Shown here one piece after another: positions 1-64,000 of a stretch of DNA of 64,000 nucleotides. Position 1 is the stretch's first letter; each line of letters starts with the position of its first letter. A model generated the notes under the pieces. That model was not told where the DNA came from. It saw only the letters and a list, made by a program, of their open reading frames with translations, and did not search any database. Source of the stretch: Pigmentiphaga sp. NML030171 (GTDB lineage: Bacteria; Pseudomonadota; Gammaproteobacteria; Burkholderiales; Burkholderiaceae_B); contig NZ_NINX01000040.1 in assembly GCF_002188635.1 (NCBI RefSeq), positions 62,001 to 126,000 of the forward strand. The letters are read 5' to 3'. A program made the translations under genes and the position numbers.

Positions 1-685
1 ACGCGCCGACTTCCGCCTCGATGCGCAGCGGCACGCGCTGGCGCGCGGCCAGCGCCTCGATCTCGTTGCGTATGCCGGCGCGCGACACGCCCGTCAGGAT
101 CAGCGGCAGGCCGCGCAACTGGCGCACCGGGATCTCGCTGCGCGCGAGCAGCGGGTCCCCCGCGCGCCCCACCAGGCACAGGCGGTCCTCGAACAGGGGC
201 TCGACCGCCAGCATGTGCGCCGGCGGCGGGGCCGGCGTGGCGCCGCTCAGCAGCGCGATGTCGACCGCGTTGTCGCGCAGCATGTCGTGCATGGCCGGGC
301 TGAAGGCCTGCACGATGTGCGGCTGCGCATCGGGAAAGCGCTGCTTGATCGCGATCGTGAGCGCGGCGCCGATCACGGTCACGTAGTTGGGCGTCATGCC
401 GATGATGACCGGGCCGGACGGCGGCCCCTGCGTGTCGTGCACGTCGCTCTTGAGCTGGTCGAAGCTGCGCAGCAGGTATTGCGCGCGGTCCAGCAGGCGG
501 CGTCCCTCGGGCGTAAGCGTGGCGCCGCGCAGGTGGCGCTCGAACAGCCGCACGCCCAGTTCGTCCTCCAGCATGCGTATGCGCCGGCTCAGGGCCGGCT
601 GGGCGATGAAGAGCTGCTGCGCCGCCTTGGAGAAATTCTCGTGCGCGGCGACGGTCACGAAGTACTTCAGTTGACGAATGTCCAT
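1..685 (-). CDS. LysR-family transcriptional regulator, C-terminus cut by window edge
   Basis: The protein begins MDIRQLKYFVTVAAHENFSK and continues with a classic LysR winged helix-turn-helix (FIAQPALSRRIRMLEDELG) in the first 60 residues, then the start of the effector-binding domain (GPVIIGMTPNYVTVIG). The frame stays open to base 1, so about 228 residues are visible and the C-terminal part is missing. It is divergent from the alpha/beta-hydrolase gene starting near 819, with about 130 bp between them, which is the usual layout for a LysR regulator and its target. The effector cannot be told from sequence. Confidence 0.9.
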   Translation of the reverse strand, partial: MDIRQLKYFVTVAAHENFSKAAQQLFIAQPALSRRIRMLEDELGVRLFERHLRGATLTPEGRRLLDRAQYLLRSFDQLKSDVHDTQGPPSGPVIIGMTPNYVTVIGAALTIAIKQRFPDAQPHIVQAFSPAMHDMLRDNAVDIALLSGATPAPPPAHMLAVEPLFEDRLCLVGRAGDPLLARSEIPVRQLRGLPLILTGVSRAGIRNEIEALAARQRVPLRIEAEVGA

Positions 686-818
686 GGCCCCGCCGTTCCC
701 CCCTGTCGTGCGCCATACCCTGGCGGCATGGCCCCTGGACCGCGGAAATATGGCGCGGCCGAGCGAGACCGGCCCTATCATAGCTACGCTGCCCACCCCC
801 GTCACCGCCGCCTTGCCC

Positions 819-1763
819 ATGAAGCCCGACAACGCCCTGCTTGCCCGGCTGGACCCCGACATCGCGCCCCGCGTGCTGCGCCTGGTCGAGGCCGAGACCA
901 CGCCCTCGCACCTGCTGGAGCCGGCCCAGGTGCGCGCCGCCTTCCTGCGCGCGCGCCAGCCGCTGCGGCGCCCGCCGGTGCCGCTGGACATCGAGGACGC
1001 CGGCATCGCCGTCGACGGGGCGCCGCTGGCGCTGCGCCTGTACCGCCCGCGCCGGCCGCGGCCGCCCGCCCTGCTTTACCTGCACGGCGGCGCCTTCACC
1101 AACGGCGACCTCGACAGCCACGACGCCACCTGCTGCCTGCTGGCGATGGAAGCCGGCGTGATGGTGGCCAGCGTCGACTATCGCGTGCTGCCCGAGCATC
1201 GCTTCCCCGCCGCGTTCAATGACACCGTGGGCGCGCTGCGATGGCTGCATGAACGGGCCGCGGCGCTGGGCGCCGACCCCGCGCGCCTGGCCGTGGGCGG
1301 CGACAGCTCCGGCGCGAACCTGGCCCTGGCGGCGGCGCTGGAGACGCGCGGCCAGGTCCCGCTGCGGGCCATGTGGCTGGCCTACCCCATCATCGGCATC
1401 GATTTCGACACCCCCTCGTACCGCGAGAACGCCAACGCCCCGCTGCTGACCCGCGCCCGCTGCCGGCGGATCCTGCGCGACTACCTGGGGCGCGAACCGG
1501 GCCCGGACGACAGCCGGGTGGCGCCGCTGCTGGCGCCGGACTTCGCCGGCCTGCCGCCGGCGGTGGCGGTGGCCGCCGAACTGGACCCGCTGCGCAGCGA
1601 CGCCGAGATCCTGGCCGACCGCCTGCGGGAAGCCGGCGCGGCCTGCGAACTGGTGCGCGCGGCCGGCATGCCGCACGGGTTCCTGCGCTGGGTGGCCGAC
1701 AGCGCCGCGAGCCGGCGCATCGCCGTCCGGAGCGCGCAGGCGCTGGCCGCGCTGCTGGCCTGA
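819..1763 (+). CDS. alpha/beta hydrolase, hormone-sensitive-lipase (HSL/BD-FAE) type esterase
   Basis: This is a 314-residue cytosolic hydrolase of the HSL-like carboxylesterase family. Visible signatures are the oxyanion-hole motif HGGAF at residues 89-93, the nucleophile elbow GDSSG with Ser163, an acid-residue region ELDPLRSDAE, and a catalytic-His region MPHGFLRW near the C-terminus. An upstream in-frame ATG at 678 would overlap the divergent LysR start and add a low-complexity leader, so the ATG at 819 (MKPDNALLAR) is preferred. The natural substrate is unknown; such enzymes cleave short acyl esters. The divergent LysR at 1-685 is the likely regulator (inference). Confidence 0.85.
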   Translation: MKPDNALLARLDPDIAPRVLRLVEAETTPSHLLEPAQVRAAFLRARQPLRRPPVPLDIEDAGIAVDGAPLALRLYRPRRPRPPALLYLHGGAFTNGDLDSHDATCCLLAMEAGVMVASVDYRVLPEHRFPAAFNDTVGALRWLHERAAALGADPARLAVGGDSSGANLALAAALETRGQVPLRAMWLAYPIIGIDFDTPSYRENANAPLLTRARCRRILRDYLGREPGPDDSRVAPLLAPDFAGLPPAVAVAAELDPLRSDAEILADRLREAGAACELVRAAGMPHGFLRWVADSAASRRIAVRSAQALAALLA

Positions 1764-1830
1764 CGCGGGCGGCCCTTCCGGGGCGCCGGTACCGATAAAA
1801 TCGGACATACCGCAGCCCGGGACCACCGCC

Positions 1831-2742
1831 TTGGAACTTCGCCAGATCCAGTACTTCATCTGCCTTTTCGAGGAAGGCACCGTCACGGGCGCGGCGCGCC
1901 GGGTGAACGTCGTGCAGCCGGCCCTGAGCGCGCAGATCGTCAAGCTGGAAGAGGAACTGGGCCAGAAGCTGTTCATCCGCAGCGCGCGGGGCATGGAGCC
2001 TACCGAGGCGGGGCGGCGCATGTACCAGCTGTACCTGCCCATCCTGCGGGACCTGTCGCAGGCACGCGAGCAGATGACGCTGCGCAGCGGCGAAGTCGGC
2101 GGCGAGGTGGTGGTCGGCATGATCTCGTCGCTGGCCGAAAGCGTGCTGAGCGAGGCGCTGACCGATTTCGCCCGCGCCTATCCCAAGGTGAACGTTACCG
2201 TCACCAACGGACCGCTGCTCGACTGGGTGGCGTCCGGCAAGATCGACGCCGCGATCGTGGACAAGCCGCGCCGGCCATTCTCGCTCAACGTCGAACCCAT
2301 CATCGACGACGAACTCGTGCTGGTCGGCCCCGACGACAGCACGGTACCCGCGTCCCTGCCGCTGTCGGCCGCGGCCGCCCTGCCGCTGCTGTTCACCCCG
2401 CGCGAGCACAACCTGCGCGAAATCCTGGAAGACTACGCGCGCCAGGAAAACGTGGTGTTCAAGCCCGTGTTCGAGATCTATTCGATGACCGCGCTGCTGA
2501 GCCTGGCCGAGGACGCGGCCCTCTACGCCATCCTGCCCCGCACCGTGGTGCGCCGCCATGCGCGCCGCTCGCCGCTGCGCGTACGCACCATCGAGTCGCC
2601 CGCCATGGCGCGGCAGATCATCTGCGTCACGCATCCGCGCCGGCCGTTGACCACCGCCTCCGCGCTGTTCCTGGACGTGCTGCGCACGCACATACGCGGG
2701 CTGACGGACGGCGCCCCGCCTGCCGCCGATACCGATCGATGA
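1831..2742 (+). CDS. LysR-family transcriptional regulator
   Basis: This 303-residue protein has the standard LysR layout. An N-terminal HTH (FEEGTVTGAARRVNVVQPAL) is followed by the linker helix (LEEELGQKLFIRSARGMEPT) and a two-lobed effector domain from about residue 90 (GEVVVGMISS). The start is a TTG at 1831 because this gives the canonical LysR N-terminus MELRQIQYF; no convincing Shine-Dalgarno is seen. It lies codirectionally 240 bp upstream of a Bug receptor gene and the dihydroxyphthalate-decarboxylase-like gene, which it may control (inference from position only). Confidence 0.88.
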   Translation: MELRQIQYFICLFEEGTVTGAARRVNVVQPALSAQIVKLEEELGQKLFIRSARGMEPTEAGRRMYQLYLPILRDLSQAREQMTLRSGEVGGEVVVGMISSLAESVLSEALTDFARAYPKVNVTVTNGPLLDWVASGKIDAAIVDKPRRPFSLNVEPIIDDELVLVGPDDSTVPASLPLSAAAALPLLFTPREHNLREILEDYARQENVVFKPVFEIYSMTALLSLAEDAALYAILPRTVVRRHARRSPLRVRTIESPAMARQIICVTHPRRPLTTASALFLDVLRTHIRGLTDGAPPAADTDR

Positions 2743-2983
2743 TGGCTGCGATCAGTATTAATCATGGCCCGCAACCGGTTCCCGCCGCCCTTCCCGACTT
2801 AGAATTTCCGCAGCGCCGCGAGCCGCCCCGGCGGGGCCGCTAGCAACACCCGGCGCCTCCAGGACGCACCGGGCGTGGTGACCCACGCGCCGGCGCGCAC
2901 ATTCCCCATCCCGCAAGCGACCGTGTCCGGCGTGGCATGGGGATCGGTACGAATCATTGAAAAAGCACAAGATGGAGAACTGC

Positions 2984-3958
2984 ATGAAAACCTCGGCACG
3001 CGCCCTGTTCGCCGCCCTGGCGGTGGCCGCGGCCGCCGCCTCGCCCCTGGCGATGGCGGACAACTACCCCTCCAAGCCCGTGCGCGTCATCGTGCCCGTG
3101 ACCGCCGGCGGCGGCGTGGACACGGCCGCGCGCCTGATCGCCACGCACCTGCGCGCCGAGCTGGGCCAGACCTTCGTGGTCGAGAACAAGCCCGGGGCCG
3201 GCGGCAACATCGGGCTGGACCTGCTGGCCAAGGCGCCGGCCGACGGCTACACGCTGGCCATCATTCCCAACACGATGACCATCAACCACACGTTGATGAA
3301 CAAGCTGCCCTTCGACACGCTCAAGAGCTTCGCGCCGGTGGTGCAGATCGGCACCACGCCGGCGGTGCTGGGCGCGCGCGCCGATCTCGCGCCCAAGTCG
3401 CTCAAGGACCTCGTGGCCTACGCCAAGGGCAACCCGGGCAAGCTGTCCTACGCCGGTTGCGACACCGGCTCGGCGCTGCACCTGGCCGGCGAGATGTTCA
3501 AGCAGCAGGCCAACGTGGACATCACGCACGTGCCGTACAAGGGCTGCTCGGACTCGGTGCCCAACGTGCTGGGTGGGCAGGTGGACCTGATCTTCATCAC
3601 GCTGACCAACATCGCGGGCTACCTCAAGGACGGCCGCATGCGCGTCTACGCCGTCGCGGCGGACCAGCGCACGCCCTATGCGCCCGACCTGCCCACCGGC
3701 GCCGAACAAGGCTTCCCCGGTTTCAACATCGACATCTGGTATGGCATGCTGGCCCCCGCGGGCACGCCGCGCGAGATCGTCGCCAGGCTGAATTCGGCCG
3801 TGAACGCCATCCTGAAGAAGCCCGAAGTGCAATCGACGCTGGCCACCAGCTACCTGACGCCGGTGGGCGGCACGCCCGAACAGTTCGGGCAGAAGATCCG
3901 TTCCGACATCGACCGCTACGGCGCCGTCATCCGGAAGGCCAACATCCGCATCGAATGA
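2984..3958 (+). CDS. Bug-family (TctC) periplasmic solute-binding receptor
   Basis: This 324-residue secreted protein has an N-terminal signal peptide (KTSARALFAALAVAAAA, cleavage after AMA). The mature Bug fold starts with YPSKPVRVIVPVTAGGGVDT and carries the family's hairpin signature VVENKPGAGGNIG, with ADGYTLAI following. The ATG at 2984 is preferred over in-frame starts at 2957 and 2972 because a GGAG lies about 7 nt upstream and the signal peptide begins cleanly. Bug proteins bind organic acids such as carboxylates, amino acids and aromatic acids. There are no adjacent TctA/TctB membrane subunits, so this is an orphan receptor. The next gene starts 31 bp downstream, suggesting cotranscription. 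Confidence 0.92.
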   Translation: MKTSARALFAALAVAAAAASPLAMADNYPSKPVRVIVPVTAGGGVDTAARLIATHLRAELGQTFVVENKPGAGGNIGLDLLAKAPADGYTLAIIPNTMTINHTLMNKLPFDTLKSFAPVVQIGTTPAVLGARADLAPKSLKDLVAYAKGNPGKLSYAGCDTGSALHLAGEMFKQQANVDITHVPYKGCSDSVPNVLGGQVDLIFITLTNIAGYLKDGRMRVYAVAADQRTPYAPDLPTGAEQGFPGFNIDIWYGMLAPAGTPREIVARLNSAVNAILKKPEVQSTLATSYLTPVGGTPEQFGQKIRSDIDRYGAVIRKANIRIE

Positions 3959-3989
3959 CCGTCCAACTTTCTCTTTATCGAGGCCGCTT

Positions 3990-4982
3990 ATGTCCAAACT
4001 GAGACTTTCCCTGGGCTGCTGGGACTACGACCGCACCCGCGCGCTGATGGACGGTACCGTCGTTCCCGACGGCATCGACCTGAACTACCTGAACATGCCG
4101 GTCGAGGAAACCTTCTTCCGCATGCTGCGGCATCGCGAGTTCGACGTGGCCGAGATGTCGCTGTCGTCCTACACCGTGTCGCTGTTCAAGCCCGAGCGGC
4201 CCTTCATCGCGATCCCGATCTTCCCCTCGCGCTTCTTCCGCCACTCGTGCATCTACGTGAACGCGGATGCGGGCATCCGCGAGCCCAAGGACCTGATCGG
4301 CAAGCGCATCGGCACGCCCGAGTACCAGATGACCGCGCCGGTGTGGATCCGCGGCATCCTGGACGAACACTACGGCGTGCCCGTCGACAGCGTGACCTAC
4401 GTCACCGGCGGCGAAGAAGAGCCAGGCCGTCCCGAGAAGCTCAAGATCGACCTGCCCCCCAACATCAAGGTCGAGCAGATCGGCCCCACGCAGACCCTGT
4501 CGCAGATGCTGCTGGACGGCGAGATCGACGCCCTGCACACCGCGCGCATGCCGTCCACCTTCCTGACCGGCAAGGGCAAGGTCACGCGGCTGTTCCCCGA
4601 TTTCGAAGCGGTCGAGCGCGAGTACTTCCGCAACACGGGGATCTTCCCCATCATGCATACGCTGGTCATCCGCCGCGAAATCTACGAGGCCAACCGCTGG
4701 GTCGCGCAGTCGCTGTACAAGGCCTTCGTGCAGGCGCAGCAGGTGGCCTACCAGAACCTGCGCGAGACCGCCGCGCTCAAGATCATGCATCCCTGGCTGC
4801 TGGGCAACATGGAAGCCGTGATCAAGGAAATGGGCGAAGACTTCTGGGCCTACGGCTTCGAGAACAACCGCAAGACGCTGGAGACCTTCCTGCGCTACCA
4901 CCACCAGGGTGGGCTGTCGAAGAAGCTGCTGACGCCGGAAGACCTGTTCGCGCCGGAGACCTTCGAGGCGTTCAAGATCTGA
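3990..4982 (+). CDS. 4,5-dihydroxyphthalate decarboxylase-like protein (periplasmic-binding-protein fold)
   Basis: This 330-residue protein starts MSKLRLSLGCWDYDRTRALMDG and carries VEETFFRMLRHREFDVAEMS and GTPEYQMTAPVWIRGIL. Proteins with this signature are annotated as 4,5-dihydroxyphthalate decarboxylase (Pht5/OphC type) and share the NMT1/type-2 binding-protein fold. No signal peptide is visible, so it is probably cytoplasmic. The enzyme would convert 4,5-dihydroxyphthalate to protocatechuate. Family members are often annotated only by homology, and this copy has no phthalate dihydrodiol dehydrogenase beside it, so the exact substrate is uncertain. It is codirectional with, and 31 bp from, the upstream Bug receptor gene. 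Confidence 0.75.
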   Translation: MSKLRLSLGCWDYDRTRALMDGTVVPDGIDLNYLNMPVEETFFRMLRHREFDVAEMSLSSYTVSLFKPERPFIAIPIFPSRFFRHSCIYVNADAGIREPKDLIGKRIGTPEYQMTAPVWIRGILDEHYGVPVDSVTYVTGGEEEPGRPEKLKIDLPPNIKVEQIGPTQTLSQMLLDGEIDALHTARMPSTFLTGKGKVTRLFPDFEAVEREYFRNTGIFPIMHTLVIRREIYEANRWVAQSLYKAFVQAQQVAYQNLRETAALKIMHPWLLGNMEAVIKEMGEDFWAYGFENNRKTLETFLRYHHQGGLSKKLLTPEDLFAPETFEAFKI

Positions 4983-4993
4983 ACGCCGTAGCC

Positions 4994-5021
4994 GGGCAGG
5001 CCGCGCGCACGCGGCCTGCCC
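4994..5021. terminator. GC-rich hairpin between convergent genes
   Basis: Perfect 12-bp arms (GGGCAGGCCGCG at 4994-5005 and its complement at 5010-5021) enclose a 4-nt loop. The hairpin sits 12 bp after one stop codon and 6 bp before the other, between the decarboxylase-like gene and the opposing aldo/keto reductase. There is no strong T-tract on either side, so it may serve as a bidirectional terminator or simply protect the 3' ends. Confidence 0.6.
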
Positions 5022-5027
5022 GCCGGC

Positions 5028-6077
5028 TCAGGGGCAGGGATTGGGCTGGCTGCGATGGATGCGCTCGATGCCCTCCAGCACTTCGGGGGCAAGCGTGACC
5101 TGCGCGCTGGCGATGTTCTCCTGCAGTTGCGCCATGGTGGTCGCGCCGATCAGGTTGCTGGCCACGAACGGCCTGCTGTTCACCCAGGCCAGCGCCATCT
5201 GCGCCGGCACGAGGCCATGGTCGCGCGCGAGCTCCACGTACTGGCGCGCGGCCGATTCGGCCTGGGGCCCGTCATAGCGGGTGAAGCGCGAGAACAGCGT
5301 CAGGCGCGCGCCCTCGGGCCGCGCGCCGCCCAGGTACTTGCCCGACAGCACGCCCATGCCCAGCGGCGAATAGGCCAGCAAGCTGACCTGCTCGAACTGC
5401 GTGAACTCGGACAGGCCGATTTCGTACACGCGGTTGAGCAGGCTGTAGGGATTCTGGATGGACGCGATGCGCGGCAGGCCGCGCGTCTCGGACAGTTTCA
5501 GGAACTGCGCCACGCCCCACGGCGTTTCATTCGAGACGCCGATGTGCCGCACCTTGCCCTCGCGCACGAAGTCCTGCAGCACCGACAGCGTTTCCTCGAT
5601 GGGCACGGTGTAGTCGTCCTTCACCCAGGGATAGGCGAGCTGGCCGAAGGTGGCCGTGGTGCGGTCGGGCCAGTGCAGCTGGTAGAGATCGAGGTAGTCC
5701 GTCTGCAGGCGCTTGAGGCTGTCGTGCAGCGCGGCAGTCAGGTTCTTGCGGTCCAGGAAGGGCTTGCCGTCGCGGATGTGGCCGGGACGCTTGGCATCGC
5801 GCAAGGGGCCGGCGACCTTGCTGGTCAGCACGATGTCCTGGCGGCGGCCGGTGCGGGCCAGCCAGGTGCCGATGTAGGCCTCGGTGCGGCCCTGGGTCTC
5901 GGCCTTGGGCGGCACCGGATACATCTCGGCGGCATCCACCAGGTTCACGCCCTGCGCCAGCGCGTAATCCAGTTGCTCGTGGGCCTCGGCTTCGCTGTTC
6001 TGCTCCCCCCAGGTCATGGTTCCCAGCCCGATCACGCTGACTTCGAGATCGGTGCGTCCCAGTTTGCGGTATTCCAC
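5028..6077 (-). CDS. tas: Tas-type NADP(H)-dependent aldo/keto reductase
   Basis: This 349-residue TIM-barrel oxidoreductase closely resembles E. coli Tas (YgdS). The N-terminus has LEVSVIGLGTMTWGEQNSEA and the catalytic-Tyr region VDAAEMYPVPPKAETQG, followed by a Lys in LTSKVAG and His in YQLHWPDR. A GTG start at 6077 is chosen because GGAG lies 8 nt upstream and the resulting length matches Tas; an ATG 33 bp further upstream only adds a polar leader. It would reduce carbonyl compounds with NADPH in the cytosol; the substrate is unknown. It is a single gene, convergent with the upstream pathway genes and divergent from the DUF202 pair. Confidence 0.9.
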   Translation of the reverse strand: MEYRKLGRTDLEVSVIGLGTMTWGEQNSEAEAHEQLDYALAQGVNLVDAAEMYPVPPKAETQGRTEAYIGTWLARTGRRQDIVLTSKVAGPLRDAKRPGHIRDGKPFLDRKNLTAALHDSLKRLQTDYLDLYQLHWPDRTTATFGQLAYPWVKDDYTVPIEETLSVLQDFVREGKVRHIGVSNETPWGVAQFLKLSETRGLPRIASIQNPYSLLNRVYEIGLSEFTQFEQVSLLAYSPLGMGVLSGKYLGGARPEGARLTLFSRFTRYDGPQAESAARQYVELARDHGLVPAQMALAWVNSRPFVASNLIGATTMAQLQENIASAQVTLAPEVLEGIERIHRSQPNPCP

Positions 6078-6203
6078 GTCTGTGCTCCGGTTGCGGGTTG
6101 GTCCGTCCAAGGTTACTGCATGGCCGCTGTCGACTGCATGAAAGCCCTGCGCGACAGCCTAAAATAGCGGCACCCGAACCAAACCCCGCAGGAGAGCCCC
6201 CGC

Positions 6204-6545
6204 ATGCAAGAGGATGACGGCCGCGAACCCGACTATCGCTTCACGCTGGCCAACGAACGCACCTTCCTCGCCTGGATACGCACCGCGCTTGCCGTGCTGG
6301 CCGGCGCCATCCTGCTGCACCAGTTCGGCGGCGTGGTCCAGCCGCATTGGCCGCTGCTGGCGCTGAGCGTGGCGATGACCGTCGCCGGCCTGGTCTTCTG
6401 CTGCGGCGCCTATTTCCAGTGGAAGGCCAACCAGCAGGCCATGCGGCACTCGCGGCCCCTGCCGCGTTCGACCTTGATTCCGCTGGCCGCGGGCGTGACC
6501 CTGCTGGTCGCCGTGGTGGCCGGCCTGTTCGTGCTATTCCGATGA
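6204..6545 (+). CDS. DUF202 (YidH-type) inner-membrane protein
   Basis: This small 113-residue membrane protein begins with the DUF202 signature DYRFTLANERTFLAWIRTAL and has three predicted transmembrane helices (about residues 25-42, 48-68 and 90-111). A good Shine-Dalgarno (AGGAG) precedes the ATG. Function is unknown; E. coli has the paralogous pair YidH/YidG. The stop overlaps the start of the next DUF202 gene by 4 bp (ATGA), so the two are translationally coupled. Confidence 0.88.
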   Translation: MQEDDGREPDYRFTLANERTFLAWIRTALAVLAGAILLHQFGGVVQPHWPLLALSVAMTVAGLVFCCGAYFQWKANQQAMRHSRPLPRSTLIPLAAGVTLLVAVVAGLFVLFR

Positions 6546-6850
6546 GTTCGCAGCTTGACCCGGGGCTGCAACCCCAGCGCACCGCGCTGTCCTGGGGCCG
6601 GACCGGCCTGTCGATGACGGCCGTTGCGCTGCTGGTGCTGCGCGCGGGCGTGCAGGAACACCAGCCGATGTTCCTGATCGTGGGCGCGCTGGACATGCTG
6701 TGCGCCATCCTGTTCTTCGCGACCGCGTCATGGCGCCGGTCGGCCCTGGCCCTGGACAAGATCCACGCCGCCTCGTCGGCGTGGATGGCTGGCATCACCG
6801 CGTTGGTGGCCATCACGAGCCTGGCCGGGACCTGGCTCGTGCTGAGCTAG
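6542..6850 (+). CDS. DUF202 (YidG-type) inner-membrane protein
   Basis: The protein has 102 residues: MSSQLDPGLQPQRTALSWGR then three hydrophobic helices. The ERTALSWGRT-like N-terminal motif matches the second, YidG-like, type of DUF202. It begins in the ATGA overlap with the preceding YidH-type gene, so the two small membrane proteins probably act together. It ends 1 bp before the stop of the convergent isochorismatase gene, leaving no room for a separate terminator. Function unknown. Confidence 0.85.
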   Translation: MSSQLDPGLQPQRTALSWGRTGLSMTAVALLVLRAGVQEHQPMFLIVGALDMLCAILFFATASWRRSALALDKIHAASSAWMAGITALVAITSLAGTWLVLS

Positions 6851-6851
6851 T

Positions 6852-7496
6852 TCAGCCCCTGCCCTTGGCCACCAGCGACCTGAACTCGTCCACGTTCATC
6901 ACGTGCGCGGTCGAGAACGCGAGGATGGTCAGCGTCGCCTTGTGCACCTCGGCCGCGCTCATCGCGCCCCAGCCCACGTCGGGATAGTCGAAGGTGCCGG
7001 TGGCATCGGCCAGGAACGCCACCTTGTAGTTGTGGAACATCGCGTCGCGCGCCGTGGCGTGGCAGCAGTTCTCGGTGGTGGTGCCCGAGATCACGACGTT
7101 CCGTATGCCCCATTCGCGCAGGATGATGTCCAGGTCGGTGCCGTAGAAACCGCTGTAGCGGTGCTTTTTGATGACATGCTCGCCCGGGGCCGGAGCGAGT
7201 TCGGGATAGATGTCGGCGCCCTTGGTGCCGTCCACCAGGGACGAGTGGTCGGCGATGGGTCCGTACAGGTCGCGAAACAGCCCCATGTCGCAGCCGTCGT
7301 CACGATGCACGTGCGCGGTATAGAGCACGCGTATCCCCTGCTCGCGGCAAAAGCGCAGGGTCTCGGCCAGCTTGCCGACCATGTCCCTGGCCTGCCGGGA
7401 CTGGAGCTTGGCGCCGTCGGCGACGAAGTCGTTCTGCATGTCCACCACGACCATGGCGGTCTGGCGGGGATCGATGCGGTCGAAGCGGTAGGGCAT
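6852..7496 (-). CDS. isochorismatase-family cysteine hydrolase
   Basis: This 214-residue protein has the alpha/beta cysteine-hydrolase fold. The expected catalytic triad is visible: Asp19 (VVVDMQNDF), Lys111 (VIKKHRYSGFYGTDLD) and Cys144 (GTTTENCCHATARDA). Relatives include nicotinamidases, N-carbamoylsarcosine amidases, biuret and peroxyureidoacrylate amidohydrolases, and the exact amide cannot be decided. A GGAG Shine-Dalgarno lies 7-10 nt before the ATG. It is divergent from the MarR gene starting near 7596, which may regulate it. Confidence 0.88.
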   Translation of the reverse strand: MPYRFDRIDPRQTAMVVVDMQNDFVADGAKLQSRQARDMVGKLAETLRFCREQGIRVLYTAHVHRDDGCDMGLFRDLYGPIADHSSLVDGTKGADIYPELAPAPGEHVIKKHRYSGFYGTDLDIILREWGIRNVVISGTTTENCCHATARDAMFHNYKVAFLADATGTFDYPDVGWGAMSAAEVHKATLTILAFSTAHVMNVDEFRSLVAKGRG

Positions 7497-7595
7497 GGCT
7501 GTCTCCTTTGATCATCGACGAGCGGTGACACACTGCATAATATATCCACCTCCGCCGTGCGCCCGGCTACCATCGCCGCGGCGCCTCAATCGACC

Positions 7596-8090
7596 ATGCC
7601 GAAGAAGACTCCGCCCGACCCGACCGTCCCGCTCGAGCACCGCATCGCCTATCAGGCGCTGATGATCGCGACACGCATCTCGCAGTTCCTGGCCCCCATG
7701 TGGGAAGAAAAGTACGGCCTGACGACCATCACGTGGCGCGTAATGGCAGTGGTCGGACGCTTCGGCCCACTGTCGGCCAAGGAAGTAGCTGAACATACGA
7801 GCACGGACGCTTTCTTCGTCTCGCGCGCCATCGTGCAGCTGACCAGGCAGGGCTATATGACCAAGGGCGTCGATCCGCGCGATCGCCGGCGTTCCGTGCT
7901 GCAGTTGACCGAGGCAGGCGAGCGGGCGCGCATGGACGTGGAGCGCGTGATGAGCGCACTGGAACATGACGTGCTGGGTGCGATGGGCCAGGGAGAAGAG
8001 CGCCACATCCGGGAGACGCTGAGCAAGCTGGCGGCCACGGCTTCGGATCGGCTGAAGTCTCCCCGGACCTGGAAAGACTTCGCCGATTGA
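7596..8090 (+). CDS. MarR-family transcriptional regulator
   Basis: The protein has 164 residues with the MarR winged-helix core: LTTITWRVMAVVGRFGPLSA, recognition region AEHTSTDAFFVSRAIVQL, and wing VDPRDRRRSVLQLTEAG. A GTG start at 7557 in the same frame would add 13 residues; neither start has a clear Shine-Dalgarno. It is convergent with the Rieske-oxygenase/Bug operon (stops 12 bp apart) and divergent from the isochorismatase gene. The 39-bp palindrome in front of the Rieske gene contains TTTGATCA, and the same 8-mer occurs in the 7497-7595 divergent gap (about 7507-7514). It is therefore a good candidate for the repressor of both units (inference). Confidence 0.88.
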   Translation: MPKKTPPDPTVPLEHRIAYQALMIATRISQFLAPMWEEKYGLTTITWRVMAVVGRFGPLSAKEVAEHTSTDAFFVSRAIVQLTRQGYMTKGVDPRDRRRSVLQLTEAGERARMDVERVMSALEHDVLGAMGQGEERHIRETLSKLAATASDRLKSPRTWKDFAD

Positions 8091-8102
8091 CCTTACCGCA
8101 GG

Positions 8103-9104
8103 TCAGGAAGCCGACTGTATGCCGGCCTTACGGATGATCGTGCCCCAGCGCGCATATTCCTTGTCCATGTAGCTTTGCAGATCGTCCGGCGTCGAGCCTA
8201 CGATGTCCAGGCCCATGTCGTGGAAGCGCGTGGCGATGTCGGGCTTGGCCAGGATCTCCTTGACCGTGGCCGAGAGCTTGTCTCGCACCGACTTGGACGT
8301 GCCCGTTGGGGCCAGCAAGGCGAACCACGGACCCGCCACGATCTCGGGATAGCCTTTTTCCGCGAAGGTCGGAACCTCGGGCAGCACCGAACTGCGTCGA
8401 GGCGAGGCCACTGCAACGGCAGCCAACTGGCCCGTCCGGACTCGCTCACCCACATTCACGGTGTCCGCGATCATCAGATCGACGCGACCCTGCATGACAT
8501 CGGTCAATATGGGAGGAAAACCGTTGTAGGGCACATGCGTTAGCGAAATGCCCAGCGCCTGGTCCAGCAGCGCGCCGGTGACGTGGCCCGTGGTGCCCAC
8601 GCCCTGGGTGGCGTAAGTCAGCGGCGCGCCGCCCGACCGAGCCCGCTGCAGGAAAGCCTCGAACGTCGGCAGTCCTGCCTTGGGCGAGGCCACCAGCACG
8701 TTGGGCGCATCGACAACCCGCGACACCGGAGCAAACGCATGCTGCGCATCGTAGGGCAGCTTGGACATGATGAACGGGTTGATCACCAGCGGTCCCTGGG
8801 CCGTAAGCAGCAGCGTGTAGCCATCCGCCGCGCTCTTGGCCACGAGATCCGTGCCGATGGTGCCACCGGCGCCTGCCTTGTTTTCCACCACGAACTGTTG
8901 GTGATAGCGGGCCGAAAGCTCGGCCGCCAGCGTGCGGGCGACGACGTCGATCGATCCTCCAGCCAGGAAAGGCACAATCACCCGGACGGAACGAGTGGGC
9001 CAGGAAGCTCCCTGCGCGAAAACCCCATGCGGGAACAGGCTGGTGGCGCCGAGGGCGGCTGCCAGGGCGAGATGTCTCATGATATTTGTCATCGTAAGCC
9101 TCAT
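8103..9104 (-). CDS. Bug-family (TctC) periplasmic solute-binding receptor
   Basis: The protein has 333 residues: a signal peptide (HLALAAALGATSLFPHGVFA) then a mature start SWPTRSVRVIVPFLAGGSID and the Bug hairpin VVENKAGAGGTIGTDLVAKS. The ATG at 9104 overlaps the stop of the upstream Rieske oxygenase gene (ATGA). An internal ATG at about 9090 (MTNIMRH) has a better spaced GAGG and could be the true start. It is the second gene of the MarR-associated operon, so the ligand is probably the oxygenase substrate or a related aromatic acid (inference). No TctA/TctB partner is adjacent. Confidence 0.9.
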   Translation of the reverse strand: MRLTMTNIMRHLALAAALGATSLFPHGVFAQGASWPTRSVRVIVPFLAGGSIDVVARTLAAELSARYHQQFVVENKAGAGGTIGTDLVAKSAADGYTLLLTAQGPLVINPFIMSKLPYDAQHAFAPVSRVVDAPNVLVASPKAGLPTFEAFLQRARSGGAPLTYATQGVGTTGHVTGALLDQALGISLTHVPYNGFPPILTDVMQGRVDLMIADTVNVGERVRTGQLAAVAVASPRRSSVLPEVPTFAEKGYPEIVAGPWFALLAPTGTSKSVRDKLSATVKEILAKPDIATRFHDMGLDIVGSTPDDLQSYMDKEYARWGTIIRKAGIQSAS

Positions 9105-10384
9105 TTCATCTTCTCCCGGGTCCCCTGGACTGGCGGCAACTGCGCCAGCGCCGCTGCTTCGTCGAAAGTTCGGGTTCGGTTCAGCGTGATGGCGATGGCA
9201 CGGATGCGGTATTGCGAGGCAGCGAGCGCTTCCGGTGGCATCCGCCCTTCCTCGAGTGCCTGGGCGGCATTGATCAGCCTGCGCCGGGTCTGGGCGATGG
9301 CGGTATCGGACGTCCCGAGGTGCTCGATGCTGCGGTCCGCGATTTCGCCCTGGCTTTCCTGCACGGCGATGTCCTGCAATTGGGCGCTGGGGATGCCGGT
9401 AAAGGATTCGGCGCGCTGCTTGCCGCGATCGATCAGATAGTCGTTCTCCTTGTTGCCTATCGATTCATAGGTGCCCGGCACGCGGCGCGAATAATCCAGA
9501 TCGCCGGTGTCGTACTCCTCGATTTCCTCCTGTTCCAGCGGCCGCTCCGGCTGGTAGCGGATCCTGTACCACCAGCAGTTCCGGTCGTCGATCGGGACGA
9601 AGAAATTGGCCCGGCACACGCTTCCCGGCGCGGTCGGGACCAGCACGCCGACCGGCATCAGCCACTGCGTGACGCGCCAGTAGTAGGTATCGTCGTCGCC
9701 GTCTCGGCGCGCGGAAATGGACATGCCGTAAGGGGTATCCGCACAGAAGAACCGCGGAGCGCCATCGGCGTCGGAGAAGCGCTGAAAGTCCCCCACGCCG
9801 AACACGTCCTTGGACATGAGGTTCATCTGGTGCAGAAAGGTCAGATGAGACGTATCCAGGCTGCCTTCCAGCGCCTGCATGAAGTTGCAACGCATCAGCC
9901 GCTTCGACGCGTAAACGTGGCTTTCCGGCAGCGACATGAATTCGATGTCGGGCGCGGCGGGGGCCTGGCCAGGGCCCAGATAGGCCCAGACGATGCCACC
10001 GGATTCATGCACGGGGTATGCCCGCGCGCGCACCTTGGCCTTCATCGGGCTGGTCGAAGGTTCGCTGGGCATGTCGACGCAGGCGCCGTCCACGCCAAAC
10101 TTCCAACCGTGGTAGACGCAGCGTAATCCACCCTGTTCATTGCGGCCGAAGAACAGGTCGACCGAGCGATGCGGGCAGCGCGCGTCCAGCAGTCCGACCC
10201 TGCCCTCCGAGTCGCGAAACGCCACCAGGCGGTGGCCGAGCAGGCCGACACGCACTGGCGGGCAGTCCGGCTCGGCGATTTCTTCCGACAACAATGCCGG
10301 TATCCAGAATCGACCAATGAGATTTCCCATGGGCGCGCCGTTCTCCACCCGGGTAAGCATGCGATTCATTTCGGGGCTGAGCAT
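9101..10384 (-). CDS. Rieske non-heme iron oxygenase, phthalate-4,5-dioxygenase-like catalytic subunit
   Basis: This 427-residue ring-hydroxylating oxygenase alpha subunit has a Rieske centre (Cys70-X-His72 and Cys89-X2-His92, motif CVYHGWK) and a mononuclear-iron motif DTSHLTFLH (Asp177, His180, His185). The C-terminal region IEHLGTSDTAIAQTRRRL is typical of the phthalate/vanillate-type family. The start at 10384 follows GGAGG with a short spacer; a longer in-frame version would begin at 10447 inside the operator region. It needs an electron-transfer reductase, which is not encoded nearby. Expression is predicted from the promoter/operator at 10446-10510. Confidence 0.9.
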   Translation of the reverse strand: MLSPEMNRMLTRVENGAPMGNLIGRFWIPALLSEEIAEPDCPPVRVGLLGHRLVAFRDSEGRVGLLDARCPHRSVDLFFGRNEQGGLRCVYHGWKFGVDGACVDMPSEPSTSPMKAKVRARAYPVHESGGIVWAYLGPGQAPAAPDIEFMSLPESHVYASKRLMRCNFMQALEGSLDTSHLTFLHQMNLMSKDVFGVGDFQRFSDADGAPRFFCADTPYGMSISARRDGDDDTYYWRVTQWLMPVGVLVPTAPGSVCRANFFVPIDDRNCWWYRIRYQPERPLEQEEIEEYDTGDLDYSRRVPGTYESIGNKENDYLIDRGKQRAESFTGIPSAQLQDIAVQESQGEIADRSIEHLGTSDTAIAQTRRRLINAAQALEEGRMPPEALAASQYRIRAIAITLNRTRTFDEAAALAQLPPVQGTREKMK

Positions 10385-10445
10385 CGATCCTCCTGTCTCC
10401 TGTTCCATGACTGCGCTCCGCCCTCGCGGATGGTCGCGGCCCTGC

Positions 10446-10484
10446 ACTGATCAAATACTAGCGAATCGCTAGCATTTGATCAGT
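10446..10484. promoter_or_regulatory. 39-bp near-perfect palindromic operator
   Basis: Nineteen-base arms around base 10465 pair at 18 of 19 positions (only 10457/10473 mismatch). The outer part is ACTGATCAAAT and the inner part CTAGCGA. It covers the end of the -10 box and the expected start site of the Rieske-oxygenase promoter, the classical position for a repressor. The convergent MarR regulator at 7596-8090 is the likeliest binder, though this is inferred. Confidence 0.85.
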
Positions 10485-10510
10485 ATAGGATTCGCATGGC
10501 CGGGTGTCAA
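10482..10510 (-). promoter_or_regulatory. sigma70-type promoter of the Rieske oxygenase-Bug operon
   Basis: Reading the minus strand, TTGACA (10510-10505) is followed after exactly 17 nt by TATACT (10487-10482). The predicted start site falls near 10475, inside the palindromic operator, leaving a leader of about 90 nt before the ATG at 10384. Confidence 0.75.
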
Positions 10511-10528
10511 GAAGGAGAAAACGGCAAC

Positions 10529-10575
10529 AGCCATGGCCCTCTGGCGCGGCGCGACCGCGTCAAAGGGCCATGGCT
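10529..10575. terminator. Inverted repeat downstream of the alcohol dehydrogenase gene
   Basis: Perfect 12-bp arms, AGCCATGGCCCT at 10529-10540 and its complement at 10564-10575, enclose a 23-nt GC-rich loop. It lies 40 bp past the alcohol dehydrogenase stop and is followed on the minus strand by GTTGCCGTTTTC, a weak T-run. It probably ends the operon transcribed leftward and keeps readthrough away from the next promoter. Confidence 0.5.
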
Positions 10576-10615
10576 GCCCGATAAGAAAGGACCGGAAACG
10601 ACCGGCCGGGTAGGT

Positions 10616-11725
10616 TCAGCTCCAGGGATCGATGGTCATGTGGATGGCCCCCTGCACGCCCTGGCCCGCCAGGCTGCGCAGCGCGAGGTCGGTATCCTCG
10701 AGCCCGAAGGCATGCGTGCTCATCTTCTTCACCCCATGGCGATCGCCCGCGATCAGTTGCAGCGCCAGCTCGACCGATTCGTAGCTGTGGCCGCGCATGC
10801 CCTTGACGGTCAGGAAGCGCGCGATGATGCGATCGCTGTCGAATTCGGGAATGCGGCGGCGCTTCTGCCCGCCCAGGATGACCCGTCCGCGCTTGCGCGC
10901 AAGCTGGACCGCGGTGACGACCGAATCGGTGCCGCCCGCGGCGCAGTCGATGACCAGGTCCGCCATCAGGCCACCGGTCAGGTCGGCGACGGTCTCGAGC
11001 AGGTCCTGCGACTCGATGTCGATGGTGTGGTGCGCGCCCAGTTCGCGCGCCAGTGCCAGGCGGCGCGCATCCGTCTCGTTCGAGAGCCCGGTGATGATGA
11101 TGCGTTCGGCCCCCGCTTCGCGCGCGGCCACGACGCATGCCAGGCCCTGTTGGCCGGGCCCTTGTATCACCACGGTCTGGCCCGGCCCCGCGCCGCCTTG
11201 CAGGTAGGTCCATTCGATGCCGTTGGCCAGGGGCAGCGCCAGCGCCGCATGGCGGGGCGAGACGCCGGCGGGCACGCGATGGAACACCGTGTTCAGGTGC
11301 AGGAACTGGTACTGGCTGAACCCGCCCCACAGCCCCGGTTCCACCGACAGCCCGGTGGCGCCGTAGCGCAGTCCGCCCAGGCGCCAGTCGGTGGCGTCGC
11401 ACAGCCGGAATTCGCCGCTGCGGCAGAACTCGCAATGGCCGCAGGGCAGGTATTCCTCCAGCGCGACCAGGTCGCCTTCCTTCACCCCCCACCTGGCGCG
11501 CGCCACGTCGCCCAGTTCGGCCACGTGGCCCACGGTTTCGTGGCCGAGCACGAGCGGGCCGCGGCTGGCCGGCAGTTGCTGGTAGTAGGGCCAGTCGCTG
11601 CCGCACACGCCGGTGACGGCGACCTTGAGCAGGCCGCTGGTGGCGGAGGTGGCCGGCGCGGCCAGTTCGCGCAGTTCGGTCCTGCCGGCCTCGACGGCGA
11701 CCGCGGCTCGTACGTTAAGCGCCAT
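10616..11725 (-). CDS. zinc-dependent alcohol dehydrogenase (medium-chain dehydrogenase/reductase)
   Basis: This 369-residue cytosolic NAD(P)-dependent enzyme carries the catalytic zinc ligands Cys41 (GVCGSD) and His62-Glu63 (GHETVGH). The structural zinc ligands are Cys95, Cys98, Cys101 and Cys109 (CGHCEFCRSGEFRLC). The Rossmann segment QGPGQQGLACVVAAREAG sits mid-protein. The ATG lies 5 bp after the stop of the upstream Rieske oxygenase gene, so the two are cotranscribed. It may oxidise an alcohol or diol made by, or feeding, the oxygenase (inference). Related families include threonine/sorbitol dehydrogenases, and the substrate is undetermined. Confidence 0.88.
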   Translation of the reverse strand: MALNVRAAVAVEAGRTELRELAAPATSATSGLLKVAVTGVCGSDWPYYQQLPASRGPLVLGHETVGHVAELGDVARARWGVKEGDLVALEEYLPCGHCEFCRSGEFRLCDATDWRLGGLRYGATGLSVEPGLWGGFSQYQFLHLNTVFHRVPAGVSPRHAALALPLANGIEWTYLQGGAGPGQTVVIQGPGQQGLACVVAAREAGAERIIITGLSNETDARRLALARELGAHHTIDIESQDLLETVADLTGGLMADLVIDCAAGGTDSVVTAVQLARKRGRVILGGQKRRRIPEFDSDRIIARFLTVKGMRGHSYESVELALQLIAGDRHGVKKMSTHAFGLEDTDLALRSLAGQGVQGAIHMTIDPWS

Positions 11726-11730
11726 GGCCG

Positions 11731-13029
11731 CTACACCGACGCGTGCGGCCGGCCGGGCTGCGCCGTGAGCGCCTCGGCGGCGGCGTCCTTGAAGTGCTGG
11801 TCGCGCGGCAGGATCACCGCCGCCGAGCGGACGTGGTGCGCCGACGGATGCGTTCCCGGAGGCGCCGCGCCTTCCTCGGCCAGCGCCTTCACGGCCTTCA
11901 TCAACGCGCGGCGCATCTTGACGATGCCGTTGTCGGTGGACGTCAGGTGCTCCTTGGTACGGTCCTGGATCGGGCCCATGCTTTCCTGCAGCGATGCATC
12001 CTGCATGCCGATGCCTTCGATGCCGCTGAACGTTCTGCCCGCCTTCTGGGCCTCGCGGTCCATCAGGTAGTCGTTGTCCTTGTTCTGCAGCGGGCGGAAC
12101 GTGCCCGGCACGTAGCGCACGTGGATGCCCTTGCCGTCTTCCATCGCCTGCACCTCGGCCTCGGTCAGCGCGCGGCCGGCATGGTAGTCGAAGCTCCACG
12201 CCCAGCAATTCTCGTCGTCGATGGGAACCCAGAAGTGCCCGTGCACCGGATGATCGCCGCGCGGAGGAACCATGGTGAAGCAGGGCATCAGCCACGGGGT
12301 GATGCGCCAGTAGTAGGAATCGTCATCGGCGTTGCGGCGCACGCCCACCAGCAGGCCGGTATCGGTGTCGACCACCTCGAACACCGGGCGCAGGTCCTTG
12401 AGGTTGTACTGGTTGCCCGCCGCACCCTTGAACAGCGGATCGGACTTGAGGCTGTCGCGATGCAGCCACGAGACGTGGCTGGAATCGATGCCGCCCTCCA
12501 GCGCCTGCAGCCAGTTGTTTTCCTGGATGCGCTTGGACACGAAGCGCTGCTCGGCGGGCACCATCGCGAACTCGTACTCGGGCAGCGGTGGCTGGTGCTC
12601 GGGCGGGCCCATGTAGGTCCACAGGATGCCGCCGCGCTCGACCAGCGGATACGAGGTGAGCTTGATACGGCTGCGAAAACCGCTGTCTTCCGCTTCGGAC
12701 GGCACGTCCAGGCATTGGCCGTCGGCGGCGTATTTCCAGCCATGGTACGGACAGCGGATGCCGCCGCCCTGGCCCTTCTCGTCGTAGCGGCCGAACCAAA
12801 GCGACACGCCGCGATGCGCACAGAACTCGTCGATGAGGCCGATGTTGTCTTCCTCGTCGCGTATGGCCAGCAGCCGCTCGGACAGCAGCTTGACGCGCAC
12901 CGGCTCGCAGCCGGGCCCGGGCAGCTCGCGGCTCAGCATCACCGGCAGCCAGTAGCGGCGGAACAGCTCGCCCAGGGGCGTTCCCGGCCCCGTCTGGGTA
13001 AGCAGGTCGTTCTGTTCCTTCTTCAACAT
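11731..13029 (-). CDS. Rieske non-heme iron oxygenase, phthalate-4,5-dioxygenase-like (second copy)
   Basis: The protein has 432 residues. The Rieske ligands are Cys70/His72 and Cys93/His96 (CPYHGWK). The mononuclear iron motif is DSSHVSWLH (Asp182, His185, His190). The N-terminus (LLTQTGPGTPLGELFRRYWL) and the C-terminal TKEHLTSTDNGIVKMRRALM are typical of phthalate 4,5-dioxygenase oxygenase subunits. The ATG at 13029 has GAGGGG 8-9 nt upstream; a longer frame from 13101 would run through the operator. It is a distant paralogue of the oxygenase at 9101-10384. No reductase or ferredoxin gene is adjacent. It is divergent from the Bug receptor at 13173. Confidence 0.9.
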   Translation of the reverse strand: MLKKEQNDLLTQTGPGTPLGELFRRYWLPVMLSRELPGPGCEPVRVKLLSERLLAIRDEEDNIGLIDEFCAHRGVSLWFGRYDEKGQGGGIRCPYHGWKYAADGQCLDVPSEAEDSGFRSRIKLTSYPLVERGGILWTYMGPPEHQPPLPEYEFAMVPAEQRFVSKRIQENNWLQALEGGIDSSHVSWLHRDSLKSDPLFKGAAGNQYNLKDLRPVFEVVDTDTGLLVGVRRNADDDSYYWRITPWLMPCFTMVPPRGDHPVHGHFWVPIDDENCWAWSFDYHAGRALTEAEVQAMEDGKGIHVRYVPGTFRPLQNKDNDYLMDREAQKAGRTFSGIEGIGMQDASLQESMGPIQDRTKEHLTSTDNGIVKMRRALMKAVKALAEEGAAPPGTHPSAHHVRSAAVILPRDQHFKDAAAEALTAQPGRPHASV

Positions 13030-13053
13030 CTTGAGTCCCCTCGCTTGAGATAC

Positions 13054-13090
13054 GTTCCGTATAAAGGAACACTGTTCCTCGATAGGAAAC
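13054..13090. promoter_or_regulatory. GTTCC/GGAAC inverted-repeat operator cluster
   Basis: The 143-bp gap between the divergent oxygenase and Bug genes holds GTTCC (13054), GGAAC (13066), GTTCC (13074) and GGAAAC (13085). The central 15 bp at 13065-13079 form a perfect palindrome with 7-bp arms AGGAACA/TGTTCCT. The nearby IclR-family gene at 14340 is the candidate binder, since IclR proteins commonly bind such short, closely repeated palindromes in divergent promoters. Confidence 0.6.
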
Positions 13091-13172
13091 AAAGTTATCA
13101 TTCGCTCGATCCCGATGTCAATGCGGCCCGTGCCGCGGCGACCATCGGAACTTCAAGAAAGGAGACACGCCG

Positions 13173-14150
13173 ATGACGATTCATCGCCATTTCCTCGCGC
13201 GCCTTCTGTGCGCGAGCCTTGCAGCCGGCGCCCTTGCGGCGCCTGCCTGTGCGCAGGATCCGTGGCCCAACCGGCCGGTCAAGATCGTGGTGCCCTACGC
13301 GCCCGGCGGCAGCGCCGACACGCTGGGCCGGCTGATCGCGCGCCATCTTGCCGAGACGTTCAAGCAGAGCTTCGTGGTGGACAACCGCGGCGGCGCGGGC
13401 GGCGTCATCGGTTCGCAAATGGTCGCGCGCGCCGAGCCCGACGGCTACACGCTGGTGGTGTCGGGCATCGGCTCGCACGTCGTCGCCCCGTTGACCAACG
13501 CGACCAGCTTCGACCCGATCAAGGACTTCACCCACATCGCGCTGCTGGGCGGACCGCCCACCGTGCTGGCGGTCAACGTGGCGCAGCCCATCAAGGACGT
13601 GCCCGGCTTCATCAAACAGGTCAAGTCCATGCCCCAGGGCCTGAGCTGGGCCTCGCCCGGGCAGGGCACGCATGGCGCCCTGATCGGCGAAGCCTTCCGC
13701 CAGATCACCAAGCTGAACCTGGTGCACATCAGCTACAAGGGCGCGGGTCCGGCCGTGGCCGACGTCGCGGCCAACCAGGTACCGGCCGCCTTCATCACGC
13801 TCAGCACCGCCGCTGGCAACATCAAGGCCGGCAAGCTGCGCCCGCTGGCCGTGACCTCGGCGCAGCGCGTGGCCGACTTCCCCGATATCCCGACCTTCAA
13901 GGAACTGGGCTATCCGCAGCTGACCGGCACCACCTGGTTCTCGCTGTCGGGCCCCGCCGGCATGGCGCCCGAGCTGGTCACCAAGCTCAACCTCGCGGTG
14001 CGCAAGGCCCTGCAATCGTCGGAAGGGCAGGCCGAACTGCGGGCCCAGAACATGGAAACCTTCGACTGGGATGCGCCCACGTTCAACGATTTCGTGAAGA
14101 AGGAAATCGTGCACTGGAAGCAATATATAGAGCCCCCCCCTACGCGCTGA
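13173..14150 (+). CDS. Bug-family (TctC) periplasmic solute-binding receptor
   Basis: The protein has 325 residues: signal peptide HFLARLLCASLAAGALAAPA (cleavage near ACA/Q), mature start WPNRPVKIVVPYAPGGSADT and Bug hairpin VVDNRGGAGGVIGSQMV. A GGAG lies about 9 nt before the ATG. It is divergent from the second Rieske oxygenase and upstream of the IclR gene, so it probably captures the cluster's substrate. The last residues (EPPPTR) are encoded by bases that match the start of the intergenic repeat family (CCCCCCTACGCGCT), so the natural C-terminus may have been replaced when the repeat arrived. Confidence 0.9.
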   Translation: MTIHRHFLARLLCASLAAGALAAPACAQDPWPNRPVKIVVPYAPGGSADTLGRLIARHLAETFKQSFVVDNRGGAGGVIGSQMVARAEPDGYTLVVSGIGSHVVAPLTNATSFDPIKDFTHIALLGGPPTVLAVNVAQPIKDVPGFIKQVKSMPQGLSWASPGQGTHGALIGEAFRQITKLNLVHISYKGAGPAVADVAANQVPAAFITLSTAAGNIKAGKLRPLAVTSAQRVADFPDIPTFKELGYPQLTGTTWFSLSGPAGMAPELVTKLNLAVRKALQSSEGQAELRAQNMETFDWDAPTFNDFVKKEIVHWKQYIEPPPTR

Positions 14151-14160
14151 CGCGCGCAAG

Positions 14161-14250
14161 GAAAGCCCACCCCCTACGCCCTTCGGGCGCCCCCTCAAGG
14201 GGGCGAAACCGGCGGACTGGCAAAGCCAGATCCGCGGTTTCCTGGGACCG
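14161..14250 (+). repeat. Dispersed GC-rich hairpin repeat, copy A
   Basis: About 90 bp beginning just after the Bug stop codon. It has a CCCCCTACGCCCTTCGGGCG hairpin, then CCCCTCAAGGGGGCG, then an inverted repeat built on GGCGGACTGGCAAAGCCAGA. The same arrangement recurs at 26031-26120, in inverse orientation at 26163-26248, and at 41160-41250. Divergence from the other copies is mostly in paired positions that keep the hairpins (for example CTGGC/GCCAG against CCGGC/GCCGG). Confidence 0.75.
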
Positions 14251-14339
14251 GTGGGACTTTCCTGGTTTGTCGCTTCCGTGCTTTGCTGGCTGCCAGCACT
14301 TGTTATAAAGGTGGGTTGACACAAACATTGTCCATCATC

Positions 14340-15119
14340 ATGCAAGACACTCAGGACGGAGGCGAAGGGCGGCTGTCCTCGGTCGCTTCGGCCATTCGTG
14401 TGCTCAAGGCGTTTTCCGAGACGGAAGTCGAGATCGGGATCAGCACGCTTGCCAAGCGGCTGGGGCTGGCCAAGAGCACGGTGCACCGGCTGGCCAGCAC
14501 GCTGACGGCCGAGGGGCTGTTGGAGCAGAATCCGGAGAATGGCCGGTATCGGCTGGGGCTGGGGCTGTTCGCGCTGGGCGCGCTGGTGCGGCGACGCATG
14601 GATATTTCGACGCAGGCCCTGCCCTACCTGCACGAGTTGCGCGAGATCACCGGCGAGACCGTGCATCTGGCCACGCTCGAGCAGAGCAACATCATCTATC
14701 TCTTCAACCTCGAAAGCCATCAGGCGATCCGCATGCGTTCGTACGTGGGCGCGCGCAAGCCCGCCTTTTGCACCAGCGAGGGCCGTGCCCTGCTGGCCTT
14801 CCAGAGCGCCGAGGTACTGGCGCGCGTGGTCAAGGACGGCCTGGCGCCGCGCACGCCGAACACACAGACCGATCCTGCCCTGTTGCGCGGCACGCTGGAA
14901 CAGGTGCGCCGCGACGGCTATGCGCAGGACGACGAGGAAAGCGAGGTCGGCATGCGGGGCCTTGCGGCGCCGGTGCGCGACCACACCGGGCAGGTCATCG
15001 CCGCGATCGGCATCGCCGGTCCCACCCAGCGACTGACCAAGAAAGCGATGCGCGGGTTCGTCGCGCCCGTGCTCCAGGCCGCCGACGGCGTGTCGGCGCG
15101 GCTAGGCTACCAATCATGA
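14340..15119 (+). CDS. IclR-family transcriptional regulator
   Basis: This 259-residue protein has an N-terminal winged HTH (AIRVLKAFSETEVEIGISTL, recognition helix GLAKSTVHRLASTL) and the IclR effector domain (LGALVRRRMDISTQALPYL, ESEVGMRGLAAPV). The ATG at 14340 is preferred over an upstream in-frame start at 14283. It sits between the Bug gene and the G3E GTPase gene. The GGAAC/GTTCC palindromes at 13054-13090 make it the probable regulator of the oxygenase-alcohol dehydrogenase operon and the Bug gene. IclR members act as either activators or repressors. Confidence 0.9.
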   Translation: MQDTQDGGEGRLSSVASAIRVLKAFSETEVEIGISTLAKRLGLAKSTVHRLASTLTAEGLLEQNPENGRYRLGLGLFALGALVRRRMDISTQALPYLHELREITGETVHLATLEQSNIIYLFNLESHQAIRMRSYVGARKPAFCTSEGRALLAFQSAEVLARVVKDGLAPRTPNTQTDPALLRGTLEQVRRDGYAQDDEESEVGMRGLAAPVRDHTGQVIAAIGIAGPTQRLTKKAMRGFVAPVLQAADGVSARLGYQS

Positions 15120-15132
15120 GCTGAGTTCGTCC

Positions 15133-16167
15133 ATGGCTGCCTCGTCCCCCATCCCCGTCTATCTGCTGACTGGCTTCCTGGGCAGCGGCAAGACGACGCT
15201 GCTTTCGGCCTGGCTGGAACAACCGGGCCTGCAAGGCGCGGCGGTGATCGTCAACGAGCTGGGCGAGGTCGGGCTCGACGGCGCCTTGCTGGGCGTGACC
15301 GAACAGGCCTCGCTGGTATCGGGTTCGTGCGTGTGCTGCATGGGCCTGCCGGGCCTGGAACAGGCGCTGGAGGACTTGTTCTGGGCACGGCTGCAACGCC
15401 GCATGCCGGCGTTTCCCGCCGTGGCGATCGAGACCACGGGCATGGCCGATCCCGCGCCCATTCTCCAGGCCTTGCACGATCACCCGCTGCTGCGCGAACG
15501 CTATCGCCTGCGGGCCGTCGTGACGGTAGCGGGCGCGCCGGCCGGCGCGGCATTGCTCGATCGCCATCCGGAAGCGCGGGCGCAGGTACGCGCGGCGCAG
15601 GCGCTGATCATGACCAAGACATCGGATGCGCCGGAGGAATCGACGCAAGCGCTGGCCTGTCGCCTGGCGGCCTTGAATCCCGCGGCGCCCGTGCTGGTCT
15701 CCAACCAGGCCGACCTGTCATGGGAGCACGTATGTCAGGCCGTCGCGCCCCGGGCCGCGCAGGCAGGCGATGACGCGGATCGACAGTCGGCGACCGGCGT
15801 GGCGCACGACCCTCATGATCCCGCGCATGCCCACGAACACGATGATGAACACGCTCATCATCATCATGACGCGCAGGCGTATTTTCTTCCGTTGCCCGAG
15901 GCCATCGCGCGCGATGCGCTGCTGGTCCGTCTGCACGCGCTGGCCGATGCGCTGGGTGACGACCTGCTGCGCCTCAAGGGCATCGTGATGCTGGCCGACG
16001 GCCAGCGGCGAGTGGTGCAGTTCGCGCCCGACGACAGGCGCTTCGACGTGCGCCCCCTGCCCGTGGCGGCCGATGCCGCCACGCCCACGGCCGGCTTGAC
16101 CGTCATCGCCGCGCATGCGAGTGTCGCGCGCATCGCGGCAGCCTTCTTCGGAGGCGCGTCGGCATAG
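15133..16167 (+). CDS. G3E (CobW/YjiA-type) GTPase, putative metallochaperone
   Basis: The protein has 344 residues. The P-loop is GFLGSGKTT (residues 14-22), the G3E glutamate motif is VIVNELGEVG, the metal-binding CxCC motif is Cys66-Cys68-Cys69, and the base-recognition motif is TKTSD. A histidine/aspartate-rich loop of about 25 residues (HAHEHDDEHAHHHHD) precedes the CobW C-terminal domain, implying binding of a transition metal. It follows the IclR gene by 13 bp. It could load metal into an enzyme of this cluster, whose candidates are the Zn alcohol dehydrogenase and the Fe oxygenases, or belong to general metal homeostasis. The metal cannot be assigned. Confidence 0.88.
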   Translation: MAASSPIPVYLLTGFLGSGKTTLLSAWLEQPGLQGAAVIVNELGEVGLDGALLGVTEQASLVSGSCVCCMGLPGLEQALEDLFWARLQRRMPAFPAVAIETTGMADPAPILQALHDHPLLRERYRLRAVVTVAGAPAGAALLDRHPEARAQVRAAQALIMTKTSDAPEESTQALACRLAALNPAAPVLVSNQADLSWEHVCQAVAPRAAQAGDDADRQSATGVAHDPHDPAHAHEHDDEHAHHHHDAQAYFLPLPEAIARDALLVRLHALADALGDDLLRLKGIVMLADGQRRVVQFAPDDRRFDVRPLPVAADAATPTAGLTVIAAHASVARIAAAFFGGASA

Positions 16168-16187
16168 CGGACGCGCGCCGCCGCCGT

Positions 16188-17129
16188 TCAGCTGTTTTCC
16201 AGCACGTCCGCCAGGCCCTGCTTTTCCAGCAGCGACGACAGGTGTTCCCAGCCGTGGAAATCGATGATGATCTGGCCGCGTTCCTTCGCGCCGATCTTGA
16301 ACGCCACCTGCGTGCCCAGGCGATCGGACAGCGCTTCTTCCAGGCGCAGCACGTCGCGTGACTTGGCCGCGGGCTTGCGGCTGGACTTCTGCGCGGCTTC
16401 CTGCAGTGTCTGAGCGACGAGCTTTTCGGCCTCGCGCACCGACAGCCGCTTGGCCACGATCTGCGTGGCGAGCTGGATCTGCGTGGCGGCATCCACCGCC
16501 AGCAGCGCGCGCGCATGGCCCATGTCGAGGTCGCCGGCCAACAGCATGGTCTGCACCGGAGCAGCCAGGTTCAACAGGCGCAGCAGGTTGCTCGTGGCCG
16601 AACGCGAGCGGCCAATGGCCTGGGCCGCCTGCTCGTGCGTCATGCCGAATTCGCCGATCAATCGCTGCACGCCCTGCGCTTCTTCCAGCGGGTTCAGGTC
16701 TTCGCGCTGGATGTTCTCGATCAGCGCCATGACCGCGGCGTTCTCGTCGCTGACCTCGCGCACCAGCACCGGTACCTCGGTCAGGCCGGCCAGTTGTGCG
16801 GCACGGAAGCGGCGTTCGCCGGCGATGATCTCGTAGCGGCCGCCTTCGATCGCGCGGACCAGGATGGGCTGCATCACCCCCTGGGTGCGTATCGATTCGG
16901 CCAGTTCGCCCAGCGCGCCTTCATCCATGCGCGAGCGCGGCTGGTAGCGGCCGGCCTGCATGCTGGACACCGGCAGCGTATTGGGCGGGCCTTCCTTCTG
17001 TTCCGGCTGGGCCGTGGACTTGGTGCCCAACGTGCTGACCGCCGGCATGTCGGCGCCCAGCAGCGCGTCCAGTCCGCGTCCGAGTCCTTTGGGTTTCTTC
17101 ACACCCTTAGATCCTGCTTTCATTTCCAT
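16188..17129 (-). CDS. parB: chromosome-partitioning protein ParB (Spo0J)
   Basis: The 313-residue ParB/Noc CTPase has an N-terminal ParA-interaction stretch (KGLGRGLDALLG), box I/II motifs (QPILVRAIEGGRYEIIAGER then RRFRAAQLAGL) forming the CTP and arginine-patch site, and ENIQREDLNPLEEAQG. A HTH (FGMTHEQAAQAIGRSRSATS) reads parS, and the C-terminus is a dimerisation domain. It is the last gene of mnmG-rsmG-parA-parB. The ATG at 17129 is preferred; a second ATG lies 6 bp on. The parS sites at 21043 and 21196 are its predicted binding sites. Confidence 0.95.
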   Translation of the reverse strand: MEMKAGSKGVKKPKGLGRGLDALLGADMPAVSTLGTKSTAQPEQKEGPPNTLPVSSMQAGRYQPRSRMDEGALGELAESIRTQGVMQPILVRAIEGGRYEIIAGERRFRAAQLAGLTEVPVLVREVSDENAAVMALIENIQREDLNPLEEAQGVQRLIGEFGMTHEQAAQAIGRSRSATSNLLRLLNLAAPVQTMLLAGDLDMGHARALLAVDAATQIQLATQIVAKRLSVREAEKLVAQTLQEAAQKSSRKPAAKSRDVLRLEEALSDRLGTQVAFKIGAKERGQIIIDFHGWEHLSSLLEKQGLADVLENS

Positions 17130-17146
17130 GATGTGCTTCCCCAAAG

Positions 17147-18016
17147 CTATAGCGTCTTCATACGCTCTATCATTTCCGCCCCGAAGGCCACGTAGGCCTG
17201 CGCCCCCTTGGACGCGGGGTCGAACACCACGCCCGGCAGGCCATAGCTGGGCGCCTCGGCCAGCCTGACGTTGCGCGGGATGATGCTCTTGAATACCTTG
17301 TCGCCGAAGTGGCTCTCGAGCTGCGCCGACACCTGCTGCTGCAGCGTCACGCGCGGATCGAACATCACGCGCAAGAGGCCGATCACGCGCAGGTCGGGAT
17401 TCAGGTTGGCATGGACCCGCTTGATGGTGTTGACCAGGTCCGACAGTCCCTCCAGCGCGAAGTACTCGCACTGCATGGGAATGATCACGCCATGCGCGGC
17501 GGCCAGGCCGTTGAGCGTCAGCAGCGACAAGGTGGGCGGGCAATCGATCAGCACGAAATCGTAGCGGTCGGCCACGGCCGCGATGGCGTGCTTCAACTGG
17601 CGCTCGCGCTCCTCGAGTTCCACCAGGTCGATCTCGGCGCCCGCCAGCTCGCGGTTGGAGGGCAGGACGTCATAGCCGCTCTCGGATGCCTTCGCGGCTT
17701 CGGCGATGCCGGCTTCGCCGATCAGGACCTGGTAGAGCGTCGCCTGCAGCTCGCGCTTGTCGATGCCGCTGCCCATGGTGGCGTTGCCCTGCGGATCGAG
17801 ATCGACCAGCAGCACGCGCTGCTCCTGGGCCACCAGGGCCGCCGCCAGATTGACCGCGGTGGTGGTCTTGCCGACCCCGCCCTTCTGGTTCGCGATGCAG
17901 AAGATGCGGGCGGTGCGCTTGGCGGCCAGCGGCTCGGCGCCGCTGATCGCCTCCAGCTCGCCGGCTTCTTCTCCGGACGGTGCCGCCTCGTTGACCATGC
18001 TGGAATTGGAAGACAT
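17147..18016 (-). CDS. parA: chromosome-partitioning ATPase ParA (Soj)
   Basis: The 289-residue protein has a deviant Walker A (NQKGGVGKTTTAVNLAAAL), a Walker A' region (LLVDLDPQGNATMGSG), and Walker B (DFVLIDCPPTLSLLTLNGL). An acidic, flexible leader of about 35 residues precedes the ATPase core, as in other betaproteobacterial ParA proteins. The ATG at 18016 was chosen; a TTG 9 bp upstream is also in frame. It forms ATP-dependent dimers on DNA and is stimulated by ParB-parS. It is 17 bp upstream of parB and 57 bp downstream of rsmG. Confidence 0.95.
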   Translation of the reverse strand: MSSNSSMVNEAAPSGEEAGELEAISGAEPLAAKRTARIFCIANQKGGVGKTTTAVNLAAALVAQEQRVLLVDLDPQGNATMGSGIDKRELQATLYQVLIGEAGIAEAAKASESGYDVLPSNRELAGAEIDLVELEERERQLKHAIAAVADRYDFVLIDCPPTLSLLTLNGLAAAHGVIIPMQCEYFALEGLSDLVNTIKRVHANLNPDLRVIGLLRVMFDPRVTLQQQVSAQLESHFGDKVFKSIIPRNVRLAEAPSYGLPGVVFDPASKGAQAYVAFGAEMIERMKTL

Positions 18017-18073
18017 CGAATACAACCTGATTATGGGTGAATCTGACGCGCCGGTGGCCGGCGCCGCGTTCTG

Positions 18074-18787
18074 CTAACCCTCGTTTGCCCCGCCCTCGAC
18101 GCGGTCCATCCAGACCAGGCAGCGGCGAGCGGACAATCTTGGCACATAAAGCGTCGTGACGCCTTCCACCTGCCATGCTCCCTGGTCCTTCAGCGCCTGC
18201 ATCTCGTCTTCGGGCGGATGGCCCTTCATGGCGGCCAACCGTCCTCCAGGCTTGACGTGGCGCCCGGCCAGCGCGGCGAAATCGTGCAGCGACGCGAACG
18301 CGCGCGAGACGACGATGTCGCACTCGGCGGGTTCCAGCTCCTCGACCCGGGCGTGCGTCGCCTCCAGGTTGGACAGCCGCAGCACCCCGGCCACGTGCTT
18401 GATGAACGCGGTCTTCTTTTCCACCGCGTCCACGCAGCGCACCTGCCACTCCGGACGGCAGATGGCCAGGACCACGCCGGGCAATCCTCCGCCCGAGCCC
18501 ACATCCAGGATGCTGGCCGGCTGGCCCGCAAGCCGCTGGGCCAGCTCCGGCACCACCGCCAGGCTGTCCGTGATGTGATGCAAAAGCATCTGCTCCGGCT
18601 CTCGTATGGCCGTGAGGTTGTAGGTGCGATTCCAGCGCAGCATCTGCGCCAGGTAGTTCAGCAGCAGGTCGATGCGCGCGTGATCGAGCGGCAGGCGCAA
18701 CGCCGCGCAGTCCGACTCGAGCTGGGCGGCGAATACCGCGCCATTGAAAGGTTCCTGCATCGGGATCGGTTTCCGGGACATGTTCAT
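18074..18787 (-). CDS. rsmG: 16S rRNA (guanine527-N7)-methyltransferase RsmG (GidB)
   Basis: This 237-residue SAM-dependent methyltransferase has LRWNRTYNLTAIREPEQML, the SAM-binding motif ILDVGSGGGLPGVVLAI and VSRAFASLHDF, all characteristic of RsmG. The ATG at 18787 is chosen because GGAGGG lies about 7 nt upstream; internal ATGs at 18781 and beyond are possible. The product methylates G527 of 16S rRNA in the cytosol. Its place between mnmG and parA is the conserved near-origin order in many bacteria. Confidence 0.95.
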   Translation of the reverse strand: MNMSRKPIPMQEPFNGAVFAAQLESDCAALRLPLDHARIDLLLNYLAQMLRWNRTYNLTAIREPEQMLLHHITDSLAVVPELAQRLAGQPASILDVGSGGGLPGVVLAICRPEWQVRCVDAVEKKTAFIKHVAGVLRLSNLEATHARVEELEPAECDIVVSRAFASLHDFAALAGRHVKPGGRLAAMKGHPPEDEMQALKDQGAWQVEGVTTLYVPRLSARRCLVWMDRVEGGANEG

Positions 18788-18944
18788 GGGACGACCCTCC
18801 GGCGGCCGGGAGCTCCCCTTGCCGGGGAAGCGGACGCGCTTCGCCGCAAGCCGCGCATCGATGCCGACGAGCCTCCCGTCTCGTCGTGGCGCGGCTTTTC
18901 TCCCAGGAGAAGGCGTATGGTTGTCGAATGGCCGTGGGACACGC

Positions 18945-20885
18945 TCATGCCGCCCGGTTGGCGTCGGCGGCGGAATCGGCATCCAGCCGTCCGTATTGCC
19001 GGCGCTTCAGGTGTATCAGCAGGAGCGAGATGGCGGCAGGCGTGATGCCCGAGATACGGGCAGCCTGGCCGATGGTTTGCGGCCGATGAGTCTTGAGCTT
19101 CTGGCGGACTTCGAAGGACAGGCTGCGTACCGAGTCGTAGTCGATGTCGTCGGGTATACGCTGGTTCTCGTGCCCGGCCTGCTTGTCGATCTCGTTCTGC
19201 TGGCGCGCGATGTAACCCGCGTATTTGACCTGGATCTCGACCTGTTCGGCAACGATCTGGTCGGTTACGCCCGGACCCGCCAGCAATTCCTCGTCCGCGT
19301 TCTTCGCTTGCATAAGCGCATCATAGGAAACGTTGGGGCGCTTGAGCAAGTCGAATAGTGTGTACTCACGCTCGATCGCCTTGCCCAATAGCGGCTCGGC
19401 CGCGTGGGCCGGGAAAATCCGGGGATTGATCCACGTGGAACGCAGGCGCTCGACCTCGCTCGCCACCGCGTCCCGCTTGCGGTTGAAAGCATCCCACCGC
19501 ACATCGTCCACCAGTCCGAGCCGGCGGCCGGTTTCCGTCAGGCGCCAATCGGCGTTGTCCTCGCGCAGGCTCAGGCGATATTCGGCTCGCGACGTAAACA
19601 TGCGATAGGGCTCGGTCACCCCGCGCGTCACCAGGTCGTCGGCCAGCACGCCCAAGTAGGCCTGGTCGCGGCGCGGCACCCAGGCTTCCTCGCCCTTCAC
19701 CTTCAGGGCGGCATTGATGCCCGCCAGCAGTCCTTGCGCTGCTGCTTCCTCGTAGCCCGTCGTGCCGTTGATCTGTCCGGCGAAGAACAGCCCCGATATG
19801 GCGCGGGTCTCCAGCGACGTTTTCAGTCCACGTGGATCGAAATAGTCATACTCGATGGCGTAGCCGGGCCGCAGGATATGGGCATTTTCCAGCCCGGGCA
19901 GCGAATGGATCAGGTCCAGCTGCACATCGAAAGGCAGGCTGGTCGACACCCCGTTCGGGTAGAACTCGTGGGTCGTCAGCCCTTCCGGTTCCAGGAAAAC
20001 CTGGTGCGAGGTCTTGTCGGCGAAGCGGTGGATCTTGTCTTCGATGGACGGGCAATAGCGCGGCCCCACCCCTTCGATAACGCCGGTGTACATGGGCGAA
20101 CGGTCCAGGCCGCCGCGAATGATCTCGTGCGTGCGCGCATTCGTGTGCGTGATCCAGCACGGCAGTTGGCGCGGATGCATGGAGGCATCGCCCAGATAGG
20201 AGAACACCGGTACCGGATCCAGGTCGCCGGGCTGTTCCTCCAGCACGCTGAAGTCGATGGAACGGCCGTCGATACGGGGCGGCGTACCGGTCTTCAGGCG
20301 GCCTTGTCCCAGCTTGAGTTCCTGCAGGCGTTTGCCCAGCAAAATGGCGGGCGGATCACCCGCCCGGCCTGCCGAGTAGTTTTGCAGTCCCACGTGAACC
20401 AACCCATTCAGGAAGGTGCCAGCGGTCAACACCACCGCCCGCGCACGGAAGCGCAGGCCGATCTGGGTGACCGCGCCAACTACCTTATCCCCTTCCAGCA
20501 TCAAGTCATCGACTGCCTGCTGAAACAGCCAGAGATTGGGCTGATTTTCCAGGCGATGGCGGATGGCTTTACGGTAGAGCACACGGTCCGCCTGGGCCCG
20601 CGTGGCCCGCACCGCAGGCCCTTTGGACGCATTCAGGATGCGGAATTGGATCCCTGCTTCGTCGGTAGCCAGGGCCATGGCCCCGCCCAGCGCATCGACT
20701 TCCTTTACCAGATGGCCCTTGCCTATCCCGCCTATGGAGGGGTTGCAGGACATCTGCCCCAGGGTCTCGATGTTATGCGTGAGCAGCAGCGTCTTGCAGC
20801 CAGCGCGTGCGGCCGCCAAGGCGGCCTCCGTACCGGCATGGCCGCCGCCTACAACAATCACATCAAATTCGGTTGGATACAGCAT
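18945..20885 (-). CDS. mnmG: tRNA uridine 5-carboxymethylaminomethyl modification enzyme MnmG (GidA)
   Basis: The 646-residue FAD enzyme starts with a dinucleotide-binding motif ([19 protein letters not shown]) and has the family signatures [20 protein letters not shown] and [11 protein letters not shown], plus a C-terminal helical MnmE-binding domain. With MnmE it makes the cmnm5 group on the wobble uridine (U34) of several tRNAs. It is the first gene of the mnmG-rsmG-parA-parB operon and is transcribed away from the putative oriC at 34.5 kb. A TATAAT hexamer on the minus strand at 20991-20986, about 100 bp upstream of the ATG, may be its -10 box; no good -35 is seen. Confidence 0.97.
19427..19442. 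other. Degenerate parS-like site inside mnmG
   Basis: TGATCCACGTGGAACG has the palindromic CCACGTGG core and differs from a parS consensus (TGTTnCACGTGnAACA) at two of the defined positions. It lies within coding sequence, so codon constraints alone could explain it. Binding by ParB is possible but unproven. Confidence 0.35.
20387..20402. other. Degenerate parS-like site inside mnmG
   Basis: AGTCCCACGTGAACCA shares the CACGTG core and 13 of 16 bases with TGTTCCACGTGAAACA. It is the weaker of the two in-gene sites and could be chance. Confidence 0.25.
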
Positions 20886-21042
20886 GGTGGGATCCGCAAA
20901 AAGCCAAGCTTGGCCTGGCGACCTGGCAGCCTTCGTGGCCAGGGAGATGTCCGGGTCTGGAGAGAAAACGCCACGGTAACTTGGGATTATAGGATTCCCG
21001 CCCTGCCAACGCGAGCATTACCCTGGACAAGCCGCTCCATAG

Positions 21043-21058
21043 TGTTTCACGTGAAACA
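21043..21058. other. parS: parS centromere site 1
   Basis: TGTTTCACGTGAAACA is a perfect 16-bp parS consensus palindrome. The symmetry extends to 20 bp (21041-21060). It lies about 160 bp upstream of mnmG and 4 kb from parAB. ParB is expected to load here as a CTP clamp and recruit SMC. Confidence 0.95.
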
Positions 21059-21195
21059 CTGGCTACGAGGCAAGCCGTTCATGACGTACATTGTGGCAGC
21101 TCGGCGTGGCAACTGATGTGAAGTTATGGCGAGCGGGATGCTCGCGATGAGCAGCTCGACGGATTGGGTGTGAACCCACCCGAGCAGCGTGCCGA

Positions 21196-21211
21196 TGTTC
21201 CACGTGAAACA
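21196..21211. other. parS: parS centromere site 2
   Basis: TGTTCCACGTGAAACA matches the widely conserved bacterial parS consensus exactly. It is 153 bp (centre to centre) from site 1 in the same intergenic region, forming a paired loading zone for ParB. Confidence 0.95.
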
Positions 21212-21543
21212 TTGCAGCGGTTGCTTGTGCATTCTTTGGCTCGGGGGAATACGGCGCCGGCGGAAAACAGCAGTGGTACGGGTAGGTCGTTGCCTGCGAC
21301 CGCGCCGATATTGCAGGCTGCCCGGCTGTCGATGTTTCTCCAATCCCAGGCCGATACCGATGTATCTCCCTACCCTCCTCGGGAAAAGTCCTATGCGGAT
21401 CTAGCCACGCGTGCTGTCATGGCTACAAGGAGGCAATACGTGACAGGGCAAAACGACTGAGGGAATCGCAGCGATGCTGACTCAATGCCGCTAGTGATTG
21501 CGACTTCTTTTCCGGCGGCAGTACACCACGTGAATCCTTTCTC

Positions 21544-22071
21544 TCATTCTTCTCTGCCGGTGCCGTCGCCGCTGTCCGTCTCTTCACGCATGGCCCGAGC
21601 GATCAACACATCCAGCATCTCGAACAAACCCGCTATCCGCTCGGGCGAGTACCCACCCAAGAGCCGATCATTGCGCTGGCGAGCCAGGCGCCGCAAGGTC
21701 ACGGCCACCTCCATTCCCCGCGGGCTCAGCCTCAGTTCGGCCTGCCGGCTGTCCCGTTCAGAGACTCCCCTTTCAATCAATCCCTGACGGGTCAGGACCC
21801 CGATGGCCCGGCTGATCTGTGCCGCATCGACCATGGCGATGTAGGCCAGCTTGCGTATCGAGGCAGGCTGGGTCGTGGCAAGCAGCGTGACCACCTGCCA
21901 CTCCACCTGAGAAAACCCGAACTGCATGCGAGCCTGCAGCTGGGAGGCGCGCGAAAGCGACTTGCTGAGCGCAGCGACCTTGGGCGCGAGCAGGCCGTCC
22001 TGCCGGTGAATTTCCATGTCGTCGACGGACGCGGCGGCTTCTTCTTCCTCGGGCGAGGGCTGGATAGTCAT
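21544..22071 (-). CDS. MarR-family transcriptional regulator
   Basis: This 175-residue protein has an acidic N-terminal leader (SPEEEEAAASVDDMEIHRQD) followed by the MarR winged helix: VEWQVVTLLATTQPASIRKL, recognition helix VDAAQISRAIGVLTRQGL, wing SERDSRQAELRLS. The Shine-Dalgarno is weak. The nearest upstream gene is the FAS1 protein gene on the same strand, 177 bp away. No obvious metabolic partner is adjacent, so the target and ligand are unknown. Confidence 0.85.
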   Translation of the reverse strand: MTIQPSPEEEEAAASVDDMEIHRQDGLLAPKVAALSKSLSRASQLQARMQFGFSQVEWQVVTLLATTQPASIRKLAYIAMVDAAQISRAIGVLTRQGLIERGVSERDSRQAELRLSPRGMEVAVTLRRLARQRNDRLLGGYSPERIAGLFEMLDVLIARAMREETDSGDGTGREE

Positions 22072-22248
22072 GGGTGGCAGCCTGCGGCAAGGCGCTTGTT
22101 ATGGAAGAGGCGCCATTATCCTCGCAAGGACTATCCATGCACAAATACAGGACAAGTCATGCTATTTGCCACGATAGACGATCATTTACAAGATTCAATC
22201 ATGTATCTTAATAGCACGACGAATCCGGCCAACGGCCACTACGCGGAA

Positions 22249-22719
22249 TCAGGGAAGCAAGACGGCATCCAGCACATTGATATAGCCGTTGTCGACCTCG
22301 ACGTCCGGCTCCAGCACCTCCGCGTCCGACAACAGCAGGCGGCGATCCTTGCGATGGACCGTCAAGGTCTTGCCGCCTTCGGTCTTGATCTGCGTGCCTT
22401 CCTTGGCATCCTTCAGGCGGACCTTGCCGGCCACCATGTGCAGCTTGACCATTTGCACCAGCGTATCCTTGTTCCGCAGCGCCTCGCGCTGCGCGGAGGG
22501 CAGCTTGGCGAAGGCTTCGTCGGACGGCGCGAACACGGTATAGGGCTGCCCTTTCAAGGTCTGCTCCAATCCCGCCTCGCGTACCGCGTTGATCCACGAA
22601 CTGAACATCCCGGCCGTCTGGGCCGTATCGATGATGTTGCGCGCCAAGGCACCCGCCGGGCTCATCAAGCCCAGGGCCAAGGCCATGGCGATCAATCTAA
22701 GGGTGTACCTGATAGGCAT
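22249..22719 (-). CDS. Secreted fasciclin (FAS1) domain protein
   Basis: This 156-residue protein has a signal peptide (YTLRLIAMALALGLMSPAGA, cleavage near ALA/R) and a single FAS1 domain. The domain is recognisable from TAGMFSSWINAVREAGLEQT, YTVFAPSDEAFAKL, the H2-type motif VKLHMVAGKVR and the final NGYINVLDAVLLP. The ATG at 22719 has GGAG 7 nt upstream; a longer reading from 22884 would run through the terminator hairpin. FAS1 proteins act in adhesion or as small periplasmic binding modules; the role here is unknown. Confidence 0.88.
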   Translation of the reverse strand: MPIRYTLRLIAMALALGLMSPAGALARNIIDTAQTAGMFSSWINAVREAGLEQTLKGQPYTVFAPSDEAFAKLPSAQREALRNKDTLVQMVKLHMVAGKVRLKDAKEGTQIKTEGGKTLTVHRKDRRLLLSDAEVLEPDVEVDNGYINVLDAVLLP

Positions 22720-22852
22720 GCGCTTCTCCCGAGCGACGAGTTTCTCCTTGGGACATGGCCGGTCTACGAGCCGTTTTCCATGATCCCCCGCCGCGCTGTA
22801 ACCAGGGCCGTCGCTTCGCAAGGGACCGCAACAGGAAGCGGAAAGATCATGA

Positions 22853-22900
22853 AAAATGGCCCCCACGCTTCCGCGTAGCGGCAAGCGTGGGGGCCATTTT
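22853..22900. terminator. Strong bidirectional rho-independent terminator after pckG
   Basis: Perfect 18-bp arms (AAAATGGCCCCCACGCTT at 22853-22870, complement at 22883-22900) enclose a 12-nt loop. A run of A precedes the stem and a run of T follows it, so each strand has a usable U-tract. It lies 44 bp after the pckG stop and upstream of the FAS1 gene. Confidence 0.9.
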
Positions 22901-22944
22901 CATCGCCGGCCGGGGCGCTCGCGCGCCACGCGGCAAGCGCCGGA

Positions 22945-24810
22945 TCAGCCTTGCAGGCGCTTGCTCAGGCGCTCCTTGACTTCCACCAGTTCGTTCGGCA
23001 GCCCATGCTTGAGCAGTTCGAACAATTCATCATGCAGGCGCAATTCCTCCTTCCACGCTTGCGTGTCGATGGCGGTGATGCGATCGAACTGTTCGCGGGT
23101 GAAGTTCAGGCCGTCCCAGGTCAGATCGCCGTAGGAAGGCGTCACGCCGAACACGTGGTCCACGCCCTGCGCCTTGCCATCGATGCGCTCGAGCATCCAC
23201 TTCAGCACGCGCATGTTCTCGCCGAAGCCGGGCCAGACGAATTTGCCGTTCTCGTCCGTACGGAACCAGTTGACGCAGAAGATGGCAGGCAGGCGTACGC
23301 CGGCCGATTCGAGCTTGGCACCCAGCTGCAGCCAGTGGCTGAAGTAATCGCTCATGTTGTAGCCGCAGAACGGCAGCATGGCGAAGGGGTCGCGGCGCAC
23401 CACGCCCTGCTTGCCGGTGGCGGCGGCGGTGGTTTCCGAACCCATGGTGGCGGCCATGTACACGCCTTCGACCCAGTTGCGGGCCTCGGTCACCAGCGGC
23501 ACCGTGGTGGAGCGGCGGCCGCCGAACACGAAGGCGTCGATGGTCACGCCCGCGGGGTTGTCCCACTCGGAGTCGATGGCCGGGTTCTGGTCGGCGGCGA
23601 CGGTGAAGCGGGCATTCGGATGCGCCGCCTTGCGGCCCGTGGTCTTGCCGATCTCCGGGGTCCAGTCCTGGCCCTGCCAGTCGATGCAGTGGGCAGGCGG
23701 CTCGCTCATGCCTTCCCACCAGATGTCGCCGTCGTCGGTCAGCGCGACATTGGTGAAGATGACGTTCTCGCGCAGCGTCGCCATGCAGTTGAAGTTGGTC
23801 TTCTCGTTCGTGCCCGGCGCGACGCCGAAGTAGCCGGCTTCGGGGTTGATGGCGCGCAGCTTGCCATCGGGACCGGGCTTGATCCAGGCGATGTCGTCGC
23901 CGATGGTGGTGACCTTCCAGCCCGGCAGCGACGCCGGGGGGATCAGCATCGCGAAGTTGGTCTTGCCGCAGGCCGAGGGGAAGGCCGCGCCGACGTGCAT
24001 CTTCTTGCCCTCGGGCGAGGTGACGCCCAGGATGAGCATGTGCTCGGCCAGCCAGCCCTGGTCGCGCCCCATCTTGGAGGCGATGCGCAGCGCCAGGCAC
24101 TTCTTGCCCAGCAGCGCATTGCCGCCGTAGCCCGAACCGAAGGACCAGATCTCGCGGGTCTCGGGATAGTGCACGATGTACTTGGTTTCGTTGCACGGCC
24201 AGGCCACGTCGGCCTCGCCCTGGGCAAGCGGCTTGCCCACGGTATGGACGCAGGGCACGAACACGCCGTCGGTGCCCAGCACGTCATAGACCTTGCGGCC
24301 CATGCGGGTCATGATGCGCATGTTGGCCACGACGTAGGGCGAGTCGGACAGTTCGACGCCGATCTGCGCGATGGGCGAGCCCAGCGGCCCCATCGAGAAC
24401 GGAATGACGTACATGGTGCGGCCGCGCATGGAACCGGCGAACAGCCCGTCCAGCGTGGCGCGCATTTCCGCCGGATCCACCCAGTTGTTGGTGGGACCGG
24501 CATCTTCCTTGCGCTCGGAACAGATGAAGGTGCGGTCTTCGACACGGGCGACGTCGGACGGATCGGACCAGGCCAGATAGGAATTGGGACGCTTGGCGGG
24601 GTTCAAGCGGCGCAGCGTGCCGGCCTGGACCATCTGTTCGCACAGGCGGTCGTATTCTTCCTGCGAACCGTCGCACCATTCGATGCGATCGGGCTGCGCC
24701 AGCGCCGCGACTTCGGCCACCCAGGCCTTCAATCGTTCGTGACGTACCCAGTCAGGAGCATCCACCGCCGAAAGTTGTTTGGGAACCGATGTTTTGGGCA
24801 CGGCGTTCAT
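22945..24810 (-). CDS. pckG: phosphoenolpyruvate carboxykinase (GTP)
   Basis: The 621-residue enzyme converts oxaloacetate and GTP to PEP, CO2 and GDP, the entry step of gluconeogenesis. The GTP-type P-loop/active-site motif [16 protein letters not shown] is present, as is the substrate region [15 protein letters not shown]. Full length matches the GTP-dependent family, not the ATP-dependent PckA. The ATG at 24810 is preferred because GAGGAGA lies about 9 nt upstream; an ATG 9 bp earlier would sit too close to it. It has its own terminator and probably its own promoter with a hairpin leader. Confidence 0.97.
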
Positions 24811-24860
24811 TGGTGACATTCTCCTCGACGCTGGGGCGCCTGATCATGATGTAAATAATG

Positions 24861-24884
24861 AGCCGGGCATCGATTGGCCCGGCT
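24861..24884 (-). promoter_or_regulatory. Hairpin in the pckG leader
   Basis: AGCCGGGC (24861-24868) and GCCCGGCT (24877-24884) form a perfect 8-bp stem with an 8-nt loop, about 50 nt before the pckG start codon. A TATATT hexamer lies just upstream on the minus strand, so the hairpin would be near the 5' end of the mRNA. It may stabilise or control the message. Confidence 0.4.
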
Positions 24885-25012
24885 GGACTTTAACTTAATA
24901 TACCCCACCCCTTTCCACCAAAAGTTTCCAGGAAGAAAGGGTCCGTTACCGTTGGCAGCTATCGCTCACAAGACCAATTGGACTACCATCGCGACTGATC
25001 GAAGGAAAGCCC

Positions 25013-25999
25013 ATGCGCATAACGATTCTGGACGACTATCAAGACGCGGTACGCAAGCTGGACTGCTTCAGTCTGCTCGATGGCCACGAAGTCAAGGTCT
25101 ACAACAACACGGTCAAGGGGCTGGGCCAATTGGCCGTCCGGCTGCGCGACACGGAAACACTGGTATTGATCCGTGAACGTACGCCCATCACCCGTGCCCT
25201 GCTGGACAAACTGCCTCAGTTGAAGCTGATTTCCCAGACGGGGCGCGTCGGGTCGCACATCGACGTGGAAGCCTGCGCCGAGCGCGGGATCGCCGTCGCC
25301 CAGGGAATCGGCTCGCCTGTCGCACCGGCAGAACTGACGTGGGCGCTCATTATGAGCGCGATGAGGCGAATTCCTCAATATGCGGCAAACCTCAAGCATG
25401 GGGCTTGGCAGCAATCCGGCATGAAAGCGTCGTCGATGCCGGCCAATTTCGGCCTGGGCCGGACCTTGCACGGAGGCCGATTGGGCCTGTTCGGCTACGG
25501 CAAGATCGGCAAGATCGTCGCCGGCTACGGCAAGGCCTTCGGCATGAAGGTCACGGTATGGGGCCGGGAATCGACCCTGGAGCGGGCGCGGGCCGATGGC
25601 CTGGAAACGGCGGACAGCAAGGAAGCGCTGTTCGAAGGCAGCGACGTGCTGTGCATGCTGCTGAAACTGAGCGAGGAAACCCGCGGCATCGTCACGTTGG
25701 CCGACCTGCAGCGCATGGGACCCGAGGCGCTGTTCGTGAACACCTCGCGGGCGGAGCTGGTGGAACCCGACGCGCTGGTCCTGGCCCTGAACCGGGGCCG
25801 GCCGGGGCTGGCAGCCATCGACGTCTTCGAAAGCGAACCCATCCTGCAGGGACATCCGCTGCTACGGATGGAGAACGTCATCTGCACGCCGCATATCGGT
25901 TTCGTGGAGATCAACAGCTACAACCTGTATTTCAAGGTTGCGTTCGAGAACATATTGGCTTGGGCGGCGGGGAAACCCGCTAATCTGGTCACCCCGTAG
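25013..25999 (+). CDS. D-isomer-specific 2-hydroxyacid dehydrogenase
   Basis: This 328-residue cytosolic NAD(P)-dependent dehydrogenase is of the phosphoglycerate/glyoxylate reductase superfamily. The NAD motif is GGRLGLFGYGKIGKIVAGYG. The catalytic residues are Arg in FVNTSRAELVE, Glu in IDVFESEPI, and His in ICTPHIGF. A Shine-Dalgarno (GAAGGAAA) precedes the ATG. The substrate is unknown; the short C-terminus excludes an ACT-containing SerA. It is divergent from pckG with about 200 bp between and is followed directly by repeat copies. Confidence 0.88.
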   Translation: MRITILDDYQDAVRKLDCFSLLDGHEVKVYNNTVKGLGQLAVRLRDTETLVLIRERTPITRALLDKLPQLKLISQTGRVGSHIDVEACAERGIAVAQGIGSPVAPAELTWALIMSAMRRIPQYAANLKHGAWQQSGMKASSMPANFGLGRTLHGGRLGLFGYGKIGKIVAGYGKAFGMKVTVWGRESTLERARADGLETADSKEALFEGSDVLCMLLKLSEETRGIVTLADLQRMGPEALFVNTSRAELVEPDALVLALNRGRPGLAAIDVFESEPILQGHPLLRMENVICTPHIGFVEINSYNLYFKVAFENILAWAAGKPANLVTP

Positions 26000-26030
26000 G
26001 AAAGCCCACCCCTGCCCGCTTGCGCGGGCC

Positions 26031-26120
26031 AGGAAAGCCCACCCCCTACCCGCTTGCGCGGGCCCCCTCAAGGGGGCGGCGCTGGCGGACCGGCAAAGCC
26101 GGATCCGCGGCGCCCAAGGT
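26031..26120 (+). repeat. Dispersed GC-rich hairpin repeat, copy B1
   Basis: This copy lies shortly after the hydroxyacid dehydrogenase stop. It has a CCCCCTACCCGCTTGCGCGG hairpin, CCCCTCAAGGGGGCG, then GGCGGACCGGCAAAGCCGGA with complementary TCCGC. A partial copy of its first 35 bases (from AGGAAAGCCCACC) sits immediately before it at about 25998-26034. Confidence 0.8.
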
Positions 26121-26162
26121 AAAAGCAAGCACTCGGTGCTCCGCACCGAGATACCTCACGAA

Positions 26163-26248
26163 GACCCAGGATGCGGTGGATCCGGCTCCGCCGGTCCACC
26201 CGCATCGCCCCCTGGGGGGCGCCCGAAGGGCGTAGGGGGGATCAAATA
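26163..26248 (-). repeat. Dispersed GC-rich hairpin repeat, copy B2 (inverted)
   Basis: Read on the minus strand, this is CCCCCCTACGCCCTTCGGGC followed by the AGGGGGCG block and GGTGGACCGGCGGAGCCGGA. It is closer to copy C at 41160 than to its neighbour B1. With B1 it forms a large imperfect inverted pair separated by about 42 bp. Confidence 0.75.
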
Positions 26249-26254
26249 CTTTAG

Positions 26255-26316
26255 AAAAAATAAGCCCACCCCGCTGGGGAGCGGGATGGGTAAGCGGGGC
26301 GGCGCGGCCGCCCCGC
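26255..26316 (-). terminator. Double-hairpin terminator of cspA
   Basis: On the minus strand the cspA stop is followed by a 10-bp perfect stem (26316-26307 with 26303-26294, GCGGGGCGGC arms). A second 11-bp stem follows (26290-26280 with 26275-26265, one G-T pair). After that comes GCTTATTTTTTC, a clear U-tract at 26260-26255. The second stem with its T-run is a textbook rho-independent terminator. Confidence 0.85.
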
Positions 26317-26330
26317 GCATGAGCGGCTGA

Positions 26331-26537
26331 TTACAGCGGCTTGATGTCGGAAGCCTGGGGACCCTTGGGGCCGTCCTTGACTTCGTACTCGACTTCCTGC
26401 CCTTCGGCCAGGCTGCGGTAGCCGCGGCCGACGATGGCGGAAAAGTGAGCGAACACATCGGGACCACCGGCATCCGGCGTGATGAAGCCGAAACCCTTGT
26501 CCGCGTTAAACCATTTGACCTTGCCCTTCTGTGCCAT
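26331..26537 (-). CDS. cspA: cold-shock-domain RNA chaperone (CspA family)
   Basis: This 68-residue single-domain nucleic-acid-binding protein has RNP1 KGFGFITP and RNP2 VFAHFSAI, and starts [15 protein letters not shown]. It melts RNA secondary structure in the cytoplasm. A Shine-Dalgarno AGAGGA lies upstream. The predicted promoter at 26670-26698 would give a leader of about 125 nt, in line with the long regulatory leaders of cold-shock genes. It is monocistronic with its own terminator. Confidence 0.95.
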
Positions 26538-26669
26538 GTTCGGCGTCCTCTAATCAATAAACAATGCAATGGAACCAAGAACGCCGACACGAACTGATAT
26601 GCGGTAATGGCGGACATCCGCAAATGGCAGACGGGACTTGCGTGCTGCTTGAATTCAACTGCGAATGGC

Positions 26670-26698
26670 AGCATACCCGCGTGTACTTTGCGAATCAA
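26670..26698 (-). promoter_or_regulatory. Candidate sigma70 promoter of cspA with long leader
   Basis: On the minus strand TTGATT (26698-26693) and TATGCT (26675-26670) are separated by exactly 17 nt. The transcript would start near 26663, about 125 nt before the cspA ATG. The promoter assignment rests on hexamer match only. Confidence 0.45.
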
Positions 26699-26777
26699 TA
26701 ACATTTAGCAGGCATATCGCAAATGCGATGTACACGCCACGCAACAGGCTCGAACGGCCCGGGAACGGACGCCAAAA

Positions 26778-27815
26778 TCAGTCGCGCAACGCCGGAAAAC
26801 GCATGAGCAAACCACGGTAGAGCGGCGGCGTGATCAGCAGCACGAAGGCCAGCCGGAACACCTGGAATGCCGTCACCAGCGGCACCCCCAATTGCAGCAC
26901 CTTGGCGGTGATGCACATCTCGGCGATGCCGCCGGGCGCCAGCCCGAGGATCAGGGTGGGCAGCGCGATGCCGCTGGGTGGGGCCAGGAGCAGGCTCAGG
27001 CCTACCGAAAGCACGATCACGACCAGGGTATAGGCCAGGATCAATCCCATGAAGCGCGGGGCGGTACGGAAGAAATCGGGGGTATAGCGGTCGCCCAGCG
27101 ACCACCCTATGAGCAGTTGCGCGGCGTTCAGCATGAACGTGGGCATTGCCGACAGGGCCATGTCGTTGGCCGTCAGCAGGATGGTGACCGCCATGGGTCC
27201 CAGCACCCAGGCATTGGGTACGTGAAGCCGCTGGGCCAGCAGCGCACCGCCGGCGCCCAGCGCGAACATCGCCGCCAGTCCGGCGGGATCCACCGCGGTC
27301 ATGGCGGGCGCGAACAGACCGCTGCCGGTCACGCCCGACATGCGGAAAGCCAGCGGCACCAGGACGACGACCAGCAGGATGCGCAGGCTGTGCGCCGACG
27401 CGACCAGCGCCACCTTGCCGCCGTAGCGGTCGGACAGGTTGGCCATTTCCGCCGCGCCGCCTATGGTGGAAGAAAAATAGGCCGTGCTGAATTCCACGCC
27501 GCCGGCACGCTGCAGGAACCATGCGCCGGCCAACCCCGCGGCGACCGAGAATACGGCTCCCAGCAGCAGCGGCAGCAGATTGCTCGCGATCTCGTCGACC
27601 ACCATGGGCGTGAAATACAGGCCCAGGCCCACGCCTATCACCCATTGTCCGGCGTAGCGCAGCTCGGTGCGGCTCCGGGACCGCACTCCGGCGATCTTGG
27701 TCGCCGCCGTGGCGATCAGCGCGCCCAGCATCCAGGGCAGCGGAGTGTGAAGCGCGACCGCTATCAGCGAGCCGCAAAGCGCGATGGCGAAACCTAGCAG
27801 TAGACGGGCAGGCAT
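26778..27815 (-). CDS. AbrB-family (COG3180-type) integral membrane protein
   Basis: This 345-residue protein has about nine to ten hydrophobic helices and the internal duplication typical of the AbrB membrane family (PWMLGALIATAATKI and WVLGPMAVTILLTAN in equivalent positions, then GLAPGGIAEMCITAKVLQLG). Despite the name, it is a membrane protein of unknown transport function, not a DNA-binding AbrB. The ATG at 27815 is the first good start; no clear Shine-Dalgarno is seen. It is divergent from the aminotransferase gene with about 97 bp between. Some relatives are annotated as putative ammonia monooxygenase, which is not supported here. Confidence 0.8.
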   Translation of the reverse strand: MPARLLLGFAIALCGSLIAVALHTPLPWMLGALIATAATKIAGVRSRSRTELRYAGQWVIGVGLGLYFTPMVVDEIASNLLPLLLGAVFSVAAGLAGAWFLQRAGGVEFSTAYFSSTIGGAAEMANLSDRYGGKVALVASAHSLRILLVVVLVPLAFRMSGVTGSGLFAPAMTAVDPAGLAAMFALGAGGALLAQRLHVPNAWVLGPMAVTILLTANDMALSAMPTFMLNAAQLLIGWSLGDRYTPDFFRTAPRFMGLILAYTLVVIVLSVGLSLLLAPPSGIALPTLILGLAPGGIAEMCITAKVLQLGVPLVTAFQVFRLAFVLLITPPLYRGLLMRFPALRD

Positions 27816-27911
27816 GGGGAAGGAAGCAAGGCGGGCGTGGCCGCCGATGGACGCGTGGAGGTAGACTGCTTCGATGAAGACGAATGGTACATCCAAGGCC
27901 CAAGCAAGCTG

Positions 27912-29078
27912 ATGATTAATTCCAAACTGCCGGACGTCGGCGTCACCATCTTTACGGTCATGAGCCGGCTGGCAACGGAAACCCGCGCCATCAACCTGGG
28001 CCAGGGCTTTCCCGATTTCGATCCCGACGCGGGCCTGCTGGCGCAGGTCGACGCCGCCATGGCCGCGGGCCACAACCAGTACGCCCCCATGCCGGGAATC
28101 CCGGCGCTGCGCGCCGCCATCGCCGCCAAGACGCGGGCGCTGTACGGCGCGGCCTACGATCCCGAAACGGAAATCACCGTCACCAGCGGTGCCACCCAGG
28201 CCCTGATGACCGCCATCCTGGCGGTGGCCGGCGCGGGCGACGAGGTCATCGTGCTGGAGCCCAACTACGACTCCTACGTGCCGGCCATACGCCTGGCGGG
28301 GGCCGTACCGGTGGCGGTGCAGTTGCTCGCGCCCACGCCCGAGGTCCCCGGCTACCGGCCTGACTGGGACGCGGTCCGGCGCGCCATCACGCCGCGCACC
28401 CGCGCCCTCGTGATCAATTTCCCGCACAACCCCACCGGCGCCGTGCTGGACGAGAGCGACCTGGACGAGCTGGAGCGCATCCTGGCCGACACGGGCGTCG
28501 TGCTGATCTCGGACGAGGTCTACGAGCACATCGTGTTCGACGACCGCCGGCATGCGTCCATCGCGCGCCGGCCGGCGCTGGCGGCCCGCAGCTTCCTGGT
28601 CTCGTCGTTCGGCAAGACCTTCCACACCACCGGCTGGAAGATAGGCTATTGCTGCGCGCCCGCCGCCCTGTCCGCGGAATTCCGCAAGATCCACCAGTTC
28701 ATGGTGTTCGCGGTCTCGACCCCCATGCAGTACGCGCTGTCCACGTTCCTGGAAGACCCCCGGCATTACCTCGAGCTGCCCGCCTTCTACCAGGCCAAGC
28801 GCGATCGCCTGGAAGCGGGCCTGAAGCAGACGCGCTTTCGCACCCTGCCCTGCCCGGGCACTTATTTCCTGCTGGCCGACTACAGCGCGATATCGGACGC
28901 GCCCGAAAGCGAATTCGCGCGCTGGCTGACCACCGAGCACGGCGTGGCGGTCATCCCCATCGCGGCCTTCCATGCCGATCCGGACGCGCCGGCCTCGAAC
29001 CGGCAACTGGTGCGCTTCTGCTTCGCCAAGAAGGACAGCACGCTGGACGCGGCGCTGGAGCGCCTCAAGCGGGTCTGA
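27912..29078 (+). CDS. ybdL: PLP-dependent aminotransferase, methionine aminotransferase type (YbdL-like)
   Basis: This 388-residue fold-type I aminotransferase has AINLGQGFPDFDPDAGLL, the Asn in NFPHNPTGAVLDESDL, the Asp/Tyr in LISDEVYEHIVFDD, and the PLP lysine in SSFGKTFHTTGWKIGYC. The sequence pattern matches E. coli YbdL (methionine:2-oxoglutarate aminotransferase), so methionine or related amino acids are likely substrates. The start at 27912 (MINSKLP) is chosen since upstream sequence is not family-like. It is followed by a hairpin and the convergent tctA gene. Confidence 0.88.
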   Translation: MINSKLPDVGVTIFTVMSRLATETRAINLGQGFPDFDPDAGLLAQVDAAMAAGHNQYAPMPGIPALRAAIAAKTRALYGAAYDPETEITVTSGATQALMTAILAVAGAGDEVIVLEPNYDSYVPAIRLAGAVPVAVQLLAPTPEVPGYRPDWDAVRRAITPRTRALVINFPHNPTGAVLDESDLDELERILADTGVVLISDEVYEHIVFDDRRHASIARRPALAARSFLVSSFGKTFHTTGWKIGYCCAPAALSAEFRKIHQFMVFAVSTPMQYALSTFLEDPRHYLELPAFYQAKRDRLEAGLKQTRFRTLPCPGTYFLLADYSAISDAPESEFARWLTTEHGVAVIPIAAFHADPDAPASNRQLVRFCFAKKDSTLDAALERLKRV

Positions 29079-29082
29079 AGCG

Positions 29083-29107
29083 GCATGCGGGCGCAAGGCC
29101 CGCATGC
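29083..29107. terminator. Hairpin between convergent aminotransferase and tctA genes
   Basis: Perfect 10-bp arms (GCATGCGGGC at 29083-29092, complement at 29098-29107) enclose a 5-nt loop. It occupies nearly all of the 38-bp gap between the two stop codons. There is no T-tract, so it may work as a bidirectional rho-assisted or structural terminator. Confidence 0.55.
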
Positions 29108-29116
29108 TCGGGCCGC

Positions 29117-30652
29117 CTAGGCCGACGCGGCGGGTTCGGTTGCGCCCGCGCGGCGCCGCGCCAGCATGCGCATGGTGACCGGCACGACCAGCACGGCCGC
29201 CGCGCACAGCCACAGGCCGATGCTGACGGGGCTTTCCCACAGGATGGCCGTGTCGCCGTTGGTGATGGAAAGCGCCCGGCGCAGGTTCTGCTCCATCATG
29301 TTGCCCAGCACCAGTCCCAGTATGAGCGGGGCCATCGGCACCGACATCTTGCGCAGCAGATAGCCCACCACGCCCAGCGCCACCATCATCACGAGGTCGA
29401 AGGTGGTCGCGTGCACCGAGTACACGCCGATCGCGCTCACGGTCACGATGAACGGCACCAGCGCCCAGGTCGGCACCGACAGCATGCGCGCGAACACGCC
29501 CACCATGGGGATGTTCATCGCCAACAGCATGACGTTGCCGATGAACAGCGACGCGATCAGGCCCCAGACGATCTCGGGACGCTGCTCGAACAGCGCGGGC
29601 CCGGGCGTGATGTTGTAGAGCGCCAGCACGCCCATCATCACCGCCGTGGTGCCCGATCCCGGCACGCCCAGCGTCAGCATGGGCACGAACGAACCCGTGG
29701 CCGACGCGTTGTTGGCCGCCTCGGGCGATGCCAGGCCGCGGATGTCGCCCTTGCCGAAATGCGCGCCTTCCGGATCGGACTGCTCGACCAGGCGCTTCTC
29801 GGTCGAGTAGGCCATGGCCGAGGCCACGGTGGCGCCCGCGCCCGGCAGCACGCCCACCACGAAGCCGATCAGCGAGCCGCGCACCGTGCCCCACCAGGTC
29901 ATCGCCAGTTCCCGCATGTTGAACAGCGTGCGCCCGGTCGGCTTGACCGCGACGTTGCCCGTGACCGACTGTTCCAGCAGCAACAGCATCTCGCTGACGG
30001 AGAACAGGCCGATCACCACCACCACGAACTGGATGCCGTCGCTCAGGTGCAGCGAATCGAAGGTATAGCGATAGATGCCCGAGTTCTCGTCTATGCCCAC
30101 CGTGGACAGGGCCAGGCCCACCGCTGCCGCCAGCAGCGCCTTGACGGGTTGCTCGCCCATCAGGCCGGCCAGGCAGCAGAAGGCGAACACCATCAGCGCG
30201 AAGTACTCCGCCGGCCCGAAGGCCAGCGCCCACCGGGCCAGCAGTGGAGCCGCAATGGCGATGCCGATGGTGGCCACGGCCGATCCGACGAAGGAGCTCC
30301 AGGCCGAGATCGACAGGGCCACGCCGGCCTTGCCCTGGCGGGCCATGGGGTAGCCGTCCAGCGCCGTCATGATGGCCGAGGCCTCGCCCGGCACGTTGAT
30401 CAGGATGGAACTGATGCGCCCGCCGTATTCGCAGCCGATATAGACCGCGGCCAGCAGGATCAGCGAGCTTTCCGGCGGCAGTTGCATCGCGAAGGCCAGC
30501 GGCATCAGGATGGCCACGCCGTTGATGGGCCCCAGGCCGGGCAGCACGCCCACGATGGTGCCGATGAAGGAGCCGATGGCCGCGATGAGCAGGTTGAGCG
30601 GCGTCAGCGCGACCGAGAAACCGGTGGCCAGGTGGCCGAAGATATCGTTCAC
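29117..30652 (-). CDS. tctA: Tripartite tricarboxylate transporter, large membrane subunit TctA/BctA
   Basis: This 511-residue integral membrane protein has about eleven to twelve helices and the TctA signatures [40 protein letters not shown] and [20 protein letters not shown] (duplicated GxLPGxG motif). It forms the cation-coupled transport channel for tri- or dicarboxylates with TctB and the periplasmic TctC. It starts with GTG at 30652, overlapping the tctB stop by 4 bp (GTGA). It is the last gene of tctD-tctE-tctC-tctB-tctA. Confidence 0.93.
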
Positions 30653-31107
30653 AGCAGGCCTCCCAGCAGGCCGGTGGGCAGCACCACGTCCAGCACCTTG
30701 TCGAACAGCAGGAACACGGCCACGCCCAGGGCCAGCCCGGTGATGCCCGTCTTGAGCCACGATCCGCCGAACGCGCGGCCCACCGGCAGGCTCATCAGGA
30801 AGGTGGCCAGGACGATGCCCAGCCACTGGAACAGGAAGGCGTAGGCGGCCAGCGCCACCGACACGGCGACGACGCGTCCCTTGACGCCGGCCGCCACCGG
30901 TTCGACCGGATTGCCACCCCGGGCGGCCAGCCACAGGCCGCACAGGCCGATGACCAGCGACAGCAGCATGGGAAAGGCGCGCGGACCCACCGGCTCGTAG
31001 GCGAAAGGCGCCTCGAGCCCGTAGCCCTGCCACACCATCACGGCGGCGAACACTAGCGCCGCCGTTCCCAGCAGCCGGTCGTTCAACACGACACGGCCGC
31101 CGCTCAT
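30649..31107 (-). CDS. tctB: Tripartite tricarboxylate transporter, small membrane subunit TctB/BctB
   Basis: This 152-residue protein with four predicted helices has the typical TctB pattern: LGPRAFP-like VGPRAFPMLLSLVIGLCGLW and a C-terminal FLLFDKVLDVVLPTGLLGG. The ATG at 31107 overlaps the tctC stop (ATGA) and its stop overlaps the tctA start (GTGA), so the C-B-A genes are translationally coupled. Confidence 0.92.
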   Translation of the reverse strand: MSGGRVVLNDRLLGTAALVFAAVMVWQGYGLEAPFAYEPVGPRAFPMLLSLVIGLCGLWLAARGGNPVEPVAAGVKGRVVAVSVALAAYAFLFQWLGIVLATFLMSLPVGRAFGGSWLKTGITGLALGVAVFLLFDKVLDVVLPTGLLGGLL

Positions 31108-32099
31108 TTGCGCACCAGTCCGAACTCGTCGGCCAGCTTGCGGTACTCGGCAACCTGCTGCTTGATGTAGCCGTCCAGGTCCTTGCCGGTCTTGTTGAAG
31201 GGGAACAGGCCGCGTTCCTCGCGCAACTTCGCGAATTCGGGCGTGGCCATCATCTTGTCGAAGGTGCTCACCCACCACTGGTAGTCGGCGTCGGCGACCT
31301 TCGGCCCCACGTAGAAACCGCGGATGATGGGCCACTGGATGTCGAAGCCTTGCTCCTTGGCGGTGGGCACGTCGGCCAGCCGGCCCGGCAGGCGCTGCTC
31401 CGAGAACACGGCCAGGATGCGGATGGGCACGCCGGCATCCAGCACGGACGCGACTTCGCCGGCATCGCCCGAATACACCTGCACGTGGCCACCCTGCAAG
31501 GCGGTCAGGGTCTCGCCACCGCCTTCGAAGGCCACGAAGCGCATGGTCTTGTAGTCGATGCCGGCGGCGCGCGCAGTCAGCGCGGCCTTCATCCAGTCCT
31601 GGCTGCCGATGGTGCCGCCGGCGCCGAACACCACCTTGGTGGGATCGGCCTTGATGGCGGCCATCAGGCTCTTGAGATCCTTCCAGGGGGCGTCCTTGCG
31701 CACCACGACCGCGCCGTAGTCGGTGCCGATGCCGGCCACCCAGCGCACGTCGGATTCGGTATAGCGCCCGAACTTGCCCTGGGCGATGTTCAGCAGCGAG
31801 CCTCCCGAGAAGGCCACGATGGTGCCGGCCTCGGCGGGCCGCTGGGCGATGATGGTGTTATAGGCCACCGCGCCGATGCCGCCCGGCATGTATACGGACC
31901 GCATCGCGGCGTTCAGGTACTTGCCTTCCTGCAAGCCGCTCTGGGCGATCTTGCAGGTCAGGTCGAAACCGCCCCCCGGCTTGGCCGGGGCGATGCACTC
32001 GGGCCGTTCGGGAGCGGCAGCGGCCGGTTGCGCGGCCAGTCCCGCCAATGCCATGGCCGCGGCACACGCCGCCGCCCGCAGTCGGACTGTGGGTTTCAT
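31104..32099 (-). CDS. tctC: Tripartite tricarboxylate transporter, periplasmic receptor TctC/BctC
   Basis: The protein has 331 residues: signal peptide (AAACAAAMALAGLAAQPAAA) then ECIAPAKPGGGFDLTCKIAQ, the signature of true citrate/tricarboxylate TctC proteins, distinct from the other Bug receptors in the window. It is predicted to bind citrate or a related tricarboxylate in the periplasm. In B. pertussis the homologous BctC both delivers citrate and signals to the BctDE two-component system; the same gene set is present here. A gap of 119 bp separates it from the upstream kinase gene, where a separate promoter is likely. Confidence 0.93.
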   Translation of the reverse strand: MKPTVRLRAAACAAAMALAGLAAQPAAAAPERPECIAPAKPGGGFDLTCKIAQSGLQEGKYLNAAMRSVYMPGGIGAVAYNTIIAQRPAEAGTIVAFSGGSLLNIAQGKFGRYTESDVRWVAGIGTDYGAVVVRKDAPWKDLKSLMAAIKADPTKVVFGAGGTIGSQDWMKAALTARAAGIDYKTMRFVAFEGGGETLTALQGGHVQVYSGDAGEVASVLDAGVPIRILAVFSEQRLPGRLADVPTAKEQGFDIQWPIIRGFYVGPKVADADYQWWVSTFDKMMATPEFAKLREERGLFPFNKTGKDLDGYIKQQVAEYRKLADEFGLVRK

Positions 32100-32218
32100 C
32101 GGTCACCTCCTTGTCGTTGTTGTCGATGTCGCGGCTGGGCCGCACCGAGGCGACTGTACGAACGCGTCGCTTTCAACCGGCTTTCAATTCCCCCTCTTTT
32201 CGTGCTGCGAAGCAGCAT

Positions 32219-33670
32219 TCAGGCCCCGGTGAAAATCAGGGCAGCACGCAGGCCGGGACCCGGTTCCCGGTTTTCCAATACCAGCCGCCCCTTGTGCAGG
32301 CCGGCGATCCGCTGCGCGATGGCCAGCCCCAGCCCGGCTCCGGGCTTGCCCTTGCCCGACTCGCCCCGGCGGAAGCGCACCCCGGCCCGCTCGATGTCGG
32401 ATACCGGCATGCCCGGACCGCTGTCCTCCACCTTCAGCACGATCTGCCCTGGCTCGCGCAGCAGCGTCAAGGTCACCATGCCCCCCTCCGGGCTGTAGCG
32501 GATGGCGTTGTCCAGCAGATTGAGCACGGCCTCGCGCAGCAGGACCGGGGAACCGGCCATCCACAAAGCATCCCCGGGCGCCTCGATTCCGTAGTCCAGG
32601 CGCTTGGCGCGCGCGGCCGGCAACAGGCTGCGCACGCATTCCCCGGCCAGTTCGGCCAGATCGGTCTGCACGAAAGGCAGCCCTCCCTCGGCCAGCGAAG
32701 CATCATGTACGCGGGCCAGCGCCAGCATCTGGTTCGCCATGCGTATGGAGCGGTCCACGCCGGCGTGCATGGCCTGCAAGACCTGGCGGACCGCCTGCGG
32801 ATCGGTCTCGCGCAGCGCGAAATCCACCTGGGTCTTGAGCACGGTCAGCGGCGTGCGCAACTGGTGCGAGGCATCGTCCAGGAACTGGCGCTGCGCGCGG
32901 GCCTGGGCATCGTGCCGCGCGATGTGCCGGTTGATCGCGGACACCAGCGGCTGGACTTCGGCCGGCACCTGGCTGTCGTCCACCGGCCGCAGGTCGTCCG
33001 GGTCGCGCGCATCGATCTCCTCGCTCAGGCGCACCAGCGGCCGCAACGCGATGATCACCCCGCCTGTCAGCAGGATTGCACTCAACAGGATCTGCAGCGT
33101 GTCGCGCTCGATCGCGCGCATCAGCACGGTTCGCGTGAAGCCCGCCCGCGATTCGATGCTTTCCGCGACCTGGATGACCACCCGCTGGCGTTCCTTGGCA
33201 CCGTACAGGGGCGGATCCAGCCGCCGCGCCAGCACGCCCACGCGCACGGGTTCGCCGAAATATTCGGCGTTGAAGAATTCCGCCCGCCCCGATACCAGCG
33301 GATGCTCGGGCATGGGAAGCGCCGGGTTGCCGATCTCGGTCAGGTTGTCCTCGGTGGACACCCGGAAATACACGTTGCCGCTGGCGGTCAGCTCGAAGAA
33401 TTGCAGCAGCCGGTAGGGCAGTTCCACCGCCAACCCGCCGCTTTCCGTCGATATGTTCAGGTCTATGGCCCGCAGGGCTCCCGCCAGCGAACGGTCGTAG
33501 GCCGCATTGGCCAGGTCGTCCAGCAGCCGGACGGACAGCCACAGGCCACCGCTTGCCACCACGGCCAGGACGGGAAGCAGCCACCACAGCAGGGTCGACT
33601 TGAGGCTGCGCCGCCGTGGGCGCCGCGCCGGGCCATGCGAGATGCCGTCCTTGGACGAAGGCGCCGTCAC
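32219..33670 (-). CDS. tctE: Sensor histidine kinase TctE/BctE
   Basis: This 483-residue membrane kinase has TM1 about residues 27-48, a periplasmic sensor about 49-190, and TM2 about 191-210. A HAMP-like linker is followed by HisKA with phospho-acceptor His269 (DDASHQLRTPL). The HATPase domain has an N-box LLDNAIRYSPEGG, G1 VEDSGPGMP and G2 PGAGLGLAIAQRI. It starts with GTG at 33670, overlapping the tctD stop by 4 bp. It probably senses citrate-type substrates, perhaps through the loaded TctC, and phosphorylates TctD. Confidence 0.93.
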   Translation of the reverse strand: MTAPSSKDGISHGPARRPRRRSLKSTLLWWLLPVLAVVASGGLWLSVRLLDDLANAAYDRSLAGALRAIDLNISTESGGLAVELPYRLLQFFELTASGNVYFRVSTEDNLTEIGNPALPMPEHPLVSGRAEFFNAEYFGEPVRVGVLARRLDPPLYGAKERQRVVIQVAESIESRAGFTRTVLMRAIERDTLQILLSAILLTGGVIIALRPLVRLSEEIDARDPDDLRPVDDSQVPAEVQPLVSAINRHIARHDAQARAQRQFLDDASHQLRTPLTVLKTQVDFALRETDPQAVRQVLQAMHAGVDRSIRMANQMLALARVHDASLAEGGLPFVQTDLAELAGECVRSLLPAARAKRLDYGIEAPGDALWMAGSPVLLREAVLNLLDNAIRYSPEGGMVTLTLLREPGQIVLKVEDSGPGMPVSDIERAGVRFRRGESGKGKPGAGLGLAIAQRIAGLHKGRLVLENREPGPGLRAALIFTGA

Positions 33671-34335
33671 GCGGGCTCCAGGCTGTACCCCAGTCCGCGC
33701 AAGGTCACGATGTGTACGCCGGTATCGCCCAGGCGCTTGCGCAGGCGGTGGACAATGACTTCGATGGCATCCAGCCCGACGTCGCGGTCGTCGTCGAATA
33801 CCCGGTCCAGGATCTGCTGCTTGGTCATGGGTTCGCCGCTGCGCTGGATCAGGGCCCGCAGCACCGCATGTTCCCGCGGCGACAGGGCCAATGGCTGGTT
33901 GTCGAGCAGGAACTTCTGGGCGGCCAGGTCGAAAACCAGCGGTCCGCAGGACAGGCGGGGGTGTTCCCTGCCCCGGCTGCGCCGTATCAGCGCGAGCAGC
34001 CTGGCTTCCAGTTCGGCCACGTTGAAGGGCTTGGGCAGGAAATCGTCCGCGCCTTCATGCAGGGTGGTCACGCGTTCCGTCAGTGAATCACGCGCAGTCA
34101 ATATCAGGACGGGAGTGCGGTCGTCGCGGGCGCGCAGCCTGGCCAGCAATGTGCGGCCATCCAGGCCCGGCAGTCCCAGGTCCAGGACGACGGCGTCGAA
34201 GTCCTCTACCTGCAGGCGCTTTTCGGCGACCACCCCATCGTCGGCCCATTCCACGACGAAGCCGGCATGTCTGGCCAGCGTGCCTGACAGCCACCGGGCC
34301 AGTTCGGGTTCGTCCTCGACCAACAGGATGCGCAT
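33667..34335 (-). CDS. tctD: OmpR-family response regulator TctD/BctD
   Basis: The 222-residue regulator has a receiver domain with acidic pocket Glu7-Asp8, phospho-acceptor Asp52 (VVLDLGLPGLDG) and Lys in FLPKPFN. The C-terminal winged HTH is LSPREHAVLRALIQRSGEPM and DAIEVIVHRLRKRLG. It is the first gene of the tctDE-CBA cassette, reading away from the putative oriC. By analogy with Salmonella tctD and Bordetella bctD it activates the transporter genes when substrate is present. Confidence 0.93.
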   Translation of the reverse strand: MRILLVEDEPELARWLSGTLARHAGFVVEWADDGVVAEKRLQVEDFDAVVLDLGLPGLDGRTLLARLRARDDRTPVLILTARDSLTERVTTLHEGADDFLPKPFNVAELEARLLALIRRSRGREHPRLSCGPLVFDLAAQKFLLDNQPLALSPREHAVLRALIQRSGEPMTKQQILDRVFDDDRDVGLDAIEVIVHRLRKRLGDTGVHIVTLRGLGYSLEPA

Positions 34336-34439
34336 GGCGTATCGGGTGCTCCGTACTTACTTATAGGAATGAGACGCCTGGATGCTAGGTGTTCGCCCTG
34401 TTGGGGTCAACCGCGTCCGCGCAGCGGCGCCCCGGGCCG

Positions 34440-34720
34440 CTTGCGGCCCCTCGTCGCGGTAGGAAAAAAGATGTTTGAGCTTTTATCCCAAAACTATCTA
34501 TCCAATTCGTAGTAAGTAATAGGAGCCTGTGGATAACTTCGCGTGTACGAAAAAACCTTTTCGATTCAACGGCATGCCTAATTTTTAGGCATGTGGATAA
34601 GCTTGTCCACAGGGTGTACCCGAAAATTGGACAAGTTTTTCGGCGGGCGGCGAAAGCGAAGTTATCCACAAAGGGTCAACATCGTGTGCACACCCCGCTT
34701 CCCAGAGCTTATCCACAGGC
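34440..34720. other. oriC: Putative chromosomal replication origin oriC (DnaA-box cluster with AT-rich flank)
   Basis: The 432-bp gap between tctD and the sirtuin gene holds four perfect DnaA boxes (TTATCCACA): minus strand at 34528-34536 and 34592-34600, plus strand at 34662-34670 and 34709-34717. A one-mismatch box TTGTCCACA lies at 34603-34611. The boxes point inward around about 34630. To the left, 34460-34590 is strikingly AT-rich for this genome and would serve as the unwinding element. It includes an inverted repeat CATGCCTAA/TTAGGCATG at 34573-34593. Flanking genes read away on both sides, and parS and parAB lie 13-18 kb away. No dnaA or dnaN is in the window. Confidence 0.78.
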
Positions 34721-34767
34721 CCTGGAATGGCCGCATCGGGTATCCTGGTCGCCTGCCTGGAGCCGTT

Positions 34768-35604
34768 ATGGATGTATCCGCCTCTTCTTCCGCCCTGGCC
34801 GCGTTCGTGGGCCGCTACGAACGCCTGTTCGTCCTGACCGGCGCCGGATGCAGCACGGATTCGGGCATCCCGGACTATCGCGACGCCGATGGCCAATGGA
34901 AACGCACGCCGCCCATCGACTTCCAGGTATTCATGCGCGACGGACTGGCCCGGGCGCGCTACTGGGCGCGCAGCATGATCGGGTGGCGGCGCTTCGGGAA
35001 AGCCGGGCCCAACGACACCCATCGCGCGCTGGCCCGGCTGGAGGCCGGTGGAAGCGTGCGGCTGCTGGTCACCCAGAATGTGGATGGCCTGCATCAGGCG
35101 GCGGGCAGCCGCGAGGTGGTGGATCTGCATGGCAGGCTGGACGAGGTCCGGTGCATGCATTGCGCGCACCGCGAACCGCGCGCCGTGTTCCAGCAGCGCC
35201 TGGAAGCCGTGAATCCCGCCTGGGTCGCGCTGGACGCGGCCGATGCGCCCGATGGCGACGCGGACCTGGAGGCGGTGGATTTCTCCCGTTTCGCCGTGCC
35301 CTCCTGCCCGGCCTGCGGCGGCATCCTGAAGCCGGACGTCGTCTTCTTCGGCGAACAGGTGCCCGCGCCGCGCGTGGCGACGGTGCTGCGCGCGCTGGAC
35401 GAGGCCGACGCCATCCTGGTGGTGGGCTCGTCGCTGATGGTGCATTCCGGCTACCGCTACGTGCGGGCCGGCGCGCAGGCCGGCCTGCCGGTCGCCGCGG
35501 TCAACCTGGGGCGCACGCGCGCCGACGACCTGCTGACCCTGAAAGTGGAGCAGTCCTGTGCCCAGGCGCTGGCCTTCCTGCTGGAGGACCGGGCGGCGGC
35601 ATGA
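34768..35604 (+). CDS. Sir2-family NAD-dependent protein deacylase
   Basis: This 278-residue sirtuin has the NAD motif FVLTGAGCSTDSGIPDYRD, VTQNVDGLHQAAG with catalytic His in VVDLHGRLDEV, a zinc module with CMHC and CPAC pairs, and KPDVVFFGEQVP. It removes acyl groups from lysines using NAD. The ATG at 34768 has GGAG 6 nt upstream; the frame is open further upstream, but that part lies in the DnaA-box region and is not family-like. It belongs to the bacterial class II-like branch, judging by the inserted segment around the zinc site. It is the first gene to the right of the putative origin. Confidence 0.9.
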   Translation: MDVSASSSALAAFVGRYERLFVLTGAGCSTDSGIPDYRDADGQWKRTPPIDFQVFMRDGLARARYWARSMIGWRRFGKAGPNDTHRALARLEAGGSVRLLVTQNVDGLHQAAGSREVVDLHGRLDEVRCMHCAHREPRAVFQQRLEAVNPAWVALDAADAPDGDADLEAVDFSRFAVPSCPACGGILKPDVVFFGEQVPAPRVATVLRALDEADAILVVGSSLMVHSGYRYVRAGAQAGLPVAAVNLGRTRADDLLTLKVEQSCAQALAFLLEDRAAA

Positions 35605-35617
35605 GGCCGCGCCAGGC

Positions 35618-36685
35618 TCAGCCCGAGTAGTCCAGCGGTACCCGTTTCACGTTGCACAGCAGCTCGTAGGCCACGGTGCCGGCCGCCCGGGCCACGACAT
35701 TCACGTCCACCTGCCTGCCCCACAGTTCGACCCGGCTGCCCACGCCGGCGCCGGCCAGGTCGGTGATGTCCACCGTCAGCATGTCCATGGAGATCCGGCC
35801 GACCAGGCGGCTGGGCCGGCCATCGACCGATACCGGCGTGCCGGATGGCGCCGATCGCGGGTAGCCGTCGGCATAGCCCACGGCCACCAGGCCCACACGC
35901 ATGGGGCGGTCCGCGACGTAGCGGCCGCCGTAGCCGATGGCATCGCCCGGCTGCACGCCGCGAACCGCGAAAATGCGGCTCTCGAGCGTCATGACCGGGA
36001 TCAGTCCGTGGCCGGCGCCGGGCATGGGATCGGCGCCGTACAGCAGGATGCCCGGCCGCGACCAGTCGCCGCGCGCCGCGGGCCAGCCCAGCACGCCGGC
36101 GGAATTGCTCAGGCTGCGGTCGCCGGGCAGCCCGCCCGTCAGCGCCTTGAAGGCTGCAATCTGCCGGGTGGTGGCGGTCTGGTCCGGTTCATCCGCGCGC
36201 GCCAGATGCGTCATGAGGGTGATGTCCGCGACCTTGCCGCTGGCCGACAGGCGCGCATGGGCATCGGCCAGTTCGGCCTGCGTCGAAAAACCGGCCCGGC
36301 GCATGCCGGTGTCGGCCTTGAGCCATGCGTGCAGGCCGCGCAGGTCCGGTTGATATTCGATCATGCGTACCTGATGCTCGTGATGCACCACCATCCAGAG
36401 ACCATGCCGGTTCGCCAGCCGGAGTTCGTCGGCATCGAAGGCGCCTTCCAGCACCAGGATGGGCCGGATGATGCCCGCCGCCCGCAGCGCCAGGGCTTCA
36501 TCGGTGAAGGCCACCGCGAACCCGTCGGCCATATCGGCCAGCGCCCGCGCGCAGGGGATGGCGCCGTGGCCGTAGGCATTGGCCTTGAGCACCGCCAGTG
36601 CCCGGCCCCCGTGCAGGCGCCGTGCCAGCGCGTAGTTGTGTCGCAGCGCATCCAGGTCGATGCGTGCGCGCGCGGGACGAGTCAT
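35618..36685 (-). CDS. dadX: alanine racemase, catabolic type
   Basis: This 355-residue PLP enzyme starts [20 protein letters not shown] and has the PLP-binding Lys in [13 protein letters not shown]. The catalytic Tyr region is GIGYGG-like ([15 protein letters not shown]) near the expected position, with [13 protein letters not shown]. It interconverts L- and D-alanine. The ATG overlaps the dadA stop (ATGA), so it is the catabolic DadX: L-alanine is racemised and then oxidised by DadA to pyruvate and ammonia. Confidence 0.94.
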
Positions 36686-37986
36686 GGCCGGGCCGCCAGC
36701 GGTTGCTGCCGGGCGATGCGCGCGCCGCGGACGCGGCCGGCGTAGCGGTCGATGGCCAGCCCGTCCAGGCTAATCTCCGGCCGCCGGCCGCTCAGCTGGT
36801 CGGCGATGAGGCGGCCCGATCCGCAGGCCATGGTCCAGCCCAGCGTGCCGTGTCCCGTATTGAGGTACAGGTTGGGGTAGCGCGTGGCGCCCACGATGGG
36901 CGTGCTGTCGGGCGTCATGGGACGCAGCCCGGTCCAGAAGGTCGCCCGCGCCAGGTCGCCGCCGGGGAACAGGTCGTTCACCACGTGCTCGAGCGTGGCC
37001 CGCCGCCGCGGGTCCAGGCGCAGGTCGTAGCCGCCCAGCTCGGCCATGCCCCCGACACGGATGCGATGGTCGAAGCGGGTGATGGCGATCTTGTAGGTCT
37101 CGTCCAGCACCGTGGATTGCGGCGCACGGGAAGGATCGACCAGCGGCACCGTCAGCGAATAGCCCTTGACCGGATAGACCGGCAGGTCCAGGCCCAGCGG
37201 TTCGAGCATGCCGCGCGAGTAGCTGCCCAGGGCCAGCACGTAGCGGTCGGCCGTCAGGATCCGGCCACCCGCGCGCACGCCGGCGATGCGGCCGCCCTCG
37301 ACCACGAGCCCGTCCACCGCCTGCCCGTAGCGGAAATCCACGCCCAGCGTGCGGGCGATGTCGGCCAGCGCCCGCGTGAACAGATGGCAGTCGCCGGTCT
37401 CGTCCTTGGGCAGGCGCAGGCCGCCCGCCAGCTTGCCGGCGGATACGGCCAGGCCGGGTTCGACGCGGGCCAGTTCGTCCCGGCCCAGCAGCTCGAACGG
37501 CACGCCGCATTGTTCCAGCACCGCGATGTCGCGGCCGGCGGCGTCGAGCTGGGCCTGGGTGCGAAAGAGCTGCAGCGTGCCGCCGGTGCGCTGTTCGTAC
37601 TGGATGCCGGTTTCCGCGCGCAGCTGTTGCAGGCAGCTGCGGCTGTACTCGGCCACCCGCATCATGCGCTCCTTGTTGACCGCGTAGCGTTCGGCCGAGC
37701 AGTTGCGCAGCATTTGCGCCATCCAGCGTAGCTGGAACAGGCTGCCGTCCAGGCGGATGGCAAGCGGGGCATGCCGCTGGAACATCCACTTGATCGCCTT
37801 CAGCGGGATGCCCGGCGCGGCCCAGGGCGTGGAGTAGCCCGGCGAGACCTGGCCGGCGTTGGCGTAGCTGGTTTCCTGCGCGGGACCGCCCTGTCGATCC
37901 AGCACGGTGACTTCCAGTCCCGCGCGGGCCAGGTAATAGGCACTGGCGACCCCGATCACGCCGCCACCGAGAACGAGCACCTTCAT
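36682..37986 (-). CDS. dadA: D-amino acid dehydrogenase
   Basis: This 434-residue membrane-associated FAD enzyme has the N-terminal motif [20 protein letters not shown], then [20 protein letters not shown], and C-terminal [20 protein letters not shown], all diagnostic of DadA. It oxidises D-alanine and other D-amino acids and passes electrons to the respiratory chain. It is the first gene of dadA-dadX, divergent from the Lrp-family gene, with a palindromic operator in the shared promoter region. Confidence 0.95.
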
Positions 37987-38038
37987 GGAAAAATCCTCGC
38001 GTCGTATATGTATTCAGCTAGTATAGGAACGATAATCC

Positions 38039-38061
38039 AGTGAATTTCACTGAAATTCACT
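38039..38061. promoter_or_regulatory. 23-bp perfect palindrome, likely Lrp-type operator for dadA
   Basis: Perfect 11-bp arms AGTGAATTTCA and TGAAATTCACT surround a central C at 38050. It lies between the divergent dadA start (37986) and the Lrp-family start (38119). A further TGAATTCA half-site follows at about 38070. AT-rich symmetric sites of this sort are typical binding sites of Lrp/AsnC proteins. Confidence 0.75.
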
Positions 38062-38118
38062 TCTTGGACAATGAATTCAACCGGAAGGTCCCCGTCCAAA
38101 CCGGGGGGACGAAGTGAC

Positions 38119-38586
38119 ATGCACGAGCTCGATCGCACCGACAGGAAAATCCTCGACATCCTCCAGCGCGAGGGCCGCATTTCCATGACCGAGCTGGCCG
38201 ATCGCGTCGGCCTGTCGGCCTCGCCCTGCTCGGAACGGGTACGGCGCATGGAGCGCGAGAAGGTCATCACCGGCTATCACGCGCACCTGTCGCCCACCGC
38301 GCTGGGCAAGTCGCTGCTGGTCTTCGTCGAAATCAAGCTGGCCTCGAAATCGGGCGAGATCTTCGACAAGGTCCGCATGGAATTGCTGCACGTGCCCGAC
38401 GTGCTGGAGTGCCATCTGGTGTCGGGCAATTTCGACTATCTGGTCAAGGCGCGCCTGGGCGGCATGCGCGAGTACCGCCGGCTGCTGGGGGACATCCTGA
38501 AGAAGCTGCCGGTGGCGGCCGAGTCGCACAGCTACGTGGTGATGGAAGAGGTCAAGGAAAGCCTGGCCCTGCCCATGGACCGCTAG
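38119..38586 (+). CDS. Lrp/AsnC-family regulator (DadR/BkdR-like)
   Basis: The 155-residue protein begins MHELDRTDRKILDILQREGR with an HTH recognition region DRVGLSASPCSERVRRMERE. The RAM/AsnC ligand-binding domain includes HVPDVLECHLVSGNFDYLVK. The ATG at 38119 is chosen because it gives the canonical Lrp N-terminus; an in-frame ATG at 38071 adds a non-conserved leader. Its divergent placement next to dadA-dadX indicates that it senses alanine and controls D-alanine catabolism. Confidence 0.92.
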   Translation: MHELDRTDRKILDILQREGRISMTELADRVGLSASPCSERVRRMEREKVITGYHAHLSPTALGKSLLVFVEIKLASKSGEIFDKVRMELLHVPDVLECHLVSGNFDYLVKARLGGMREYRRLLGDILKKLPVAAESHSYVVMEEVKESLALPMDR

Positions 38587-38597
38587 GTATTCTGGTT

Positions 38598-39533
38598 CTA
38601 CCGGTCCGGCAAGGGAAAGCCCTGCGCCAGCGACTCGCGCAGGTATTCGACGAAGCATTGCACCGCGCGCGGCACGCGCGGCGCCCAGGGGCGCAGCGCA
38701 TACAGCTGGTTGCCGAAGAAGCCTTGCACGCGCCAGCCCGGCAGTACCGGCCTGAGCCGGCGCATGGCGGGTGCCGCGCTGAAATCGGGCAAGAGGCCGA
38801 TGCCCAGTCCGTCCAGCACCGCGTCGCGCAGCACCTCGCTGTTGTTGGCCTTCAAGGGGCCCTGCACGGGCACCGACATCGTCTCGCCCCGCGCATCGTC
38901 GGCCGCGACGAAGGTCCAGGTATCGGCGCCCGGCCCGAGGTACAGCACGCAATCGTGGTCCGCCAGGTCGCGCGGGTGCCGGGGCGCCCCGCGCCGTCGC
39001 AGATAGGCGGGGCTGGCGACCAGCAGCGAGCGGGTTTCGCACAGCGGCCAGGCAACATAGCTTTCGGGTGCGGCGGCCGTGTGGCGGATGGCCAGGTCGT
39101 AGCCTTCCTGCGCCAGGTTGACGAAGCGGTCGGTCAGGTCGAGGTGGATGCGCACCTGGGGATAGTCGCGGAAGAACGCCGCCAGCCGCGGCGCGACGTG
39201 TTGCCTGCCCAGCGCCACCGGCGCGGTGACGCGCACCGTGCCGCGCGGCGTGCCGGACAGGTCCTTTACCGCCGTGAAACCGGCGTCGATGCGCTCGAAC
39301 GCCGGCGCGGCGTCGGCCACCAGTTCCCGGCCGGCGTCGGTCAGCACGACCGAGCGCGTCGTGCGCTGGACCAGCGGCACGCCGGCCGCGCGCTCCAGCG
39401 CGACTATGCGCATGCTGACCGAAGCCTTGGACAGGCCCAGGCGCCGGGCCGCCTGGGTGAAGCTGCGGGTCTCGGCCAGCACGGTCAGCAGGTGGATGTC
39501 GGCCACCCAGGGCCCGATGATATCGGCAGCCAT
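38598..39533 (-). CDS. LysR-family transcriptional regulator (CrgA/AaeR-like group)
   Basis: This 311-residue LysR protein has HTH LAETRSFTQAARRLGLSKAS, effector domain start GTVRVTAPVALGRQHVAPRL and LTDRFVNLAQEGYDLAIRHT, characteristic of the CrgA-like subgroup. It is convergent with the Lrp gene (11 bp between stops) and divergent from mmsA. The 117-bp gap to mmsA contains the symmetric TGTTCAAT-N2-ATTGAACA element, so mmsA and the regulator itself are the likely targets. Confidence 0.9.
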   Translation of the reverse strand: MAADIIGPWVADIHLLTVLAETRSFTQAARRLGLSKASVSMRIVALERAAGVPLVQRTTRSVVLTDAGRELVADAAPAFERIDAGFTAVKDLSGTPRGTVRVTAPVALGRQHVAPRLAAFFRDYPQVRIHLDLTDRFVNLAQEGYDLAIRHTAAAPESYVAWPLCETRSLLVASPAYLRRRGAPRHPRDLADHDCVLYLGPGADTWTFVAADDARGETMSVPVQGPLKANNSEVLRDAVLDGLGIGLLPDFSAAPAMRRLRPVLPGWRVQGFFGNQLYALRPWAPRVPRAVQCFVEYLRESLAQGFPLPDR

Positions 39534-39549
39534 GTTTTTCCGTTCAGAT

Positions 39550-39567
39550 TGTTCAATTTATTGAACA
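39550..39567. promoter_or_regulatory. Palindromic LysR-box between lysR and mmsA
   Basis: TGTTCAAT (39550-39557) and ATTGAACA (39560-39567) are perfect 8-bp arms with a 2-bp spacer in the divergent promoter region. It contains a T-N11-A type core (TTCAATTTATTGAA) as expected for LysR proteins, and would overlap promoters in both directions. Confidence 0.65.
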
Positions 39568-39650
39568 CTTTAATCGTCTTCGGCCGGCTTATCCAATCGA
39601 CCGGGCCGACCTAGACTGGAGGCCTTGCTCTTCTTCTCAGGATGACCGCC

Positions 39651-41159
39651 ATGTCCGCTTCCATCGTCCATTGGGTGGACGGCCGCAAGATGCCTTCGCA
39701 GGGATCGCGCGTCGCCGACGTCTTCAATCCCGCCACCGGCGCCGTCTCCGGCCAGGTGGCGCTGGCCGGCGCCACCGACGTCGATGCCGCCGTCGCCAGC
39801 GCCCGCCGCGCCTTTCCCGCCTGGGCCGACGTGCCGCCCATCCGCCGGGCGCGCGTGATGTTCCGCTTCCTCGAACTCTTGAACCGCCACAAGGACGAAC
39901 TGGCCCGCGCGATCACCGCCGAGCACGGCAAGGTGTTCACCGACGCGCAGGGCGAAGTCGCGCGCGGCATCGACATCGTCGAGTTCGCCTGCGGCATTCC
40001 GCAACTGCTCAAGACGCAGTTCACCGACCAGGTTTCCACCGGCATGGACAACTGGACCCTGCGCCAGCCGCTGGGCGTGGTGGCGGGCATCACGCCGTTC
40101 AACTTCCCGGTAATGGTGCCGATGTGGATGTTCCCCGTGGCCATCGCGGCGGGCAACTGCTTCGTGCTCAAGCCCAGTCCCATCGACCCCACCCCTTCGC
40201 TGATGATGGCCGAGCTGCTCAAGGAAGCCGGCCTGCCGGACGGCGTGTTCAACGTCGTGCAGGGCGACAAGGAAGCGGTGGATGCCCTGCTGGCCCACCC
40301 CGACGTGGCCGCGGTGTCCTTCGTCGGCTCCACACCCATCGCGCAGAGCATCTACGAGACCGGCGCGCGCAACGGCAAGCGCGTGCAGGCGCTGGGCGGC
40401 GCGAAGAACCACATGGTGGTCATGCCCGACGCCGACCTGGACCAGGCCGTGGACGCGCTGGTCGGCGCGGGCTACGGCTCGGCGGGCGAGCGCTGCATGG
40501 CCATCTCGGTGGCGGTGCTGGCGGGCGAGGTGGCCGACCGCATCGTGCCGCGCCTGGTCGAGCGCGCGCATGCGCTGAAGGTCAAGAACGGCATGGAGCT
40601 CGACGCCGAGATGGGCCCCATCGTGCATGCCGGCGCGCACCGCCGCATCAGCGACTACATCGGCCTGGGCGTGGAAGAAGGCGCGAAGCTGCTGGTGGAC
40701 GGCCGCCGCTTCGATCCGGCGTCGGCAGGCGCGGGTTGCGAGCGCGGCTTCTGGATGGGCGGCACGCTGTTCGACCATGTCACGCCCGAGATGCGCATCT
40801 ATCGCGAGGAAATCTTCGGCCCCGTGCTGTCCTGCGTGCGCGTGCCCGACTTCGCCTCGGCGGTCGAGCTGATCAACGCGCACGAATTCGGCAACGGCGT
40901 GAGCTGCTTCACCAGCGACGGCAACGTGGCGCGCGAATTCGGCCGCCGCATCCAGGTCGGCATGGTGGGCATCAACGTGCCCATTCCGGTGCCCATGGCC
41001 TGGCACGGCTTCGGCGGCTGGAAGCGTTCGCTGTTCGGCGACATGCATGCGTACGGCGAGGAAGGCGTGCGCTTCTACACCAAGCAGAAGAGCATCATGC
41101 AGCGGTGGCCGAGCAGCATCGAGAAGGGCGCGGAGTTCGCCATGCCCATTGCCAAGTAG
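39651..41159 (+). CDS. mmsA: methylmalonate-semialdehyde dehydrogenase (CoA-acylating)
   Basis: This 502-residue aldehyde dehydrogenase-superfamily enzyme has [20 protein letters not shown], the MmsA active-site segment [14 protein letters not shown] with catalytic Cys282, and [20 protein letters not shown] near the end. It converts (methyl)malonate semialdehyde plus CoA and NAD to propionyl- or acetyl-CoA, in valine, inositol or beta-alanine breakdown. AGGA lies 8 nt before the ATG at 39651; an ATG 9 bp earlier is also possible. It is a single gene controlled probably by the divergent LysR; no valine-pathway partners are adjacent. Confidence 0.93.
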
Positions 41160-41250
41160 AGGATCCCCCCTACGCGCTTCGCGCGCCCCCCAGGGGGCGA
41201 TGCGGGTGGACCGGCAAAGCCGGATCCACCGCATCCTGGGTCTGCGTAGG
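41160..41250 (+). repeat. Dispersed GC-rich hairpin repeat, copy C
   Basis: About 90 bp filling the gap between the mmsA stop (41159) and the opposing lysR stop (41255). It has the CCCCCCTACGCGCTTCGCGC hairpin, CCCCCCAGGGGGCG, and GGTGGACCGGCAAAGCCGGA with complementary TCCACC. It ends GCGTAGGGGGGTTA, so both ends are C/G runs and the element is itself roughly symmetric. It probably serves as the shared terminator. Confidence 0.8.
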
Positions 41251-41254
41251 GGGG

Positions 41255-42154
41255 TTACCTATTCATCAGGAAGTTGACTAATGCTGCGGCCGGGGCTGAG
41301 AGGCCCTCGCGCTGCCGGAAGACCACGAAGAGTTCGCGCGCGGCCCAGGGTTCGTCGATGGGGATCAGCGCGAGGTCCAGCGTGCCCACGTACAGTTCGC
41401 CGCTGTGCTGCGGCACCACCGCCACGCCCAGGCCGACGTGGACCATGCGGCACAGGGCATCCAGGCTGCTGACGCTGATCTTGACGTGCAGCGTGGCGCC
41501 CAGACGTCCGGCTTCCTTGACCAGCAATTGCGTCAGCGACGTCCCCTGCCCCATGCCGACGATGTTCTCGTCCATGAAGTCGCGCAGGCGCACCACGGGC
41601 GCCTTGGCCAGGCGATGGCGGCGCGGCACGGCCAGCACCAGGCGGTCGCTGCGGTAGGGCAGGTGCTCGAGCCGCTCTATGCCCGGGACCTTGTTCGAGA
41701 AGCCCAGGTCGAAATCGCTTTCGGTCAGGCTGCGCAGCACCTGGCTGCTGGTCTGCTCGTCGATCTGGATGTCCACGTCGGGGAACACGCGCTTGAAGGC
41801 GGCGATGTCCTCGGGCAGGAACTGCACGATGGACGACATGTTGCCGACGATGCGTATCGTGCCCTTGGCGCCGCTGGCGTACTGGGACAGCTCGGCTTCC
41901 ATGCGTTCGATGTCGGCCAGGACTTCCCGCGCGTGGCGATACACGGCCTCGCCTATGGGCGTGACCGAGATGCCGCGCGATTCGCGGTGGATGACCGGCT
42001 GCCCGATCACGCCTTCGATCTCGGCGATGCGGCGGCTGACGGCCGAAGGCGCGATGGCCTCGCGTTCGGCCGCGCGCGCGATGTTGCGTTCCTGGCAGAC
42101 GGCGACGAACAGGCGCAGCGAGGTCAGGTCGAGTTTACGGACGAGATTGCTCAT
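41255..42154 (-). CDS. LysR-family transcriptional regulator of the leuDC-like locus
   Basis: The 299-residue LysR protein starts MSNLVRKLDLTSLRLFVAVC with HTH RNIARAAEREAIAPSAVSRR. The effector domain begins GTIRIVGNMSSIVQFLPEDI. GGAAGG precedes the ATG at 42154, which is preferred over an upstream in-frame ATG at 42190. It lies 60 bp from the leuD gene on the same strand, as the last gene of leuC-leuD-lysR, and may control that operon and the divergent aconitase. Confidence 0.9.
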   Translation of the reverse strand: MSNLVRKLDLTSLRLFVAVCQERNIARAAEREAIAPSAVSRRIAEIEGVIGQPVIHRESRGISVTPIGEAVYRHAREVLADIERMEAELSQYASGAKGTIRIVGNMSSIVQFLPEDIAAFKRVFPDVDIQIDEQTSSQVLRSLTESDFDLGFSNKVPGIERLEHLPYRSDRLVLAVPRRHRLAKAPVVRLRDFMDENIVGMGQGTSLTQLLVKEAGRLGATLHVKISVSSLDALCRMVHVGLGVAVVPQHSGELYVGTLDLALIPIDEPWAARELFVVFRQREGLSAPAAALVNFLMNR

Positions 42155-42214
42155 GGTCTTGCCTTCCTGTCGCTGCGCCGATTGTGGCACGGCGGGCGAC
42201 AGGGGGCAACGCGC

Positions 42215-42871
42215 TCAGGCGCTCCGGCGCGCGGGCGACAGCCAGGGGTACGCGCGCAGGTGTGCGTCCTCGAAGGCGCGGATCTGGTCGGCCTTGCGCA
42301 GCGTCAGGCCGATGTCGTCCAGGCCGTTCAGCAGGCAGTACTTGCGAAAGGGCGCGATGTCGAAGGCGAACGACGGCGTGCCGTTCGGATCGGACACGGT
42401 TTGCGCCTCGAGGTCCACCAGCAGTTGAACCGGCCTTTCCCGCGTCGCCAGCGCGAACAGCGCGTCCACTTCGTCCTCGCGCAGCACGACGGGCAGGAGA
42501 CCGTTCTGCATCGCGTTGTTGTAGAAGATGTCGCCGAAGCTGGGCGCGATCACGGCGCGAAAGCCATATTGCTGCAAGGCCCACGGCGCGTGTTCGCGCG
42601 ACGAACCGCAGCCGAAGTTGGCGCGGGCCAGCAGGATGGTCGCGCCCTGGTAGCGCGCCTCGTTCAGCACGAAGTCCGGATTCAGCGGACGGCCGCTGCA
42701 ATCCTGGCCGGGCTCGCCCTGGTCCAGGTAGCGCCATTCGTCGAACAGATTGGGGCCGAAGCCGGTGCGCCGGATGGACTTCAGGAACTGCTTGGGAATG
42801 ATGGCGTCGGTGTCGACGTTGGCGCGGTCGAGCGGTGCGACGAGCCCTTGCAGACGATCGAATTTTTCCAT
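42215..42871 (-). CDS. leuD: 3-isopropylmalate dehydratase small subunit (LeuD-family)
   Basis: The 218-residue swivel-domain subunit has [20 protein letters not shown], the substrate loop [20 protein letters not shown] and [17 protein letters not shown]. With LeuC it isomerises 2- to 3-isopropylmalate or a related hydroxy-diacid via a 4Fe-4S enzyme. AGGAG sits 7 nt before the ATG. It follows leuC by 10 bp. leuA and leuB are absent and a LysR is attached, so this pair may be a catabolic paralogue acting on another C5-C7 hydroxyacid. Confidence 0.92.
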
Positions 42872-42881
42872 GATGGGCTCC

Positions 42882-44282
42882 TTACAGGGCGCGCACGTCG
42901 ACGAAGCGGCCGGCGATGGCCGCGGCGGCCGCCATCGCGGGGCTGACGAGGTGCGTGCGTCCGCCGGCGCCCTGCCGGCCTTCGAAATTGCGGTTGGAGG
43001 TCGAGGCGCAGCGCTCCCCCGGCGAAAGCCGGTCGGCGTTCATCGCCATGCACATGGAACAGCCGGACTCGCGCCATTCGAAGCCGGCGTCGATGAAGAC
43101 GCGGTCCAGGCCTTCCTGTTCCGCCTGCGCCTTCACCAGTCCGGAACCCGGCACCACCATCGCGAGCCGGATGTTCGGCGCCTTGCTGCGGCCCTTGACC
43201 ACGGCGGCGGCGGCGCGCAGGTCCTCGATGCGCGAGTTGGTGCACGAACCGATGAACACCTTGTCCAGGGGAATGTCGGCGATGGGCGTATTGGCCGCCA
43301 GTCCCATGTAGGCCAGCGCCTTGCGCATCCCTTCGCGCCGGACCGGATCGGCTTCGGCGTCGGGGTCCGGTACCCTGCCATCCACGGCCACGACCATCTC
43401 GGGAGAAGTGCCCCAGGTCACCTGCGGCACGATGGACGCCGCATCGATCTCCACCACCGTGTCGAACACCGCGTCCTCGTCCGAACGCAGCGTGCGCCAC
43501 CAGGCCACGGCCTGGTCCCACTGCGCGCCCGACGGCGCGAACGGCCGGCCGCGCAGGTAGTCGATGGTGGTGTCGTCCACCGCGATCATGCCGGCCCGCG
43601 CGCCGGCCTCGATGGACATGTTGCAGATGGTCATGCGGCCTTCCATGGACAGCGCGCGTATGGTCGAGCCCGCGTATTCGATGGCGTGGCCGGTGGCGCC
43701 CGCGGCGCCTATCCTGCCGATCAGCGCCAGCACGATGTCCTTGGCCACCACGCCGGACTGCAGCATGCCTTCCACGCGCACCAGCATGGATTTCATCTTG
43801 CGCGCAATCAGCGTCTGCGTGGCCAGCACGTGCTCGACTTCCGAGGTGCCGATGCCGTGCGCCAGGCAGGCGAAGGCCCCGTGCGTGCTCGTGTGGGAAT
43901 CCCCGCACACCACCGTCATGCCGGGCAGCGTCGCGCCCTGCTCGGGACCGACCACGTGCTCGATGCCCTGGCGGCGGTCCTGCATGCCGAAGAAGGTCAG
44001 GCCGAAGGTGCGGGCGTTGTCCTCCAGCGCGCCCACCTGCGCGCGCGAGAACGGATCGTCGATACCCTGGCTGCGGTCGGTGGTGGGAACGTTGTGGTCG
44101 GCGATCGCCAGACAGGAATCGGCGCGCCACGGCGCGCGGCCGGCCAGCCGCAGGCCCTCGAAGGCCTGCGGGCTCGACACCTCGTTGATCAGGTGCCGGT
44201 CGATGTACAAGAGGCAGGTGCCGTCGGGTTCGGCGGCGAAGGCGTGCGTGTCCCAGAGTTTATCGTAGAGCGTGCGCGGCAT
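42882..44282 (-). CDS. leuC: 3-isopropylmalate dehydratase large subunit (LeuC-family)
   Basis: This 466-residue aconitase-fold subunit starts [20 protein letters not shown] and contains [32 protein letters not shown], the cluster ligands in [20 protein letters not shown] and [13 protein letters not shown], and the final [20 protein letters not shown]. The ATG at 44282 gives the normal LeuC N-terminus and has AAGG 9 nt upstream. It is the first gene of leuC-leuD-lysR, divergent from the two-domain aconitase at 44476. Confidence 0.93.
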
Positions 44283-44475
44283 GCGGTGTAGCCTTTTCAT
44301 CATGAACCGCTTCATTCTAGGAGTGGCGCGTTGTTCGAGAGATGATGAATCGAGATGGCTGCCGTCGCGGCGGAAACCGGTTTGCAACGATTTCGCCGAT
44401 GGAGATGCCAGCCATGCCCATTTGATGCTTCATGAGCGTTCCGAACCTCTCTACAGTGCGGAAAAGGAGTCGTTC

Positions 44476-46404
44476 ATGCAAGACAGCATCCGTTTCGAGG
44501 GCCGCGTGCTTTACCTGTCGCGCGATCCGTCCTGTATCCGCCGCCAGCTGGCCGGCGAATCCGTTTCGCTCGCCCAGGCCGGACCGCTGCGCGACGACGT
44601 GTCGACCGACGAGATCACGCCGGTCACGACCATGCTGGTGTACGACGAGCGCCTGGGCCGCTATCCCTACGTGGGGTTGAAGGCCGGCGACGAGCTGCCC
44701 ATAGGCGAGGACGCCGTGCGCCGGGGCGGCTTCGGCATCACGGTGGCGGGCAAGCGCTACGGCAAGGGTTCGTCGCGCGAGCACAGCCCGCTGGCCGAGC
44801 TGTCGGCCGGCATACGGCTGATCGTGGCCGAGAGTTTCGAGCGCATCTATCAGCAGAACTGCGACAACATCGGCATCCTGACCACGACGGACTTCGACGT
44901 GCTGCGCCGGATCGAGGCCGGCGAGTCCATTCCCATCGAACTGTTCCTGAAGGGCCGCGACGCGCTGACCCAGGCCATCATCCGCAGCGGCGGGCTGATG
45001 GCCTACAGCCGGCAGGCGCTGCGGGCCGACACGGCTTCCACGCCGCGCGCCCCGGGCAAGGGGCTGACGCTGGTCGAGAAGATCATCCACCGGCACCTGC
45101 ACCCGGACACCGTGGACGCCGGACGCGGCAGCGGCGTGTTCATCCGCGCCGACTGGCGCTTCAGCCACGACTATTTCACCGGCATGAGCGCGCACCTGAT
45201 GCACCTGGCCTACGGCAAGCCGGCGCCGCTGCGCGATCCGGACCGCATCGTGGCCTTCCACGACCATCTGGTCCTGGCGCCGCAAAGCGTGCCGCACGTC
45301 AAGGGTGGCCTCCTGCCGCGCGTGGCGACCCTGGTGCAGGGACACCATGATTTCATCGACGATTATCCGGTGCGCCACTACGGCCAGTTGCCCGACGGCA
45401 GCGGGTCGGAGGGCATCTGCCATGCGTTGATGGCCGAGCGCCACGCGCTGCCGGGCGAGGTCGTGGCCGGCACCGATTCGCATACGCCGCATGCCGGCGC
45501 GCTGGGCTGCCTGGCGTTCGGCGTGGGCTCGACCGACATGGCCAACAGCTGGGCCACCGGCTACGTTCGCTGCAAGGTGCCGGAGACCCTGCGCGTGGAG
45601 GTCTCGGGCACGCTGGCGCCCGGCGTCACGGCCAAGGATATCGTGCTGGTGCTGCTGCGGTCCGAGGCCGTGCGCAACGGCGAGGCCATCGGCGCGGTGT
45701 TCGAATACGGAGGCGAGGCGGTGCGCGCCATGTCGGTGGACGAGCGCGCCACGCTGACCAACATGGTGGCCGAGCTGGGCGGGTTCACCGGCATCGTCGA
45801 GCCCGACGAACGTACCGTGGCCTTCCTGAAGGAACGGCGCGGCATCGACTTCGCGCTGGAGGACTGGATGGCCAGCGATGCGGACGCCGCCTACCGCCGC
45901 GTGATCCACATCGACGGCGCGGACGTGCGGCCCATGGCGGCCCGCCCGGGCGATCCTGGCAACGGCGTGGCCATCGCCGAGCTGGACGGCGACGTGGCGG
46001 TCGACATTGCCTACGGCGGTTCCTGTACCGGCGGCAAGCGCGCCGATTTCGACGCCTACCACGAGGTCCTGAAATGGGGCCTGGACCAGGGGCTGCGCAT
46101 CGCGCCGCACACCCGCTTCTACCTGCAGTTCGGCACGATGGAGGTCAAGCGCTATTGCGAGCAGCGCGGCTACCTGGACGTTTTCGAGCGTGCCGGCGTG
46201 GAACTGGTGATGCCGGGCTGCGGCTCGTGCGCCAATTGCGGGCCGGGCCAGTCGACTTCGGCCTCGCAGGTCACGATCAGCGCGATCAACCGCAATTTCC
46301 CGGGCCGCTCGGGGCCCGGGAGCGTGTGGCTGGCCAGTCCGTATTCGGTGGCCGCCAGCGCGCTGGCGGGCCGGATCGTGGACTATGGACAGCTGCGGAG
46401 ATAG
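44476..46404 (+). CDS. Aconitase-family hydratase with the swivel (LeuD-like) domain at the N-terminus
   Basis: The protein has 642 residues. Residues 1 to about 190 form a LeuD-like swivel domain (DDVSTDEITPVTTMLVYDER, substrate loop YGKGSSREHSPLAE, QQNCDNIGILTTTD). Residues about 195-642 form the LeuC-like catalytic domains (GTDSHTPHAGALGCLAFGVG, cluster Cys in YGGSCTGGKRADF and in PGCGSCANCGPGQS). This order is the reverse of AcnA and recalls AcnB, but without AcnB's N-terminal HEAT-like domain and about 220 residues shorter. GAAAAGGAG precedes the ATG. It is divergent from leuCD. The true substrate (citrate, methylcitrate, citramalate or other) is unknown. Confidence 0.85.
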   Translation: MQDSIRFEGRVLYLSRDPSCIRRQLAGESVSLAQAGPLRDDVSTDEITPVTTMLVYDERLGRYPYVGLKAGDELPIGEDAVRRGGFGITVAGKRYGKGSSREHSPLAELSAGIRLIVAESFERIYQQNCDNIGILTTTDFDVLRRIEAGESIPIELFLKGRDALTQAIIRSGGLMAYSRQALRADTASTPRAPGKGLTLVEKIIHRHLHPDTVDAGRGSGVFIRADWRFSHDYFTGMSAHLMHLAYGKPAPLRDPDRIVAFHDHLVLAPQSVPHVKGGLLPRVATLVQGHHDFIDDYPVRHYGQLPDGSGSEGICHALMAERHALPGEVVAGTDSHTPHAGALGCLAFGVGSTDMANSWATGYVRCKVPETLRVEVSGTLAPGVTAKDIVLVLLRSEAVRNGEAIGAVFEYGGEAVRAMSVDERATLTNMVAELGGFTGIVEPDERTVAFLKERRGIDFALEDWMASDADAAYRRVIHIDGADVRPMAARPGDPGNGVAIAELDGDVAVDIAYGGSCTGGKRADFDAYHEVLKWGLDQGLRIAPHTRFYLQFGTMEVKRYCEQRGYLDVFERAGVELVMPGCGSCANCGPGQSTSASQVTISAINRNFPGRSGPGSVWLASPYSVAASALAGRIVDYGQLRR

Positions 46405-46414
46405 ACGCCGAACC

Positions 46415-46681
46415 CTATTTCTTCATGCCGTCCTTCGACATGGTGTCCTTCTTCATGTCGTCCTTCTTCATGCCGTCGTGCTTCATCTTGTCGCCGGCCA
46501 TGGCATCTTTCTTCATGTCGTCCTTCTTCATCGCGTCCTTGGCGGGCGCGGTTTGGGACATGGCGTCCTTGCCCATGCCGTCCTTGGCCATGTTGTCCTT
46601 GCCCATGCTATCGGCGGCGTGGGCCGTGACGGCGGCCAGGGCCATGCCCAGGGAAAGAACGAGAGGGGTCAGTTTCTTCAT
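46415..46681 (-). CDS. Secreted Met-rich MXKDX pentapeptide-repeat protein
   Basis: This 88-residue protein has a clean signal peptide (KKLTPLVLSLGMALAAVTAH, cleavage AHA/A). The mature 66 residues consist of pentad repeats of the form M-X-K-D-X (MGKDN, MAKDG, MKKDD, MSKDG and so on), with 12 methionines, many Lys/Asp, one His, no Cys and no aromatics. It matches the family described as pentapeptide MXKDX repeat proteins, of unknown function. It is encoded 65 bp downstream of the YedY/MsrP-like molybdoenzyme on the same strand. By analogy with MrpX of Azospira it may be a sacrificial methionine pool recycled by that enzyme. Confidence 0.88.
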   Translation of the reverse strand: MKKLTPLVLSLGMALAAVTAHAADSMGKDNMAKDGMGKDAMSQTAPAKDAMKKDDMKKDAMAGDKMKHDGMKKDDMKKDTMSKDGMKK

Positions 46682-46746
46682 GCGTCGCTCCTTGAAGCGT
46701 GGGTCGAAAGAGGGCGCGGGGAATCCGCGCCGTATGGAACCTCGGC

Positions 46747-47532
46747 TCAGCTGCCGCCGAACCAGTTGTATCCCTGGTCTTCCCAGTACCCGCCCGGATA
46801 GGCGTTGGTGACGAAAATCGCCTGGACGTGCTTGGGATTCTTGTAGCCAAGCTTGGTCGGCATGCGCAGCTTCATGGGAAAACCGTATTCGCGTGGCAGC
46901 GTGCGCCCGTCGTAGCTCAACGTGAGCAGCGTCTGCGGATGCAGGGCCGTCGCCATGTCGATGCTGGTGTAGTAGTCGTCCGCGCACTTGAAGCCCACGT
47001 ATCGGGCGCCGGTGTCGGCGCCGATGCGGGCCAGGAAGTCCGAGAAGCGCACGCCGCCCCAGCGGCCGATGGCGCTCCAGCCCTCCACGCAGATGTGCCG
47101 GGTGATCTGCTCGGCCTGGGGCAGGGCCCGCAAGTCGGCCAGGCGCCATGGCCGGCGGTCGGCCACGCGGCCGGCAATCTCGAGCCGGTAGTCCGCCTCG
47201 TTCACCTCGGGGGCGTCTTCCACGCCGTAATAGGCGTTGAAGGGAAAGGGGCGCGTGATCATGGACGCGGGATAGGTCGGCGCCAGGGCGTCCGGATCGA
47301 AAAGCCAGCCCTGCACCTTGTCGTTGAAACGGGAAACGGCCGACAGCGCCTGCTCGACACCGGCCTGGCCGGTGATCTCGCAGCCCGACAGCAGGGCCAG
47401 CCCGCCCAGGGACAGCGTGCGGGTCAGGAAGGCCCGCCGCTCGGGCCGTTCGATCCGAGGGGCCAGCAGCCGCCGGGCTTCGCGCAACGCCAGGTCGGCA
47501 TCGGAGGCGGACAGGCGGGAACGTTTTTCCAT
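46747..47532 (-). CDS. YedY/MsrP-like molybdopterin-dependent oxidoreductase, exported
   Basis: The 261-residue sulfite-oxidase-fold enzyme has the Moco-binding cysteine at Cys148 in RHICVEGWSAIGRWGG, plus ITRPFPFNAYYG and FPMKLRMPTKLGYKNPKHVQ. The N-terminus carries a twin-arginine (Arg32-Arg33, ERRAFLTRTLSLGGLALLSG) followed by a lipobox cysteine (Cys51). It is therefore predicted to be Tat-exported and possibly lipid-anchored. It is 9 bp from the upstream b-type cytochrome gene. It likely reduces an oxidised periplasmic substrate such as methionine sulfoxide, taking electrons from the cytochrome. Confidence 0.88.
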   Translation of the reverse strand: MEKRSRLSASDADLALREARRLLAPRIERPERRAFLTRTLSLGGLALLSGCEITGQAGVEQALSAVSRFNDKVQGWLFDPDALAPTYPASMITRPFPFNAYYGVEDAPEVNEADYRLEIAGRVADRRPWRLADLRALPQAEQITRHICVEGWSAIGRWGGVRFSDFLARIGADTGARYVGFKCADDYYTSIDMATALHPQTLLTLSYDGRTLPREYGFPMKLRMPTKLGYKNPKHVQAIFVTNAYPGGYWEDQGYNWFGGS

Positions 47533-47541
47533 GGCCGTCCC

Positions 47542-48171
47542 CTACCTGCCCAGTACCATGGCGCGCAGGGTGCGCGGCACCAGCGCCACCATGGCCAGGT
47601 GCACGACCACGAATCCCACCAACGCGGCCATCGCGGCGAAATGCACGCGGCGCGCCATCTCGTAGCCGCCCATCAACTCGCGCAGCATGCCGAACTGCAC
47701 CGATTTCCACAGCACCAGGCCCGACACGACCAGCAGCGCGACATCGACCATGACGAACAGGTAGGCCAGGCGCTGTACCTGGTTGTACCGGCGCGGATCG
47801 TCGTGGCCCAGGCGGCCGCGCAGCGCCGCCGCCAGGTCGCGCAGCACGCCGCGGGGCGAAAGCGGCAGGAAGCGACGGAACAGGCGCCCGGTCGCCAGGT
47901 TCAGCGCGAGATAGGCCGCGCCGTTGCCGGCCAGCAGCCACATGGCCGCAAAATGCCATTGCAATGCGCCGGCCAGCCATCCGCCCAGGGTGACCGCCTC
48001 CGGGAACGTGAAGCCGAACAGCGGCGAGGCGTTGTAGATGCGCCATCCGCTCGCCACCATGACCAGCACGGCCAGCGCATTCAGGGCATGCGACATGCGC
48101 ACCCACGCGGGATGGACCGGGGGCAGGCGGGAAGCGGGGGGGTGAATCGCCGGGGTGGCCGTCGGGGACAT
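47542..48171 (-). CDS. Cytochrome b561/hydrogenase-type membrane cytochrome
   Basis: This 209-residue membrane protein has four main hydrophobic helices and conserved histidines at His28, His73, His177 and His191 placed to bind two b hemes (RMSHALN, QWHFAAMW, RRVHFAAM, VVHLAMV). This pattern fits the prokaryotic cytochrome b561/Ni-Fe hydrogenase b subunit family more than the YedZ/MsrQ ferric-reductase family. GGAG precedes the ATG at 48171. It would pass quinol electrons to the periplasmic molybdoenzyme encoded next. It is divergent from the two-component system. Confidence 0.85.
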   Translation of the reverse strand: MSPTATPAIHPPASRLPPVHPAWVRMSHALNALAVLVMVASGWRIYNASPLFGFTFPEAVTLGGWLAGALQWHFAAMWLLAGNGAAYLALNLATGRLFRRFLPLSPRGVLRDLAAALRGRLGHDDPRRYNQVQRLAYLFVMVDVALLVVSGLVLWKSVQFGMLRELMGGYEMARRVHFAAMAALVGFVVVHLAMVALVPRTLRAMVLGR

Positions 48172-48310
48172 GCGGGCTCTCCGTTCGAGGTTTGCCGCAT
48201 TGTTGGCCCCCCGCCATCCCGGAGTCCTCACGCAAACTTAAAATAAATGTGATGATTTCCCGCGCCGGGATTGGCGAGAATGCGGTCTACGGTTTTCTAC
48301 AGGCAGGCTC

Positions 48311-49039
48311 ATGGAACGGGTCAAGCGCGTCCTGATCGTCGAGGATGATGCCCATATCGCCGAACTGTTGCGCATGCACCTGCGCGACGAGGGCTATGCC
48401 GTCGAGCATGCGGCCGACGGCGAGCAGGGCATGCGCATGCTGGAGGGCGGGACCTGGGATGCGCTGGTCCTGGACCTGATGCTGCCTGGCGTGGACGGAC
48501 TGGAAATCTGCCGCCGGGCCCGGGCCATGGCGCGCTACACCCCCATCATCATCACCAGTGCGCGTTCCAGCGAAGTCCATCGTATCGTCGGACTGGAACT
48601 GGGCGCCGACGACTACCTCGCCAAGCCCTTCTCCTTGCTGGAGCTGGTGGCGCGCGTCAAGGCGCTGCTGCGCCGCGTGGACGCCCTGGCGCGCCATGCG
48701 CGCATCGAGGCGGGGTTGCTGTCGTTGCACGGCGTGGACCTGGATCCGCTGGCCCGCACGGCCCGGCTGAACGGCAGGGCCATCGACCTGACCCCGCGCG
48801 AGTTCGACCTGCTGGCCTTCTTCGTGCGGCATCCGGACAAGGTGTACTCGCGCATGGACCTGCTGGACGAAGTGTGGGGCTACCAGCACGACGGCTACGA
48901 ACACACGGTCAATACGCACATCAACCGCCTGCGCACCAAGATCGAGGACGACCCGTCCGAGCCGCGGCGCATCCTGACGGTATGGGGCCGAGGCTACAAG
49001 TTCGCCTCGGGCGTGCGGGACGAGGCCGCGGCGCCATGA
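48311..49039 (+). CDS. OmpR-family response regulator
   Basis: The 242-residue protein has a receiver domain with Glu11-Asp12-Asp13, phospho-acceptor Asp55 (ALVLDLMLPGVDG) and Lys in YLAKPFS. The winged HTH is LTPREFDLLAFFVRHPDKVY and YEHTVNTHINRLRTKIEDD. Its stop overlaps the kinase start (ATGA). It is divergent from the cytochrome-molybdoenzyme-MXKDX genes with a 139-bp shared promoter region, so it most likely controls them. Confidence 0.92.
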   Translation: MERVKRVLIVEDDAHIAELLRMHLRDEGYAVEHAADGEQGMRMLEGGTWDALVLDLMLPGVDGLEICRRARAMARYTPIIITSARSSEVHRIVGLELGADDYLAKPFSLLELVARVKALLRRVDALARHARIEAGLLSLHGVDLDPLARTARLNGRAIDLTPREFDLLAFFVRHPDKVYSRMDLLDEVWGYQHDGYEHTVNTHINRLRTKIEDDPSEPRRILTVWGRGYKFASGVRDEAAAP

Positions 49040-50499
49040 AACGCCTGTCGCTCACGCAGCGCCTGTCCCTGGTGTTCGCCGTGCTGCTGCTGGCCTGCAG
49101 CGGGATCTCGCTGCTGTTCCAGATCCAGGCCACGGCGCGCCACGAACAGGAGGTCGTGCAGCAGTTGTCCAGCGGGCTGGCGGCGCACATCGCCGGTACC
49201 GCGCAGTTGATGGACGCGGGCGGCTGGAAGCCGGATGCCGTGCGCGACCTGTTCGACAAGCTGATGGCGGTGAATCCCGCCGTCGAGCTCTACCTGCTCG
49301 ATCCCGACGGACGCATCGTCGGCCATGCGGCCCCGCCCGGCCGCCTTGTGCGCGATCACATCGACCTGGCACCGGTGCGCCGCCTGATGGCCGGCGCCGA
49401 ATTGCCCATACTCGGCGACGACCCCCGGAGCACGGACGCGCGCAAGGTGTTCAACGCCGCCCCGGTGCGCGTCGACGGCAAGGAAGCCGGCTACGTCTAC
49501 GTCATCCTGCAGGGCGAGACGCACGATGCGCTGGCCGCCGGGCTCGCCCGCCATTCGGTGTGGCGCATGACGGGTCTGGCCATGGGACTGGTCGCGCTGC
49601 TGGGACTGATCATGGGCCTCGTTGCCTTCCGCCTCATTACCCGCCCCTTGCGCGCACTGGCCGATACCGTGCGCGACTTCGACGCCGCCAGCGACGTGCC
49701 CGTGGTGGCGCCGGAGCCGGTGCCCGACGACGGCCGGCGCGACGAGATCGCTACGCTGCGCGCCGCCTTCGCGCAGATGAGCCGGCGCATCGCCGAGCAG
49801 TGGCGCGAACTGACCCGCCAGGACCAGCAGCGGCGGGAACTGGTCGCCAACATCTCGCACGACCTGCGCACCCCCCTGACCTCGCTGCATGGCTACCTGG
49901 AAACCCTGCGCGTGAAGGACGGTCTGTTGTCCCGGTGCGAGCGCCATCGCTACCTGGACATCGCGCTGGACCAGAGCCGCAAGGTCGGCGTGCTGGCGCA
50001 GGCGCTGTTCGAACTGGCGCGCCTGGAGTCGGGCCTGGTCCAGCCCGAGCGGGAAACCTTCGCCCTGCCCGACCTGGTGCAGGACGTCGTGCAGAAGTTC
50101 GAGCTGGCGGCCGAGGCGCGGGGCCAGCGCTTGCAGACCGAGATCCCGCCGGCATTGCCGCAGGTGCATGCCGACATCGCGATGATCGAGCGCGTGCTGA
50201 CCAACCTGCTGGACAACGCCATCCGCCACAATCCACCCGGCACGCAGATCACCGTGGGGCTGGCGGCGGCCGGCAACGGCGTGCGGGTGGACGTCCGTGA
50301 TACCGGAGCGGGTATCCCCGCGGCGCTGCGGCCCCGCCTGTTCAAGCGGATCCCCGCCTGGGGCCGCAAAGCGCAGGACAGCGGCGGGCTGGGGCTCATG
50401 ATCGTCCAGCGCATGCTCGCGCTGCATGGCAGCGACATCCGCCTGGTCGAAGACGGCGGACCCGGGACCGTGTTCCGGTTCAGGCTGGGAGTCGACTGA
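49036..50499 (+). CDS. Sensor histidine kinase of the molybdoenzyme-linked two-component system
   Basis: This 487-residue membrane kinase has TM1 near residues 10-28, a periplasmic sensor of about 145 residues, TM2 near 180-205, HAMP (FRLITRPLRALADTVRDF), and HisKA with His275 (VANISHDLRTPLTSLHGYLE). The HATPase domain has LTNLLDNAIRHNPPGTQ, VRDTGAGIP and SGGLGLMIVQRM. The signal is unknown. Its position opposite the Met-rich peptide and MsrP-like genes suggests an envelope oxidative or chlorine stress (inference). Confidence 0.92.
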   Translation: MKRLSLTQRLSLVFAVLLLACSGISLLFQIQATARHEQEVVQQLSSGLAAHIAGTAQLMDAGGWKPDAVRDLFDKLMAVNPAVELYLLDPDGRIVGHAAPPGRLVRDHIDLAPVRRLMAGAELPILGDDPRSTDARKVFNAAPVRVDGKEAGYVYVILQGETHDALAAGLARHSVWRMTGLAMGLVALLGLIMGLVAFRLITRPLRALADTVRDFDAASDVPVVAPEPVPDDGRRDEIATLRAAFAQMSRRIAEQWRELTRQDQQRRELVANISHDLRTPLTSLHGYLETLRVKDGLLSRCERHRYLDIALDQSRKVGVLAQALFELARLESGLVQPERETFALPDLVQDVVQKFELAAEARGQRLQTEIPPALPQVHADIAMIERVLTNLLDNAIRHNPPGTQITVGLAAAGNGVRVDVRDTGAGIPAALRPRLFKRIPAWGRKAQDSGGLGLMIVQRMLALHGSDIRLVEDGGPGTVFRFRLGVD

Positions 50500-50579
50500 A
50501 CGGCCGATAGGGCCGGGCGGCCCGCACGCATCCCTATCCGCCTACAATCGGCGGCATCACCGATGCTTCCCCTCGTGCC

Positions 50580-50939
50580 ATGGATACCTCCACCAAGCCC
50601 CGGTTCCAGTTCCGGCTGCGGGTCTACCGCGACGCTTCCATCGCGATCGGACCGGGCAAGATCGCGCTGCTGGAAGCCATTCTCGAGGCGGGCTCCATCA
50701 CCGCCGCCGCCCAGCAGATGGGCATGTCGTACCGCCGAGCCTGGCTGCTGGTGGACGAGTTGAACCGGTCCCTGCGCGAGCCCGCGGTCGAGAGCGCCGC
50801 CGGCGGGGCGCGCGGCGGCGGCACGGTCGTGACCGACGCGGGCCGCGAACTCATACGGCGCTACCGTTCGATCGAGGCCACCGCCCGCTCGGCCGCGGCC
50901 GAGGACATCGCCGCCATGGCAAGCATGCTCGTCGACTGA
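50580..50939 (+). CDS. ModE-like winged-HTH regulator lacking the molybdate-binding domains
   Basis: This 119-residue protein corresponds to the N-terminal DNA-binding half of ModE: IAIGPGKIALLEAILEAGSI, TAAAQQMGMSYRRAWLLVDE, then a wing ending TDAGRELIRRYRSIE. The C-terminal MOP/TOBE domains that bind molybdate in E. coli ModE are absent, so direct ligand sensing must differ. A TACAAT hexamer about 40 bp upstream may be the -10 box. It is the first gene before modB-modA-modC, 71 bp away. Confidence 0.85.
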   Translation: MDTSTKPRFQFRLRVYRDASIAIGPGKIALLEAILEAGSITAAAQQMGMSYRRAWLLVDELNRSLREPAVESAAGGARGGGTVVTDAGRELIRRYRSIEATARSAAAEDIAAMASMLVD

Positions 50940-51010
50940 CGCGAGTCCGGGCCCCGCCCGGCATTCGCTCGCGCTACCGTCCAGCCAGGATTCGCTGTAT
51001 TCTTCGGAAT

Positions 51011-51688
51011 ATGACGAATGCGCTGCTGGATTCCTTCGACGCTTTTCCGCTGATCCTGTCCCTGAAGGTCGCGGCCCTGGCCACCGTGCTGGCCCTGGTC
51101 GCGGGCGTGGGCCTGGGCTGGCTGTTCGCGCGCAAGCCGTTTCCGGGCAGTTCGATGGCCGAGGCCGTGTTCATGCTGCCGCTGGTGCTGCCGCCCACGG
51201 TCATCGGCTACGCCATCCTGCTGGCGGCGGGCCGGCGCAGCCCCCTGGGCCGCTGGATCTACGAGCACTTCGACTACACCATCATCTTCAGCTGGCACGG
51301 CGCGGTCGTGGCCTCGGCCATCGTCGCCCTGCCGCTGGTCCTGAAGTCGGCCAGCGCCGCATTCGGCGGCATCGACCGTACCCTGGAAGCCGCCGCCAGC
51401 ACGCTGGGCCAGTCGCGCTGGTCGGTGTTCGTGCGCGTGACCCTGCCGCTGGCCTGGCCGGGCATCCTGGCCGGCACCCTGCTGGCTTTCGCGCGCGCCA
51501 TGGGCGAGTTCGGCGCCTCGCTGATGGTGGCGGGCTCGATTCCCCAACGCACGCAAACGCTTTCCATGGCCATCTACGACGCCACGCAGGCGGGGCAGGA
51601 CGACCTGGCCCTGCTGCTGGTGCTCATCACCTCGGCCATTTCCATCGCCATCCTGGTGGCCTGCAACCGCTATCTGTCGCTACGCTGA
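51011..51688 (+). CDS. modB: Molybdate ABC transporter permease
   Basis: This 225-residue inner-membrane permease has about five helices. The ModB motif FMLPLVLPPTVIGYAILLAA and the EAA loop EAAASTLGQSRWSVFVRVTL are clear. The order modB-modA-modC differs from the common modABC but is seen in several betaproteobacteria (from memory). With ModA and ModC it imports molybdate for molybdenum cofactor, which the molybdoenzyme encoded 3.5 kb upstream would need. Confidence 0.92.
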   Translation: MTNALLDSFDAFPLILSLKVAALATVLALVAGVGLGWLFARKPFPGSSMAEAVFMLPLVLPPTVIGYAILLAAGRRSPLGRWIYEHFDYTIIFSWHGAVVASAIVALPLVLKSASAAFGGIDRTLEAAASTLGQSRWSVFVRVTLPLAWPGILAGTLLAFARAMGEFGASLMVAGSIPQRTQTLSMAIYDATQAGQDDLALLLVLITSAISIAILVACNRYLSLR

Positions 51689-51697
51689 AGGAACCCC

Positions 51698-52447
51698 ATG
51701 TCCCGCATCCGCCATGCCGCCCTGTTGCTTGCCTTCGCCCTGCCGTTTCAGGCTTGCGCCCAGGAGATCACCGTATCGGCCGCGGCCAGCCTGACCAACG
51801 CCTTCAAGGACCTCGGCAAGCAATTCGAGCAACGGCATCCCGGCACCACGGTGCGGCTCAACTTCGCGGCCTCGGGCACGCTGCTCCAGCAGATGAGCCA
51901 GGGCGCGCCGGTGGACGTGTTCGCCAGCGCCGACCAGGCCACGATGGACAAGGCCGTGGCGCAGAACCTGATCGACGTGCCGACGCGGCGCGATTTCGCC
52001 GCCAACAGCCTGGTGCTGGTCACGCCCGCGCAGGGCGGTCCTGCCATCGCCTCGCTGCAGGACCTGGCCGGCGCGCCGGTCAAGCGCATCGCCGTCGGCA
52101 AGCTCGCCACGGTGCCGGTGGGCAACTACACCAGGCAGGCGCTGGACCGCGCCGGCCTGTGGACCGCGCTCGAACCCAAGTTCATCCAGGCCGACAGCGT
52201 GCGCCAGGTGCTGGACTACGTGAGCCGGGGCGAGGTGGACGCCGGCTTCGTCTACCGTACCGACGCGGCCATCATGCAGGACAAGGTCAGGATCACGCTG
52301 ACCGCCGGCGGCCATACGCCGGTGACCTATCCCGTGGCGGTGCTGTCCGGCAGCAAGCACCAGGCGCAGGCCAGGGCCTTCATCGACTTCCTGCTGTCCG
52401 CGCCCGGCCAGCAGGTGCTGGACCGCTACGGATTCGGCAAGCCGTGA
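51698..52447 (+). CDS. modA: Molybdate-binding periplasmic protein
   Basis: The 249-residue protein has signal peptide HAALLLAFALPFQACA and mature ITVSAAASLTNAFKDLGKQF. The ModA ligand-site motifs ASLTNAF, FAASGTLLQQ and VDVFASADQATM are present, with VKRIAVGKLATVPVGNYTRQ further on. GAAGGAA precedes the ATG. Its stop overlaps the modC GTG start by 4 bp. It binds molybdate (and probably tungstate) in the periplasm. Confidence 0.93.
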   Translation: MSRIRHAALLLAFALPFQACAQEITVSAAASLTNAFKDLGKQFEQRHPGTTVRLNFAASGTLLQQMSQGAPVDVFASADQATMDKAVAQNLIDVPTRRDFAANSLVLVTPAQGGPAIASLQDLAGAPVKRIAVGKLATVPVGNYTRQALDRAGLWTALEPKFIQADSVRQVLDYVSRGEVDAGFVYRTDAAIMQDKVRITLTAGGHTPVTYPVAVLSGSKHQAQARAFIDFLLSAPGQQVLDRYGFGKP

Positions 52448-53226
52448 TCGATGTCGACATCGCGCTGACGGTGCGCGACGGCAGCCGGCGCTTCGACCTG
52501 GCGGCTCGCTTCGCCTCCGATGCGCCCTTCGTCGCGCTGTACGGGCCGTCGGGCTCGGGCAAGTCGCTGACCCTGCAGGCGGTGGCCGGACTGCTGCGGC
52601 CCGGAGCCGGCCACATCCGGCTGGACGGCCGGACCCTGTTCGACGCCGCGCAAGGCATCGACGTCGCGCCGCCCGCGCGCGGTATCGGCTACCTGTTCCA
52701 GCATTACGCGCTGTTCCCGCATCTGTCGGTGCGCCAGAACATCGCCTTCGGCCTGACCTCGTGGCGCCGTCGTCGCCTGTCGCCCGAGGACGGGCGGCGC
52801 GTGCAGGCCCTGATCGACCGCTTCGGGCTGACCGCCATGGCCGGCAGCCGGCCCGGCGTGCTGTCGGGCGGCCAGCAACAACGCGTGGCGTTGGCGCGGG
52901 CCCTGGCCTGCCAGCCCCGCGCCCTGTTGCTGGACGAACCCTTCGCCGCGTTGAATCCCATGCTGCGCGGCGAACTGCGCAAGGAGCTGGCCGAGGTAGC
53001 GCGGCAGTGGGGCATCCCCGTGCTGATGATCACGCATGATATCGACGACGTGCTGGAGCTGGCCAATGTCGCCTTTCTTTACCAGGACGGGCAGGTCACG
53101 CGCAAAGTGAACCTGCGCAGCGGACAAAGCCGCGATTTCGTCCGCCGCGCACTGGGTGACGACGCGCCGGCCGAGACGCCGATGCGCCAGCGCCTGCGCA
53201 CGCTGCTGAACCCGGGCGCGTCCTGA
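52444..53226 (+). CDS. modC: Molybdate ABC transporter ATPase, short form without MOP domain
   Basis: The 260-residue ABC ATPase has Walker A GPSGSGKSLTLQ, Q-loop FQHYALFPHLSV, signature LSGGQQQRVALARAL, Walker B ALLLDEPFAAL and the switch His in MITHDIDD. It starts with GTG in the GTGA overlap with modA. It is about 90 residues shorter than E. coli ModC because the C-terminal MOP/TOBE regulatory domain is missing, matching the similarly shortened ModE-like regulator upstream. Confidence 0.9.
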   Translation: MIDVDIALTVRDGSRRFDLAARFASDAPFVALYGPSGSGKSLTLQAVAGLLRPGAGHIRLDGRTLFDAAQGIDVAPPARGIGYLFQHYALFPHLSVRQNIAFGLTSWRRRRLSPEDGRRVQALIDRFGLTAMAGSRPGVLSGGQQQRVALARALACQPRALLLDEPFAALNPMLRGELRKELAEVARQWGIPVLMITHDIDDVLELANVAFLYQDGQVTRKVNLRSGQSRDFVRRALGDDAPAETPMRQRLRTLLNPGAS

Positions 53227-53296
53227 ACGCACGGCGTTAGAATCGTCGATCAGACGACTCTGCGGTGGCACGCTGCGCGCGGCCGCCCGCCATTCC

Positions 53297-54244
53297 ATGC
53301 CACCCTTCGACCGTTCCGCCGCCGTGGGCTTCGGCCTCAATCCGCTCGACCGCATGTCCGAGGCGCGCGCCGACGGCGAGTTCGTCCGGGCGCGCCGGCA
53401 CGATGCGGCGGCCCGGTTCATGGTTTTCGTCGGCGACGTGCCCCTGCTGGATGCGAGCGGCGCCGCGCCTTCCCCCCTGTTCACCGCCGAGGCCTGGATA
53501 GGCCTGGGACCCGCGCGGCAGGAGATCTTCCTGGGGCAGGACGAGCAGGGCCGCCCGCTGTTCGCCGTGGCCCTGGACGGCGGGCTGGCCGAGGCGGCCG
53601 CCTCCCGGTCCGGGCTGGAACTGCTGGACCTGCGCAGCATCGCCATGCGCGGCCTGTTCCCGCCCGACGTGCTGGGCGAACTGGGCGGCGCCAAGGCCAT
53701 CCTGAGCTGGCACGACCGGCATCGCTATTGCGCCAACTGCGGCGAGCCCAGCCGCGTGGCCTGCGCGGGCTGGCGCCGCGACTGTCCGGCCTGCGGCGCC
53801 CAGCACTTTCCGCGCGTGGACCCGGTGGTGATCATGCTGGCGGTGGACGGCGACCGCTGCCTGCTGGGCCGCCAGCCGCGCTTCGCGGCGGGCATGTACT
53901 CGGCCCTGGCGGGTTTCCTGGAGCCGGGCGAGACCATCGAGGACGCCGTGCGGCGCGAGATCCGAGAGGAAGCGGGCATCGCCTGCGCCGAGGTGGCCTA
54001 CTTCGCGTCGCAGCCCTGGCCCTTCCCGTCGTCGCTGATGATAGGCTGCTTCGCCCGCGCGCAAGGCACCGGCATCGTGATCGACCGCAACGAGCTGGAA
54101 GACGCGCGCTGGTTCACCCGCGAGGAAGTCCGCCAGATGCTGGACGGCACGCATCCCGAGGGGCTGTCCGCGCCCAGGCCCTACGCCATCGCCCATCACC
54201 TGGTGCGGGCCTTCGTTGAAGGGACCGGTCCCGCGCTGGGTTGA
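53297..54244 (+). CDS. nudC: NAD(H) pyrophosphatase / RNA-decapping hydrolase NudC
   Basis: This 315-residue Nudix enzyme has a zinc ribbon (YCANCGEP then CPACG) followed by the Nudix box GFLEPGETIEDAVRREIREE and the NudC-specific SQPWPFPSSLM. It cleaves NAD(H) to NMN and AMP and removes NAD caps from RNA. It starts about 70 bp after modC and may be cotranscribed, though functionally unrelated. The gap 54245-54359 after it is GC-rich without a clear hairpin. Confidence 0.93.
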   Translation: MPPFDRSAAVGFGLNPLDRMSEARADGEFVRARRHDAAARFMVFVGDVPLLDASGAAPSPLFTAEAWIGLGPARQEIFLGQDEQGRPLFAVALDGGLAEAAASRSGLELLDLRSIAMRGLFPPDVLGELGGAKAILSWHDRHRYCANCGEPSRVACAGWRRDCPACGAQHFPRVDPVVIMLAVDGDRCLLGRQPRFAAGMYSALAGFLEPGETIEDAVRREIREEAGIACAEVAYFASQPWPFPSSLMIGCFARAQGTGIVIDRNELEDARWFTREEVRQMLDGTHPEGLSAPRPYAIAHHLVRAFVEGTGPALG

Positions 54245-54359
54245 GCGCAGGCCGGGCGGCCTGGGAGCCTGGGGCGCGCGGGGGGACGATCCCCGGAAGC
54301 GGGGGGGCCGGAGCCGGACCGGCGGATTAGGACTTCCCTCCATATAGTTTCAAAATTGT

Positions 54360-54746
54360 TTACATCGGAACAAGTTTATGGACGAGCGTGAAGTCGCCGG
54401 CCGGGTCGAAGGGCAGCGACTTGTACAGCCCCGGCGCCGCCGAATGGCCCGAGGCCATGAAGAACAGCGTGTAGCCGTCGGGCGGGGCCTTGGCCACGAA
54501 GTTCGCGCCCAGCGTGCCGCCCGCGCCGGGCTTGCCCTCGACGTAGGCGGTCTGGCCCAGGCGTTCGGTCAGTTGCTGCGCCAGCAGGCGCGCCTGGATG
54601 TCCACCGCGCCGCCGGCGGTGAAACCGTGGATCAGGCGGACGGGCTTGGCGGGCCTGGCATCCTGGGCCAGCGCGCGGGCGCCGGGCAGGGTGGCGGCGG
54701 CCCCGGCCAGCGTGGCCAGGTCGCGGATGAATCGGCGGCGTGTCAT
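54360..54746 (-). pseudogene. Truncated Bug-family (TctC) receptor
   Basis: Only 128 codons remain, against about 320 for intact members. The N-terminus is complete: a twin-arginine-like signal (TRRRFIRDLATLAGAAATLP), KPVRLIHGFTAGGAVDIQAR and the Bug hairpin VEGKPGAGGTLGANFVAKAP, up to PAGDFTLVHKLVPM. There it stops at a TAA in a suddenly AT-rich stretch (54340-54375). The second lobe is missing, so ligand binding is unlikely. The ATG overlaps the amidohydrolase stop (ATGA), so it was the second gene of that operon. A deletion between here and nudC is the simplest explanation. Confidence 0.8.
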
Positions 54747-56164
54747 ACCAGGAACCTCCCGGGTTGGGGTCCGCGCTCGACCGGCACGCTCTTGAACGAG
54801 CCTTCCTGGAAGAGGCGCAGGCGGGACGCCAGCAGTTCGTCCGTCAGGCGGGCGAGGCGGCCGGCGTCGAAGACGAGGCGGCCGTCGCGCTTGACGAAGC
54901 GGCCCGCCACCATGACGTTCTCGATGTCCGAGGTTTCCGCGTACATGACGACGATGTGCGCGGGATTGCCGCCGGCATGGGCGGGAAAGATGTTCATGCC
55001 GCGCGTGTCGATCATGATCAGGTCGGCCTGCTTGCCCGGCGCCAGCGAGCCGGTCTTGCCGTCCAGGCCGAAGGCCTTGGCCCCGCCCATGGTGGCCCAG
55101 TAGATGGCGTCGCGCGTCAGCGTGGAGTGCTGCGTGCTGGCCGGCCACTTGCCTTCGGCGTGCAGGCTGCGGTTGTCCAGTTCGCGCTGGTGCAGGAAGG
55201 CATGGCGCATGACCCACAGCATGGAACTGTTGAAATAGGGATCGCAGTCCGTTCCCAGCGAGGGCGTGGCGCCGTGCTTGACCAGGCGTCCCAGCATGGC
55301 CGGCTGCTCGTAGTTCAGCATTTCGGTCAGGTTGGTGGCGGTGATGGTGCAGCCGGCGTCCAGCACGATCTTCAGTTCGGTGTCGTCGAAGCAGTTGCCG
55401 TCGCCGATGTTGTGGTCCGGGCCCAGCAAGCCTTCGCGGGCCAGGCGCGGATAGCCGTCCTCGACCACGCGCTTGCCCTTGCGGCCATAGGTGTGGGCGG
55501 AGTTGAACAGGCCGTATTCGCGCGCCAGGCGAATGTCGTGGACGGCCACGTCGTACTCGCCCCAGTCCGGGCCCAGGATGGCCATGGCCAGCGTGACGAG
55601 CCCGTCGTCGGTGGCCAGCCGGCCGGTGCGCAGGCGATGGATCTCGTCGCGCGGGAAAGGCTGCTTGTAGTAGGGGACGGCGCCCTCGCGCTCGGGCGGC
55701 TTGACCGTGCCGCGCGCGAACACGGCGCGTATGCCCGATTCCTCCAGCGCGTCGATGGCGGCGTCGGTCATCTCGGCGTCGCGCAGGATGTGGCACCAGT
55801 CGACGATGGTGGTGGTGCCGTTGCGCAACTGGTTCAGCGCGCCCAGCAGGTTGCCTAGGTAGACGTCGCGAGCGGTGTAGTAGGTGGCCAGTTTCTTGTG
55901 CAGGTTGGCATGGTAGTCGCGGCTGCCGACCCAGTCGGCGCCGATGCCGCGCAGCTGGAATTCCCAGGTATGGATATGGGCGTTGACCATGCCCGGCATG
56001 ACGATGCGGTGCGTGCCGTCCACCACCTCGTCGGCGGCCGCGTTCAGGCCGGGGCCGATGGCGGCGATCCTGTCGCCTTCGATGAGGATGTCGGCCTGGG
56101 CGAAGTCGCCCACGGCGGGATCCATGGAAAGAATGGAAGCGTTCCTGATCAGCGTGCGGCTCAT
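54743..56164 (-). CDS. Amidohydrolase-superfamily deaminase/chlorohydrolase (TrzN/AtzB/SsnA-like)
   Basis: The 473-residue metal-dependent hydrolase has the HxH motif in MPGMVNAHIHTWEF, His in FNSAHTYGRKGK, the Asp site GTDCDPYFNSSM, and the end motif TGSLAPGKQADLIMIDTRG typical of cytosine deaminase/chlorohydrolase relatives. It removes amino, chloro or similar groups from N-heterocycles or related compounds; the substrate is unknown. GAGGGGA precedes the ATG at 56164. It is divergent from a LysR gene and cotranscribed with the truncated Bug gene. Confidence 0.87.
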   Translation of the reverse strand: MSRTLIRNASILSMDPAVGDFAQADILIEGDRIAAIGPGLNAAADEVVDGTHRIVMPGMVNAHIHTWEFQLRGIGADWVGSRDYHANLHKKLATYYTARDVYLGNLLGALNQLRNGTTTIVDWCHILRDAEMTDAAIDALEESGIRAVFARGTVKPPEREGAVPYYKQPFPRDEIHRLRTGRLATDDGLVTLAMAILGPDWGEYDVAVHDIRLAREYGLFNSAHTYGRKGKRVVEDGYPRLAREGLLGPDHNIGDGNCFDDTELKIVLDAGCTITATNLTEMLNYEQPAMLGRLVKHGATPSLGTDCDPYFNSSMLWVMRHAFLHQRELDNRSLHAEGKWPASTQHSTLTRDAIYWATMGGAKAFGLDGKTGSLAPGKQADLIMIDTRGMNIFPAHAGGNPAHIVVMYAETSDIENVMVAGRFVKRDGRLVFDAGRLARLTDELLASRLRLFQEGSFKSVPVERGPQPGRFLV

Positions 56165-56337
56165 GTGTCCCCTCGGATGCGATGGCGGAGATCCCCGGGG
56201 CCCGGGCCACCAGGCCGTGGGCCGCCGGGTGGGCGGAGGCAGGACGCGCGCGACTGCGTGTGGAAGCCATGTTGACATTTTCCACATCGGCGATAAACAT
56301 CGTCAGATCAAAAAATTGCTTCCAATCCGGAAAAAAT

Positions 56338-57258
56338 ATGGACCGGTTCGTGGCGATGTCGGTGTTCCGCAAGGTCGTCGAGCACGAAAGCTTCACGCTG
56401 GCCGCGCGCCAGCTGGGCATGTCGGTCGGATCGGTCAGCAAGTACCTGACGTGGCTGGAGCTGCACCTGGGCACCTCGCTGGTGGCCCGCACCACGCGCC
56501 GCCTGAACGTGACGGAGGCGGGCCGCAGCTACTACGCGCAGTGCGCGCGGCTGCTGGATGACCTGGAGGAAGTCGAGCGTTCGGCCGCGTCGATGCAGAC
56601 CATGCCGCGCGGCGTGTTGAAGGTGCGCGCGCCGGTTTCGCTGGACTACGCGGGCTTCGGCGTCATGATGGGCGAGTTCCTGCGGCAGTTTCCCGCCGTC
56701 AAGGTCGAGATGACGCTGAACGACCGCTTCGTCGACCTGGACGACGAAGGCTACGACGTTGCGCTGGCCCTGGGCAGCAACCAGAAATACGTCAACCACC
56801 CCACGCATGCCACCCGCGCCATCGCCCGCATGACGCGCACCGTGGCGGCCTCGCCCGGCTACCTGTCGGGGCGCGAGGCGCCCGCTGCGCCGCAGGACCT
56901 GAAGCGGCACGACTGCCTGATCTACGACCGGGGGCCGGCGCCGGACGAATGGCATTTCTCGGATGGCCGCACCGAGCGCATGGTGCATGTGGGCGGCAGC
57001 CTGCGCAGCAACAACAGCCAGGTGCTCAAGGATGCGCTGCTGGGCGGCTCGGGCCTGGCCATGCTGCCGACCTTCATGATCGCGCAGGCGCTGGACGAAG
57101 GGCGGCTGGTACCGGTGCTGCCCGGCTGGACGCCGGCGTCGCGCACCCTGTACGTGATCCACCCGCGGCCGCGGCATTCGTCGCTGAAGATACGCGAGTT
57201 CGTCGAATTCGTGTCGGCGTGCTTCGAGCGGGATCCGCGCTGGCGGCTGGCGTCCTAG
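56338..57258 (+). CDS. LysR-family transcriptional regulator (CrgA/AaeR-like group)
   Basis: The 306-residue protein starts MDRFVAMSVFRKVVEHESFT with HTH LAARQLGMSVGSVSKYLTWL. The effector domain begins GVLKVRAPVSLDYAGFGVMM and has LNDRFVDLDDEGYDVALALG. The ATG at 56338 gives the canonical LysR start. A TTGACA at 56272-56277 in the AT-rich divergent gap could be its -35 box. It probably regulates the amidohydrolase-Bug operon. Its stop overlaps the last bases of the opposing histidine kinase gene. Confidence 0.9.
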   Translation: MDRFVAMSVFRKVVEHESFTLAARQLGMSVGSVSKYLTWLELHLGTSLVARTTRRLNVTEAGRSYYAQCARLLDDLEEVERSAASMQTMPRGVLKVRAPVSLDYAGFGVMMGEFLRQFPAVKVEMTLNDRFVDLDDEGYDVALALGSNQKYVNHPTHATRAIARMTRTVAASPGYLSGREAPAAPQDLKRHDCLIYDRGPAPDEWHFSDGRTERMVHVGGSLRSNNSQVLKDALLGGSGLAMLPTFMIAQALDEGRLVPVLPGWTPASRTLYVIHPRPRHSSLKIREFVEFVSACFERDPRWRLAS

Positions 57259-57932
57259 CGCGCCAGTCCGATGACCGCGATGATCCGCCCGAAGGCCACG
57301 GACCGGTCGATGGTCAGCGAGCCGCCGTGCTGTTCGCAGATGCGCCCGGCCAGCCGCAGCCCGAAGCCGGCATCGGCCGGCAGCTCGAATTCCGGAGGAA
57401 AGCCCACGCCTTCGTCCTCGACGATCACGGTGACCAGGCCGGGGCCGTACTCCACGTCGAGATGGACGTTGCCGGCGCCGTACTTGACGGCATTGGTCGC
57501 CAGCTCGATCAGGACCGAGCCGAGCGACATCGCGGCTTCCCCATCCAGCGGAACCGCGCCGTTGGAGACGATGGCCAGCATGCGGTCCGAGCGGGGATCG
57601 ATCAGCGCCGATTGCAGGTGCCGGGCCAGGTCGGCCAGGTAGGTGGCGGCGTCGGGCGCCGCCTCGGGCTCATGCCGGTAGGCATGGTCGTGCAGCCGCA
57701 CCAGGCTTTCGATGCGGCTGACCGCGATACCGAGTTCGCGGCGCACGTCCTCGTTGTCGGAGCGCCTGGCCTGGACCTGCAGGGCGCTGGAAAGAAGATG
57801 CAGGCCGTTGCGCATGCGATGGTGCAGTTCGCGCAGCCGCAATTCGTGGGTGGTGCTGGCGTCCTCGGAGGACGGAGTGGAGACCGGATCGGCTGGCGGG
57901 GCGTCGTGTTGCGGAACGCGCTTGCTTGTCAT
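57255..57932 (-). CDS. HisKA_2/HWE-type soluble sensor histidine kinase
   Basis: The 225-residue cytosolic kinase has a phospho-acceptor His38 in LRELHHRMRNGLHLLSSALQ, the HisKA_2 pattern. The HATPase domain has SVLIELATNAVKYGAGNVHL, VEDEGVGFP and GFGLRLAGRICEQHGG. It has no transmembrane or sensor domain of its own; a 30-residue disordered leader precedes the H-box. It lies downstream of the PAS-LuxR protein and the CsbD-like microprotein, so it may form a general stress signalling unit with them. No response regulator is adjacent. Confidence 0.85.
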   Translation of the reverse strand: MTSKRVPQHDAPPADPVSTPSSEDASTTHELRLRELHHRMRNGLHLLSSALQVQARRSDNEDVRRELGIAVSRIESLVRLHDHAYRHEPEAAPDAATYLADLARHLQSALIDPRSDRMLAIVSNGAVPLDGEAAMSLGSVLIELATNAVKYGAGNVHLDVEYGPGLVTVIVEDEGVGFPPEFELPADAGFGLRLAGRICEQHGGSLTIDRSVAFGRIIAVIGLAR

Positions 57933-58023
57933 GTAGGCTGCTGGTGGACCGGGTGCGAAGGTCCCGGTTGGAATGGGACGGCGGCCGCTGGGTCCGGGAC
58001 CGGGACCGGGGGCCACCGCTGCG

Positions 58024-58086
58024 TCATTTCTCGTTCAGGTCGCCACGCAGCTTGTCTTTGGCTTCGCCGATGCGATCCTTGTCCAT
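58024..58086 (-). CDS. CsbD-like microprotein of 20 residues
   Basis: A strong Shine-Dalgarno (GAGGAG, 5 nt spacing) precedes an ATG encoding MDKDRIGEAKDKLRGDLNEK and a TGA. The composition and the pattern 'DKDRI-GEAK-KLRG' match the N-terminal repeat of CsbD-family stress proteins, which are normally about 60-70 residues. It lies between the PAS-LuxR gene and the histidine kinase gene on the same strand. It may be a genuine microprotein, a shortened CsbD remnant, or a translational-coupling leader. Confidence 0.6.
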   Translation of the reverse strand: MDKDRIGEAKDKLRGDLNEK

Positions 58087-58221
58087 GCGAACTCCTCATC
58101 GATGGTAAGGGTGCCGTCCGTTGCCGGACTGGGGGAGGAACAGACTGTAGCGTCGAGCCGGGACAGCGGCTAGATGAGTCCGTACCAGCGGCGATAGTAT
58201 TTCTGTCCCGAAGACGGCGGC

Positions 58222-59733
58222 CTAGCGGGGACGCGCGTGCCGTCTTCCCTTGGCCGGCGCTTCGTAGCCGGTGACGCCGCGCTGGCGCGCCCAGACGATG
58301 GCGTCGCTGCGGCGATGCACGCCGATCTTGCTGTACAGCATCGCGATGTGGTTGCGCACCGTATTGGGCGACACCCGCATCGCCGCCGCGATCTGCTCGT
58401 TGTTCTCGCCCTGGCACATGCGTCCCAGGACTTCGTATTCGCGCGGCGTCAGCTCCGACAGCGCCGCGGTGCTGGCAAGCGCGTCCTGCGGACGCCGGAT
58501 CTGGGCCAGCTTCTCGATGACGGTGCGGCTGAACCACGAGGCGTCCTGCATGACCGCGTCGATGGCCGCGACCAGCTCTTCCTCGCCGCGCTTGCGGTCG
58601 GTGATGTCCTGGATCGCCACGAGCACGCAGGCCTGGCCATTGATGGTGGCGGTCTCGGCCGACAGCAGGCAGTCCAGCACGTCTCCCCCGCGCGTGCGCA
58701 AGGCGACTTCGGCGTTGCGCACGCTGCCGGTGGCATCCAGGTCGTCCTTCAGCTTGCGATGGACGGCGGCATCGGCCCACAGGTGCAGATCGGCCGGCGT
58801 CTTGGCCAGGACTTCCGGGGCCTCGTGGCCGGTGGCGGCGATGAAGGCCTCGTTCACGGCCATCAGCGCGAAGTCGCCGCGATTGCACACCGCCATCGGC
58901 ACGGGAGCCAGCATGAAGGCCTTCGAGAAGCGTTCCTCGGTCTGGCGCAGGGCGTCCTCGGCGCGGCGGCGGGGCTCCAGGTCCATGAAGGTGAAGAGCA
59001 TGCACGGGTCCTCGCAGACCTCGAGAGGTTGGCCGGCCACGATCACCAGCTTGGTGCCGCCGTCCTTCAGGCGCAGCGTGGCTTCCATCTGGGGGATGGT
59101 GCGTCCCTGTTGGAGCAGGCGTATCGCCTCGTCGCGCCGCGCCGCTTCGTTGAGCACGTCGAGTTCATACATGGAACGACCCAGGACTTCTTCCCGGTCA
59201 TGTCCGGTCATGTCCAGGAAACCCTGGTTGACCTTGATGTAGCGCAGATCGGTCAGGCCGCAGATGATGGCGGGCGCCGGGTTCGTACTGAAGGCGCGCT
59301 CGAAGCGTTCCTCCGCGCCGTACCGGTCCGTCGCGTCCTGGATCACGAGCACCAGGGCCTCGGGTTCCTCGGACGCGCCGGTCAGGACCAGGCCGCGCAC
59401 CTGGTGAATGCGGCGGAATGATTCGTCGGCGGGGCGGGTCACTTCGACCACGACGTCCGTGAAGCTTTCGCCTGCGAGGACCCGCATGATGGGATACTGG
59501 GCGGGAGCCAGGACGTGGTTGTTGCGGTACTTCAGCGTATGGGCGGCAACGTAGTCCTGGGCCGTGCGGCCCAGGGCGGCCAGGTTTCCCGCGCCATGGA
59601 TGGCCAGCGCCGTTTCGTTCGCCCAGACGACCGAACCGTCGGGATCGAGAAGCACGACGCCCTCGGCCAGCCCCGAAATGATCTGCTGCAGCAGGCGCCG
59701 GTCGGCGCGTGGCTTGTCGGTGCTCTTGCTCAT
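58222..59733 (-). CDS. Triple-PAS LuxR-type transcriptional regulator
   Basis: The 503-residue cytosolic protein has three PAS domains (about residues 10-135, 140-260 and 270-395; PAS/PAC ends such as VLVIQDATDR and VAIQDITDRKR). The C-terminal LuxR HTH is LTPREYEVLGRMCQGENNEQ, then RVSPNTVRNHIAMLYSKIGV. It combines sensing and DNA binding in one chain, without a receiver domain. A heme, flavin or small-molecule ligand cannot be assigned. It is the first gene upstream of the CsbD-like microprotein and the HisKA_2 kinase. Confidence 0.88.
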   Translation of the reverse strand: MSKSTDKPRADRRLLQQIISGLAEGVVLLDPDGSVVWANETALAIHGAGNLAALGRTAQDYVAAHTLKYRNNHVLAPAQYPIMRVLAGESFTDVVVEVTRPADESFRRIHQVRGLVLTGASEEPEALVLVIQDATDRYGAEERFERAFSTNPAPAIICGLTDLRYIKVNQGFLDMTGHDREEVLGRSMYELDVLNEAARRDEAIRLLQQGRTIPQMEATLRLKDGGTKLVIVAGQPLEVCEDPCMLFTFMDLEPRRRAEDALRQTEERFSKAFMLAPVPMAVCNRGDFALMAVNEAFIAATGHEAPEVLAKTPADLHLWADAAVHRKLKDDLDATGSVRNAEVALRTRGGDVLDCLLSAETATINGQACVLVAIQDITDRKRGEEELVAAIDAVMQDASWFSRTVIEKLAQIRRPQDALASTAALSELTPREYEVLGRMCQGENNEQIAAAMRVSPNTVRNHIAMLYSKIGVHRRSDAIVWARQRGVTGYEAPAKGRRHARPR

Positions 59734-59787
59734 CCCGGTGCCCCTGTGGGTTGCGTGGCGACTATCGCCGGATGACGCGGTGGGGCT

Positions 59788-60753
59788 TCATCTGGAGTCG
59801 GACCTGGCGCGATGGTGCCGGGCAGTGTATCCCATCGCCCTGTCGGGCGGACTGAGGTCGCCGCCCCATTGCGCGACGATGTCCTGCAACATCGCTGAAA
59901 CCGCCTGGCAGGCCGGGGTCATCACGCCCGATTTGGGCAAGGCCAGCGTGACGTAGCGGCGCAGGTCCGGATTGACCAGGCGGGTGGCCTGCAGCGACCC
60001 CTGGCGCAGTTCGTGCATGATCGAATAAGGCCCGAGGACGGCATATACCGACTGGGTGGCGGCCAGTTCCTTCTGCGCGGTCAGCGAGTCGGCCTCGATC
60101 ACCGCCTGCAGCGCGAAGCCCTTGCTGCGGGCGGTCTCGTCCAGGATGGCGCGCCAGTGGGCGGGCCGCCGGGGCAGCACCAGGGGCAGGTCCTGCAGGC
60201 GCGCGAAATCGACGGAGGGCGCCCGCGTGAGCGTATCGCCGGGGCGCGCCACGAGATAGGTGTGGCCGGTGGCCAGCAGCCGTTCCTCGGCGCTGGCCGG
60301 CTTGTGGAAGCGAAACAGGATGGCCATGTCGACCAGGCCCGCGTCCAGCAGCGCATCGAGTTCCCCGCCCTGCCCCTCGCGCACGTTCAGGCGGATCAGG
60401 GGGTATTGCTCGCGCACGCGGCCGAACAGCGTGGTCAGGAGCGGATGGGCGGCCGAAGGCAGGATGCCCAGGCGGACCTCGCCCATGGGCACCGTGGACG
60501 TGGAGCGGATCTCGCGGAACAGCTGGTCGGTGTCGGCCAGCCAGGTGCGCACGCGGGCGATGATGTGCTCGCCCAGTTCGGTCAGGACCACGCCGCGGCC
60601 CGTGCGGCGGAACAGCCTGCCGCCGCACTCGCGTTCCAGGTTGCCGATCTGGCGGCTGACGTGCGATTGCACGGTCATGCGCGCGGCCGCCACCTTGGTG
60701 AAGCTGCCGCTTTCGGCCACTTCGACGAACAGTTTCAGATCGGCATGGTTCAT
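59788..60753 (-). CDS. LysR-family transcriptional regulator (Nac/CynR-like)
   Basis: The 321-residue protein begins MNHADLKLFVEVAESGSFTK with HTH ARMTVQSHVSRQIGNLEREC. The effector domain starts GEVRLGILPSAAHPLLTTLF, followed by RLNVREGQGGELDALLDAGL, as in the Nac/CynR-like group. The ATG at 60753 is chosen over an upstream in-frame start at 60777. It is divergent from hyuA with 129 bp between and is the likely regulator of hyuAB. Confidence 0.9.
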   Translation of the reverse strand: MNHADLKLFVEVAESGSFTKVAAARMTVQSHVSRQIGNLERECGGRLFRRTGRGVVLTELGEHIIARVRTWLADTDQLFREIRSTSTVPMGEVRLGILPSAAHPLLTTLFGRVREQYPLIRLNVREGQGGELDALLDAGLVDMAILFRFHKPASAEERLLATGHTYLVARPGDTLTRAPSVDFARLQDLPLVLPRRPAHWRAILDETARSKGFALQAVIEADSLTAQKELAATQSVYAVLGPYSIMHELRQGSLQATRLVNPDLRRYVTLALPKSGVMTPACQAVSAMLQDIVAQWGGDLSPPDRAMGYTARHHRARSDSR

Positions 60754-60882
60754 GGGATGACGCCTGCGTGAAGACATCTCTATTTTGGCATGTCTGAAAT
60801 CTCGGATACCAGTCTAGGAAGATATCTGCGCGCTTCCTACACTGCCAGCCGTCACGACATCGCGCGCATCGCGCCCACCACC

Positions 60883-62976
60883 ATGACCGCACCCAATCTG
60901 GCGCCCGCACCGGCGCCCCTGCGCATCGCCGTCGACATCGGCGGCACGTTCACCGACATGGCCGCGTTCGACGAAAGCGCCGGCACCCTGCATTTCGGCA
61001 AGGCCTTGTCCACGCACGGCCGGCTGGTCGAGGGCATCCAGCACACGCTGGACGGCGCCGGCATCGACCTGCGCAACGGCTATCTCTTCCTGCATGGCTC
61101 GACCATCGCGATCAATACGCTGCTCGAACGCAACGGCGCGAAGACGGCGCTGCTGATCACCGAGGGATTCCGCGACATCTACGAGATCGGCCGCGTCAAC
61201 CGTCCCGATGCCTACAACCTGTTCTTCTCCAAGCACACGCCGCTGGTCAAGCGTTCGCTGCGCTATGAAGTCGCCGAGCGGCTGCGCGCGGACGGCAGCG
61301 TCCACAAGCCGCTGGACGAGGCGCGGGTGCGCGAGGTCGCGCGCGAGCTCAAGGCGCAGGGCGTGGAGGCGGCGGCGGTGCTGTTGCTGCATTCCTATCG
61401 CCAGCCCGACCACGAGAAACGCGTGAAGGAAATCCTGCTCGAGGAACTGCCGCACGCCTTCGTGACCGCCTCGCACGAACTGTCGCAGGAATACCGCGAG
61501 TTCGAACGCGTGTCGACCGCCGTCGCCAACGCCTATGTGGGTCCGCGCGTGTCGGCCTACCTGGGCCAGTTGGAGACGCACCTGGGCGAGCGCGGCTTCG
61601 GCGGCGACTTCTATGCGGTCCAGTCCACCGGCGGCCTGTTCCCGCTGGAACATGCGCGGCGCGAATGCGTCCGCATGCTGGAATCGGGTCCGGCCGCGGG
61701 CGTCATCGGCGCCCAGGCGATCTGCGCGCAGCTCGGGCTGCCCGACGCCATCGCCTTCGACATGGGCGGCACCACGGCCAAGGCCGGCGTGATCAGCGAA
61801 GGGCGGCCGCTCACCACGGGCAGCGCGCTGATCGGCGGCTACGAGAAGGCCCTGCCGATCCAGATCCCCATGATGGACATTTTCGAGGTCGGCACCGGCG
61901 GCGGCAGCATCGCGCGCGTCGAGCTGGGCAATGCGCTGCGGGTGGGGCCGCGGAGCGCCGGCTCCATGCCGGGCCCGGTCTGCTATGGCCGTGGCGGCAC
62001 CGAGCCCACCGTGACCGATGCCAACCTGGTCCTGGGCCGCCTGGACGCCGGGCACTTCCTGGGCGGCGAGATGCCGCTGGACCTGGAAGGCGCGCGCGCC
62101 GCCATGCACGAGCGCATCGCCGCGCCGCTGGGCCTGGAGACGGTCGAGGCTGCGGACGGCATCCTGCGCATCGCGGTGACGGCGATGTCGCACGCCGTCA
62201 AGGCCGTCACCACCGAACGCGGCCTGGACGCCGGCAGCTTCACCATGGTGGTCTACGGCGGCGCGGGGCCGCTGCATGCCTCGGCCATCGCGCGCGAGCT
62301 CGGCATCCGCCGCGTGCTCATTCCCTACGCGCCGGGCTACTTCTCGGCCTACGGCATGCTGTTCAGCGACCTGCGCTACGACTACGTGCGCTCGGTGTTC
62401 CGCCACCTGGACGATCTCTCGTTCGACGAGATCGAGTCGCTGTACGCGTCCATGGAAGAAGAAGGGCGCGCGGCCGTCGCGGCCTCGGCGGTGCGGCCGG
62501 ACGATATCGTCATCGAGCGCTCGGCCGACATGCGCTACGTCGGCCAGGAGCACGCGGTCACCGTCGACCTGCCCCGCGTGTATTTCGAACGCCAGGACCG
62601 CGATGCGATCAAGCGCCATTTCGACGACGTCCACGCCATCCGCTACGGCACCAGCGCGCCGGCCGAGCCGGCCGACATCGTCAGCCTGCGCGTGACCGTG
62701 CTGGGCGTGATGCGCAAGCCGCCGCGCCACGCGGTGCGGGCCGGTGGACAGACGCCGCCCGAGGACGCGTTGCGCGCCACCAAGCCGGTGTACTTCCGCT
62801 CGCACGGCCAGGTGCCGACGCCGGTGTACCGCCGCGACGCCCTGCTGGCCGGCAACCGTATCCCGGGGCCGGCCCTGATCGAAGAACACGCCTCCACGAC
62901 CGTCGTCCAGCCGGGCGACGAATTGACCGTGGACGACTGCGGCAACCTGCATGTGGCCATCGGGAGCGAACGTTGA
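60883..62976 (+). CDS. hyuA: Hydantoinase/oxoprolinase subunit A (HyuA-family, ATP-dependent)
   Basis: The 697-residue subunit has an actin-like ATPase N-terminus (RIAVDIGGTFTDMAAFDESA), LHGSTIAINTLLERNGAKTA, IAFDMGGTTAKAGVISEG and VYGGAGPLHASAIARELGI, typical of HyuA, 5-oxoprolinase and acetone carboxylase beta-like proteins. The ATG at 60883 is preferred; the frame is open upstream to 60790 without family-like sequence. The stop overlaps the hyuB start (TGATG). It hydrolyses a cyclic amide or carboxylates a ketone with ATP; the substrate is not determined. Confidence 0.92.
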   Translation: MTAPNLAPAPAPLRIAVDIGGTFTDMAAFDESAGTLHFGKALSTHGRLVEGIQHTLDGAGIDLRNGYLFLHGSTIAINTLLERNGAKTALLITEGFRDIYEIGRVNRPDAYNLFFSKHTPLVKRSLRYEVAERLRADGSVHKPLDEARVREVARELKAQGVEAAAVLLLHSYRQPDHEKRVKEILLEELPHAFVTASHELSQEYREFERVSTAVANAYVGPRVSAYLGQLETHLGERGFGGDFYAVQSTGGLFPLEHARRECVRMLESGPAAGVIGAQAICAQLGLPDAIAFDMGGTTAKAGVISEGRPLTTGSALIGGYEKALPIQIPMMDIFEVGTGGGSIARVELGNALRVGPRSAGSMPGPVCYGRGGTEPTVTDANLVLGRLDAGHFLGGEMPLDLEGARAAMHERIAAPLGLETVEAADGILRIAVTAMSHAVKAVTTERGLDAGSFTMVVYGGAGPLHASAIARELGIRRVLIPYAPGYFSAYGMLFSDLRYDYVRSVFRHLDDLSFDEIESLYASMEEEGRAAVAASAVRPDDIVIERSADMRYVGQEHAVTVDLPRVYFERQDRDAIKRHFDDVHAIRYGTSAPAEPADIVSLRVTVLGVMRKPPRHAVRAGGQTPPEDALRATKPVYFRSHGQVPTPVYRRDALLAGNRIPGPALIEEHASTTVVQPGDELTVDDCGNLHVAIGSER

Positions 62977-64000
62977 TGAACGCGCGAGAAACGAACCAGC
63001 CCACCGTCGATCCGGTCACGGTGGAGATCATCCGCAACGGCCTCCTGGCCGTCACGGAGGAAATGAAGACCAACCTGATGAGGACCGCCTACAACCTCAT
63101 CATCTACGAGGCGCTGGATTTCACCGTGGGCCTGTTCACGCCCGAGGGCGACACGGTGTCCATCGGCCTGGGCCTGCCCATGTTCATCCGCGGGATGTCC
63201 GAGACCGTCAAGGCCAAGATCCGCCACTTCGGGTTGGAGAACATCCATCCCGGCGACATCCTGGTCACCAACGACGCCTATGTCACCGGTAGCCACCTGA
63301 ACCATTTCACCTTCACCATGCCGGTGTTCCACGAAGGCCGCATCGTCGCCTTCACCTGCTGCATGGCGCACTGGCTGGACGTGGGCGGCACGCTGGGCCA
63401 GGTCACGACCGACATCTTCTCCGAAGGGATACAGATTCCCATCGTCAAGTACCGCCGCGCGGGCGTGGTCAACCAGGACCTGGTCGACATCATCGCGATG
63501 AACGTGCGCCTGCCCGAGCGCGCGCTGGGCGACCTGCGCGCGCAGATCACCGCCATCACCACCGGCGAGCGGCGCTTCCTGGAGCTGGTCCAGCGCTACG
63601 GCGCCGACGCCGTGCACGGCTCGATCGCGCAGATCATGGACCAGTCCGAGGCGGTGGCGCGGCAGAACACGCTCAGCATTCCCGACGGCGTCTACGAGGC
63701 CGAGTCCTACATGGACGACGACGGCGTGGACGTGGGACGGCGCATTCCCATCCGCGTCAAGGTGATCAAGCAGGGCGACGAGATGACCATCGACCTGTCG
63801 GACGTGAGCCGGCAGGTGCGCGGCTTCTACAACTCCGGCTTCACCACCGGCATCGCCTGCGCGCAGGTGGCCTTCAAGTGCCTGACCACGCCCACCGACT
63901 ATCCGGTCAACGACGGCAGCTTCCGTCCGCTGAAGGTCGTCATGCCCATGGGCACCGTCATCAGCGCCGAACGCCCGTTCCCGATGCGGGTCTGGATGAC
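62976..64000 (+). CDS. hyuB: Hydantoinase/oxoprolinase subunit B (HyuB-family), cut by window edge
   Basis: The first 341 residues are visible. MNARETNQPTVDPVTVEIIR, then NGLLAVTEEMKTNLMRTAYN, GDILVTNDAYVTGSHLNHFT and FTCCMAHWLDVGGTLGQVTT are classic HyuB signatures. The start codon overlaps the hyuA stop. The frame stays open to base 64000, so the C-terminus lies outside. It forms the second subunit of the ATP-dependent hydantoinase/oxoprolinase-type complex with HyuA. Confidence 0.93.
   Translation, partial: MNARETNQPTVDPVTVEIIRNGLLAVTEEMKTNLMRTAYNLIIYEALDFTVGLFTPEGDTVSIGLGLPMFIRGMSETVKAKIRHFGLENIHPGDILVTNDAYVTGSHLNHFTFTMPVFHEGRIVAFTCCMAHWLDVGGTLGQVTTDIFSEGIQIPIVKYRRAGVVNQDLVDIIAMNVRLPERALGDLRAQITAITTGERRFLELVQRYGADAVHGSIAQIMDQSEAVARQNTLSIPDGVYEAESYMDDDGVDVGRRIPIRVKVIKQGDEMTIDLSDVSRQVRGFYNSGFTTGIACAQVAFKCLTTPTDYPVNDGSFRPLKVVMPMGTVISAERPFPMRVWM

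Follow-up and report, generated by a model that had tools for sequence, protein, structure and literature searches.

A probable periplasmic methionine-sulfoxide repair module in Pigmentiphaga, related to the OrhKR locus of Escherichia coli

Module Organization

A divergent module of five genes in Pigmentiphaga sp. NML030171 most probably serves to repair methionine sulfoxide in the periplasm, and it is orthologous to the Escherichia coli locus OrhKR-c3566-c3568. It lies within a contig stretch of 64,000 nucleotides (the window), and the five genes outlined in the first-pass annotation are all present with intact open reading frames. Leftward, on the minus strand, the module encodes a membrane cytochrome of b561 type (Ni_hydr_CYTB; 47542..48171; PF01292, 80 bits), a Tat-signal molybdoenzyme of the sulfite-oxidase fold family (46747..47532; PF00174, 104 bits) and a secreted Met-rich peptide of 88 residues with MXKDX pentapeptide repeats (46415..46681). 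Rightward, on the plus strand, it encodes an OmpR-type response regulator (48311..49039; PF00072 and PF00486) and a sensor histidine kinase (49036..50499) with an N-terminal sensor region, HAMP and HisKA; the kinase start, placed from the sequence, is better set at 49036, where it overlaps the regulator stop. Between the divergent operons lies a conserved operator-like box, TCAC-N17-GTGA (48225..48257, plus strand), a predicted binding site for the regulator. Neighborhood counts show conservation of this arrangement, which is therefore no product of chance. Gene content, conserved adjacency, the conserved box and a link of box and regulator to genes for secreted MsrB, DsbD-thioredoxin and MsrA are computational findings.

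Relation to Known Systems

The five-gene combination is not new, since the orthologous locus c3564-c3568 of uropathogenic E. coli was published in 2021 with a cytochrome, an MsrP-like enzyme, a Met-rich peptide and a two-component system (OrhK/OrhR-c3566-c3567-c3568; PMC8550376). There, operon expression and peroxide resistance depend on the kinase and regulator, and sensitivity to tert-butyl hydroperoxide is reported for kinase, regulator, cytochrome and enzyme mutants (PMC8550376). The window module shares with the CFT073 locus the five corresponding genes, the divergent layout and the inverted-repeat box, and blastp identities are 56% for the enzyme, 59% for the regulator (an OrhR orthologue), 44% for the kinase (an OrhK orthologue), and 50 and 52% for two pieces of the cytochrome, whose gene is frameshifted in CFT073 according to the RefSeq annotation. 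The E. coli operon is reported to continue into the hemolysin operon (PMC8550376), whereas the window module ends before an aconitase-family reading frame on the opposite strand. The module is thus a relative of a described system, for whose function wider genomic evidence is now available.

Similar peptides and enzymes occur under other types of control. In Azospira suillum, as the MrpX-YedY1-YedZ1 system is described, a Met-rich peptide, a molybdoenzyme and a membrane haem protein take part in a proposed scavenging cycle, and the secreted peptide adjoins the enzyme gene in the window as it does there; the Azospira donor is of YedZ type and control is by the ECF pair SigF/NrsF, whereas the window has an adjacent two-component pair. 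The MXKDX family had been taken to lack an assigned function, which is outdated: PMC8315932 describes BcrX of Brucella melitensis as an MXKDX protein of an HOCl-resistance operon. The HOCl-induced operon BcrXQP with BcrS/AbcS likewise combines an MXKDX Met-rich peptide with a putative Msr enzyme and a membrane partner, but its partners are described there as MsrQP homologues and its control is by an ECF sigma and anti-sigma factor. Two-component control of a periplasmic Msr is known from HprSR-msrPQ of E. coli (PMC9302797). MsrP and the window enzyme belong to a common domain family and share the CVExWS loop; between MsrQ and the b561 cytochrome, in turn, no similarity is detectable, and no peptide gene was found in the msrPQ operon region of E. 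coli K-12. MsrPQ and the module coexist in the window's genome. The earlier proposal, a cycle repairing oxidized methionine in which a b561-type donor replaces the YedZ/MsrQ type and an adjacent two-component system replaces an ECF factor, is supported as an inference by domain models, neighborhood counts and msr-linked regulators.

Molybdoenzyme and Cytochrome

The enzyme had been likened to YedY/MsrP, with Cys148 singled out. This residue has a rounded conservation of 1.00 among 121 aligned rows and the loop that follows is MsrP-like (HICVEGWS in the window, MRCVEAWS in K-12 MsrP and LRCVEGWS in the MsrP of the same genome, all keeping CVExWS). Identity with MsrP itself was nevertheless rejected, given that the enzyme scores only 76 bits with model NF003767 against a cut-off of 207 and that a canonical msrPQ, whose MsrP reaches 485 bits, is found elsewhere in the same genome; in the enzyme tree, MsrP also falls on a separate side. 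This distance from the MsrP model is counted against the repair reading, in which methionine sulfoxide is the presumed substrate. Plasmid records label enzymes of the family just as molybdopterin-dependent oxidoreductase. The enzyme is probably a membrane-anchored Tat lipoprotein, because its twin-arginine signal ends in a lipobox (LALLSGC, with conserved Cys51).

Four heme-ligand histidines had been assigned to the cytochrome, but five (28, 73, 123, 177 and 191) are conserved at 1.00 among the 116 rows with scores of 180 bits or more. The window cytochrome gave no match to MsrQ models at E 0.1 and none to MsrQ by blastp at E 10. The NCBIfam models closest to it, none of which reaches its cut-off, describe the b subunits of hydrogenase and formate dehydrogenase, and these subunits donate electrons to quinone. 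Electrons might accordingly run in reverse, the molybdoenzyme oxidizing a substrate, for example sulfite or some reduced sulfur compound, while the cytochrome feeds quinone, and the enzyme's fold family does include sulfite oxidases. Such a flow is very improbable, as the CVEGWS loop is MsrP-like and differs from the CSGN-type loop that the genome's sulfite-oxidase-like paralogue carries, the box is common to msrB/msrA, and a peptide is linked to the module. The b561 cytochrome is instead the probable quinol-to-enzyme electron donor.

MXKDX Peptide

By composition, the window peptide has 12 Met in 66 mature residues and lacks Cys, Phe, Tyr and Trp, as first noted, with the signal cleavage site set by eye; 10 of its 11 Met-Met spacings are exactly 5. 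It passes the MXKDX model TIGR02953 with 93.7 bits (cut-off 41), whereas the E. coli peptide remains under the cut-off at 35 bits and, in CFT073, contains two Cys. Across 73 MXKDX peptides, Met makes up about 19% of residues and is regularly spaced, with a spacing of 5 in 834 of 904 cases and of 2 or 3 in just 5 of 904.

Well-known Cu(I) sites use MxM or MxxM, and this spacing therefore speaks against metal handling. In that alternative, Cu(I) or some other metal would be bound by the Met-rich peptide, enzyme and cytochrome would hold peptide or metal in the reduced state, and the two-component system would act as a metal sensor. In its favor, the below-cut-off NCBIfam matches include models of heavy-metal regulators and kinases, a plasmid copy in Burkholderia contaminans has a heavy-metal ATPase and a cation diffusion facilitator nearby, and copper also induces E. 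coli msrP through CusSR (PMC9302797). Since Cys and His are scarce in the peptides and the box-linked partners are Met-sulfoxide reductases, however, a metal role appears improbable.

Distribution Among Relatives

Within the order, the cytochrome adjoins the enzyme in all 31 sampled loci with 900 nt on both sides and the MXKDX peptide is found at 18 of them. Denominators include only loci with the stated flank, and a partial enzyme match in G052 (67% over 69 residues) and all matches below 60% identity were left out of the count. Conversely, the enzyme gene adjoins the MXKDX match in 19 of 24 order genomes having one above the cut-off (counted by hand). One locus without the peptide (L171) has a Met-rich reading frame instead. 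Because the peptide is missing from 13 of the 31 loci, the enzyme must have other substrates.

This absence also favors general protein repair only, with the enzyme repairing envelope proteins and the peptide acting as a structural or chaperone-like stress protein rather than a redox substrate, as do below-cut-off matches of the window peptide to YbgS and of a Rahnella peptide to Spy. This alternative is unlikely in view of the Met content and regular spacing of the 73 peptides, which, being selected by the repeat itself, demonstrate regularity and not function, and of the sacrificial role reported for MrpX, as cited in PMC8550376.

Methionine-sulfoxide repair is also reflected in the surroundings of the module. 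MsrA or MsrB is encoded within 4 kb in 8 of 29 order loci with 4 kb flanks, and MsrA in 7 of 29, against a chance expectation for MsrA of about 0.1 (estimated by hand from 56 matches to MsrA across the 30 genomes concerned, which total about 132 Mb); the seven MsrA-linked loci are not all independent, since they fall into about four families. Where MsrA is encoded, its catalytic motif is preceded by a hydrophobic leader at 24 of 27 module loci and at 12 of 12 regulator loci. The single MsrA of the window's own genome is not by the module and lacks such a leader.

The regulator adjoins the module in only 2 of 31 order-sampled loci, and the box is absent from 30 of 33; in a congeneric relative (L052) the three genes remain, with 90% enzyme identity, but there is no adjacent regulator or box. 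Three genomes (G255, G285 and G058) have a regulator relative of at least 68% identity and no box, the G058 gene containing an internal stop. Among relatives, 7 of 29 order loci have an ECF gene no more than 4.5 kb away, and a Rahnella plasmid carries a module with a layout identical to that of the window. A single origin of the two-component linkage was rejected on the enzyme tree, where it requires six changes, at least four of them imposed by starred branches, indicating that the linkage was gained or lost repeatedly. That the genus is animal-associated is doubtful, and the suggestion that the system is directed against neutrophil oxidants receives no special support; the nearest 80 named loci include many from Pseudomonas, Variovorax, Polaromonas and Achromobacter. 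These genera are largely environmental or opportunist.

Regulator, Box and the msr Genes

The inverted repeat of the window (TCACG-N15-TGTGA) differs from the published E. coli repeat (TCACA-N15-TGTGA) by one left-arm base. In the 5.86 Mb own genome, the core pattern of the 33-base box has a single place without mismatch, at the module. Two places with two mismatches (L225 and L226) were considered as further targets and rejected, showing no box by weight matrix (threshold 12); they are taken as chance because a backward control pattern gave three places. Of 28 Pseudomonas loci without an adjacent regulator, 27 have the box upstream of the operon, as against none of the control loci (0 of 7 with the sister enzyme, 0 of 10 with the peptide only). 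Met76 of the kinase, which may have a parallel in the HprSR sensor, is kept in 97% of 39 rows.

The regulator was followed up in eight genomes, seven of Pseudomonas and one of Bordetella genomosp. 13. In all eight, a lone regulator orthologue unlinked to the module is divergent from msrB and msrA with the box between them; a DsbD-thioredoxin gene is present at this locus in seven, and in seven the 33-base box of the msr locus is also found before the unlinked cytochrome-enzyme operon. One Pseudomonas locus (L084) has a module with neither box nor MXKDX peptide in a genome where the regulator orthologue is present. Among the unlinked Burkholderiales regulators (n = 7), no msr genes were found beside those at L211, L212 and L217. 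Because the box between the regulator orthologue and msrB/msrA recurs at the cytochrome-enzyme operon, methionine-sulfoxide repair is the best reading of the module. A limited search of the open-licence literature recognized no report of OrhR-type regulators tied to msrB/dsbD/msrA.

Proposed Mechanism and Implications

In the repair module as proposed, the kinase would sense an envelope oxidant, and the phosphorylated regulator would bind the TCAC-N17-GTGA box and switch on the cytochrome, enzyme and peptide genes. The exported peptide may act as a sacrificial sink with many exposed Met residues, while the membrane-anchored molybdoenzyme would reduce Met sulfoxide in the peptide, in envelope proteins or in both, using electrons supplied by the b561 cytochrome and most likely derived from quinol.

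Beyond this, there is about an even chance of a wider scheme. The enzyme would then represent a separate family of molybdenum Met-sulfoxide reductases that are anchored in the membrane as Tat lipoproteins and served by a b561 quinol donor of their own, and a thiol-driven branch of MsrB, DsbD-thioredoxin and MsrA would fall under the same oxidant-sensing regulon. Independent quinol and thioredoxin routes would restore the same periplasmic methionines, and the MXKDX peptide would serve as a rechargeable sink. What is known of molybdoenzyme-based methionine repair in the envelope comes mainly from MsrPQ. The conserved box and the msrB-dsbD-msrA link would assign a function to MXKDX peptides, this molybdoenzyme family and, outside E. 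coli, OrhR-type regulators; they also open the regulon to direct testing in soil Pseudomonas.

Gene organization of the module

The five-gene divergent module described in the first-pass annotation is present in the window. The minus strand carries the genes for an MXKDX peptide (46415-46681), a molybdoenzyme (46747-47532) and a b561-type cytochrome (47542-48171), the latter located 9 bases upstream of the enzyme gene. Divergent from these are an OmpR-type regulator gene (48311-49039) and, after it, a sensor kinase gene (49036-50499). Between the divergent operons lies a 33-base operator-like box (48225-48257; approximate consensus TCCTCACGNAAANTTNAATTAATYGTGATAACT), which is the only zero-mismatch match to the core pattern in the 5.86 Mb genome. 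The mature peptide has 66 residues including 12 Met, and 10 of its 11 Met-Met spacings equal 5. The enzyme possesses Cys148 and a twin-arginine signal ending in a lipobox. The lipobox, absent from the earlier description, suggests that the enzyme is membrane-anchored. Conservation of Arg32, Arg33, Gly50, Cys51 and Cys148 is 1.00 (rounded) across 121 aligned rows, comprising the best frame per locus at ≥300 bits plus the window, and a loose lipobox pattern was detected by a separate script in 121/121 enzyme frames of ≥300 bits.

Beyond the kinase gene (50580-53226), a frame for a regulator resembling ModE is accompanied by molybdate transport frames resembling ModA, ModB and ModC, all named from a reading of the frames. 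In three kin genomes (L051, which is the same stretch as L220; L053; L222), ModA and ModE relatives likewise adjoin the module, and Pandoraea module loci have a ModA match in six cases and a ModE match in five. Such genes beside the module are consistent with a molybdenum enzyme.

Relationship to MsrPQ and published systems

The enzyme was earlier described as MsrP-like. Its active-site loop, CVEGWS, is indeed of the MsrP type, but the enzyme scores only 76 bits on the MsrP model against a cut-off of 207, and a different contig of this genome encodes a canonical MsrP scoring 485 bits together with an MsrQ scoring 165 bits. On these grounds the module enzyme is not MsrP. In a 77-row enzyme tree drawn with a midpoint root, module enzymes and two MsrP rows are separated by very long branches. 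The third, sulfite-oxidase-like paralogue of this genome has a CSGN loop, unlike that of the module enzyme. No similarity between the cytochrome and MsrQ was found by blastp at E 10. Seven further loci (L191-L197) encode a sister enzyme family with 37-42% identity and an adjacent cytochrome match (51-83 bits); neither an MXKDX peptide nor the box (0/7) was found there.

The module layout has already been published. In Escherichia coli CFT073, the genes for kinase c3564 (OrhK), regulator c3565 (OrhR), cytochrome c3566, MsrP-like c3567 and Met-rich c3568 form a divergent pair laid out as in the window (PMC8550376). Identity between the window and CFT073 is 56% for the enzyme, 59% for the regulator, 44% for the kinase, and 50 and 52% for the cytochrome in two pieces. 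The E. coli regulator binds the promoter in gel shift, and inverted repeats TCACA-N15-TGTGA were given as its potential binding site (PMC8550376). Deletion mutants of c3564, c3565, c3566 and c3567 grew more poorly with tert-butyl hydroperoxide, while the sections of that paper on peroxide resistance and its Discussion describe no single mutant of the peptide gene (PMC8550376).

Distribution of the module

In a sample of 300 Burkholderiales genomes, 33 loci from 30 genomes (window's own excluded) encode an enzyme relative at ≥60% identity over most of its length. Thirty-one of these loci extend at least 900 nt to either side; the cytochrome adjoins the enzyme in all 31, and an MXKDX peptide is within reach in 18 and absent in 13. 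A regulator orthologue is adjacent in 2/31 loci with enough upstream sequence, and of the 29 loci with 4 kb flanks, 8 have MsrA or MsrB no more than 4 kb away. Viewed from the peptide side and counted by hand, the enzyme adjoins an above-cut-off MXKDX match in 19/24 order genomes. In the other five, where MXKDX lies away from the enzyme, two matches are beside a weak NrsF match and one beside an ECF sigma gene, neighbours that recall ECF control in Brucella and in the Azospira MrpX system, which is reportedly under such control. The MXKDX protein BcrX of B. melitensis belongs to an HOCl-induced operon controlled by an ECF factor (PMC8315932).

In the 80 best-matching named loci, which have 81 enzyme genes between them and form a set biased to close kin, the cytochrome is adjacent in 72/72, an MXKDX peptide is present in 62/72, the regulator in 23/71 and MsrA in 14/64. 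Six of the ten loci lacking MXKDX, all Pandoraea (L097, L099, L102, L103, L113, L114), have a downstream Met-rich frame with 10-12 Met in 60 residues and no strict MXKD repeat; that of L097, the one tested, gave no NCBIfam match at E 0.01. A hydrophobic leader is found on module-linked MsrA in 24/27 loci and on regulator-linked MsrA in 12/12; the only MsrA of the window's genome has none.

Within the window's genus, 6/11 genomes carry the module at ≥80% identity. The congeneric locus L052 keeps the three genes, with an enzyme 90% identical, and has neither the adjacent regulator pair nor the box. In Bordetella genomosp. 2 (L054, 1541-8216), cytochrome, enzyme and peptide genes occur in two tandem copies. 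Loci L035, L036 and L089 place the module on plasmids of Rahnella and of B. contaminans, the latter plasmid typed as conjugative and its peptide not called MXKDX, and, together with the regulator, in a metagenome assembly of Telmatospirillum, which if correctly binned is an alphaproteobacterium. These occurrences suggest horizontal transfer. The names of the carriers lend no specific support to the neutrophil defence proposed earlier.

A box shared with methionine sulfoxide reductase genes

The box occurs at every regulator-linked module locus of both sets (26/26 and 2/2) and at the Rahnella and E. coli module loci, most of these being training data of the weight matrix. Outside the training data, it is present at 27/28 Pseudomonas module loci without an adjacent regulator and at 3/33 order-sample loci; it was found at 0/10 loci with the peptide away from the enzyme. 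Regulators were followed up in eight genomes, seven of Pseudomonas and one of Bordetella genomosp. 13. Each has one orthologue (74-76% identity), which lies away from the module and is oriented divergently to msrB and msrA; in 7/8 a DsbD-transmembrane/thioredoxin fusion gene lies between them. The box precedes this regulator in 8/8 genomes by weight matrix (7/8 by a stricter pattern) and the module operon in 7/8, that of L084 having none. Therefore, the thiol-dependent Msr genes and the operon for cytochrome, enzyme and peptide have one and the same box ahead of them. Among seven unlinked Burkholderiales orthologues, four (L213-L216) lie by msrA and a DsbD-thioredoxin gene, with a strong box at L213, L215 and L216 and a weak one at L214. 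At L211, L212 and L217 no msr genes were found and no box exceeds the threshold of 12. We infer that the regulator acts through the box outside E. coli. A literature search found no report linking the module to secreted MsrB/DsbD-thioredoxin/MsrA.

Proposed mechanism

An oxidant may signal through the kinase and regulator to the box, switching on the operon. The peptide would then take oxidation in place of envelope proteins, and the anchored enzyme would reduce the oxidized peptide with electrons supplied from quinol via the cytochrome. Several observations speak against the cycle in full: 13 of the 31 order loci lack the peptide, a regulator seldom adjoins the module in the order sample, and at the congeneric L052 regulator and box are both missing. 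The system in the window is real and conserved, and it is of the OrhKR-c3566-c3568 type. The box common to the thiol-dependent Msr genes and the module operon is the strongest evidence for its function.
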